NCBI GenBank assembly: GCA_013336275.1 | Contig: JAAXUA010000009.1 | Span: forward strand, 1 to 33,814 | Direction: 5' to 3' | DNA: 33,814 bases | From: Candidatus Falkowbacteria bacterium | GTDB lineage: Bacteria; Patescibacteriota; Patescibacteriia; Patescibacteriales; GWE2-39-37 | In this document: piece by piece, positions 1-33,814 of the stretch | Position numbering within the stretch: position 1 is the first letter of the stretch | Layout of the letters: each line of letters starts with the position of its first letter | Program-made: the position numbers and the translations under genes | Notes under the pieces: model-generated | What the model was told of the DNA's origin: nothing | Seen by the model: only the letters and a program-made list of their open reading frames with translations | Database searches by the model: none

Positions 1-21
1 TTTGGAGGCTGTTTTGTTTTG

Positions 22-95
22 TGGACCCTATCGGATTCGAACCGATGACCCCCTGCTTGCAAAGCAGGTGCTCTAGCCAGCTGAGCTAAGGGCCC
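22..95 (-). tRNA. tRNA-Ala (anticodon UGC)
   Basis: The reverse complement folds into a standard 74-nt cloverleaf. The acceptor stem pairs GGGCCCT with AGGGTCC (one G-T wobble), the D arm contains AGCTCAGCTGG, the anticodon stem CCTGC/GCAGG holds the loop TTTGCAA with anticodon TGC, and the T arm contains GGTTCGAATCC. The discriminator base is A and the terminal CCA is not fully encoded, so it would be added after transcription, unlike the tRNA-Ser of this window. It is the last element of the left minus-strand block, just downstream of a hairpin terminator at 118-137. Confidence 0.97.
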
Positions 96-117
96 AGGAT
101 TCGCTGATGTTCATAAC

Positions 118-137
118 AAAAACTCATTTGCATGAGT
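118..137 (-). terminator. Intrinsic terminator after the 92-aa gene
   Basis: Read on the minus strand, the stem ACTCAT/ATGAGT closes a GCAA tetraloop and is followed by TTTTG. Outer segments (ATTCGC at 99-104 with GCGAAT at 150-155, and ATAACAA with TTGTTAT) could extend the pairing. It would end transcription of the M23 peptidase and 92-aa gene unit before tRNA-Ala. Confidence 0.5.
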
Positions 138-192
138 CTTGTTATTATCGGCGAATAAATCTAAATATAACAGCAAACTCTAAGGGTGTCAA

Positions 193-471
193 CTACTCGA
201 TCGGCACATCGGCCGGGGTCGGCTGAGGACCGGCATTGATCAGGGGTGACAGCACCCACATCATGAAATCATTATAAAGGTTGGTTACCATCAGGATGCC
301 GATAAAAGCCGTCAGCAGGCCGATGATCTTGTACCCCAAACGGGTACCTCCTTCGCTTCCCAAATACTTGTCGAAAAAGGGGATGCGGCCGAAATTGTTG
401 ACCAGGAATTCGGTCTTCATTACCATGCCGGCACCGGCGATCAAGATGATCAATCCGAGAACGATGCGCAT
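193..471 (-). CDS. Small two-helix membrane protein, unknown function
   Basis: A 92-aa protein with two hydrophobic segments: residues about 2-18 (IVLGLIILIAGAGMVM) and about 48-64 (KIIGLLTAFIGILMVTNLY), separated by a polar loop with several Gly and Lys residues. The C-terminus is short and rich in proline and acidic residues. It begins 21 bp after the stop of the LysM/M23 peptidase gene in the same direction, so the two are probably co-transcribed and end at the hairpin at 118-137. The start codon lacks a clear Shine-Dalgarno site, which suggests translational linkage to the upstream gene. I do not recognise the family. Small Gly-rich inner-membrane proteins of this kind are common in CPR genomes; a role near the cell wall enzyme is a guess from context only. 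Confidence 0.75.
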   Translation of the reverse strand: MRIVLGLIILIAGAGMVMKTEFLVNNFGRIPFFDKYLGSEGGTRLGYKIIGLLTAFIGILMVTNLYNDFMMWVLSPLINAGPQPTPADVPIE

Positions 472-492
472 AAGGATCTTTTTATTTATTTA

Positions 493-1878
493 TTACCGCA
501 CGTAGTTGAGCGGGTTGTATTTTGTTCCGTTGATGATGATTTCGAAATGCAGATGCGGGCCGGTTGACCAGCCGGTGTTGCCCATGGCCGCGATTGTCTG
601 TCCTTTGTCGACCTGTCCGCCGGCCTTCACATAGAATTTGGACAGATGGGCGTAGCGGGTCTTCTTGCCGCCGCCATGATTGATGACGATATTGTTGCCA
701 TAACCGCGGCCCCAACCCGCCGACTCGATAACGCCGGCGTCCGCTGCATAAATCGGCGTTCCGACCTTATCAGCCACGTCGATGGCGAAATGTTTCCAAG
801 AATAATATTGGGTGATGCGGTAGCCCGAAGTCGGCCAGGCCATCTTGTTGCCCTTGGTTGGCTTGGCGTCATCCGGAACGTTCTTGTCATCAGAAGCATC
901 GACTTTGATGTTGGATGGCTGCTTGTTGTCCTTTTTGGGGGTTACCAGATTTTTCAACAAAGCCAAGCCGGAATATGACTTCGGTTTTTCCTGGATATAG
1001 CTTTCTTTGCGTCCGCCTGGAATTATCAGCTTTTGGCCGATAGTCAGAAAACCTGAGGCTGACAGCTTGTTGAAGTCGGCGATGGTCGACTCCGGAATAT
1101 CATATTTGCTGGCGATAGCTTTGACCGTTTCACCGCTGACCACCGCGTGGACGACTCCGGAAACCGGCAAGATCGACAGCACATCGCCTGGACGGATGAC
1201 GCTATAGGCATTGAGGTTGTTCTGCCACAGGATGGTGTTGACGCCGATGTCGAATTTTTTGGCGATAGTACTGATGGTGTCGCCCTGTTCGACCGTATAG
1301 CTGACTATTTCGCTACGATCCTTTTTGACCGGATTAGTAAAGACCAGGTCGTTGTTCAGACTGTCACCGTCATCCACGTCATTGATGTCGAGAGGAGCAT
1401 CAAGCGACCCCTCCGGTTCAGACAAGTCGGCAATCGGTTCGCTTTTGACGCTGGAGAGATTATCAAGATACTTCTGCTGAGTCGGCGTAATGGTTTTCTC
1501 GCGATCGAAGGTCTCGACGATCAGCTGATCTTCCTCTGCCGTGCCGAACTCGCTCGAAATCAAAGTCGAGAGTATGGTCTTGCCGCTAGGGTCCTGAATA
1601 TCCTGGGCTTTGGTGTCGCTGGTCAGATTAACAAAAACGATGCTAATGGTGACCAGCCCGACCACTACATGGACCAGCTTCTGATCGAAAAGGAAACTGA
1701 ACAAACTGGTGCGGGAATTGTTCCAACCCAGACGGCGCATCAGGATGAAATAACGCTGATAAATCTTCACCGCAACTTTGTAAAAAAATAGTCGCAAAAC
1801 CCAACGTCCAGGCCTCGCCAGAACGTTCTTATAGAAATAAAGCAGCAGGTTCTTAAAAATGATTAAGGATTTCAACAA
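493..1878 (-). CDS. LysM-domain M23 family metallopeptidase (murein hydrolase)
   Basis: A 461-aa envelope protein. A basic, hydrophobic N-terminal region (1-66) leads into a membrane segment at about 68-85 (LVHVVVGLVTISIVFVNL). An acidic linker follows, then two LysM peptidoglycan-binding modules (about 192-238 and 242-288), a polar linker and a C-terminal M23 domain (about 348-455). The zinc and catalytic residues are visible: HFAID (H363, D367), YAHLS (H411) and HLHFE (H442, H444). The family cleaves peptide cross-links in peptidoglycan, so it probably acts outside the membrane in wall remodelling or daughter-cell separation. All catalytic residues are present, so it should be active rather than an EnvC-like activator. 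The unusually long N-terminal region is rich in aromatic and basic residues and may form an extra amphipathic anchor. The 92-aa membrane protein follows 21 bp downstream. Confidence 0.92.
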   Translation of the reverse strand: MLKSLIIFKNLLLYFYKNVLARPGRWVLRLFFYKVAVKIYQRYFILMRRLGWNNSRTSLFSFLFDQKLVHVVVGLVTISIVFVNLTSDTKAQDIQDPSGKTILSTLISSEFGTAEEDQLIVETFDREKTITPTQQKYLDNLSSVKSEPIADLSEPEGSLDAPLDINDVDDGDSLNNDLVFTNPVKKDRSEIVSYTVEQGDTISTIAKKFDIGVNTILWQNNLNAYSVIRPGDVLSILPVSGVVHAVVSGETVKAIASKYDIPESTIADFNKLSASGFLTIGQKLIIPGGRKESYIQEKPKSYSGLALLKNLVTPKKDNKQPSNIKVDASDDKNVPDDAKPTKGNKMAWPTSGYRITQYYSWKHFAIDVADKVGTPIYAADAGVIESAGWGRGYGNNIVINHGGGKKTRYAHLSKFYVKAGGQVDKGQTIAAMGNTGWSTGPHLHFEIIINGTKYNPLNYVR

Positions 1879-1997
1879 AAAAACCAGCGCATTGACTGAT
1901 ATTTTTTTGATTTGTCTTGATATATGATTGCTAAATTATTTGATTTAACAAAAATATTTTAACATTAATGCTAATTTTAGTCAAATAACAACGAATA

Positions 1998-3059
1998 CTA
2001 GACAATAAACATGGCATCGCCATAACTGAAAAAGCGATACTTTTGGGCGATTGCCTCCTGATATGCCGCTCGGACTAATTCGAGGCCGGAGCTGCCTTGA
2101 GGCAGGCCGTTCTCCACAAAGGCACTGATCAGCATCAGTAAGGTCGATTTGGGGGTGTGGAAGTTGGTTATGAGCCCATCGACGACCTTGAAACTATAGC
2201 CAGGAAAAATGAAAATGTCGGTCCAGCCTGACAGCTGTCCAGGGTTGCTCCAGGCAGTTTCAAGGGTCCTGGCCGCTGTTGTGCCCACTGCAATGACTTT
2301 GCGACCTTGTCTTTTCGCCTCATTGATCCGATCGACTGCTTCCGGCTCGACTTCATACCACTCGGCATGCATCTTATGCTTCGAAATATCTTCGGATTTA
2401 ACCGGAGCAAAGGTACCGAGGCCGACATGCAAAGTCACGTACTCGATCTTTAATCCCTTGGTTTTAATCTTTTCAAGCAGGCGATCGGTAAAATGCAGGC
2501 CAGCGGTCGGGGCCGCCACGGAGCCCTGTTTCCGGTCATCGGCAAAAACCGTCTGATATGACTGCCTGTCCGCCCTTGCTTCTTCGGGGCGCTTGATATA
2601 AGGCGGTAAAGGCACTTGGCCGATGCGCTTGATCGCCTTATCGAATCCAGCTCCGGTCAGATTAAACTCTGCCACCCAGGTCCCGTCCTGATTGTCTTCG
2701 CGGATGATGCAAGACAGGCCAGCGGCGAATACTATTTCCAGTCCTGGAGCGCAGCCCTTGCCGCCCACCAAACAAAGCCAGCGGCCATCTGCGAGCTGCC
2801 GCAACAGGAAAACCTCCGCCGCACCACCGGTGCGGCGCTTCTTGCCGTTGAGCCTAGCCGGAAAAACCTTGGTATTGTTGAGCACCAAAACATCTCCCGC
2901 ATCAAGATAGTCGGCAATGTCGGAGAAGATCCGATGCTCGAATTCTTGCGTCTGACGCCGCAAAACAAAAAGCCGCGAACGGTCTCGCGGACGATGCGGC
3001 TCTTGCGCTATCAGTTCCTTAGGCAATTCGTAATCGAAGTCAGATAATGCCAGTTTCAT
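1998..3059 (-). CDS. queA: S-adenosylmethionine:tRNA ribosyltransferase-isomerase QueA
   Basis: A 353-aa protein matching QueA along its whole length. It starts MKLALSDFDYELPKELIAQ and contains family motifs AAPTAGLHF (182-190), GLGTFAPV (213-220), HAEWY (231-235), VGTT (258-261) and FHTPKSTLLML (300-310). QueA transfers and isomerises the ribosyl moiety of SAM onto preQ1 in the wobble position of GUN-anticodon tRNAs, giving epoxyqueuosine. It is the last gene of the unit ruvB - 81-aa protein - PH protein - queA. Its ATG overlaps the TGA of the preceding gene in the arrangement ATGA, which points to translational coupling. No tgt or preQ1 synthesis gene lies in the window, so the precursor must come from elsewhere in the genome or from outside the cell. 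The ruvB-queA linkage resembles the ruvAB-queA-tgt order of many bacteria. Confidence 0.96.
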   Translation of the reverse strand: MKLALSDFDYELPKELIAQEPHRPRDRSRLFVLRRQTQEFEHRIFSDIADYLDAGDVLVLNNTKVFPARLNGKKRRTGGAAEVFLLRQLADGRWLCLVGGKGCAPGLEIVFAAGLSCIIREDNQDGTWVAEFNLTGAGFDKAIKRIGQVPLPPYIKRPEEARADRQSYQTVFADDRKQGSVAAPTAGLHFTDRLLEKIKTKGLKIEYVTLHVGLGTFAPVKSEDISKHKMHAEWYEVEPEAVDRINEAKRQGRKVIAVGTTAARTLETAWSNPGQLSGWTDIFIFPGYSFKVVDGLITNFHTPKSTLLMLISAFVENGLPQGSSGLELVRAAYQEAIAQKYRFFSYGDAMFIV

Positions 3060-3622
3060 AAGATTCCGACCATTTCTTTTTTCGTTTCAGTCGTCTGCTT
3101 GGCGCGGTCGACTTCGGCCAATCTGATGATGACATCGCGGATGCCATCCGGATTAGGCACTTGCTCGAAATTGAAACGATTCTTTTCTCCGGCGGTCTGG
3201 ATATAGACATCGCCATAGCCGAACATCGTCGGCAGAACGCCCTTAACTTCGCTAGTAACGTCCTGGATGCGGAACAGGCGTTCCTCTGAGATGGTGCGCG
3301 AGAAGAATCCTTCCTGCTCGATATTGATGATCCGCTCGTCGGTTATGATCCAGGTGTCGAGGTAATAATCGATAAAGGTAAAGAAGAAGAATAGCCAGAT
3401 ATACAGAAGGTAAGCGCTAGCCGCCAAAACGATGGCTGGGTAGAACTCTGATTCATTGGCCGTCGGATACAGAGTAAACATGATAATGACGAAACCGATC
3501 AAGGTGGCCAGCATCAGGGCAAAAGCTACAACACGCTTGAACATGATGAACAGGTCCTTTCTGACGATCATTATGACCTTTTCATCAGGCAGCTGGTTGG
3601 GAATGCGGTAGGCGGAAAGCAT
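3056..3622 (-). CDS. PH-domain (bPH2/YdbS-like) membrane protein
   Basis: A 188-aa protein with two membrane helices (about 29-52 and 62-84) followed by a cytoplasmic beta-rich domain (about 85-170). The segment DYYLDTWIITDERIINIEQEG and the following ISEERLFRIQDV are typical of the bacterial PH domain family formerly called DUF304. The function of this family is not well defined; members are inner-membrane proteins, some linked to envelope homeostasis. The gene sits between the 81-aa membrane protein (4 bp gap) and queA (4-bp ATGA overlap), so it is clearly part of the ruvB operon. No feature explains why a PH membrane protein would travel with ruvB and queA. Confidence 0.82.
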   Translation of the reverse strand: MLSAYRIPNQLPDEKVIMIVRKDLFIMFKRVVAFALMLATLIGFVIIMFTLYPTANESEFYPAIVLAASAYLLYIWLFFFFTFIDYYLDTWIITDERIINIEQEGFFSRTISEERLFRIQDVTSEVKGVLPTMFGYGDVYIQTAGEKNRFNFEQVPNPDGIRDVIIRLAEVDRAKQTTETKKEMVGIL

Positions 3623-3626
3623 AAGC

Positions 3627-3872
3627 TTATTTGAAAGTTATAAAGTTACCAAAAACGCTGATCGACGTGTCCCAGTCGATCGGCTCAAGATAGCTGAGCG
3701 TGGCCAGGATTATGACTCCGGAAATGGCGACATAACCGCAGGCAGTGAAAAAAGTTACTCCGCCCTTGAAGCCGAATTTCAGAAGGTGATAGAGCGCCGT
3801 CAGGCTGAAGAGCAGCCAGATGCCGACGAAGGCATAATAAGCGTAGAGAAAAATCGATAGGGTGAAAGTCAT
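3627..3872 (-). CDS. Small membrane protein, unknown function
   Basis: An 81-aa protein, mostly hydrophobic, with probably two helices: residues about 4-28 (LSIFLYAYYAFVGIWLLFSLTALYH) and about 38-60 (VTFFTACGYVAISGVIILATLSYL). The C-terminus contains aromatic and acidic residues. It lies 4 bp after ruvB and 4 bp before the PH-domain gene in a tight operon. I recognise no family. The close packing with another membrane protein suggests that the two may work together, but this is inference from position only. Confidence 0.75.
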   Translation of the reverse strand: MTFTLSIFLYAYYAFVGIWLLFSLTALYHLLKFGFKGGVTFFTACGYVAISGVIILATLSYLEPIDWDTSISVFGNFITFK

Positions 3873-3876
3873 AAAA

Positions 3877-4893
3877 TTAAACTAGCTTATCTTGTCCCCG
3901 CCTCTGTCGACCCAAATGCGTGAAACCCTGGTCAGTCACCATGCGGCCGCGCGGACTGCGGTCAAGAAAACCGAGTTGTATTAAATATGGTTCATAAACC
4001 TCTTCGATAGTTGAAACATCCTCACCCGTAGCAGCCGCAATAGTATTGAGCCCGACCGGGCCGCCGCCGTACTTATCGATTATCAATTCCAAGATTTTGC
4101 GATCGACGCTATCAAGGCCATGCTCATCGACTTCGAGCATCGAAAAAGCATTGAAGCAGTGGTCGCCGGTAATGATGCCGTCGCCCTCCACTTGGCAGTA
4201 ATCACGGACTCTTTTGAGCAAACGGTTGGCCACGCGCGGCGTACGGCGCGAACGCTGAGCGATTTCTTTGGCCATGCTCCGCTCAAGTTCGACGCTCAGG
4301 ATGCGGGCGCTGCGATCTATGATCTGCTCCATATCATCCTGCTCATAATAATTCAGATGGTAAGTCATGCCGAAGCGGTCACGGAGCGGGGCGGTCAGCA
4401 TGCTGGCCTTGGTCGTGGCACCGATAATCGTAAACTTTGGCAAGTCGATTCTCAGGGTGCGGGCCGATGGGCCCTTGCCGATAACGATATCCAAAGCGTA
4501 ATCCTCCATTGCTGGATATAATATCTCTTCGACCCCGCGATTCAGGCGGTGAATCTCATCAATAAATAGAATGTCTCCTTCTTGCAGGTTGGTCAGGATG
4601 GCTGCCAAGTCGCCGGTCTTTTCGATTGCCGGACCGGAAGTAACGCGGATATTGGCACCCAACTCGTTGGCGATGACATGGGCCAGCGTGGTCTTGCCCA
4701 AGCCTGGGGCGCCATAAAGCAGGACGTGCTCAATCGTCTCGTCACGACGGCGGGCCGCCTCAATAAAAATACGCAGATTTTCTTTGATTTTGCTCTGACC
4801 GACATATTCCGCCAATCTCTGCGGACGCAATGTCAGGTCAAGAACATGGTCGCCATTCAATTCCTGACTGGCAACAACTCTTTCTTCTTCCAT
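3877..4893 (-). CDS. ruvB: Holliday junction branch migration ATPase RuvB
   Basis: A 338-aa protein of normal RuvB length. The N-terminus contains the RuvB signature [12 protein letters not shown]. Walker A is GAPGLGKTT (61-69), Walker B ends in IDEIH (111-115), sensor 1 is GATTKASML (158-166), the arginine-finger region is LRDRFG (170-175), and the C-terminal winged helix begins near [12 protein letters not shown]. RuvB is the hexameric AAA+ motor that, with RuvA, drives branch migration of Holliday junctions for resolution by RuvC. It is the first gene of a four-gene minus-strand operon. A promoter candidate lies at 4913-4941. ruvA and ruvC are not in the window. Confidence 0.97.
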
Positions 4894-4912
4894 AAAAAAT
4901 AACTATAAGCTC

Positions 4913-4941
4913 ATTGTAGCCTTAATGAGGTCAAGCTACAA
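4913..4941 (-). promoter_or_regulatory. Sigma-70-like promoter for the ruvB operon
   Basis: On the minus strand TTGTAG (4936-4941) and TACAAT (4913-4918) are separated by 17 bp. The predicted start lies about 12-15 nt upstream of the ruvB ATG. A second -10-like TATAGT lies even closer to the ATG, but its best -35 match is at 21 bp, which is too far. Confidence 0.45.
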
Positions 4942-4943
4942 CA

Positions 4944-4972
4944 TTGACAAATACCATAAAATATGATTAAAT
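4944..4972 (+). promoter_or_regulatory. Sigma-70-like promoter for the 158-aa gene
   Basis: A consensus TTGACA (4944-4949) is followed 17 bp later by TTAAAT (4967-4972). It faces away from the ruvB promoter and would start transcription about 55 nt upstream of the ATG at 5034. Confidence 0.5.
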
Positions 4973-5033
4973 ATACGAAATTTGATCTTTTTACCCATTC
5001 GACACGGATACTATACCGAAAGGAGAGACCACC

Positions 5034-5510
5034 ATGGAAAAGCGCGTAATCGAACCCCTGACCCAGTTCCTTGAAGAGGAAAAAAAAATCGCCGAGACCC
5101 AGTTGCTGCAGCTCGTCGAGGAACGCAACCACCTGAGAGGCCGCCGCGGATTCTGGCAAGCCGAGTTCGACAAATGCAGCCAAAAAGCGAAACTGATCGA
5201 GCTTCCGAAGCTGATTTACCTTTTCTTTCGCCTGGAGTCTGCCAAATCGAGGCTCGAACAGACAGAATCCTACCTCATCCCCTACTTTGCCAAGGCGCAA
5301 GAGCTGTCTAGCCAGTCGCTCGACGAAATCGCTGATCAGAATTATGCAACGGCCTTAGAGGCGCTTGAGCACATCGGACGCAACCGTCCGATTGCCAACC
5401 ACCAGTTTGACGATGACTACCCCACTTCTACGCTCTCCAATCCTCGCTATGTCGCCAATTACTTTCTCGAACAGCTGCGCGAGTCTCTGAAAAGCTGCCA
5501 AACAGCCTGA
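5034..5510 (+). CDS. Unrecognised helical protein, 158 aa
   Basis: A soluble, probably all-helical protein. Residues about 4-50 and 58-92 are rich in Glu, Lys, Leu and Gln with heptad-like spacing (LTQFLEEEKKIAETQLLQLVEE), suggesting an antiparallel coiled coil. The C-terminal third is polar. The start is supported by AGGAGA 9 nt upstream of the ATG. It is a single-gene unit: promoter at 4944-4972 and a strong terminator at 5544-5573. No signal peptide, membrane segment or enzymatic motif is visible. Codon use is GC-rich like the next gene and looks native. I do not recognise the family; it may be a lineage-specific protein. Confidence 0.78.
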   Translation: MEKRVIEPLTQFLEEEKKIAETQLLQLVEERNHLRGRRGFWQAEFDKCSQKAKLIELPKLIYLFFRLESAKSRLEQTESYLIPYFAKAQELSSQSLDEIADQNYATALEALEHIGRNRPIANHQFDDDYPTSTLSNPRYVANYFLEQLRESLKSCQTA

Positions 5511-5543
5511 GTCCGGGTTTGGAAAAGGGCCGTGCCGATAGTT

Positions 5544-5573
5544 GGCCCCGACATCATGTCGGGGCTGTTTTTT
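5544..5573 (+). terminator. Intrinsic terminator
   Basis: A 9-bp perfect stem (GCCCCGACA paired with TGTCGGGGC, three-base loop TCA) is followed by a run of seven T with one G interruption. It ends the 158-aa gene. Confidence 0.85.
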
Positions 5574-5586
5574 CCCTCTCTGCTTA

Positions 5587-5595
5587 TGCTATGAT
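5587..5595 (+). promoter_or_regulatory. Extended -10 element TGCTATGAT
   Basis: A TGN-TATGAT extended -10 lies 52 bp upstream of the 211-aa gene. No good -35 is visible (the position is T-rich and part of the preceding terminator tract). The same nine bases recur at 16792-16800, and TGGTATAAT occurs upstream of the TrmB-like and GH1 genes. Confidence 0.4.
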
Positions 5596-5647
5596 AAAAG
5601 CTGAGAGGCGTTCATTGCCATAAAAAACTGGAAGAAAGGAGGCTCCA

Positions 5648-6283
5648 ATGGAACACGGCTGTTCACCCCAAACCAGAGGCCTGCCATTCAACCACCAAGC
5701 GGAAGAATACGAAGGCCAGCATCGATTCATCAAACGCTTCGAGGGTGACATCTTCACTCTCGGCAATTTCGACGACATGGTCAGGCTCCAGATCGGTCAG
5801 CGTGACCCGAAGGATTTGCGCCCTTGCCGCTGTTACGCTTTGCGCCCGCAAGACCAACCCCTGCTCGAAGAAGAAGCCTGGAATGACGGCAGTATCCCGC
5901 CGATTGCCTACCAAAAATTCCGCTGGTGCGGCGTCCGTTCCAAGGTCATCACCTTGCACAACGACCGTTACCACATCCCCGGCTTCCAACCCGAAAGCAA
6001 ACAGACTTACCCCGACCGATTGTTCTACGTCGACTTACAGTATGACGAAGACGTCTATGTTGCCGACATCAACGCCGGCAAGGAGTATTTCGACAGGCTT
6101 TCCTCGACAAGGCACAACGTCCGTGCAGGCCGATTCGATCTGTTGGAGAGCTTCCGCGTAACCGCCAGGACCCTGATCCCGATCAGCCAGTACTACGGTC
6201 AATTCCGCGAACCAACCATCCTCATCCGCCGTGAACTCCTATTTGACGAAGTCAAATACATCAAGAGCTTCACCCGCAAATAA
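5648..6283 (+). CDS. Unrecognised soluble protein, 211 aa
   Basis: A polar protein without membrane segments or signal peptide. It is rich in aromatic, Asp and Arg residues (for example LFYVDLQYDEDVYVADINAG at about 141-160) and looks like a mixed alpha/beta globular domain. Several Cys (C5, C59, C61, C93) could bind metal, but no CxxC pair is present. The ATG at 5648 is preceded by AAAGGAGG with 7 nt spacing, close to a perfect Shine-Dalgarno site, indicating strong expression. It has its own extended -10 (5587-5595) and terminator (6286-6313). I recognise no family. With the 158-aa gene it forms a pair of independently transcribed ORFan-like genes inserted between opposing minus-strand operons. 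Confidence 0.78.
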   Translation: MEHGCSPQTRGLPFNHQAEEYEGQHRFIKRFEGDIFTLGNFDDMVRLQIGQRDPKDLRPCRCYALRPQDQPLLEEEAWNDGSIPPIAYQKFRWCGVRSKVITLHNDRYHIPGFQPESKQTYPDRLFYVDLQYDEDVYVADINAGKEYFDRLSSTRHNVRAGRFDLLESFRVTARTLIPISQYYGQFREPTILIRRELLFDEVKYIKSFTRK

Positions 6284-6285
6284 GC

Positions 6286-6313
6286 AAAGCCGAGAGCAAT
6301 CTCGGCTTTTTTT
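6286..6313 (+). terminator. Intrinsic terminator with GCAA tetraloop
   Basis: The stem AAGCCGAGA/TCTCGGCTT closes a GCAA loop and is followed by a T-run. It lies directly after the stop codon of the 211-aa gene. Confidence 0.9.
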
Positions 6314-6353
6314 CATTATTTTTTCACTAATAGTAAATTGAGGGGAGCGCCAT

Positions 6354-6411
6354 AAGCTAAATAGACAACAAAAAAACGGGCTAGCCCGTTTTTTTGTTGT
6401 CTATTTAGCTT
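6354..6411. terminator. Perfect 58-bp palindrome, bidirectional terminator
   Basis: Two 29-base arms pair without mismatch or loop. The core is CGGGCT/AGCCCG flanked by A7 and T7, so it acts as an intrinsic terminator on either strand. The pairing continues outward for 16 more bases (AAGCTAAATAGACAAC and its complement). The stop codon of the minus-strand gene at 6401 lies inside the right arm. It closes the sigma/ABC operon; the plus-strand gene already has its own terminator at 6286-6313. Confidence 0.88.
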
Positions 6412-6880
6412 GACCGGTCGAACTGGCGCTTCCCGGCTGATTCCGATCACCAGGAGCACCGAGCGGCCGATCACGCAATTGGATCATCTGCGCTGTCACA
6501 CTGCCGTCAGAGTTTGGGGTTCCATTAACTGAAACAGTCTTGCCAGGCTCCAAATCAGCCGCCGATCCGGCAGTTGATTTCATGATGCTTGAGCTGGCGT
6601 TGATGAAAATTATCTTAGAACCGCCATCCGGCAGTTTGACAGTCACGCTGGTATCATCCTTTTTGATGACCTCTCCGTTAATGAACCCGCCGCCATTCAT
6701 GGCTCGGGCGCGCGCACCCGCATTGCTTGGGTTGCCTGGCTGGCGCCCCTGAAAATTCATGGACGTCGGACGAGCATTAGCCCCCGGTTTTCCCTGGCCA
6801 TATTTCATGCCGACAAAGAATGACGCGGCAACCAGGATAACCACGGCAATGCCTGCGATAAAAAGATTGTTTTTGTTCAT
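6401..6880 (-). CDS. Membrane-anchored DUF5666-like protein (OB-fold type)
   Basis: A 159-aa protein with an N-terminal membrane anchor (about 6-25, LFIAGIAVVILVAASFFVGM), a low-complexity linker rich in Gly, Asn, Pro and Arg (30-66), and a beta-rich domain (about 67-137). The segment containing NGEVIKKDDTSVTVKLPDGGSK, then DLEPGKTVSVNGTPNSDGSVTAQMIQLR, follows the pattern of DUF5666 domains. The C-terminus is again disordered. It is the last gene of the ECF-sigma/ABC exporter operon, and its stop codon lies in the 58-bp palindromic terminator. A related protein is encoded earlier in the same operon at 10824-11324. The family has no firm biochemical function; extracellular placement next to an exporter suggests a binding or accessory role. 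Confidence 0.75.
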   Translation of the reverse strand: MNKNNLFIAGIAVVILVAASFFVGMKYGQGKPGANARPTSMNFQGRQPGNPSNAGARARAMNGGGFINGEVIKKDDTSVTVKLPDGGSKIIFINASSSIMKSTAGSAADLEPGKTVSVNGTPNSDGSVTAQMIQLRDRPLGAPGDRNQPGSASSTGQAK

Positions 6881-6903
6881 GCTTTTGCTTTATATATTAA
6901 TTG

Positions 6904-8127
6904 TTATTCATACCTCAAAGCCTCGATCGGGTTGAGCTTGGCGGCGCGGCGGGCCGGATAGTAGCCGAAGATGATACCGATCGCCGCAGAAACGCCGAAG
7001 GCCAGCAATACCGACGACATCGATATGGTCGTATTAATGCCGGCAAAGCTAGTCACCGCTCTGGAAGCCAGCCAGCCGATACCGACACCGATCAGGCCGC
7101 CGATGAACGTCAGCATCACCGATTCAGCCAAGAATTGATTACTGATATCATCACGCTTGGCGCCGATGGCCTTGCGCAAACCGATCTCGCGAGTACGTTC
7201 CGTCACGGTCGTCAACATCATGTTCATGATGCCGATACCGCCGACGATCAAAGAAATACCGGCGATTGCTGCTAGCAATATTGTAAAGGTTCCGGTGACC
7301 GAAGACGCCGTAGCGACGATGTCAGCTTGATTGAGTATCTGGAAATCGGCTTGTTGCGGGTTGGAAATCTTGTGTCGCGACAGCAGTAAACCGCTGATCT
7401 GCTGCTGGATAGTCGCCAAAGAATCGGCGTCGGGAGATTGGACGCTGATCGTCGAGACAAAACTATTGCCCGAAAGGTAGTTCTGAGCCACCGATATCGG
7501 CACAAAAATCATATCATCCTGATTACCGAAACCGGTACCGCCTTTAGACTTGGTGACGCCGATGATCTTGAAATCGACCTGGTTGATCCTGACTTTCTGG
7601 CCGATGACGCTGGCGCCTTCGCCGAACAGGTCATCTCTGGTGGTCGGGGCCAAGACTGCCACTTTAGCCAAGCTCTTTACCTGGGCCTCATTGAAAAATG
7701 AGCCGTCGGCGACTTCGACATTCCTGACCGAAGGGTAGGCCGGGGTGGTGCCGACTATCTGCGTGTTCGTATTCTTGCCTTTGGCCGTTACTTGGTAGCG
7801 GCGGGAGACATCAGGCGCCACAGCCTTGATTGCAGCGACGCCGCTTTTTATTGCCTCAGCATCATCCAGAGTCAATGTCTGGACACTGCCGCGGCCAGCA
7901 TTTACTCCTCCGCCAGCGCCCCGCGGCGCCCCTGGAGAAATCAACAATAAATTAGACCCGATCGACTGGATGCTCGACTCGATCGAGCTTTGCGCTCCCT
8001 GGCCGATCGAAACCATGGCAATGACCGAACCGATTCCGATGACGATGCCGAGCATGGTCAAGCCGGAACGAGCCTTATTCGCCGTAACTGCAGTATATGT
8101 CTCTTGGAACAAATCTGATGTCAGCAT
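6904..8127 (-). CDS. MacB-like ABC transporter permease
   Basis: A 407-aa permease of the MacB/LolE (FtsX-like) class. The N-terminus TANKARSGLTMLGIVIGIGSVIAM is the typical first helix of the family. A large extracytoplasmic domain (about 46-270) follows, then three C-terminal helices (about 283-305, 335-360, 370-395), with TERTREIGLRKAIGAKR in the cytoplasmic loop that contacts the ATPase. I place the start at the ATG at 8127, two bases after the ATPase stop codon. A TTG at 8151 would add eight residues and overlap the ATPase gene by 23 bp. Together with the upstream ATPase and MacA-like adaptor it forms a tripartite exporter without a TolC partner, as expected for a cell lacking a classical outer membrane. 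The substrate is unknown. Confidence 0.93.
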   Translation of the reverse strand: MLTSDLFQETYTAVTANKARSGLTMLGIVIGIGSVIAMVSIGQGAQSSIESSIQSIGSNLLLISPGAPRGAGGGVNAGRGSVQTLTLDDAEAIKSGVAAIKAVAPDVSRRYQVTAKGKNTNTQIVGTTPAYPSVRNVEVADGSFFNEAQVKSLAKVAVLAPTTRDDLFGEGASVIGQKVRINQVDFKIIGVTKSKGGTGFGNQDDMIFVPISVAQNYLSGNSFVSTISVQSPDADSLATIQQQISGLLLSRHKISNPQQADFQILNQADIVATASSVTGTFTILLAAIAGISLIVGGIGIMNMMLTTVTERTREIGLRKAIGAKRDDISNQFLAESVMLTFIGGLIGVGIGWLASRAVTSFAGINTTISMSSVLLAFGVSAAIGIIFGYYPARRAAKLNPIEALRYE

Positions 8128-8128
8128 A

Positions 8129-8812
8129 TTATTTATTTCGTTTATCTTCAACTATCTCGCCGTCACGCAGTACGATGATACGATGAGCGTGCTGGGCTAC
8201 GTCGTATTCATGGGTAATCAGGATGATCGTGTGTCCTTCTTCCTTGTTCAATTTTTCAAAAGTATCAAGCACTACCTGCCCGGTCTTAGTATCAAGATTG
8301 CCGGTCGGCTCGTCGGCCAAGATTATGGAAGGACTATTAACTAATGCCCGAGCGATCGCTACGCGCTGCATCTGACCGCCGGAAAGCTGATTGGACAAAT
8401 GACGCCAGCGGTCTTCATCGAGTCCGGCAGCCGCCAAGGCGGCCTTAGCTCGCGACTCGCGTTCAGCAAGAGGGATTTCGGCATAGACCAGAGGCAGCAT
8501 CACATTCCTAAGTACCGTAGCGCGCGACAAAAGGTTGAACGACTGAAAAACGAAGCCTATCTTGTGCCCCCTGATGTCAGCTAACTGGTCGTCGGTCAAT
8601 TTGGACACGTCCTGGTCATCGAGAAAATACTCGCCGCTGGTCGGGCTATCAAGCGCCCCGATGATGTGCATCAAGGTCGATTTGCCCGAACCGGAAGGTC
8701 CGGTTATGGCCACGAATTCTCCCTTTTCTATCTTGAATGAGACGTTCTTCAGGACATGGGTTTCGCCTCCGCCATTCTTGTATATCTTATTGATATTCTT
8801 GCATTCGATCAT
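8129..8812 (-). CDS. MacB/LolD-type ABC transporter ATPase
   Basis: A 227-aa ATPase of standard length. Walker A is GPSGSGKST (38-46), the Q-loop is Q90, the signature is LSGGQ (143-147), Walker B with catalytic Glu is IILADE (163-168) and the H-loop is H201. The ordering NLLSRATVLRNVMLPLVYA is typical of the LolD/MacB/FtsE group. It powers the permease encoded directly downstream. It starts 5 bp after the adaptor gene, so the three genes are one transcriptional unit. Nothing unusual is visible in the active-site motifs. Confidence 0.95.
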   Translation of the reverse strand: MIECKNINKIYKNGGGETHVLKNVSFKIEKGEFVAITGPSGSGKSTLMHIIGALDSPTSGEYFLDDQDVSKLTDDQLADIRGHKIGFVFQSFNLLSRATVLRNVMLPLVYAEIPLAERESRAKAALAAAGLDEDRWRHLSNQLSGGQMQRVAIARALVNSPSIILADEPTGNLDTKTGQVVLDTFEKLNKEEGHTIILITHEYDVAQHAHRIIVLRDGEIVEDKRNK

Positions 8813-8817
8813 GCTTT

Positions 8818-10812
8818 TCAGTTACGCGAGCCTCCTCCGAATACGCCGAACCCTCCTCGCGTATTAGTGGGGCTGGTCGTCGTCTTAGCTGCCGAACTGA
8901 CGGTACTCAGTATGACTACATCGCCGTCGTTAAGGCCTTGGGTTATTTCGGTTTCGGTATCATTCGCTAATCCGATCTGGACAGTTTTCCTTTCTGGTAA
9001 GTTGGGCGAAGTTATGGGAGTACCTGTGTCGGCTGCTGTGGCGTCTGCCCCAGACAGTATCTCGATATATGAACTGTTGCCGTCAGATTTTATAGCGGAA
9101 TTAGCGACCATTACGGCGCCAGATTTTCGGTCGGTGATTACCGATGCGCTCACGCTCATGCCTGGCTTGACCCGCTCATCCTGGGTATCGAACACTATTT
9201 TGACGCCATAGCTGACAACCCCCTGGGAAACCGTACCGATCGTATCGACACTTCCGACCACACCGCTGATGGACAAACCATCAATAGCGCTGAAAGTCAG
9301 CATGGCTTTCTGCCCGGTCTTGACTCTGGCGGCATCGACTTCATTCAAAGTAATGCTCGCCACCTGTGACTGGGTAATGACCGTAGCGACGGCGGTGGCT
9401 GGAACCGCCTCATCGCCGACCTTGAGCGCTATCTTGGCGATTACGCCGTCGATCGGCGATACGATCTTGGCCTCTGCCAGATTTTCCAGTGCTAGAGAGT
9501 AAGAATTTTCGGCCTGCGACAACTGCGCCCTAAGCGAAGCCAGGTCTTCCGGCCGAGGCTTGGCGACTTTCAAAGCATATTGCGCCTGGGAATTCTCGTA
9601 AGAAAGCTTTTTTGAGGCCAAGTCTGTCTGGGCCGAATCTAGGGTTTTTTTGTTATCCAGCTGAGCCTGGTCATAGGCCGACTGTGCCGATTCCCAGGCC
9701 GACTTGGCACTAGCGGCGCTATTTTTTGAAGACAGGTCGGATGAAGAGAAATTCAGCTTGGCATTGGTAATCGACTGTTTGGATGATTGGGTCGAGTTCA
9801 AAGCGGACAGCATGCTCGATTCTTGCGAAGATGCCGCTTGCCGGTATGAATCCAGCGTAGCTTGCGATAGGCTGGAAGCCGTAATCGTATTCAATAATAG
9901 TTGATAGACATTATGTTCCAAGATCTTCATCTTCTGTAAAGTATCCATGGTCATGTCGAGTAATTCTTCCTCTTGGGCCCTGTTCCAGCTGATCGAAACC
10001 GATTGGTACCGGGCATCCAAGGCAGCCAAAGACTCCTTCGCCACGAGATAAGACGTTTGCGAATCAGACATGGTCTGCGAATTCATGACGCCAAGCAGGG
10101 TCTTGTCAGGAAAAGTAGCGGTGCGATCTATCCCCAAGACGCTGTCGGCCGACACCAGAGCAGAGCGCAAACTTAGCATGGCCGAACTGACGGAATTCTT
10201 GGCATTATCATAAGCGTTTTCCAGCGCCTGGCTATTGCTGTTGTCGGTCACCGGCTGGCCGGACAGTGAATTCTGATACTGCACCTTGGCGCTATCGTAC
10301 TGCTGCTGGGCCTTTTTCAGCGCTTGCTCGGCCGTCTGCTTGGTGTATTCGAACGAAGTCTTGGCCGAATCATAAGAGAGCTTGGCCGAATCGACCGACT
10401 TCTGCGACACAGCCAAATCTTCCCTGGTCGGTCCGGCAATTTTCAGATTCAAACTCGCACGAGCCGAATCGACGCTATTCTTGGCCTGGCTGGCTTGATT
10501 TTTAAGTTCTTTATTATCGAGTTGCATTATGGCATCGCCAGCCTTTACCGCCTGCTTTTCCTTAGCCAAGACGGCCACTACATTGGCCGTACTCTTGGGT
10601 TTGATATCGATCTGACTCAAAGCCTCTACCTGACCGGTACCAGTGATCGAAACCACCAAGTCGCCGCGAAATGCTTTGCCTAAAACGTATTGAGTAGGGA
10701 CGCTCTTAGTCTGGCTGGACTGATACCAATAATAACCGCCGCCCAACAGCAAAATCGAGAGAACAAGCTTCTTCTTATGTGATTTAAGATAAGTGATAAT
10801 TTTTTCTGTCAT
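8818..10812 (-). CDS. MacA/HlyD-like adaptor, unusually long
   Basis: A 664-aa protein, far longer than typical MacA (about 370 aa). After a basic N-terminus there is a membrane anchor (about 16-31), the first half of a biotinyl-lipoyl-like domain (about 52-98), a very long helical region (about 100-440, rich in Ala, Ser, Gln and Lys), the second lipoyl half (KIVSPIDGVIAKIALKVGDE) and a beta-barrel region (RVKPGMSVSASVITDRKSGA). The helical region repeats a pattern: PTREDLAVSQKSVDSAKLSY near its start and PRPEDLASLRAQLSQAENSY near its end, suggesting duplication of a hairpin unit. The C-terminus is low complexity and Gly-rich. It presumably links the MacB-like transporter to the extracellular face and may reach across a thick wall or S-layer. 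No start-proximal Shine-Dalgarno site is evident; it lies 11 bp after the DUF5666-like gene. Confidence 0.9.
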   Translation of the reverse strand: MTEKIITYLKSHKKKLVLSILLLGGGYYWYQSSQTKSVPTQYVLGKAFRGDLVVSITGTGQVEALSQIDIKPKSTANVVAVLAKEKQAVKAGDAIMQLDNKELKNQASQAKNSVDSARASLNLKIAGPTREDLAVSQKSVDSAKLSYDSAKTSFEYTKQTAEQALKKAQQQYDSAKVQYQNSLSGQPVTDNSNSQALENAYDNAKNSVSSAMLSLRSALVSADSVLGIDRTATFPDKTLLGVMNSQTMSDSQTSYLVAKESLAALDARYQSVSISWNRAQEEELLDMTMDTLQKMKILEHNVYQLLLNTITASSLSQATLDSYRQAASSQESSMLSALNSTQSSKQSITNAKLNFSSSDLSSKNSAASAKSAWESAQSAYDQAQLDNKKTLDSAQTDLASKKLSYENSQAQYALKVAKPRPEDLASLRAQLSQAENSYSLALENLAEAKIVSPIDGVIAKIALKVGDEAVPATAVATVITQSQVASITLNEVDAARVKTGQKAMLTFSAIDGLSISGVVGSVDTIGTVSQGVVSYGVKIVFDTQDERVKPGMSVSASVITDRKSGAVMVANSAIKSDGNSSYIEILSGADATAADTGTPITSPNLPERKTVQIGLANDTETEITQGLNDGDVVILSTVSSAAKTTTSPTNTRGGFGVFGGGSRN

Positions 10813-10823
10813 CTTGATGGCGT

Positions 10824-11324
10824 TTACTGCTTGTTAAAGATGCGGATGAATTTGGCATTGATCTGGCCTTGCTCATTCGGATCGCCCATGACCATAACCT
10901 CGTCGCCAGTCTTAAGATCGGTGATGGAGAGATTCTGGCGGCGCTCGACGATCGAGGTGTCCTTGCCGACAATGACCGTCTTCTCGATATTGTCAGCTCC
11001 CTTGATGGCAAAGGTGCTGGAAGCGATCTTGATGATCTTGCCGCCCGCACCATGCGGGTTCATCATGAAGCGCCCGTCGTTGAACGGCTGAAAACCGCCA
11101 AAACCCCGGTCGCGATCGCGACGATCGAAATCGCCCATCATCATGCCAGGGCGCGGGCCGCCGAAATTGCTCGGATAATTCTTTTCCCAGCCGTAGGCGA
11201 AATTAGCTTTTTTGAAACCGACGATCATCCCTAGGCGGAAAGCGCCCAGCACGATAATCAAGGCAGCGATCGCCACCAAGGTCCATTTGAAATAATCAGA
11301 TTTGACGACTTTTTCCATTTCCAT
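10824..11324 (-). CDS. Membrane-anchored DUF5666-like protein
   Basis: A 166-aa protein with an N-terminal membrane helix (about 13-35, FKWTLVAIAALIIVLGAFRLGMI), a Gly/Arg/Asp/Phe-rich linker with RRDRDRGFGGF-like low complexity (about 52-92), and a C-terminal beta domain (about 94-165). The domain contains GGKIIKIASSTFAIKGADNI and SITDLKTGDEVMVMGDPNEQ, matching the layout of the downstream DUF5666-like protein at 6401-6880. The linker is Met, Asp and Arg rich, so metal or polyanion binding is conceivable but unproven. It sits between the probable anti-sigma gene (9 bp gap) and the adaptor gene (11 bp gap). Two such proteins in one operon bracket the exporter genes. Confidence 0.75.
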   Translation of the reverse strand: MEMEKVVKSDYFKWTLVAIAALIIVLGAFRLGMIVGFKKANFAYGWEKNYPSNFGGPRPGMMMGDFDRRDRDRGFGGFQPFNDGRFMMNPHGAGGKIIKIASSTFAIKGADNIEKTVIVGKDTSIVERRQNLSITDLKTGDEVMVMGDPNEQGQINAKFIRIFNKQ

Positions 11325-11333
11325 ATATTTATC

Positions 11334-11819
11334 TTAATGAGCCAGCCTATGCGGACGATGAGCCAACTCTTGTATTAATATTTTCAAAGCTAATAATGAC
11401 ACGAACAGACCGAGCATCAGCCAGATGGCCGAAGCGACTGGTAACGATTCTACAAGATAGGTCGAATAGATCTGCCAATTGGAAATGACCGCCTTGTAGT
11501 CGGAAAATAGCATCTTTACTAGCACCCAGGCCTCGGAACTGGCAAATTCCAGCACAGCCGCTTTGCCCCAAAAAATAGCCGAGATCCCGAAAACAGCCAC
11601 CATGGAGATAGCGGCGGCTAGCCTGAGTCGGAAATAAAGCACTTGCTTGCGATAAATAGCCAACATTACATCGCCGAACAGCCTCTCGTTCGGCTGCAGA
11701 ATCGGCATGGAGTCCAAGGCCTCTTCTATTTTGTGTTCAATAATCGATTGTGTCATATCATTGTTCATATTGATATATACGTAAGTAAATAAAAAATGGT
11801 GCAATTCGTCATTGACCAT
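11334..11819 (-). CDS. Probable membrane anti-sigma factor
   Basis: A 161-aa protein whose gene overlaps the end of the ECF sigma gene by 11 bp. A short N-terminal cytoplasmic part (to about 60) precedes two hydrophobic segments (about 66-84 and 128-148). The N-terminal part contains LDSMPILQPNERLFGDVMLAIYRK, a layout seen in small membrane proteins paired with ECF sigma factors. There is no HxxxCxxC zinc motif, so it is not a classical ZAS anti-sigma factor. The ATG at 11819 has AAGGAAG upstream; a second candidate start is at 11768. The function is inferred from position and topology, not from a recognised domain. It could instead be a simple membrane accessory protein of the exporter. Confidence 0.6.
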   Translation of the reverse strand: MVNDELHHFLFTYVYINMNNDMTQSIIEHKIEEALDSMPILQPNERLFGDVMLAIYRKQVLYFRLRLAAAISMVAVFGISAIFWGKAAVLEFASSEAWVLVKMLFSDYKAVISNWQIYSTYLVESLPVASAIWLMLGLFVSLLALKILIQELAHRPHRLAH

Positions 11820-12381
11820 TCAGCATGAGCTTCCTTAATTTTATCAGGGCCCGGCGATGCCGGCTTTTGACCGTATCCAATGGTTCCTTATTCATCGCCG
11901 CAATCTCAGCAAAAGTTATCTTCTCTCCGTAATACAGGAGCAGGAGCACCCTGTCTTCGGGCGGCAGCTTAAGCAGCTGTTCCTCCAGCTCTTTTTCCAA
12001 TTCAAGTTTCTCCAATTTCTCCAAAGCCGAAAGTTCGCCGGAGGCGACTGATTCGAAAATATCTTCATTTCCGTCTTCACCAGCCACCACGGAGACTGTT
12101 GCGATTTTCTTTTTGCGGAAATAATCGATTAGGGTCCGTCTAGCGATTGTGAAAATCCAAGTCTTGAAACTTTTATCCGAATCATATTTATTGATGCCTC
12201 GCCAGACTTTCAAAAAAATTTCCTGGGTCAGGTCCTCTGCTTGAGAAGCATTGCCGATCGCACGGAGAATGAAACCATAAACCAGCGGCAGATACCGCGC
12301 CACCAAGACTTCCAGGGCGGGGTCGTCTCCATTTCTATAAGCTGTTATCAGTTGTTCATCGGTTAATAGCTCCATATCCAC
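11809..12381 (-). CDS. RNA polymerase ECF-type sigma factor
   Basis: A 190-aa sigma-70 family protein with only regions 2 and 4. Region 2 spans about 26-92 with the core-binding signature EDLTQEIFLKVWRG (49-62) and the -10 recognition segment FKTWIFTIARRTLIDYFRKKK. Region 4 spans about 135-187 with LPPEDRVLLLLYYGEKITFAEIA followed by the helix-turn-helix TVKSRHRRALIKLRKL. The start is GTG at 12381; an ATG two codons later (12375) is an alternative. It probably directs RNA polymerase to its own operon, which encodes a membrane partner, two DUF5666-like proteins and an ABC exporter. This resembles cell-envelope or antimicrobial-peptide stress modules. The inducing signal is unknown. Confidence 0.93.
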   Translation of the reverse strand: MDMELLTDEQLITAYRNGDDPALEVLVARYLPLVYGFILRAIGNASQAEDLTQEIFLKVWRGINKYDSDKSFKTWIFTIARRTLIDYFRKKKIATVSVVAGEDGNEDIFESVASGELSALEKLEKLELEKELEEQLLKLPPEDRVLLLLYYGEKITFAEIAAMNKEPLDTVKSRHRRALIKLRKLMLNGQ

Positions 12382-12410
12382 ATACTAGGGCTTAAGTTAA
12401 AAATTGGCAA
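12382..12410 (-). promoter_or_regulatory. Possible promoter for the ECF sigma gene
   Basis: On the minus strand TTGCCA (12405-12410) is spaced 17 bp from TAGTAT (12382-12387). The -10 ends only 6 nt from the ATG at 12375, so a transcript from it would be leaderless at that ATG. The match is moderate; the gene may also be read from the TrmB-like gene 60 bp upstream. Confidence 0.3.
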
Positions 12411-12441
12411 AGCGCGCATCATGTCAGGGTTTTCTTGTCGG

Positions 12442-13218
12442 TCATTTGCCATTGCGCCAAAGATTGTCGAACAACTGGCGATAATTATCCGCTAGATGCC
12501 GGTTACTTATCTTTATGCCGACCAAATTGTTATTTTCCATTGAAAGGATACTGACTATATCCCCCAGAATATACAAAGCGAACTTATTTACGGAACTGCT
12601 TGCGGGCAGCCGTCTCATCTCCAGGCCTTGCCTCGATTTGTAATAAGCCAGCTTCTTTTTTTCCAATACCGAATCATTGATAAGCAGTTTGGTCCGGATG
12701 TTCTTTTCTTGCCGCATTCTCTTGATCCGATCATGCCACTCCCGGCCGAAGACGAAGCCCCACTCTTCTTGCCAGACGAATTCGTCCCTGATGATCTTCA
12801 TGGTTTCCTCCGGCTGAGCCTGGCGCAGCATGGACATATATATCTTCTTCAACCCATCCTGTCCCTCAAAAACGACGACCTCGGGAACGCTTATGGCGCT
12901 GTGGCTCAAGGCCTTGACTGCCAACTCAACATCCTCCAGTACGGTTTTTTTCAATGCAAGCTGGCGCTCTTCGCCCCTTATCAATTGTTTTAATGCTTCA
13001 AGATCTTCAGCCACGAACTGCTTGACCTCGTTCTTGTAAGAGGTACCCACCAGTCCCTTGCCGATCAGCGAATTCAATGATGTATAGACGCTGCTGCGCG
13101 AAAGGCGGCATTTTTTAGCGATATGCGTAGCGCTGACCGGAGAGTCGGTTAGCAGCACCTCATAGATGGCCGCTTCATAGTCCCCTAAACCTAAAGATTT
13201 CAGATGCTCTTTTAACAT
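12442..13218 (-). CDS. TrmB-family transcriptional regulator
   Basis: A 258-aa regulator. Residues 1-75 form a winged helix-turn-helix of TrmB type: LKSLGLGDYEAAIYEVLLTDSPVSATHIAKKCRLSRSSVY with the recognition helix near RLSRSSVYTSLNSL. A helical linker (about 75-108) and a C-terminal effector domain follow (about 110-258, containing IRTKLLINDSVLEKKKL). TrmB-like proteins usually bind sugars or other small ligands; this C-terminal region lacks a clear sugar-binding motif I can name. The gene diverges from the two radical SAM genes across 113 bp with overlapping inverted repeats (13239-13265), and precedes the sigma/exporter operon by 60 bp. It may therefore control either side and itself. 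The codon composition resembles the neighbours. Confidence 0.85.
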   Translation of the reverse strand: MLKEHLKSLGLGDYEAAIYEVLLTDSPVSATHIAKKCRLSRSSVYTSLNSLIGKGLVGTSYKNEVKQFVAEDLEALKQLIRGEERQLALKKTVLEDVELAVKALSHSAISVPEVVVFEGQDGLKKIYMSMLRQAQPEETMKIIRDEFVWQEEWGFVFGREWHDRIKRMRQEKNIRTKLLINDSVLEKKKLAYYKSRQGLEMRRLPASSSVNKFALYILGDIVSILSMENNNLVGIKISNRHLADNYRQLFDNLWRNGK

Positions 13219-13238
13219 ATAATGGCTTTATTGCTTGT

Positions 13239-13273
13239 TGTCGTAACTGTACGACACATTGTACATTATACCA
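13239..13273. promoter_or_regulatory. Operator-like inverted repeats and minus-strand extended -10
   Basis: TGTCGTA (13239-13245) and TACGACA (13250-13256) form a perfect 7-bp inverted repeat with a 4-bp spacer. Overlapping it, TGTAC (13248-13252) pairs with GTACA (13261-13265). On the minus strand TGGTATAAT (13265-13273) is an extended -10 whose start site would fall beside these repeats. A TrmB-type dimer bound here could repress its own gene. A weak plus-strand promoter (TTGTAC at 13259, TAAGAT at 13281) would be covered too. Confidence 0.55.
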
Positions 13274-13331
13274 AATATTCTAAGATGAAGGCAAACGCTC
13301 ATTACAATTACATAAATAAAAGGAGAAAGAC

Positions 13332-14309
13332 ATGAAAACCGAGATAGCTTCATCGCAAAAGAATTGGGAAGATGGCGGGTGTTTGCCCTTGCCGCTAGCC
13401 AGCATCTGGATTACCGGCGTCTGCCAGCTCAAATGCCGCCACTGCTATGAAGGAGGCGGCCGGAGCCGGAGGAACCACCTGCCTATCGATGAGATCATCC
13501 TTACGCTGGACCGACTCTCGCCTTTCGTCAGGTCGTTCTCTTTCATGGGCGGCGAACCGCTGTGCCATCCCGAGATCGCGGAAATCTGTGACTATGCCAA
13601 AAACCGGCTCGGAAAGTACACTCTGCTAGTCAGCAACGGTCAAGCGTTTTCCGAAAACCTGGTCGAGCGGCTGCGAGGGAAAATCGATTGCATCAAGCTC
13701 GGCATGGATGGCATGAACGCCGAACATCATGACGCTGTAAGGGGCGAAGGCAGCTTTGACAAAGCCTTGCGCTCCTGGCGGCTGCTAACCCCTAACATCC
13801 CGACAATGTGTAAATTCACGGTCAATGCGCGAAATATGACAGAGTTGCCCCGAATCGCCAGCTTTTACCAAGAATTGGGCGCCAAAAGACTGATACTCAA
13901 CGGCTGGCTCCGGATCGGAAACGGGTCGTCCATATGGAATCGCCAGTTCGCCCTGTCACCTGCCCAAATGTCATCGATAAACCGATTCGTTGCCGAGGAA
14001 CTCAAGCCGAAATACAGCGCTTTTCCCATCTCCCGCTCCTGCTCGCTCGATAACGGCTGCATTGACCATCCCGCCAGGACTTATTACGTCAACCGCGATG
14101 GCGCGGTCTCGCCTTGCATCTTTTCCGGCAGTCTAGCGCTCGGCAACATCCGCGAGCCAAGCCAAGACACCGGCGCCCTGCTGTCTCTCGTAGACCGCCA
14201 GCGCCGCCATTACCGCAACCTACACACTCTCGAGCCGTCTGTCTCGCTGGACCCTGCCAAAGTCAACGACCCCGCGCTCTTCCTGCCCGCAGATGCATGC
14301 CCTCATTAA
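13332..14309 (+). CDS. Radical SAM protein with short C-terminal Cys region
   Basis: A 325-aa radical SAM enzyme. The [4Fe-4S] motif is CQLKCRHC (C31, C35, C38), followed by FMGGEPLCHP (71-80) for SAM binding and LVSNGQ (99-104). The C-terminal third has Cys at 237, 243, 262 and 323; NRDGAVSPCIFSGSLALGNI resembles a SPASM/twitch segment that could hold an auxiliary cluster. Such proteins modify peptides or cofactors; the substrate cannot be read from the sequence. The ATG at 13332 follows AAAAGGAGAAAGAC, an excellent RBS. The next gene, another radical SAM/SPASM protein, starts 13 bp after the stop, so they are co-expressed. The upstream divergent TrmB-like regulator probably controls both. 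Confidence 0.9.
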   Translation: MKTEIASSQKNWEDGGCLPLPLASIWITGVCQLKCRHCYEGGGRSRRNHLPIDEIILTLDRLSPFVRSFSFMGGEPLCHPEIAEICDYAKNRLGKYTLLVSNGQAFSENLVERLRGKIDCIKLGMDGMNAEHHDAVRGEGSFDKALRSWRLLTPNIPTMCKFTVNARNMTELPRIASFYQELGAKRLILNGWLRIGNGSSIWNRQFALSPAQMSSINRFVAEELKPKYSAFPISRSCSLDNGCIDHPARTYYVNRDGAVSPCIFSGSLALGNIREPSQDTGALLSLVDRQRRHYRNLHTLEPSVSLDPAKVNDPALFLPADACPH

Positions 14310-14322
14310 AAAGGAGACTGTC

Positions 14323-15753
14323 ATGAACACGAAAGCCCCGATCATCCAACAGCATGAGCTGACCAGTAAGTGCAACAACAATTGCCGCTTCTGCTACAAC
14401 CCGGAACGATGCTGGCAATCGATCGCCGCACCCAGAAATGAAGACAGTGAACGCAATCTTGAAGTGGCCCGAATCTCGATTGCCAAGGGCGTGATGGCTG
14501 CCTGCCCGACTGGCGGCGAGCCGCTGCTGGCAGGTGACAATCTCATTAATGTCTTGAAGATCTATCGTCAGGCCGGCTGCTACACCAGCATCAACACCAA
14601 TGGACGATTAATCACACGTGAGCGGGCCGAACGCCTGTCCGATCATGGCTTGAACTCAGCCCTGATATCACTGCATGGCGTCGGCAAGCTGCACGACTCG
14701 ATGGTCGGCGAAGCGGGTGCCTTTACGGAAACCCTCGCCGGTATGGCCAACCTCGCCGACTCTGGCGTCCGCGTCATGCCCAACTTCGTGGCCACGGCAC
14801 AAAATCTGCACGGTCTCGATGCCGTCGCCCGTCTGCTGCTCGATCGCGGCTTCAGCGCCATGACCGTTACGCCTTTTCTGCCATCCTGGGCTGCCCCGGA
14901 GCATGAACAATTCATCCTGCAGGCCGAACACTACCGCCGGTATTTCCAGGTTGTGAAGAAAATCGCTTCGATCGGCATGAAAATCGACTCTACCTTGCCT
15001 ATACCGCCCTGCGTCCTAATCAAATTTTTCCCCAATGACTGGCAATCGCACCTGATCGCCCTGTCGCCCCGGGTCTGCATGGCCGGCAAATCATTCGGAG
15101 TGGTTTCGCCAGACGGGCGCTTCCGCGCCTGCATCCAAGCGCCTTATCTCGACGACTATGGCGGCGATGTGATGAAGAATTACGATGACAGCTGGAGCAA
15201 GGCCAATGGCTGGGCTGAACACAAGCTTTTGCCCCAAGAATGCCTTGACTGCGCCGCTCTCCCGGTCTGCGGTGGCGGCTGCCGCACGAGCTGCCTCTGG
15301 GAAAACCAAGGCTTGCCGGAAGGCAAAACCATGTATATGGGCCGGCCTCTTTCCGACGATGAGGCGCAACCATTCATCGAAAGGATGATAGTCGAAACGA
15401 TTTCCGAAGTGGCGCCATACGAATGGAATGCCAGGATAATGTCCCGGCAAGAAAGCTGGGGCACCATCGTCTTCAATCCCGGCAACCAATCATTTTGCCT
15501 GCTGTCTCCAATCCTTGCTGGATACATGATGGCGCCTTCGCTGGATTTTCAAGACCAGCACACCACCCAGGTTCTCCTGGCCGTAGGCGCTATCAAACGC
15601 TCATCGGCACATAACACTGAAACCGTAATGGCACCAGCCGAGGCCAACGTCTTGTCTGCCAACTCGATTCTCCCTCGCCTGGCAGGAAACCTTCAAAACT
15701 CCTTGCAAGCACGGCAGCTAAGAGCTGACACCGGAGAACGCTTGTTCTTTTGA
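14323..15753 (+). CDS. Radical SAM/SPASM protein with extra C-terminal domain
   Basis: A 476-aa protein. The start at 14323 is chosen because AAAAAGGAG precedes it; an in-frame ATG at 14293 overlaps the previous gene and has no RBS. Motifs: CNNNCRFC (C17, C21, C24), PTGGEPLLAG (62-71), INTNGR (90-95). A SPASM domain follows: C252, C270, C307, C310, C316, C320 and C324, spaced CLDCAALPVCGGGCRTSC, enough for two auxiliary clusters. After it a region of about 115 residues (360-476) has no cysteine-cluster motif. Within it WGTIVFNPGNQSFCLLSPI is loosely like a PqqD-type recognition element, which I note only as a possibility. SPASM enzymes typically modify ribosomal peptides or mature quinocofactors or haem. 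No precursor peptide is evident beside the genes. Transcription ends at the hairpin at 15765-15796. Confidence 0.9.
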   Translation: MNTKAPIIQQHELTSKCNNNCRFCYNPERCWQSIAAPRNEDSERNLEVARISIAKGVMAACPTGGEPLLAGDNLINVLKIYRQAGCYTSINTNGRLITRERAERLSDHGLNSALISLHGVGKLHDSMVGEAGAFTETLAGMANLADSGVRVMPNFVATAQNLHGLDAVARLLLDRGFSAMTVTPFLPSWAAPEHEQFILQAEHYRRYFQVVKKIASIGMKIDSTLPIPPCVLIKFFPNDWQSHLIALSPRVCMAGKSFGVVSPDGRFRACIQAPYLDDYGGDVMKNYDDSWSKANGWAEHKLLPQECLDCAALPVCGGGCRTSCLWENQGLPEGKTMYMGRPLSDDEAQPFIERMIVETISEVAPYEWNARIMSRQESWGTIVFNPGNQSFCLLSPILAGYMMAPSLDFQDQHTTQVLLAVGAIKRSSAHNTETVMAPAEANVLSANSILPRLAGNLQNSLQARQLRADTGERLFF

Positions 15754-15764
15754 AATGCACTTTC

Positions 15765-15796
15765 AAAAACCCGTACAGTCATCTGTGCGGGTTTTT
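15765..15796. terminator. Bidirectional intrinsic terminator
   Basis: A 14-bp stem (AAAAACCCGTACAG with CTGTGCGGGTTTTT, one G-T pair) closes a TCAT loop, with A5 and T5 at the edges. It separates the convergent radical SAM operon and the AHSA1 gene. Confidence 0.88.
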
Positions 15797-15807
15797 CTTG
15801 CTGGAAA

Positions 15808-16254
15808 TTATGGCATCGCCTCGGCCAGTTCCTTGATTTTCGGCAGGATTATCTCCCAAGACTCGAGCGTCATGCTGTAATACTTTTCCGCCTCGGCCAG
15901 TACGGCGAAGTCGCCATGCCTGAGCTTAAGCGTCGTCTTGCTCTCTTGCTCAGAGAGCTCAAACAATATCCCATCATCATCAGTTACCGGCATTCTGCCC
16001 ATATCAACATCGAAGACCGTGAATTGTAGTATCTTTTCCGGGATGACTTTCGTTACATTGCCTTCGACTTCCACTTTCCCTGTCGCGCTTTTCCAAAGGA
16101 CAGGGCTGCCCAGCTGCCAATCCGATTCGACTCGGATGTCGCTCGAAAATCCTGGCGTCCACTTGTCCGTATATTCCGGCATAGTAAGCACTTTCCAAAC
16201 CTTGCCAGCAGAAGCATCTATTTCAACCGATTTTTCAATGAATAATCTGCTCAT
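15808..16254 (-). CDS. SRPBCC/AHSA1-domain protein
   Basis: A 148-aa protein of the START-like SRPBCC superfamily, AHSA1 type. The N-terminal FIEKSVEIDASAGKVWKVLTMPEYTDKW is the classic opening strand and helix of the fold, and the C-terminal helix YYSMTLESWEIILPKIKEL closes the hydrophobic pocket. These proteins bind hydrophobic ligands; the bacterial members are poorly characterised and the name does not imply Hsp90 activation. I choose the ATG at 16254, 11 nt after the upstream stop; a start at 16302 would overlap the PhnB-like gene by 36 bp with sequence unlike the family. It is the second gene of a two-gene unit with the VOC protein, a pairing common in other bacteria. Confidence 0.85.
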   Translation of the reverse strand: MSRLFIEKSVEIDASAGKVWKVLTMPEYTDKWTPGFSSDIRVESDWQLGSPVLWKSATGKVEVEGNVTKVIPEKILQFTVFDVDMGRMPVTDDDGILFELSEQESKTTLKLRHGDFAVLAEAEKYYSMTLESWEIILPKIKELAEAMP

Positions 16255-16265
16255 ATACTCAATAT

Positions 16266-16694
16266 TTATCGTGGATAATTGGGGTCGTGGCTGATCATCC
16301 ACTGGATGCCGAATTTGTCAGTCAGCATTCCGAAGTAGGAGCCCCAGAATACTTTTTCGAGAGGCATATCTATTTTCCCGCCCTGGGACAGTTTGGCGAG
16401 CAGCTGATCAGCCTCAGCGTCGCTGCCGACACTGAGCGAAAGCGAAAAATTATTTCCGACTGCCAGCTTCTGCCCCATCGACTCCAAGGAGTCTGTTGCC
16501 ATAAGGGTGCTGTCTCCGATTCTTAAGGCCACATGCATCAGCTTGTCCTGTACTTCGCTCGGAAATTTCGATGCGTCTGGGGTTTCTTTGAATCTCTGGA
16601 TCATCGAGAACTCTCCGCCAAAGACGGCTTTGTAAAAATTAAAGGCTTCTTCGGCATTGCCGGCGAAATTCAAATAAGGATTCATCTTAATCAT
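16266..16694 (-). CDS. PhnB-like VOC family protein
   Basis: A 142-aa vicinal-oxygen-chelate fold protein of the PhnB/DUF1338-like glyoxalase subgroup. The start MNPYLNFAGNAEEAFNFYKAVFGGEF and the end FWGSYFGMLTDKFGIQWMIS are diagnostic. The family includes metal-dependent lyases and dioxygenases but most PhnB-like members have no assigned substrate. It leads the two-gene unit with the AHSA1 protein. The gene is transcribed away from the DUF1697 gene. Such small VOC proteins are frequent in free-living bacteria and less usual in reduced CPR genomes, so acquisition by transfer is plausible but not shown. Confidence 0.9.
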   Translation of the reverse strand: MIKMNPYLNFAGNAEEAFNFYKAVFGGEFSMIQRFKETPDASKFPSEVQDKLMHVALRIGDSTLMATDSLESMGQKLAVGNNFSLSLSVGSDAEADQLLAKLSQGGKIDMPLEKVFWGSYFGMLTDKFGIQWMISHDPNYPR

Positions 16695-16786
16695 ATGTTT
16701 ATTCTAAGTATTATTTTTTGAATGTACCTCCGGTTGATTAAATAAGCATTAAGGAGCTAGAAAATTAAATGGACATGGCGCCTCCC

Positions 16787-16815
16787 TTGAATGCTATGAT
16801 ATTCGTCTGTATGAT
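16787..16815 (+). promoter_or_regulatory. Sigma-70-like promoter for the DUF1697 gene
   Basis: TTGAAT (16787-16792) and TATGAT (16810-16815) are separated by 17 bp. The start would be about 55 nt upstream of the ATG at 16878. An extended -10, TGCTATGAT, also lies inside the spacer at 16792-16800. Confidence 0.5.
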
Positions 16816-16877
16816 GAAATTATCACCAAAAAAAGCAGGTCGTTAATCAATGCTAGGCTTTAATTATTCAAAATAAC

Positions 16878-17414
16878 ATGCAAAAATACGTGGCCCTTCT
16901 CCGCGGAATAAACGTCGGAGGAAACAAAAAAGTCCCGATGCCTGAACTCAGAAAAATTTTTGAGGATTCGGGCTACCTTAATGTATCCACCTACATCAAC
17001 AGCGGAAACGTCATATTCGAGACGGACCGCCAGGGTGCCGAACGCCTGGCAAAAGAATTAGAGACTCTCCTCAAAAAAGCGTTCGGCTTCGACATCAAGT
17101 GCATTATGAGGGACAAAAAGAACATCCTGAACCTTCGTCGTAAAATACCATCCGATTGGGAAAACGATACCGAGCAGAGGACTGACATTTTATTCTTGAG
17201 TGAAGAATTCAATAACAGAAAATCCCTTGACCTGATTGTCCGTACCACGGGCGTAGACAATCTGATATACATATCCGGAGCAATCGTTTGGAATATGAGG
17301 AGAGAAAATTATTCGAAGAGCAGCATGAAAAAATTCATCGGCACTATACTGTACAAAAACATGACCGCCAGGAACCTGAACACGGTCAGAAAACTTGCCG
17401 ATCTCATGAGATAA
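16878..17414 (+). CDS. DUF1697 family protein
   Basis: A 178-aa protein of normal family length. The N-terminus YVALLRGINVGGNKKVPMPELRKIFEDSGYLNVSTYINSGNVIFET is an almost invariant signature of DUF1697. The C-terminal segment FIGTILYKNMTARNLNTVRKLADLM is also typical. The fold is known to be ferredoxin-like repeats, but no biochemical role has been settled. The gene is monocistronic, with a promoter at 16787-16815 and a terminator at 17432-17463. No strong RBS is present. It belongs to the run of accessory genes between 15.8 and 20 kb. Confidence 0.93.
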   Translation: MQKYVALLRGINVGGNKKVPMPELRKIFEDSGYLNVSTYINSGNVIFETDRQGAERLAKELETLLKKAFGFDIKCIMRDKKNILNLRRKIPSDWENDTEQRTDILFLSEEFNNRKSLDLIVRTTGVDNLIYISGAIVWNMRRENYSKSSMKKFIGTILYKNMTARNLNTVRKLADLMR

Positions 17415-17431
17415 GCATATCTTGCATCAAA

Positions 17432-17463
17432 AAAAATCCCACCAAGACCATGGTGGGATTTTT
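17432..17463. terminator. Bidirectional intrinsic terminator
   Basis: A perfect 13-bp stem, AAAAATCCCACCA with TGGTGGGATTTTT, closes a 6-base loop (AGACCA). It lies between the convergent DUF1697 and NUDIX genes and serves both. Confidence 0.92.
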
Positions 17464-17495
17464 ATATCTTTGGATTGTGTAAGTTTTTAAAAATA

Positions 17496-17957
17496 TTATG
17501 ACTTAGCTTTTCCATTTTTATTCAAAAATTCCTCAATAATCAATTTGTGGTCAAAAGCCAAATCGGCGGGCAACTCATTTAGTTTATACCAAGCTAAGCC
17601 GGCGGCATCGTCTCCGGGCCTAGGTTGGCCCGAAGCTTCAACTGAATAAGCCAAATTAATTACCTGCTTGGGATGCCGGCTTGGATTACTATACGCTCCG
17701 ACTAAACTGACCTTGCTAACGCTCAAACCTAGTTCTTCTTTAACCTCCCTTTTCACCGCATCTTCAGCAGATTCATCCCATTCAACATAGCCGCCTGGGA
17801 GAGCCCAATAATCTTTGAATGGGTTCGCTCCGCGCTTGATTAACAAAATCGAATCATCTTTAACGATAATCGCATCAATTGAGACGCCCCTATTTGCAAA
17901 TCTTCCACAATGGGAACACTGTTCATTGTTTTTTAATTCCATAAATGTTTGTGTCAT
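17496..17957 (-). CDS. NUDIX hydrolase with N-terminal Cys pair
   Basis: A 153-aa NUDIX enzyme. The NUDIX box reads GYVEWDESAEDAVKREVKEE with G56, E62, R70, E71, E74, E75 and G77 in the consensus positions. ADYWALPGG-like sequence (DYWALPGG) precedes it. The N-terminus has CSHCGR (C14, C17), half of a zinc ribbon; the partner pair is not visible. The family hydrolyses nucleoside diphosphates linked to another moiety, and this type is often annotated as an ADP-ribose or (deoxy)NTP pyrophosphatase. I choose the ATG at 17957 because AAGGAG lies 10 nt upstream; an ATG at 17999 overlaps the HAD gene. It follows the HAD phosphatase by 19 nt in the same unit. Confidence 0.92.
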   Translation of the reverse strand: MTQTFMELKNNEQCSHCGRFANRGVSIDAIIVKDDSILLIKRGANPFKDYWALPGGYVEWDESAEDAVKREVKEELGLSVSKVSLVGAYSNPSRHPKQVINLAYSVEASGQPRPGDDAAGLAWYKLNELPADLAFDHKLIIEEFLNKNGKAKS

Positions 17958-17976
17958 ATAAAAAGCACTCCTTGAA

Positions 17977-18579
17977 TTAAATAATCCCAACTTCGGCAAG
18001 ACTGGCGACTAGCTCGGGAAAATTATTATACTTAATTGGATAAAAACCGACGGCATCAGATGATTCTAGACTTTTGGCGGTATCATCGATAAAAACAAGC
18101 TCTCCCGCTAAAATCCCCAGCTGACCAATAAGAACATCGAAGGCCCTGGGGTCCGGCTTTATGAAACCGATTTCCGTTGAGACGGCCACCGCATCAAATA
18201 TCTCCATCAGGCCTGCCTCCCTCATCTTTTCAACTCCCTCGGCCGTATTATTGCTCAAAATGCCGATCTTATACCCCTTAGCCTTAAGTTGCTTTGCCAA
18301 ATCCAGAACATCGCTATTAATCTGGTGCGTGTTCAGCGATTCAAGAAAGTTCAACAAATTATCTATTTTTTCCGATCTGCCCAACTCATTCAAAATCTTA
18401 GCCCAAAAATCATTCTTCGAAAGTTTATCGTGATTTAACAGATGGTTATTTGCAAAATAAACCGACCTATAAACTTCGTGGGGCACATCCAAAAGCTCGA
18501 GAATGCGGCGATTAAACTCTGAGCTCGGAATGCCAGCAATAACTCCCCCGTAATCAAAACCGATTGCTTTAAAATTCAT
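17977..18579 (-). CDS. HAD-IA family hydrolase
   Basis: A 200-aa haloacid dehalogenase-like phosphatase. Motif I is FDYGGVI (nucleophile D9; the usual second Asp is replaced by Gly, as in the YihX-like variant-3 branch). Motif II is ILSNN, motif III has the lysine of IKPDPRAF and motif IV is FIDDT. A helical cap lies between motifs I and II, rich in Leu and Asn. The expected reaction is hydrolysis of small phosphate esters; the substrate is unknown. I choose the ATG at 18579 because the protein begins MNFKAIGFDYGG as in relatives; an in-frame ATG lies 36 nt upstream. It is the first gene of a two-gene unit with the NUDIX enzyme, suggesting nucleotide or sugar-phosphate housekeeping. Confidence 0.88.
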   Translation of the reverse strand: MNFKAIGFDYGGVIAGIPSSEFNRRILELLDVPHEVYRSVYFANNHLLNHDKLSKNDFWAKILNELGRSEKIDNLLNFLESLNTHQINSDVLDLAKQLKAKGYKIGILSNNTAEGVEKMREAGLMEIFDAVAVSTEIGFIKPDPRAFDVLIGQLGILAGELVFIDDTAKSLESSDAVGFYPIKYNNFPELVASLAEVGII

Positions 18580-18687
18580 GTTATTGAAATAAATATTACT
18601 CAAACCATAACACAAAAATTCCAGAAACTAAACAATCCTATCGAAAAAAAATGATTAAATTTAAAGACGCTAAACAATAAAAATATA

Positions 18688-18716
18688 TTGACAAACAATA
18701 AACCGTCAATTATGAT
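18688..18716 (+). promoter_or_regulatory. Strong promoter and possible operator for the DUF2975-XRE pair
   Basis: A consensus TTGACA (18688-18693) is followed exactly 17 bp later by TATGAT (18711-18716). An inverted repeat TTGAC (18688-18692) / GTCAA (18705-18709) overlaps the -35 and the spacer, a natural site for autoregulation by the XRE protein of the operon. Confidence 0.7.
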
Positions 18717-18743
18717 GACCATATAAAAATATAAATACCCCCC

Positions 18744-19223
18744 ATGAAAAAAGGCTCAACTATTTTTCTTCAGGCAGTCATCGTGCTCATCGGCATCGTG
18801 GCGCTAGCCATTATAATCCGGCTTCCCTTGAGTGAGGGGAGGGCTGCAAACTTAGACCTGTTCAGTATTTACACTGATCCGTTCATTATATATGGATACC
18901 TGTCGTCTAGCGCATTTTTTATCGCCCTGTATCAGGCGTTCAAACTACTCGGATATATCGGACAAAATAAAGTATTCTCGCTAAACTCCGTAAAGGCTTT
19001 AAGGAATATAAAATATTGCGCGATCGTACTAAGCGTTTTGATTGTGCTAGCAGCGCTATATATCAAGATATTCCACGCTAAAGATGACGATCCGGCGGGT
19101 TTTCTTGCCCTATGTATTGTGACTACTTTCATCTCTGCAGTAATCGCCACTGCGGCGGCTGTGTTTGAAAAAACTTTGCAAAGCGCCGTCGACATCAAGT
19201 CGGAGAATGATTTAACCGTTTAA
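18744..19223 (+). CDS. DUF2975 membrane protein
   Basis: A 159-aa integral membrane protein with four hydrophobic segments (about 7-27, 50-70, 92-112 and 120-142). FIIYGYLSSSAFFIALYQAFKLLGYI and VFSLNSVKALRNIKYCAIVLSVLIV are characteristic of DUF2975. The family is almost always encoded next to a small YozG-type XRE regulator, as here: the regulator starts 4 bp after the stop. Its function is unknown. The start ATG has no Shine-Dalgarno site, and the predicted leader from the promoter at 18688-18716 is about 20 nt. The module is common in Firmicutes, and its presence here may reflect transfer. Confidence 0.9.
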   Translation: MKKGSTIFLQAVIVLIGIVALAIIIRLPLSEGRAANLDLFSIYTDPFIIYGYLSSSAFFIALYQAFKLLGYIGQNKVFSLNSVKALRNIKYCAIVLSVLIVLAALYIKIFHAKDDDPAGFLALCIVTTFISAVIATAAAVFEKTLQSAVDIKSENDLTV

Positions 19224-19227
19224 CTGC

Positions 19228-19431
19228 ATGGCTATAATAATTAACATCGATGTGATGCTAGCAAAAAGAAAGATGAGCGTCACCGAGCTTGCAGAGAAAG
19301 TCGGCATCACCATGGCCAATATCTCCATATTGAAAAATGGCAAGGCAAAAGCAATCCGACTATCAACCCTGGAGGCCATTTGCGAAGCTTTGGATTGCCA
19401 GCCTGGAGACATTTTGGAACATAAAAAGTAA
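19228..19431 (+). CDS. YozG-type XRE-family transcriptional regulator
   Basis: A 67-aa single-domain Cro/C1-type helix-turn-helix protein. The sequence VMLAKRKMSVTELAEKVGIT followed by MANISILKNGKAKAIRLSTL and LEAICEALDCQPGDILE is a near-standard YozG-like regulator. Helices 2 and 3 of the HTH lie at about 19-38. It is translated directly after the DUF2975 gene and probably represses the shared promoter at 18688-18716. The unit ends at the hairpin at 19449-19477. Confidence 0.95.
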   Translation: MAIIINIDVMLAKRKMSVTELAEKVGITMANISILKNGKAKAIRLSTLEAICEALDCQPGDILEHKK

Positions 19432-19448
19432 CGAAAACGTCATCATAT

Positions 19449-19477
19449 AAAAAGAACGATCAAAATCGTTCTTTTTT
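19449..19477. terminator. Bidirectional intrinsic terminator
   Basis: A 12-bp perfect stem, AAAAAGAACGAT with ATCGTTCTTTTT, closes a CAAA loop. It separates the convergent XRE and DUF1761 genes. Confidence 0.92.
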
Positions 19478-19526
19478 GTTACAGCCTCTTGAGTGCCCTC
19501 AGGAGGCAGGGATGCTGACGTGACAA

Positions 19527-19979
19527 CTATTTGATTATAAGGGTGGCGACAAACGCGATAATCAGAAATGTGACCAGGTTGTATGAACTGTCTGAAAAAA
19601 ATCTTTTCCAAGCAAGGCTGCCTTCTGATTTTCCCCAAAGGATATTCTGTCCAATCATCGGCACCGTGAATGCTATCCAAATCGTTATCACATAGAAGAA
19701 AACGGCATTGGCTGGCCCGCCATTCTGAATCGTATAACTCGTCACAAAAGCGATGAACAAAGAGGTGAGAAGCGATAAGATCGTCTGCGCCGAATAGCTT
19801 TTCCACATTTTCGGCTTAGCCTCGGCAATCAACTTCTGCTTTTCTTCGCTTGATAACTTATCGAAACCCAAATACTGCATATGCCACTTACCCATCGGCG
19901 TTGAGTCCATGTACCAAAGAGTTCCCGTGATGGCGCTGATTACGGCGCCCGCAACGCCTACTAAAATGATTGTTCCCAT
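19527..19979 (-). CDS. DUF1761 membrane protein
   Basis: A 150-aa membrane protein with four predicted helices (about 3-22, 62-82, 92-110 and 130-148). The pattern of an N-terminal Gly-rich helix followed by GTLWYMDSTPMGKWHMQYLGF and a long polar loop (about 40-60, LSSEEKQKLIAEAKPK) matches DUF1761. The function of the family is unknown. It lies just outside the downstream edge of the defence-type island. Its upstream region (20009-20025) contains a small hairpin, CAGTGGG/CCCACTG. It may be the end of the accessory gene run rather than part of the island. Confidence 0.82.
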   Translation of the reverse strand: MGTIILVGVAGAVISAITGTLWYMDSTPMGKWHMQYLGFDKLSSEEKQKLIAEAKPKMWKSYSAQTILSLLTSLFIAFVTSYTIQNGGPANAVFFYVITIWIAFTVPMIGQNILWGKSEGSLAWKRFFSDSSYNLVTFLIIAFVATLIIK

Positions 19980-20296
19980 AGATTTAAGCTAATATATTAA
20001 CCCGATTTCAGTGGGCAACCCACTGCTATTCTTAATTATATTAAATATTTATTGTTAAGCATTAATTAAGGGGTTTATTATAGTTTTTAAAAAATTTCAG
20101 TTCTTTTCTTTCCCACAAATCAAAATTACCTCCGGCCCCCATATGGGGGCCGGAGGTAATCCCACTCAAGACACCGGCAAGTCAGGCGGATACTTATTGA
20201 TGACTTAAGAAGTGTTGACCTAATAGTTAAGGACAAAAACGACATCAATTGGTTAGTAGACCCGCCAAAATTTAAATAAAAATATACGACAGAAAA
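19980..20296. other. Non-coding interval at the downstream edge of the island
   Basis: No convincing gene is present in these 317 bases. The interval holds a hairpin CAGTGGG-CAA-CCCACTG (20009-20025), an AT-rich stretch, and the perfect 36-bp GC-rich palindrome listed separately. No transposase remnant, tRNA fragment or duplicated sequence was seen by eye. Confidence 0.7.
20125..20160. repeat. Perfect 36-bp GC-rich palindrome
   Basis: ATTACCTCCGGCCCCC followed by ATAT and its exact complement makes an uninterrupted palindrome. It stands out in very AT-rich surroundings. On the minus strand it is followed by TTTTGATTT, so it could terminate the GHKL operon, whose last gene ends at 20297. It could also be a protein binding site or the footprint of a mobile element. 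Confidence 0.85.
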
Positions 20297-21133
20297 TTAT
20301 TCACTATCCTCCTCTGCGACATCTGCAATTTCATCCGATATTCGTTTAATAAGCAGCTTTAATGACGTTCTGTCCAGGGCGATAATTTTCTTTGTGCCAT
20401 AAACAAGGTTTAACTCCTTCATTAAACCTCTCACTTTAGATCTTGATTTGGCAAATTCGGCATTAGAACTCAAAAAATCGAGTACCGATATTAAGATTCT
20501 GTTCGACCTGCCCATGGAACGTTCTAGTACTTGCTGATAAATATCCTGCGTTGAAAGCAGCACACTAGTGTAAAAATATGGATCCTCATTCTTTAGATCT
20601 CCGAAAAATTCTGGATCAACTTCCCAAGGTGCATAGGTAAGGTGAGCCGCCCACCATAAACGAGCGAGCGCATGTCGCCTCAAATCGCGATCACTATCAC
20701 CAACCGCAAACCAATGTTCAAACAAATACCGAATCGCTTTTGCCTTCTTTTCATCGTCCTGCTCAATATCTGCATAGGCTCCGTCAAGTCCCCAGCGGGC
20801 AATCGTATACTTCCTAAATTCAACGTGGCTCAAATACATCCACAGGCGCGGATCAGACGCTTGAGTCTCGTCGATATCTTTATAATAACGATGCAAAGCG
20901 ATTGCATTTTGAAGATCTGCTGAAACTGGATCCTTCTCAGGAACCTTAAGCTCTGGCTTTCTTCCTTCAAGCGTAATCGTTGATGATAACACCTGACTTT
21001 CGTCAACCGAAAAATCTTCTTCGAAATAACTAGCAAGCGATATACCGGAATATAGATTATTGCGCAATCTCTCCACTACCGCTGATTTAAAAATCTTTTG
21101 CGTTATTGTTTTACTCATAGAAGTCTTTTTCAT
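20297..21133 (-). CDS. DUF6339-like uncharacterised protein of the GHKL unit
   Basis: A 278-aa soluble, mostly helical protein. I think it belongs to the family called DUF6339, with moderate certainty. The middle contains DPRLWMYLSHVEFRKYTIARWG and later RRHALARLWWAAHLTYAPWE, both dense in aromatic and basic residues. The C-terminal part looks like a helical DNA- or protein-binding region (LIKRISDEIADVAEEDSE). No nuclease, methylase, ATPase or helicase motif is visible. The gene overlaps the preceding 282-aa gene by 23 bp, so the two are tightly coupled. It is the last gene of the unit 71-aa protein - GHKL ATPase - 282-aa protein - this protein. Context implies a role in restriction or another anti-phage mechanism; its activity is unknown. 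Confidence 0.75.
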   Translation of the reverse strand: MKKTSMSKTITQKIFKSAVVERLRNNLYSGISLASYFEEDFSVDESQVLSSTITLEGRKPELKVPEKDPVSADLQNAIALHRYYKDIDETQASDPRLWMYLSHVEFRKYTIARWGLDGAYADIEQDDEKKAKAIRYLFEHWFAVGDSDRDLRRHALARLWWAAHLTYAPWEVDPEFFGDLKNEDPYFYTSVLLSTQDIYQQVLERSMGRSNRILISVLDFLSSNAEFAKSRSKVRGLMKELNLVYGTKKIIALDRTSLKLLIKRISDEIADVAEEDSE

Positions 21134-21959
21134 CTTCTTCGTTAATAATAGTTTCCATTCCCTTGAGCCCTCGTGCTATGGGGTGGTCAAGAATTTTTTG
21201 CGCTGCTTCTAACGGATCCTTTTCTTCAAGCTTCTTCGACTCAAGGATTGCCTGAAGTCTTCCAAACCAATTAAGACCGCTATATTCTGCTGATGAATTT
21301 CGCACTTGATAAATCGAGTCAGCCAGTGCGGGTAGCACTATTGCGCTGTGCAGTATGCCAAGGAGTTGCTTTTGCTTTCGCACTTCGAGATAATTGCGCC
21401 AGTCTTCTTTCGACAGGACTATGGTTATCTTTTCGTTGTCATAATCAATTTGCATTGGCCCTTCCTGAATGCTGCCCTCCATAATTGACATAAATGATGA
21501 CACCGGAGGGCGCAAAGGATCAAATGACTTCTCTGCAATGAATGACGCTTGACCACCTACTGCCAATACATCACCGGAATCAACATCGAATAATGCATTA
21601 TCATAGTCCTTGTGAGGCTGTGACGGTTTATACCCGCGAATATCCTGGTCTGCGCAAACATAAAATCCGACAGTGACTTGCTCGCGCAACCTTTCTGCTG
21701 GAATGGAAAAGTTTTGTTCGCGCTCGCGGGAAGCAAAGCTTGTACGATAAAACGTTCGTCGACAGCTTACTTCGGTAACATACGATGCCTTGCCCTTCTT
21801 TAACATGTCTTCAATTGCAACATTATTTAGAGCAAACAACGGCCGCAATTCAATCGTATCTCGCCCGAGCTGGTAGGTGAATTCAACTTTAAATTCGCCA
21901 CCAAGGTCGTCACCATTGCCAAGAACAGGATGCGGGTAGGATTTTGAATTAATTTTCAT
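21111..21959 (-). CDS. Uncharacterised protein of the GHKL unit, 282 aa
   Basis: A 282-aa protein with two apparent parts. The N-terminal part (about 1-190) is beta-rich and begins KSYPHPVLGNGDDLGG, an opening I have an impression of having seen in proteins of defence loci. It includes VSCRRTFYRTSF with conserved-looking Cys and Arg residues. The C-terminal part (about 195-282) is helical (WRNYLEVRKQKQLLGILHSAIVLPALADSIYQV). I see no catalytic motif. The gene overlaps the GHKL gene by 11 bp and the 278-aa gene by 23 bp, which argues for co-translation and complex formation. The function is unknown; a structural or target-binding partner of the GHKL ATPase is the simplest inference. Confidence 0.75.
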   Translation of the reverse strand: MKINSKSYPHPVLGNGDDLGGEFKVEFTYQLGRDTIELRPLFALNNVAIEDMLKKGKASYVTEVSCRRTFYRTSFASREREQNFSIPAERLREQVTVGFYVCADQDIRGYKPSQPHKDYDNALFDVDSGDVLAVGGQASFIAEKSFDPLRPPVSSFMSIMEGSIQEGPMQIDYDNEKITIVLSKEDWRNYLEVRKQKQLLGILHSAIVLPALADSIYQVRNSSAEYSGLNWFGRLQAILESKKLEEKDPLEAAQKILDHPIARGLKGMETIINEEDEKDFYE

Positions 21960-23805
21960 ATGATTCTATGCCTAGGGTATATCTTCGATTAGAAGGAAGC
22001 CGGACCGCAATTCTTGCCGTTTCGCCCACCTTAATAACTAAGTCCTTAATAAAAGCTTCTCCAATTTTATATTCCTTGCCGGTTGCAAAATCTACGGCTG
22101 ACGCAATGTCAACTGGATAGCCACCATCATCACCAACGGCCACTAGGCGTATTGCCCCCTCGCAATTTTCCTTCGCAGAAATGGCCAGGCGGTATTCAAT
22201 GCCATTTTTTGTTTTTTGAGCAAAGCCGCGAAATCTTATCAGGGAGGTATTAATACGCATGCCCTCACTGTCACCCGTCTTTGTTCCCGTTCCTTTACCG
22301 GGTTTTCCTCCACCCGATTCCTGCGGCTTTTCCTGCAGTATTTTATCAATCTGTTTATTCGTAACCTGGCTTTTGCGCACAATCACGTCCGGTATAATCT
22401 CAGCTGATTTTTTATCCGCACCGACCTCTCGCCCAGATTCTATATCTGACGCTTGACCAGTCTCTTCAATTGCATTACTGCTATCTGACGGCATGTAATC
22501 GCGCTCTTCCGTGTCAGGCAAATAACGGTCTAGGCCGGGGATGTCCTCTGGTTCGCTTGTAATCGATTCCGACATTAAACGCAGAGAGTCTTTTACAAAT
22601 GCTTCAAGTTCAGACATGGCTGCGGTTCCATTCTTTGCGCGATTTCGATCCCATTTATCATGGGCGGGTGGCTCAAGATCACGCAACATCGCATTGCCTT
22701 TGTCATTTTCACATATAAAAACCCCGGAGTAGGGTTCGCGCAGTACTCGGTAACCGCGCTCGAATACTAGCATTTTTGGCTTGCGAACCATCATTACTTG
22801 CCCAGGAAAACCGTCCTCTTTTCTAACATACAAAGATACTTCACCCAAATGCTTCAATTCTTTGGAGAACGTTTGCGTGGGATTTGTAACCGCTTCATAA
22901 TAATACCGGGCGTCAAGTGCATCGTACTTATCAAGGCAATACCCTATGTTTGCTTCATTAATCACGACTTCAGCGCCATCGCGAACGACAACCTCAAGAT
23001 TTCCATGAAAAATCGAAAGCCAGAAGTTATGAAGAACTGAACGAATTAATTTTCCCTCCCACTCTTCATCTGATTCATAGCCCATTACAAAAATATCGGT
23101 GCCACGTTCTGTGCGCGTAAGAAACTCTGGAATAAGTGCTTCATCTCGAATTGCATGCCTTTCCAAACCAAAGAACCCAACTCCCTGACGTATATCCCCT
23201 TCGTCATCGCAATGACTCACAAGACGAGCCTTACCCTGACACACAAGCTGACCTTGGTCATTCACACTCACATAAAATGCTGTACGCAATGAAGATGCTG
23301 CAATCGGCGCACCCTTGCCTATTCCGAATGATCCACCAGTAGCTCCTTTTGCGGAGCTTACGCCTGTCGCCTTAACAAGGCGGTACCAGTTGCCGTTAGT
23401 GTCATCGTCTGCACCGGAAAGTCCCTTTGTATTAAAATCGCTGATTTTTAAAACGCTTAACTTTTTAGCCTTGAGTGTTTCAATCGCTTTTGTAAAAAAC
23501 GCCTCTGCTCGATCCTGCCCCTTTGATCGCTCTCGGCAACGCAGAATGCGATCAAGCAGTTCATCTCGGCCTGAGAGCTGATTTGTTGGAATTGTAAAAC
23601 GTTCAAAAACTACAACAACCGGCTTTTTGTTATCGAGTCGGGCATCTACCGAATTTTGTATTGCCTCGCGTGCGATGTATTTTTCATGGTCGCCCTGAAA
23701 ATACTCGAGTTGTGAATCAGAAAACCCCTGTTCTTCTCCGCCACCAGTGCTCGGAAAAAACCATTCAGGAGAAATTCCATCACCAGCAGCTGTTTCTTTC
23801 TGCAT
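21949..23805 (-). CDS. GHKL ATPase (MutL/MORC-like), defence-associated
   Basis: A 618-aa protein with an N-terminal Bergerat-fold ATPase. The N-box is REAIQNSVDAR (46-56; E47, N51, D54), the G1 region is ISDFNTKGLSG (121-131; D123, G128) and the G2 lid is GGSFGIGKG (157-165). A transducer-like region continues to about 420 and includes a dense run of positively charged and aromatic residues (MVRKPKMLVFERGYRVLREP). A disordered linker (about 430-520, with GGGKPGKGTGTKTG) leads to a beta-rich C-terminal domain (about 525-618). Proteins of this MORC/paraMORC type are known from comparative genomics in restriction-modification neighbourhoods. ATP-driven dimer closure around DNA is the family's expected activity. 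The gene follows the 71-aa gene by 11 bp. It lacks a MutL endonuclease motif. Confidence 0.87.
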   Translation of the reverse strand: MQKETAAGDGISPEWFFPSTGGGEEQGFSDSQLEYFQGDHEKYIAREAIQNSVDARLDNKKPVVVVFERFTIPTNQLSGRDELLDRILRCRERSKGQDRAEAFFTKAIETLKAKKLSVLKISDFNTKGLSGADDDTNGNWYRLVKATGVSSAKGATGGSFGIGKGAPIAASSLRTAFYVSVNDQGQLVCQGKARLVSHCDDEGDIRQGVGFFGLERHAIRDEALIPEFLTRTERGTDIFVMGYESDEEWEGKLIRSVLHNFWLSIFHGNLEVVVRDGAEVVINEANIGYCLDKYDALDARYYYEAVTNPTQTFSKELKHLGEVSLYVRKEDGFPGQVMMVRKPKMLVFERGYRVLREPYSGVFICENDKGNAMLRDLEPPAHDKWDRNRAKNGTAAMSELEAFVKDSLRLMSESITSEPEDIPGLDRYLPDTEERDYMPSDSSNAIEETGQASDIESGREVGADKKSAEIIPDVIVRKSQVTNKQIDKILQEKPQESGGGKPGKGTGTKTGDSEGMRINTSLIRFRGFAQKTKNGIEYRLAISAKENCEGAIRLVAVGDDGGYPVDIASAVDFATGKEYKIGEAFIKDLVIKVGETARIAVRLPSNRRYTLGIESYEN

Positions 23806-23816
23806 AAATGTTATAT

Positions 23817-24032
23817 TTACAATTTGAATTCTTTTTCCTTATTAGGAAATGTAAACTTAGACTTAGTTTCCCTAACCTTGCGCTCTATTTCAGAAAATAT
23901 TTTGTTCACATCCTCCTCCGTATAATCGTAATGACTTCTATTCGAACAATTGCCCAGAATTTTTATGCGTCGCAAAACTTCGTTTGTTCGCATAACCCCG
24001 AGTCTTTTAAAATTTTCTCTTCGTTTATCCAT
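23817..24032 (-). CDS. Small charged protein leading the GHKL unit
   Basis: A 71-aa basic, helical protein with the segment VLRRIKILGNCSNRSHYDYTEEDVNKIFSEIERKV. From memory, small proteins of this pattern recur beside DNA methyltransferases and restriction genes, but I know no function. It could be a control or adaptor protein. It is the first gene of the second transcription unit of the island: a promoter lies at 24071-24099 and the GHKL gene starts 11 bp after its stop. The start codon lacks a Shine-Dalgarno site. Confidence 0.75.
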   Translation of the reverse strand: MDKRRENFKRLGVMRTNEVLRRIKILGNCSNRSHYDYTEEDVNKIFSEIERKVRETKSKFTFPNKEKEFKL

Positions 24033-24070
24033 ATATGAACTAATTATATAAATATACTGATTATAATGTA

Positions 24071-24099
24071 TATATAGCGCATATTTACAAAAATGTCAA
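24071..24099 (-). promoter_or_regulatory. Sigma-70-like promoter for the GHKL unit
   Basis: On the minus strand TTGACA (24094-24099) is followed 17 bp later by TATATA (24071-24076). It lies just beyond the terminator of the vsr unit, so the GHKL genes form a separate transcript. A TATAAT a few bases further on is a second possible -10. Confidence 0.6.
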
Positions 24100-24108
24100 T
24101 GCCAATAC

Positions 24109-24137
24109 ATAAAAACCCCTTAGCTAGGGGTTTTTAT
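24109..24137. terminator. Intrinsic terminator after the Vsr gene
   Basis: A 12-bp stem, ATAAAAACCCCT with AGGGGTTTTTAT, closes a five-base loop (TAGCT). The vsr stop codon is inside it. It divides the island into two transcription units. Confidence 0.9.
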
Positions 24138-24536
24138 TAAAAAATCTTTGATTTTTTCTAAAGTCCTTTCCGTCGATTTTTTCAATTGATGCTCCCAAAC
24201 CCTGAGCAATTGCCACCCATCACGACGCAAAACTACGCGGTTCTTTTTATCTCTAGCCATATTGGCCAAAATTTTTTCCCGCCAATATTCTTTTGGTATC
24301 CGGCCTTGCAATTTTTCAAACCTATAACCATGCCAAAAATCTCCGTCAATAAAAACAGCAAGTTTCTTCGATGGCACCGCGATGTCAGGTCGGCCCTTAA
24401 CTTTATCATAGTGCTTTTGAAAATAAATTTTGTTTTTCCTCAAGTAAGAAAAAACGAGTTTTTCGATGCCTGTGTTTTTTGAGCGTATTCGCGACATAAT
24501 GTCGCTGCGCTTTTCTCTTGAAAATACATCGGCCAT
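24120..24536 (-). CDS. vsr: Vsr-family very short patch repair endonuclease
   Basis: A 138-aa Vsr homologue. It opens MADVFSREKRSDIMSRIRSKNT as expected, carries KGRPDIAV with D51 at the position of the catalytic Asp of E. coli Vsr, and then FIDGDFWHG (62-70) with the F-W-H of the active site; the usual His at 64 is Asp. The Cys residues that bind structural zinc in the E. coli enzyme are absent. Vsr nicks 5' of the T in T:G mismatches made by deamination of 5-methylcytosine; related proteins act as restriction enzymes in some systems. The ATG at 24536 comes 4 nt after the methyltransferase stop; a start at 24557 would overlap it. Tight linkage with a C5 methyltransferase supports repair at methylated sites, but a restriction role is possible here. 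Confidence 0.9.
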   Translation of the reverse strand: MADVFSREKRSDIMSRIRSKNTGIEKLVFSYLRKNKIYFQKHYDKVKGRPDIAVPSKKLAVFIDGDFWHGYRFEKLQGRIPKEYWREKILANMARDKKNRVVLRRDGWQLLRVWEHQLKKSTERTLEKIKDFLIKTPS

Positions 24537-24540
24537 GCGA

Positions 24541-25515
24541 CTAAGACTCAAGGGCAATCCTTATGTTTTCAGCTATACGGGCAATTACCGGCACTGTTAC
24601 GGAATTGCCGATTTGTTTATACAGATGAATATCTGATTGGCTCCTTGGAAAGACGAATGATTCGGGCAACCCCTGAAGGCGCGCGCACTCCCGGGGGGTT
24701 AACTTTCTAATGCCACGCGAATCTCTAACAATTGGAACGTTGTGCCCGCCCATCCCCATGCTGGCTGTTAGCGTTGGACAGACGCCATTTTTATTTTCCC
24801 TTACATAAACTCGACGATACTGATATACCCTGTCTTTACGCTTCACTGCCTCTTTAAGCTTTGGGTAAATAAATTCATTAGTTTTATCATAATAAAATTT
24901 ACCGTCAACATTTTTTTCAAGAATAGAAAACAGCGACTTTGTGAGCGGTTTTTTGTCCGGGAAACGAAAATTCATTAACTTCCTAGGAGATCGAAAACCG
25001 ACAATATATATCCTCTCCCTTGCTTGAGGAACATTCCCGTACTCCATGCTATTAAGAACTTGGGCTTTCATAAAATAACCTGCGTCCCTTAACACATCCT
25101 GAACTTTTTTAAATGTTTTTTCATCGTCATGGTACTGAAGATGTTTAACATTTTCCAAAAATACGGCTTCTGGCTTCCTGGCTTTTAATATTTCGATAAC
25201 TGCAAATAAAAGATTTCCCCTGCCTTCGTCCTCAAAACCTCGCTTATGCCCAGCAACAGAAAAAGGCTGACATGGAAAACCGCCCAATAATATATCAAAG
25301 TTTTTTGGTATTCGTTTTATGTTCTCAGGCATCACAACATCCAAAAGACTTGTTTCATCTATTTCTCCAAAATTATGCCGATACGTTTCTGCTGCCCATT
25401 TATCAAAGTCATTTGAATATATACATTCAAAACCAGCTGACTCAAAGCCCATTCTCACGCCTCCAATCCCGGCAAAAAGATCGATCGCTTTAAATTTATC
25501 TATTTTCTTTGCCAT
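24541..25515 (-). CDS. dcm: DNA (cytosine-5) methyltransferase
   Basis: A 324-aa m5C methyltransferase with all main motifs in order: I DLFAGIGG (12-19), IV GGFPCQPFS (78-86; nucleophile C82), VI ENV (121-123), VIII QARERIYIVGF (164-174), IX RKLTPRECARLQGLP (270-284) and X YKQIGNSV (299-306). The target recognition region between VIII and IX is short to medium, so a simple single target sequence is likely, though the sequence cannot be read. The gene overlaps the small HTH gene by 16 bp and is followed by vsr after 4 bp. It would protect host DNA in the island or mark self for the GHKL system. Very AT-rich codon use compared with ruvB or queA suggests acquisition from outside. Confidence 0.95.
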   Translation of the reverse strand: MAKKIDKFKAIDLFAGIGGVRMGFESAGFECIYSNDFDKWAAETYRHNFGEIDETSLLDVVMPENIKRIPKNFDILLGGFPCQPFSVAGHKRGFEDEGRGNLLFAVIEILKARKPEAVFLENVKHLQYHDDEKTFKKVQDVLRDAGYFMKAQVLNSMEYGNVPQARERIYIVGFRSPRKLMNFRFPDKKPLTKSLFSILEKNVDGKFYYDKTNEFIYPKLKEAVKRKDRVYQYRRVYVRENKNGVCPTLTASMGMGGHNVPIVRDSRGIRKLTPRECARLQGLPESFVFPRSQSDIHLYKQIGNSVTVPVIARIAENIRIALES

Positions 25516-25700
25516 AAATTATTTTGTCTTAGTCTCTTTTCTATTTCACTTCTGCGATACCTGCGATCTCCGCGAGCTCCAAATCGTATCGCCTTCAGGA
25601 ATCCGCTGTTATCCCACTTGCGCAAAGTGTTAGGATGGCATCCCAACAGGTCACATGCTTCGCTCAAGGTAATAATATCTTTGCTTAAAATAGGCATCAT
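25500..25700 (-). CDS. MerR/excisionase-type HTH protein, putative control protein
   Basis: A 66-aa protein that is a single helix-turn-helix of the MerR/AlpA (HTH_17) type: TLSEACDLLGCHPNTLRKWDNSGFLKAIRFG followed by RRYRRSEIEKRL, the wing and terminal helix. It is the first gene of the methyltransferase unit and overlaps the methyltransferase start by 16 bp. The likely role is to time expression of modification, as C proteins do in other systems, or to act as an excisionase-like factor; there is no integrase in the window. The start may be either of two adjacent ATGs (25700 or 25697). An inverted repeat GTTTAC/GTAAAC lies upstream at 25725-25753. Confidence 0.85.
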   Translation of the reverse strand: MMPILSKDIITLSEACDLLGCHPNTLRKWDNSGFLKAIRFGARGDRRYRRSEIEKRLRQNNLWQRK

Positions 25701-25724
25701 AATAAAACTTACTACTTAACATTA

Positions 25725-25753
25725 GTTTACATTAAATCGTGCCTTAAGTAAAC
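25725..25753. promoter_or_regulatory. Inverted repeat upstream of the HTH gene
   Basis: GTTTAC (25725-25730) and GTAAAC (25748-25753) are separated by 17 bp. A weak minus-strand promoter (TTTACT, 17 bp, TAAACT) lies on the same bases. This is a candidate operator for the HTH protein and would allow autoregulation of the methyltransferase unit. Confidence 0.4.
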
Positions 25754-25849
25754 AATAAGTATTGCTAATTTTGCTCACTTTAAAGGACTTAAGACGCCCT
25801 GGACTCTTCTTAGCATATCAAGGAAATGCTTGAGGCAGAACGGGGCAAC

Positions 25850-25897
25850 AATTAAACAATAAAAGCAACTTATTATAGTTGCTTTTATTGTTTAATT
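25850..25897. terminator. Extended palindromic terminator (48 bp)
   Basis: Two perfect 21-base arms (AATTAAACAATAAAAGCAACT and complement) close a 6-base loop. The core stem GCAACT/AGTTGC is followed by TTTT in both directions and pairing continues into the flanks, like the 58-bp example at 6354-6411. It terminates the tRNA-Ser/pseudouridine synthase transcript on the minus strand and insulates the island. Confidence 0.85.
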
Positions 25898-25950
25898 TAG
25901 CGTGCATGAGGCTTTTATGGCGCTCGGATCTGCACGATACTAAATTGTGT

Positions 25951-26041
25951 TGGCGGAGGAGAAGAGATTCGAACTCTTGATACCCGTTAAGGTATAGCAC
26001 TTTTCGAGAGTGCCGCCTTCAACCACTCGAGCCACTCCTCC
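25951..26041 (-). tRNA. tRNA-Ser (anticodon CGA)
   Basis: The reverse complement folds into a class II tRNA of 91 nt including encoded CCA. The acceptor stem GGAGGAG/CTCCTCC, D arm TGGCTCGAGTGGTTGA, anticodon stem GCACT/AGTGC with loop CTCGAAA (anticodon CGA), a long variable arm (ATACC/GGTAT) and T arm AGTTCGAATCT are all present. It begins 7 bp after the pseudouridine synthase stop and is probably cut from the same transcript. The defence-type island lies on its 3' side, a typical integration position, although no duplicated 3'-end was found. Confidence 0.97.
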
Positions 26042-26048
26042 GAATATT

Positions 26049-26792
26049 TTATTTTAGATTTTTCAATCGTGTTATTTCCGCTTCGGTCATCTCGCGCCAA
26101 GCGCCTTCGGCCAAGACTCCCATCCTTTGTCCGGCAATCTCGGTGCGCAAGAGATCGACGACGTTGCAGCCTAATTCGCGGAACATGCGGCGAATCTGCC
26201 GCTTCTTACCATAGGTCAAGATGATTTCGAACTGGTTATTGCCTAGATACTTGGCCAGCTTGGCACGCACGACGCCGTCGCCCTCGCCGATGTCGATGCC
26301 CCGCATCAGCCTCTCGGAAATAATATCAGCCTCCCGGTCAATGAATCTGAAATCATCGGCCTTGATCTTGTCTTTCGGCGGATTGACTTTGACGATATAT
26401 TGCTTGCGATGCTCAAACTTCGGATGGGTCAGCCTCTGCGTCAGCTCTCCGTCGTTGGTCAGGATAATCAGCCCGCGGCTGTTCTTGTCCAGCCGTCCGA
26501 CGACGAACAGCTTGTCCTTCAGCGGCACCAGCTCATAGACATTCTTTTCTCCCTCGACTTTGGCATGGGTGCAGGCGTAGCCGACCGGCTTGTTTAAGAT
26601 AATATAAATTTTCGATTTTGCCAACCCTAGCGGTTTGCCATCGATTTTTACTTGATCTCCCACTTCGACTCGCATGCCTAATTCGGCCAACTTATCATTG
26701 ACCGTGACCTGTCCAGCCTCAATCAGAGCCTGCGCTTGGCGGCGCGAGCAGTGACCGGCGTCGGCGATATATTTTTGGAGCACTATGGACAT
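26049..26792 (-). CDS. RsuA/RluB/RluF family pseudouridine synthase
   Basis: A 247-aa enzyme. Residues 1-55 form an S4 RNA-binding domain (LQKYIADAGHCSRRQAQALIEAG). The catalytic domain follows with GRLDKNSRGLIILTNDGEL (99-117; catalytic D102), and GKKRQIRRMFRELG near 195-208 is the conserved C-terminal motif. The family isomerises specific uridines in 23S or 16S rRNA; the exact site cannot be told from sequence, although this length and motif set fit RluB most closely. The gene abuts the O-antigen-ligase-like gene (stop and start adjacent) and precedes tRNA-Ser by 7 bp. Confidence 0.93.
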   Translation of the reverse strand: MSIVLQKYIADAGHCSRRQAQALIEAGQVTVNDKLAELGMRVEVGDQVKIDGKPLGLAKSKIYIILNKPVGYACTHAKVEGEKNVYELVPLKDKLFVVGRLDKNSRGLIILTNDGELTQRLTHPKFEHRKQYIVKVNPPKDKIKADDFRFIDREADIISERLMRGIDIGEGDGVVRAKLAKYLGNNQFEIILTYGKKRQIRRMFRELGCNVVDLLRTEIAGQRMGVLAEGAWREMTEAEITRLKNLK

Positions 26793-28211
26793 CTAGCTTT
26801 TATTCGATATTTGATTCAGGCGGACCAATGACACCAACGCGATCAGCAGCCAGAAAATCACGGCCAGATCATTCTTGAAATAAGGTACGTCGACAGCGCC
26901 ATGGGCGATGAGCGCGAGCATGGCAGCAGCCGCTCCGACTAGAAAGGCTCTCTCATTATTTTGCTGGGGGGGGTTCAGCTCTGCGGCAAGCACCAGGAAA
27001 AACTTGGCAATGATCCAGACGAACAGGAGCAACCCGGCCAGGCCGAGCTCGGTCCAGAAATTCAGGATGATGTTGTGCGGATACATATAGATTTCAAGCG
27101 GCTGCCAATGGGCGGCTCGATATTCAGCATTGAATACCAGTTTGCGATGCGAATCCGGATCGTCGTAATCCTCGATGAAAACCCCTTCCTTGTGAAACGG
27201 CTTGATGGCGGCTTGATAATTCGAGAGCCCGGCTCCCCAAAGCCAGCGGTTGTCAGTCTTGAGCATGGTCCAAGTCTCGCGCCATTGTGATCGGCGCACC
27301 TGGCCGGAAAAATCATTCAGGGTGGCGTATTTAGAAACTTGATGACGCAGCGGCTGGATTAAGATAACAGCCACGGCTGCAACCGCCAACAAAACCAAGG
27401 TGACCTTGCGGCTCCGCTTGCTGAAGAGCGAGGCGAAGGCGACGAAGCCGGCGGCCACCCCCAGGCTGGCACCGATCGACTTGGCGAAAATTATAGCCAG
27501 CAGGGATGTAAATACCGTTAAAAGCAGTATCAAGCGATTGCGCGAGCATCGCCCGCCGACGCACTGGCGCGAAAAGATGAATAGGCCTAGGGCTAAGAAA
27601 ATGATGCTCTCGACATAAAGCCCGACAGCGTTGGGATAGCCGAAAAACGAAACCACGCGTCTGGTGGCAGCAGTCGCCCACAGGGGATTGCTGATGAATT
27701 GGCCAGTGAACTTCTGATAAACCGCGAACAAGGCGACTGCCAGGGCCGAGGCAACCAACGGCCAGATTATCATATTGAGCTTTTTGGGCAACGGGATTTC
27801 CTTTTTACCGATGACATTCAACGCCACTAAATAGAACAGGGCTGGCTCGAAAAAATAGGCTTTCCAGATGCCGAGAGCCGAGGATGAGAACCCGGCGACA
27901 CCGACTGCGACAAGTGAAATCACTAAGAGCGCGACAAGTTCGTTGCCGAAAGGATAAGGCACGCGCTCTGGGGCTTTTACCCCTTTCCCCCAACTGCGCT
28001 TAACTCCTGCAAAAAGCTCCAAGCGATTCTGCCATGCCCAGACGGCGGCCACAGTTAAAATCATTACCTCTAGCAAGGTCATGGGCACGCCAACATTGAA
28101 ACGAATTAGGTAGGCTGGCAAGGCAAAAAAAGTGAGCATCAATGCCCACTCCAGACGGCGGATCGCCAAAAAGGCAAAACCAATTGAATATGCTGCGATT
28201 AACCAAGCCAT
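26793..28211 (-). CDS. O-antigen ligase-like polytopic membrane protein
   Basis: A 472-aa integral membrane protein with about ten to twelve hydrophobic segments. A large extracytoplasmic loop (about 295-400) contains SQWRETWTMLKTDNRWLWGAG, and the typical family motif HNIILNFWTELGLAGLLLF (about 382-400) follows. The organisation matches the Wzy_C/WaaL-type superfamily that transfers or polymerises lipid-linked glycans outside the membrane. In a CPR cell without an outer membrane this more likely glycosylates surface proteins or builds a capsule or teichoic-like polymer. It is sandwiched between an EamA transporter (9 bp) and the pseudouridine synthase (0 bp). The N-terminus MAWLIAAYSIGFAF begins in the first helix. 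The exact acceptor is unknown. Confidence 0.85.
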   Translation of the reverse strand: MAWLIAAYSIGFAFLAIRRLEWALMLTFFALPAYLIRFNVGVPMTLLEVMILTVAAVWAWQNRLELFAGVKRSWGKGVKAPERVPYPFGNELVALLVISLVAVGVAGFSSSALGIWKAYFFEPALFYLVALNVIGKKEIPLPKKLNMIIWPLVASALAVALFAVYQKFTGQFISNPLWATAATRRVVSFFGYPNAVGLYVESIIFLALGLFIFSRQCVGGRCSRNRLILLLTVFTSLLAIIFAKSIGASLGVAAGFVAFASLFSKRSRKVTLVLLAVAAVAVILIQPLRHQVSKYATLNDFSGQVRRSQWRETWTMLKTDNRWLWGAGLSNYQAAIKPFHKEGVFIEDYDDPDSHRKLVFNAEYRAAHWQPLEIYMYPHNIILNFWTELGLAGLLLFVWIIAKFFLVLAAELNPPQQNNERAFLVGAAAAMLALIAHGAVDVPYFKNDLAVIFWLLIALVSLVRLNQISNKS

Positions 28212-28220
28212 AGTTCTTAT

Positions 28221-29177
28221 TTATGAAATCAGGATATACAACCCCAAGCTGACCAATATCACGCCGATAAGCTTCTGCAGTATCACGCCACGACCGAGCT
28301 CCTCGTTATATATCTTGGGGAACTTGACCGATAACACTAGCACGATAACCAATAAAAACAAATATTGAACGCCTTGCAAGACGTTGACCATGGCGACATC
28401 ACCCAAGCTGATCGCCCAGTTAGTCATAATGAAGGCCAGGGCGGCCAGCACGCGAACCGCCATGAAAAACGCTAGATTGGTCTGTTCGCGGCCGCTTTTC
28501 TGATGTTTGATGATCGATTTGCGATAATCCGGAATTGCGAAAATCAGCAGGACGCCGATGAAGGTTCCTAGCCGTGACCAGACGAAGCTGCCCAGGAACG
28601 GCTCATGCATATAGATATACTTCATCAGCACGGCGTAGGCCGCGAAGAAGAAAGCGGAAATCGTCGAATTGATAAGCAGGCGGCGAGTGGGGCGATAGCT
28701 GGCATGGATGTAGCCCAGCAACTCTTGGATCCTGGCGATCACTTTGCCTGGCAGATACATCTTGGTCTGTTTGACTGAGATCAGGGTGCCGCCGATGATC
28801 AGCACGGAAAAAGCCGTGAAATGCTGTTTGCTGATGCCCTCGCCTAAAAAGGCAACCGACAAGAGCAAGGTAAAAATAGGCGTGAGCCCGCCGACGATCG
28901 GGACCACTCGGGAAGTCTCGGATTGATGCAGAGCCTTATACCAGAAAATCATAGTGAACAGGAACATGGCGCCGGCAAACAGGTCGATCATGAGCCAGCG
29001 GAAATCCGGGACGTAGGGTGCGAAAATCAACAGTGCGAAATTAAAGATACTCCAGATACCGACGAAAAAAGCATAGGTGACCGAAGAGTGGATTTTTTTG
29101 GACAACAAGAATTTGTCGGCGACATAGACGCCGGCATTGATGAGATAGGCGATGATTGCGATTGATAACCAGTTCAT
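28221..29177 (-). CDS. EamA/DMT family transporter
   Basis: A 318-aa protein with about ten transmembrane helices in two five-helix halves, as in drug/metabolite transporters. PIVGGLTPIFTLLLSVAFLGEGIS (about 92-116) is the typical C-terminal end of the first EamA repeat. NVLQGVQYLFLLVIVLVLS and VILQKLIGVILVSLGLYILIS form the end of the second. The gene leads the minus-strand unit EamA - O-antigen ligase-like - pseudouridine synthase - tRNA-Ser. A polar insertion of about 40 residues (RIQELLGYIHASYRPTRRLL) separates the halves. The substrate is unknown; its placement beside a glycan-transfer protein could mean a lipid-linked or nucleotide-sugar-like substrate, but this is inference. Confidence 0.88.
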   Translation of the reverse strand: MNWLSIAIIAYLINAGVYVADKFLLSKKIHSSVTYAFFVGIWSIFNFALLIFAPYVPDFRWLMIDLFAGAMFLFTMIFWYKALHQSETSRVVPIVGGLTPIFTLLLSVAFLGEGISKQHFTAFSVLIIGGTLISVKQTKMYLPGKVIARIQELLGYIHASYRPTRRLLINSTISAFFFAAYAVLMKYIYMHEPFLGSFVWSRLGTFIGVLLIFAIPDYRKSIIKHQKSGREQTNLAFFMAVRVLAALAFIMTNWAISLGDVAMVNVLQGVQYLFLLVIVLVLSVKFPKIYNEELGRGVILQKLIGVILVSLGLYILIS

Positions 29178-29207
29178 TATATATATGGTATCAGAATATA
29201 GGCCAAG

Positions 29208-29233
29208 AAAAAAGGCCCGAGTTTACCCCGGGC
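29208..29233 (-). terminator. Intrinsic terminator
   Basis: On the minus strand GCCCG (29233-29229) pairs with CGGGC (29219-29215) and is followed by CTTTTTTC. It ends the unit that carries the two paralogous genes, 7 bp after the stop codon at 29240. Confidence 0.7.
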
Positions 29234-29239
29234 GCTCAA

Positions 29240-29698
29240 CTAATACAGATCGATCAAAAGTTCGTCCTCTTCTTTGGATCCGGCCAAGATGTGCTTTTCC
29301 AAGCGCAATTCTATCGGCGCATCACCGATGGCGTAGAAAAAGCTTTGGGCGGACCAATCCAGCATAGCGAAAGGCCCATCACTGACTCTTCGGATCACCG
29401 AAGAGAATGTCATTGCGCCCAAGCCCGGCAAATAGAACCCGAAAACGAATCGGGTGTCCGGTTTGCCGATCGGGACAAATACTACCCGCCTGAGCCACAA
29501 CTGGTCACGCTTCCTTCGCCAACTGTAATTCTGATGGAAGGCGAAGTGGATGCACTTGCCGAAACGCTTGCCCAAGCCGCAGGCCTCCGATTCGACCAGA
29601 CCCGAAAAATGCTCGAATCTGCCGAACCTGGCCGCTTGTCTGCCGCTGTCATCTTCGGTGATTGCTGTCGGTAAGAACTTCCCGTAACGCCTTCTCAT
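29240..29698 (-). CDS. Unknown family protein A of a tandem pair, 152 aa
   Basis: A soluble protein of unknown family. The C-terminal half is beta-rich: DTRFVFGFYLPGLG, RRVSDGPFAM and a terminal LLIDLY. The neighbouring protein encoded at 29734-30189 shares these in the same order (DTFFVVGFY, RQVSEGPFLM, LRYDLY), so the two are paralogues of one family. The N-terminal third is basic and rich in Arg and Phe. The start is uncertain because GTG, ATG, GTG and ATG lie in a row (29707, 29704, 29701, 29698); I choose ATG 29698, with AAAGGGG 8 nt upstream. A terminator follows at 29208-29233. No signal peptide or enzymatic motif is visible. Confidence 0.72.
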   Translation of the reverse strand: MRRRYGKFLPTAITEDDSGRQAARFGRFEHFSGLVESEACGLGKRFGKCIHFAFHQNYSWRRKRDQLWLRRVVFVPIGKPDTRFVFGFYLPGLGAMTFSSVIRRVSDGPFAMLDWSAQSFFYAIGDAPIELRLEKHILAGSKEEDELLIDLY

Positions 29699-29733
29699 CA
29701 CCATCACCCCTTTCCGTTAGAGTATTGCTGCTG

Positions 29734-30189
29734 TCAGTACAGATCGTAGCGCAAGGATCCTATCTCCGATGGTTGCCTGGTGTTGGCATAGAAGCAGCCG
29801 CCATTTTGCAGCGTCACTTCCTTTTCGGCAACCACAAAGAAATGGATCCGCCCAGGGCCTACCCGCATCAAGAATGGTCCCTCAGAAACTTGGCGGGCCT
29901 TAGTGCAGACCTTGCAGATGTTGAGGTTGTGATCGTAAAAGCCGACGACGAAGAACGTGTCAGAATCGCCAGCTACCTCGAGGGTGATCCTCTTCTTCCA
30001 GAAGAGCACTTTCTTGATCCAACCCCACAGTCCGAGAAAATCTTCCGGCTTCTGTCCTTTGAGGCGTGAATCACCTTCGGCGCTGGTCATGTCGGACCAC
30101 TTCTTGAGTCCTCCAAGACCAAAGCCCTCATGGCTAAGATCGCTCTTGCGGTACTGCACGTTTCTCCATAAACCCATTATCAGTGGCAT
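29734..30189 (-). CDS. Unknown family protein B of a tandem pair, 151 aa
   Basis: A soluble protein, paralogue of the product of 29240-29698. Shared elements are DTFFVVGFY, the RQVSEGPFLM stretch, a following FF-containing strand and the final LRYDLY. It differs by a Trp-rich middle (FLGLWGWIKKVLFWKKR, about 71-87) and a CKVC pair at about 103-106. The ATG at 30189 is preceded by AAGGAGG with 7 nt spacing, a near-perfect RBS, which fixes the start; an upstream in-frame start at 30228 would ignore it. It lies 47 bp downstream of the GH1 gene and 35 bp upstream of its paralogue, all on the minus strand, so the three may share a transcript. Function unknown. Confidence 0.78.
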   Translation of the reverse strand: MPLIMGLWRNVQYRKSDLSHEGFGLGGLKKWSDMTSAEGDSRLKGQKPEDFLGLWGWIKKVLFWKKRITLEVAGDSDTFFVVGFYDHNLNICKVCTKARQVSEGPFLMRVGPGRIHFFVVAEKEVTLQNGGCFYANTRQPSEIGSLRYDLY

Positions 30190-30236
30190 ACGCGTACCTC
30201 CTTTTTGATCGATCGTTGTAGAGAACAAAGGTAAAA

Positions 30237-31469
30237 TTACCTTATAACTAAATAGTTATTTTTGCAAATATCCGCATAAAGCGCGGCGCTTGGCCGGGCG
30301 GTGCGTTCACAGGTCTTGAGGTCAACGGCAAACAGTCCGAACTTAGGATGGAAACCGTGAGCCCACTCGAAGTTATCCAGAAGCGACCAGTGGAAATATC
30401 CGCGGACATCACACCCCGCCTCTATCGCCTTGTGCAACCAGCGCAAGTGATTCTCGATGAACTGCGGCCGCTGATCATCGTCCGCATCAGCAATGCCGTT
30501 TTCCATAATATATATAGGCTTCTTGAAACGGGCGGCATATTTCACGACATGATAGATGCCCTCCGGATAGACCTCCCAACCCATATCATTAACTTCTTTG
30601 TTCAGATTGACCTTGAAGGGCGGACGCCAGCTGATGCGGTTATGGAAATAATAATCGATGCCGATATAATCAAGGTGGCGACTGACCTTATTCAAGAATG
30701 CGCGGTGATGCAGCCAACGCGACAATGAATTGAACATCAGGTCTAGAGGATTAAATTTATTGGCCGGCTCGAAATAATCTGTCAGCGAAGTATATCCGAC
30801 CGAAGCTTCTGGGAAGTGGTGATGGATAATGCCATAGGCGCCGATGTGGGCGCTGACCAAATTGCGGAAAACTTTGACTGCGCCGATAATATCGAATTTG
30901 CGGTTCGGCGGGAAATTACCGCGCACATAACCGAAGCCGACGTGAGCCATCGGCTCATTCAATGTCACCCAGAAATCGACGTCAGCTCCCAATTCCTTAA
31001 CGATGAACTCAACGTAACGCAAGTAATAATCGACTGATTTGGGGTTGCGCCAGCCGCCGAGCTTGGCCAGCCACACGGGGTTGGTCCAATGCCACAAAGT
31101 CAAAACCAGCTTGAGGTTCCGCGCTTTCAAGGATTTAATCGCTTGGCGATAGTGTTCCAGCTCTGCCATATTCCACTTGCCCTCTTCCGGCTCGATCCGC
31201 GCCCATTCGATACCCATGCGATAGGCGCCGCAATTAAGTTGGGCCACCAGATCAAAATCCGTCTCATATCTATTATAGGAATCGCAGGCTTGACCGGAAA
31301 TGAAATGTTCCGGCTCATGGCCCTGCGCCTTGAGCGAATCAATCCTGGCTTGCGATGATTCCCATTCGCTCCAATCGTTGGTGTTGCCGCCTTCAATCTG
31401 ATGCGCCGCGGTTGAAACGCCCCACAAAAAACCCTGAGGGAAGACTAAAATGTTTTTTTCTCCATTCAT
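30237..31469 (-). CDS. Glycoside hydrolase family 1 (beta-glucosidase-like)
   Basis: A 410-aa GH1 enzyme, slightly shorter than typical (about 440-480 aa). The N-terminal GH1 signature is FLWGVSTAAHQIEGGNTNDWSEWE. The acid/base catalyst is E172 in TLNEP and the nucleophile is E323 in IMENG. The aglycone-side WSLLDNFEW (361-369) is also present. Expected activity is hydrolysis of beta-linked glucosides, galactosides or 6-phospho derivatives; the tail GFHPKFGLFAVD does not show the Ser-Lys-Tyr phosphate-binding signature clearly, so a non-phosphorylated substrate is more likely. No signal peptide is present, so it is cytoplasmic. I choose ATG 31469, since relatives begin shortly before FPxGFLWG. 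A promoter -10 (31479-31487) lies only 9 nt upstream, suggesting a leaderless mRNA. Confidence 0.93.
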   Translation of the reverse strand: MNGEKNILVFPQGFLWGVSTAAHQIEGGNTNDWSEWESSQARIDSLKAQGHEPEHFISGQACDSYNRYETDFDLVAQLNCGAYRMGIEWARIEPEEGKWNMAELEHYRQAIKSLKARNLKLVLTLWHWTNPVWLAKLGGWRNPKSVDYYLRYVEFIVKELGADVDFWVTLNEPMAHVGFGYVRGNFPPNRKFDIIGAVKVFRNLVSAHIGAYGIIHHHFPEASVGYTSLTDYFEPANKFNPLDLMFNSLSRWLHHRAFLNKVSRHLDYIGIDYYFHNRISWRPPFKVNLNKEVNDMGWEVYPEGIYHVVKYAARFKKPIYIMENGIADADDDQRPQFIENHLRWLHKAIEAGCDVRGYFHWSLLDNFEWAHGFHPKFGLFAVDLKTCERTARPSAALYADICKNNYLVIR

Positions 31470-31478
31470 ATTACTTGA

Positions 31479-31487
31479 ATTATACCA
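31479..31487 (-). promoter_or_regulatory. Extended -10 element for the GH1 gene
   Basis: TGGTATAAT on the minus strand lies 9 nt upstream of the GH1 ATG. Transcription from it would begin within a few nucleotides of the start codon. The -35 region is only T-rich. Confidence 0.55.
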
Positions 31488-31500
31488 AAAATTGGCTAAC

Positions 31501-31534
31501 AAAAAAAGAAAGTCCCGGATTTGTAGTCCGGGAC
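31501..31534 (-). terminator. Intrinsic terminator after the 64-aa gene
   Basis: The 8-bp stem GTCCCGGA/TCCGGGAC with a 7-base loop is followed on the minus strand by CTTTCTTTTTTT. It lies 11 bp after the stop of the 64-aa gene and just upstream of the GH1 promoter. Confidence 0.88.
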
Positions 31535-31545
31535 CGGATAGCGGC

Positions 31546-31740
31546 TTAGCCGATGTCCTTGAGGCTGAATCTCTCCAGCTCGTAGCCGTGGTGCTGGCAA
31601 TATTCCAGGCACTTTTTCCTGACGAACTCCACCAGTTGCCTGATTGTCAATCCGTCGTCGACCTCCAAGGTCTCGTGGTGGCTGGCCGGTTTTTGGTGAG
31701 GTGCCCTATAAACAATGATGTAGCTGATTTTTATTTCCAT
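31546..31740 (-). CDS. Small soluble protein, unknown function
   Basis: A 64-aa protein beginning MEIKISYIIVYRAPHQKP and ending in a helix-rich part (LTIRQLVEFVRKKCLEYCQHHGYELERFSL). The strand-helix layout looks like a tiny alpha/beta fold. AAGGAGG lies 7 nt upstream of the ATG, indicating efficient translation. It has its own terminator (31501-31534), so it is a separate unit from GH1. Two Cys (C44, C47) could form a CxxC metal or redox site. I recognise no family. Confidence 0.72.
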   Translation of the reverse strand: MEIKISYIIVYRAPHQKPASHHETLEVDDGLTIRQLVEFVRKKCLEYCQHHGYELERFSLKDIG

Positions 31741-31820
31741 GGCCCAGCCTCCTTATACGCTTCCGGATAAACCGCTATTTTCCTAACATTATATTGATTA
31801 AGCCTGTTTTTGCCAACACC

Positions 31821-31849
31821 TTGACCGCTTTTAAAAGAACTGCTATCAT
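31821..31849 (+). promoter_or_regulatory. rRNA promoter P1
   Basis: TTGACC (31821-31826), a 17-bp spacer, and TATCAT (31844-31849) with the extended element TGC directly before it. It points toward the 16S gene. Confidence 0.65.
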
Positions 31850-31935
31850 TTCTTTTGTTGAGCTGTTATTGGATTTAGTTAATTTTTGCTTATTTTAGCA
31901 AACAAATTAATTAATACAAAACGTCCGACTAGGGG

Positions 31936-31964
31936 TTGACAGCACTGTAAAAGTAGTTTAACAT
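31936..31964 (+). promoter_or_regulatory. rRNA promoter P2
   Basis: A consensus TTGACA (31936-31941) is followed by a 17-bp spacer and TAACAT (31959-31964). It lies 115 bp downstream of P1 and about 330 nt upstream of mature 16S, giving a tandem rRNA promoter arrangement. Confidence 0.65.
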
Positions 31965-32041
31965 ATTTATACACTTGATTTCCTTAATCTTAAAGCAAAT
32001 TATAGATTCAAGATTTCTTGAAACTTGATTAGTCCTTGAAG

Positions 32042-32083
32042 GAAAAAACAGTGATGTTACATCGATAATATCCCTGTTTTTTC
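32042..32083 (+). other. Nested hairpin in the 16S leader
   Basis: GAAAAAACAG (32042-32051) pairs with CTGTTTTTTC (32074-32083); inside it GATG and CATC form a small stem. The T-run in the right arm makes it look like a terminator or attenuator, which would be unusual downstream of both rRNA promoters. Confidence 0.5.
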
Positions 32084-32301
32084 TTTCAAAAGCAATTTTG
32101 AAAGGCTCGTTGACAATTAACACAATATGTAACCGACAACCAAACATATTGTGATCGCTATATTTTGGTGCGAACAGGCACCAATTCGTCCAAATTAGAA
32201 TACATTATTCTATTCCATATACTGATCAGGGCATCGTTCCAGATCAATTGTACTGAATCTTCTTTGATTCTTTACACTAGGCAAGTAAACCTAGTCAAAA
32301 A

Positions 32302-33800
<1,499 letters not shown>

Positions 33801-33814
33801 CTAGGGAGTTATTC

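What the first reader, a model, noticed from the sequence alone, without database searches (positions are those of the whole stretch)
20297..21959. Two overlapping genes for unassigned proteins likely form a complex with the GHKL ATPase
The GHKL, 282-aa and 278-aa genes overlap by 11 and 23 bp, which implies co-translation. Neither small protein shows a nuclease or ATPase motif. The 282-aa protein opens with YPHPVLGNGDDLGG and has a beta-rich front and helical back; the 278-aa protein is helical with aromatic and basic clusters. One of them must supply the effector function if Vsr is only a repair enzyme.
Basis: partly seen in the sequence, partly recalled or inferred. Interest (0 to 1): 0.62.

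Follow-up and report, generated by a model that had tools for sequence, protein, structure and literature searches.

The report
GHKL-linked helper module of restriction systems
Two small bacterial genes next to a molecular-motor gene belong to a catalogued but unstudied anti-phage gene set; they look like non-cutting helper subunits that move as one unit between many different DNA-cutting defence systems, and an overlooked tiny gene in front of them turns out to accompany several unrelated motors of this kind.

Summary
The overlaps, gene sizes and lack of nuclease motifs are real. The proteins are not wholly unassigned: GHKL, 282-aa and 278-aa are PDC-M33A/B/C of PADLOC (E 6e-143, 5e-61, 4e-36); the 278-aa protein is Pfam DUF6339. 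The GHKL carries the ExxxH motif described for paraMORC2. In 90 loci from many phyla the order A-B-C is fixed and the three co-vary (Mantel r 0.91-0.93), against 0.57 for the neighbouring C5-methyltransferase. Searches started from B or C alone also land on this module. AlphaFold gives B an FN3-like beta sandwich plus helical tail, and C a helical fold without PDB or viral match; neither looks like a nuclease. A C5-methyltransferase lies near 35 of 46 well-flanked loci, Vsr near 22, and the restriction enzyme varies (HpaII, MutH/Sau3AI, EcoRII, NgoFVII, AlwI, HNH) or is absent. So B and C are most likely non-catalytic subunits of an ATP-driven accessory to modification-based restriction, with cutting by the partner nuclease; here the only candidate is a Vsr-like enzyme. 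Biochemistry untested.

The parts
21111..21959 (-). Gene B (282 aa), PDC-M33B; predicted FN3-like beta-sandwich front (about residues 20-182) and helical C-terminal part (184-280)
   Evidence: PADLOC PDLC04583 E=4.7e-61; no Pfam hit; AlphaFold mean pLDDT 92.9, pTM 0.65; FN3/cytokine-receptor-like Foldseek matches at E about 2e-3 to 2e-2
20297..21133 (-). Gene C (278 aa), DUF6339 / PDC-M33C; all-helical fold without known match; possible alternative start at 21118
   Evidence: Pfam PF19866 E=2.3e-40; PADLOC PDLC04586 E=3.6e-36; AlphaFold pLDDT 94.4, pTM 0.90; no PDB or BFVD match below E=0.9
21949..23805 (-). Gene A (618 aa), GHKL ATPase PDC-M33A, paraMORC2-type: N-box REAIQNSVDA, DFNTKGL, GGSFGIGK, ExxxH (E378, H382)
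   Evidence: PADLOC PDLC04582 E=6.1e-143; invariant columns in the alignment; ExxxH criterion from PMC2292703
23817..24032 (-). Gene S (71 aa), small conserved protein, first gene of the S-A-B-C unit; no family in Pfam or PADLOC
   Evidence: phmmer hits 1e-11 to 1e-20 directly upstream of A in other loci; profile searches seeded with S; no family
24120..24536 (-). Vsr-like endonuclease; ORF open from TTG 24557, likely start ATG 24536; catalytic E25/D51/H69/D97 positions kept, H64 to D, zinc ligands lost
   Evidence: TIGR00632 E=4.1e-32; alignment to E. coli Vsr 1cw0 and 39 linked Vsr
24541..25515 (-). C5-cytosine DNA methyltransferase (324 aa); the only one found in this genome
   Evidence: PF00145 E=3.3e-87; own-genome search
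24043..24072 (-). Promoter-like site before S (TATACA-18-TATAAT); by eye a second one, TTGACA-17-TATATA at 24099-24071
   Evidence: 10 of 12 matches, but total sites in the region are not above shuffles; sequence read
24111..24130 (.). Terminator-like hairpin CCCCTAGCTAAGGGG-TTTTT at the end of the Vsr gene, separating MTase-Vsr from S-A-B-C
   Evidence: (24117-24130) and sequence
25500..25700 (-). Small MerR/excisionase-like HTH ORF (66 aa) overlapping the MTase start; possible regulator
   Evidence: ORF; HTH assignment by eye only

Best explanation
S-A-B-C is a PDC-M33 module: a paraMORC2-type GHKL ATPase (A) with two dedicated non-catalytic subunits (B, C) and a small companion (S). Inferred mechanism: the GHKL dimer closes on DNA with ATP, B (FN3-like plus helical) and C (helical) give it partner and DNA contacts, and the complex licenses or stimulates the endonuclease of the methylation-based restriction system next to it, acting on DNA that lacks the host's 5-methylcytosine mark. 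The cutter differs between loci (HpaII, MutH/Sau3AI, EcoRII, NgoFVII, AlwI, HNH and others). In this window no restriction enzyme gene was seen beside the module, so the Vsr-like endonuclease in the adjacent transcript is the best candidate, as MutL stimulates Vsr. Shown: families, fixed gene order, co-variation, association with methyltransferases, folds. Inferred: complex formation, ATPase role, nuclease stimulation, target choice.
For: PADLOC/Pfam assignments. B next to A in 89 of 90 and C in 88 of 90 distinct loci; the gaps are at contig ends in L074 (B, C) and L015 (C). Mantel r A-B 0.93, A-C 0.93, B-C 0.91, A-MTase 0.57. B- or C-only searches give the same module. C5-MTase in 35 of 46 well-flanked loci, 25 within 1 kb, and Vsr in 22, always with an MTase. 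Unrelated restriction enzymes beside the module. Partner type changes at least 22 times over 13 labels on the A tree. No nuclease-like fold or invariant acidic/His set in B or C. Catalytic E, D, H, D positions kept in all 39 linked Vsr. MutL binds and stimulates Vsr in Neisseria (PMC6116569); in the CglI/NgoAVII R-M systems an ATPase subunit is needed for cleavage by a separate nuclease subunit (PMC4267653).
Against: No interface was predicted and no biochemistry exists in the library for this module. A coherent clade across phyla (L037, L039, L050, L055, L058, L065, L067, L070) has MTase-A-B-C, usually with Vsr, and no restriction enzyme was recognised, so the module may be sufficient without one. 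About a quarter of well-flanked loci show no C5-MTase. The restriction-enzyme census is incomplete, because only representative neighbours were scanned and the tallies show only the 25 commonest families.
Confidence: 0.55

Rival explanations
1. The MTase plus S-A-B-C set is a self-sufficient exclusion system without cutting: the GHKL complex topologically clamps or compacts incoming unmethylated DNA, as eukaryotic MORC proteins do, and Vsr only repairs T:G mismatches made by 5mC deamination.
For: No nuclease domain recognised in A, B, C or S; a REase-less MTase-A-B-C(-Vsr) operon clade is inherited across phyla; Vsr is a usual repair companion of C5-MTases; C. elegans MORC-1 entraps and condenses DNA (abstract of PMC8277788).
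Against: In many loci the module sits beside a bona fide restriction enzyme, which a self-sufficient system would not need; A has not been shown to bind DNA.
Confidence: 0.2
2. B or C is itself the effector nuclease, with an unrecognised fold.
For: C has no structural match at all, and H103, H140 and D73 are kept in about 85-93% of 68 sequences, so an unknown active site cannot be excluded.
Against: The invariant residues are Trp/Tyr/Pro/Ala, not acidic or His sets; B is FN3-like, an adhesion-type fold; the module accompanies dedicated nucleases in many loci.
Confidence: 0.08
3. The module protects the host rather than attacks phage: it controls the neighbouring R-M system (self-protection, repair of 5mC deamination with Vsr, or regulation), as a MutL-like repair set.
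For: Constant company of Vsr and C5-MTase; MutL-Vsr precedent.
Against: 22 of 46 loci have Vsr, so it is not obligatory; A-B-C also occurs with AlwI-type adenine systems, MmeI and an SspD-like fusion where no 5mC repair is needed.
Confidence: 0.12

Closest known systems
PDC-M33 (PADLOC phage defence candidate, components A, B, C)
   Same: All three proteins match the M33A, M33B and M33C models end to end, in the same order
   Different: The window adds a fourth gene S, not among the PADLOC or Pfam models tested, and sits behind a C5-MTase and a Vsr-like gene
paraMORC2 GHKL ATPases of R-M loci (Iyer, Abhiman and Aravind 2008, PMC2292703)
   Same: GHKL motifs, ExxxH motif, neighbourhoods with cytosine methylases, Vsr and endonucleases
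   Different: The text read does not describe dedicated partners B and C or the small S gene (figure 2 names unnamed X and Z domains, which could not be inspected)
Mza system (MTase, MutL-like ATPase, Z1, DUF, AIPR)
   Same: MTase plus MutL-like ATPase logic
   Different: No Z1, AIPR or Mza hit in the window genes; one relative, L088, has an MzaE/AIPR-like gene nearby
CglI / NgoAVII ATP-dependent R-M (PMC4267653)
   Same: A separate ATPase subunit enables a nuclease subunit encoded beside a C5-MTase
   Different: There the ATPase is a DEAD-family helicase, here a GHKL; the mechanism is only an analogy
Vsr-MutL repair (E. coli; Neisseria, PMC6116569)
   Same: Vsr-like nuclease next to a MutL-like GHKL ATPase
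   Different: The window's GHKL is paraMORC2-like, not MutL, and its Vsr has lost the zinc-binding and H64 positions

Membership tests
PDC-M33 | Adjacent genes matching M33A, M33B and M33C | tested here: met
   E 6.1e-143, 4.7e-61, 3.6e-36, consecutive and overlapping
PDC-M33 | Anti-phage activity | not testable with these tools
   It is a 'candidate'; no paper on it was found in the library
DUF6339 (PF19866) | Pfam score above the gathering cut-off | tested here: met
   138.6 bits against a cut-off of 23.2
paraMORC2 | GHKL ATP-binding motifs | tested here: met
   REAIQNSVDA, DFNTKGL, GGSFGIGK conserved in the alignment; Pfam itself gives no hit
[quoted passage not shown]
   E378 and H382 invariant in 11 sequences; that this lies in an S5 fold was not tested
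paraMORC2 | R-M gene neighbourhood | tested here: met
   C5-MTase in 35 of 46 well-flanked loci
Mza | Z1 and AIPR genes | tested here: not met
   No such hit among the five genes scanned against PADLOC
Complete type II R-M system | A cognate restriction endonuclease gene | tested here: inconclusive
   No restriction enzyme family recognised near the window (window neighbours were among those tallied, but singletons are not listed); NgoFVII-type enzyme absent from the genome
Vsr (functional repair endonuclease) | Catalytic residues corresponding to E. coli E25, D51, H64, H69, D97 | tested here: inconclusive
   Four of five kept, H64 replaced by D; zinc ligand positions lost

The most novel reading that the evidence does not exclude
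The REase-less MTase + S-A-B-C cassette is a restriction system that excludes unmethylated DNA by ATP-driven clamping or compaction rather than by cutting, a bacterial counterpart of eukaryotic MORC silencing; S is a general small subunit of such GHKL machines.
Probability: 0.15. Interest if true: 0.8.

Novelty: new member of a known kind. Interest (0 to 1): 0.5.

Why it matters
GHKL (MORC-like) ATPases have been noted in restriction loci since 2008, but what they do there is unknown. The data give the parts list of one such machine (S, A, B, C), show that three parts travel as one unit while the methyltransferase and cutting enzyme are exchanged, and expose a small companion protein shared by several unrelated GHKL families. 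That makes a concrete experiment possible: add or remove the module beside one well-known enzyme such as an HpaII-, Sau3AI- or EcoRII-type system. It may also bear on how MORC proteins first came to read DNA methylation.

Tried and rejected
Nuclease fold hidden in B or C: rejected as unlikely. Sequence relatives of A, B or C in solved structures: none convincing (the bromodomain hits of the A profile at E 0.002-0.015 were taken as chance). A single-protein scan of genome contigs with B found nothing, and an alignment of diverse B was too divergent to scan with; the GHKL alignment worked. NgoFVII-type enzyme as missing cutter of this genome: not found, although the window's MTase is nearest, after L018, to MTases paired with that enzyme in L089 and L019. 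C-terminal fusions of C (L035, L049, L080, L082, L084, L096) as a disguised nuclease: no Pfam domain found in the three scanned (L035, L049, L084); the L079 fusion is SspD-like. DUF6339 and PDC-M33 in the paper library: no paper.

Full report
What is there. On the minus strand of the window, in order of transcription: a small HTH-like ORF (25700-25500), a C5-cytosine methyltransferase (25515-24541), a Vsr-like endonuclease (likely 24536-24120), a 71-aa ORF here called S (24032-23817), the GHKL ATPase A (23805-21949), B (282 aa, 21959-21111) and C (278 aa, 21133-20297). The overlaps of 11 and 23 bp are correct; an in-frame ATG at 21118 would make the second 8 bp. A terminator-like hairpin lies at the end of the Vsr gene and promoter-like hexamers before S (and by eye), so S-A-B-C is probably its own transcript. 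These sites are consensus matches only, and promoter-like sites in the region are not more frequent than in shuffles. The genome is 1.2 Mb, 97% complete. One genome that the tool places in the same phylum, G304, carries the same contig as a Candidatus Doudnabacteria record (L015 and L023 have the same length and match positions), so the phylum is inferred to be Patescibacteria/CPR.

Families. A, B and C match PDC-M33A, -B and -C of PADLOC over their whole length, and C is Pfam DUF6339. PDC means phage defence candidate (use of the term: PMC11514479); no paper in the library names PDC-M33 or DUF6339. A has the GHKL motifs and invariant E378 and H382 (LEPPAHDKW), which is the ExxxH feature given for the paraMORC2 family in PMC2292703. 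S has no hit above threshold in Pfam or PADLOC.

Fixed module. A pattern scan with A gave 80 loci in many phyla. With plasmid, phage, viral-contig and genome loci added and duplicates removed there are 90, of which 89 have B and 88 have C. The exceptions are explained by contig ends: L074 ends inside A, and L015 ends 221 bp after B. A-B overlap in 91% of 87 loci, and B-C lie within 25 bp in 99%. Pairwise identities of A, B and C are correlated at r 0.91-0.93, and those of A with the neighbouring C5-MTase at 0.57; no permutation out of 300 reached these values in any case. Searches seeded with B alone and with C alone in two phyla found the same module each time, apart from one degenerate C fragment with three stops (L109). 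In L108/L111 the B match is weak (1e-4) but A, B and C are all present.

Partners. In 46 loci with at least 5 kb on both sides, 35 have a C5-MTase (25 within 1 kb) and 22 have a Vsr, always together with an MTase. Restriction enzymes beside the module are unrelated to each other: EcoRII-C (L006), Sau3AI/MutH (L009, L062), AlwI (L007, L010), HpaII (L015), NgoFVII (L019), HNH (L014), AAA_5 types (L045, L068), NOV_C (L011), MmeI (L008); a C protein fused to an SspD-like domain (L079) and an MzaE-like neighbour (L088) also occur. On a tree of A, 13 partner labels need at least 22 changes (least possible 12, shuffled mean 33.5), so partners are exchanged but not at random. The labels were set partly by hand from neighbour clusters. 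A clade across phyla (L037, L039, L050, L055, L058, L065, L067, L070) shows MTase-A-B-C, in most members followed by Vsr, without a recognised restriction enzyme. The census of restriction enzymes is incomplete, because only representatives were scanned and the tallies show the 25 commonest families.

Folds. Structure prediction from 75 and 68 homologues gave confident models (B: pLDDT 92.9, pTM 0.65; C: 94.4, pTM 0.90). The front of B resembles FN3-like sandwiches (cytokine receptors, beta-glucuronidase sandwich domains) at marginal E-values of 2e-3 and up, a fold and not a homology statement. C has no match in the PDB (best E 1.5) or among viral models (best E 0.9). Residues conserved in all or nearly all sequences are P11, T69, R72, W231, P260 in B and A92, W98, Y109, R113, W160, W161 in C. 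The best polar candidates in C (D73, H103, H140) are kept in 84-93%. This argues for scaffold or binding roles rather than catalysis.

Vsr. The window protein aligns to E. coli Vsr (1cw0, E=1e-15). E25, D51, H69 and D97 are kept, as in all 39 linked Vsr examined; H64 is D and the zinc positions H71, C73 and C117 are changed (the roles of these residues are from general knowledge). MutL stimulates Vsr in Neisseria (PMC6116569), and a Vsr-like protein triggers a DNA-damage response when its host lacks the cytosine methyltransferase (PMC12907096). In the window genome there is one C5-MTase and no NgoFVII-type enzyme.

The small gene S. S homologues lie directly before A in 36 of the 90 loci. In L089 an S homologue overlaps a different GHKL gene by 4 bp. 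A profile of S alone found 11 of 380 genomes of the window's phylum (three of them M33 loci) and 4 of 299 genomes of a second phylum, that of the Domibacillus genome holding L025. Reading ten of the non-window loci: one is M33 (L137), eight have another GHKL ATPase as the first or second gene after S (L129, L130, L131, L132, L134, L135, L136, L138), and one (L133) has none. The GHKL motifs were checked by script and Pfam; L131 and L134 hit HATPase_c_3, the others are supported by motifs only. By BLAST these ATPases fall into about five groups without alignable similarity to the window's A. In L132, L134 and L136 a Vsr and a C5-MTase also stand upstream, and in L129 a SIR2-like gene follows. 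I know of no description of this small protein as a GHKL partner, but a wider literature or family search was not possible.

Mechanism. The simplest account is that S-A-B-C is an ATP-dependent accessory of modification-based restriction: the GHKL dimer and its two dedicated subunits couple recognition of DNA lacking the host mark to whatever nuclease the locus offers. CglI/NgoAVII, where a separate ATPase subunit is needed for cleavage (PMC4267653), is the nearest tested analogy for how it could work, not a family relation. The main rival is exclusion without cutting, by DNA clamping or compaction as reported for eukaryotic MORC proteins (PMC8277788 abstract). The restriction-enzyme-less clade keeps this open.

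Verdict. Observation confirmed; interpretation partly supported; a new member of a catalogued candidate system with an added small gene and a clearer parts list. Nothing about activity, complex formation or phage protection has been shown here.

Noticed in passing
window 23817-24032; L129-L138; L089:3646-4002: The small S protein sits directly upstream of GHKL ATPases from several mutually unalignable families in R-M or defence loci, not only PDC-M33.
   Followed up: partly
L079:12815-14494: DUF6339 protein fused to an SspD-like (phosphorothioation, PAPS-reductase type) domain, suggesting the module also pairs with a non-methyl DNA mark.
   Followed up: no
L049, L080, L082, L096: In one supported clade A is shorter (557-590 aa) while C carries a C-terminal extension of about 200 aa; a domain may have moved from A to C.
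   Followed up: no
L129:3916-4953: An S-GHKL pair followed by a SIR2-like gene (PF13289 E=1e-12), a possible NAD-depleting GHKL system.
   Followed up: no
L064:4282-5919: A second GHKL-looking gene (545 aa) lies between Vsr and MTase in an M33 locus; three HATPase_c_3 proteins appear among neighbours of REase-less loci.
   Followed up: no
window 25500-25700: 66-aa MerR/excisionase-like HTH ORF overlapping the MTase start, possibly a control protein.
   Followed up: no
L130, L132, L135: S followed by a 667-717 aa GHKL and then a conserved-looking gene of 213-224 aa: a possible second three-gene GHKL module without PADLOC assignment for the small protein of L132.
   Followed up: no
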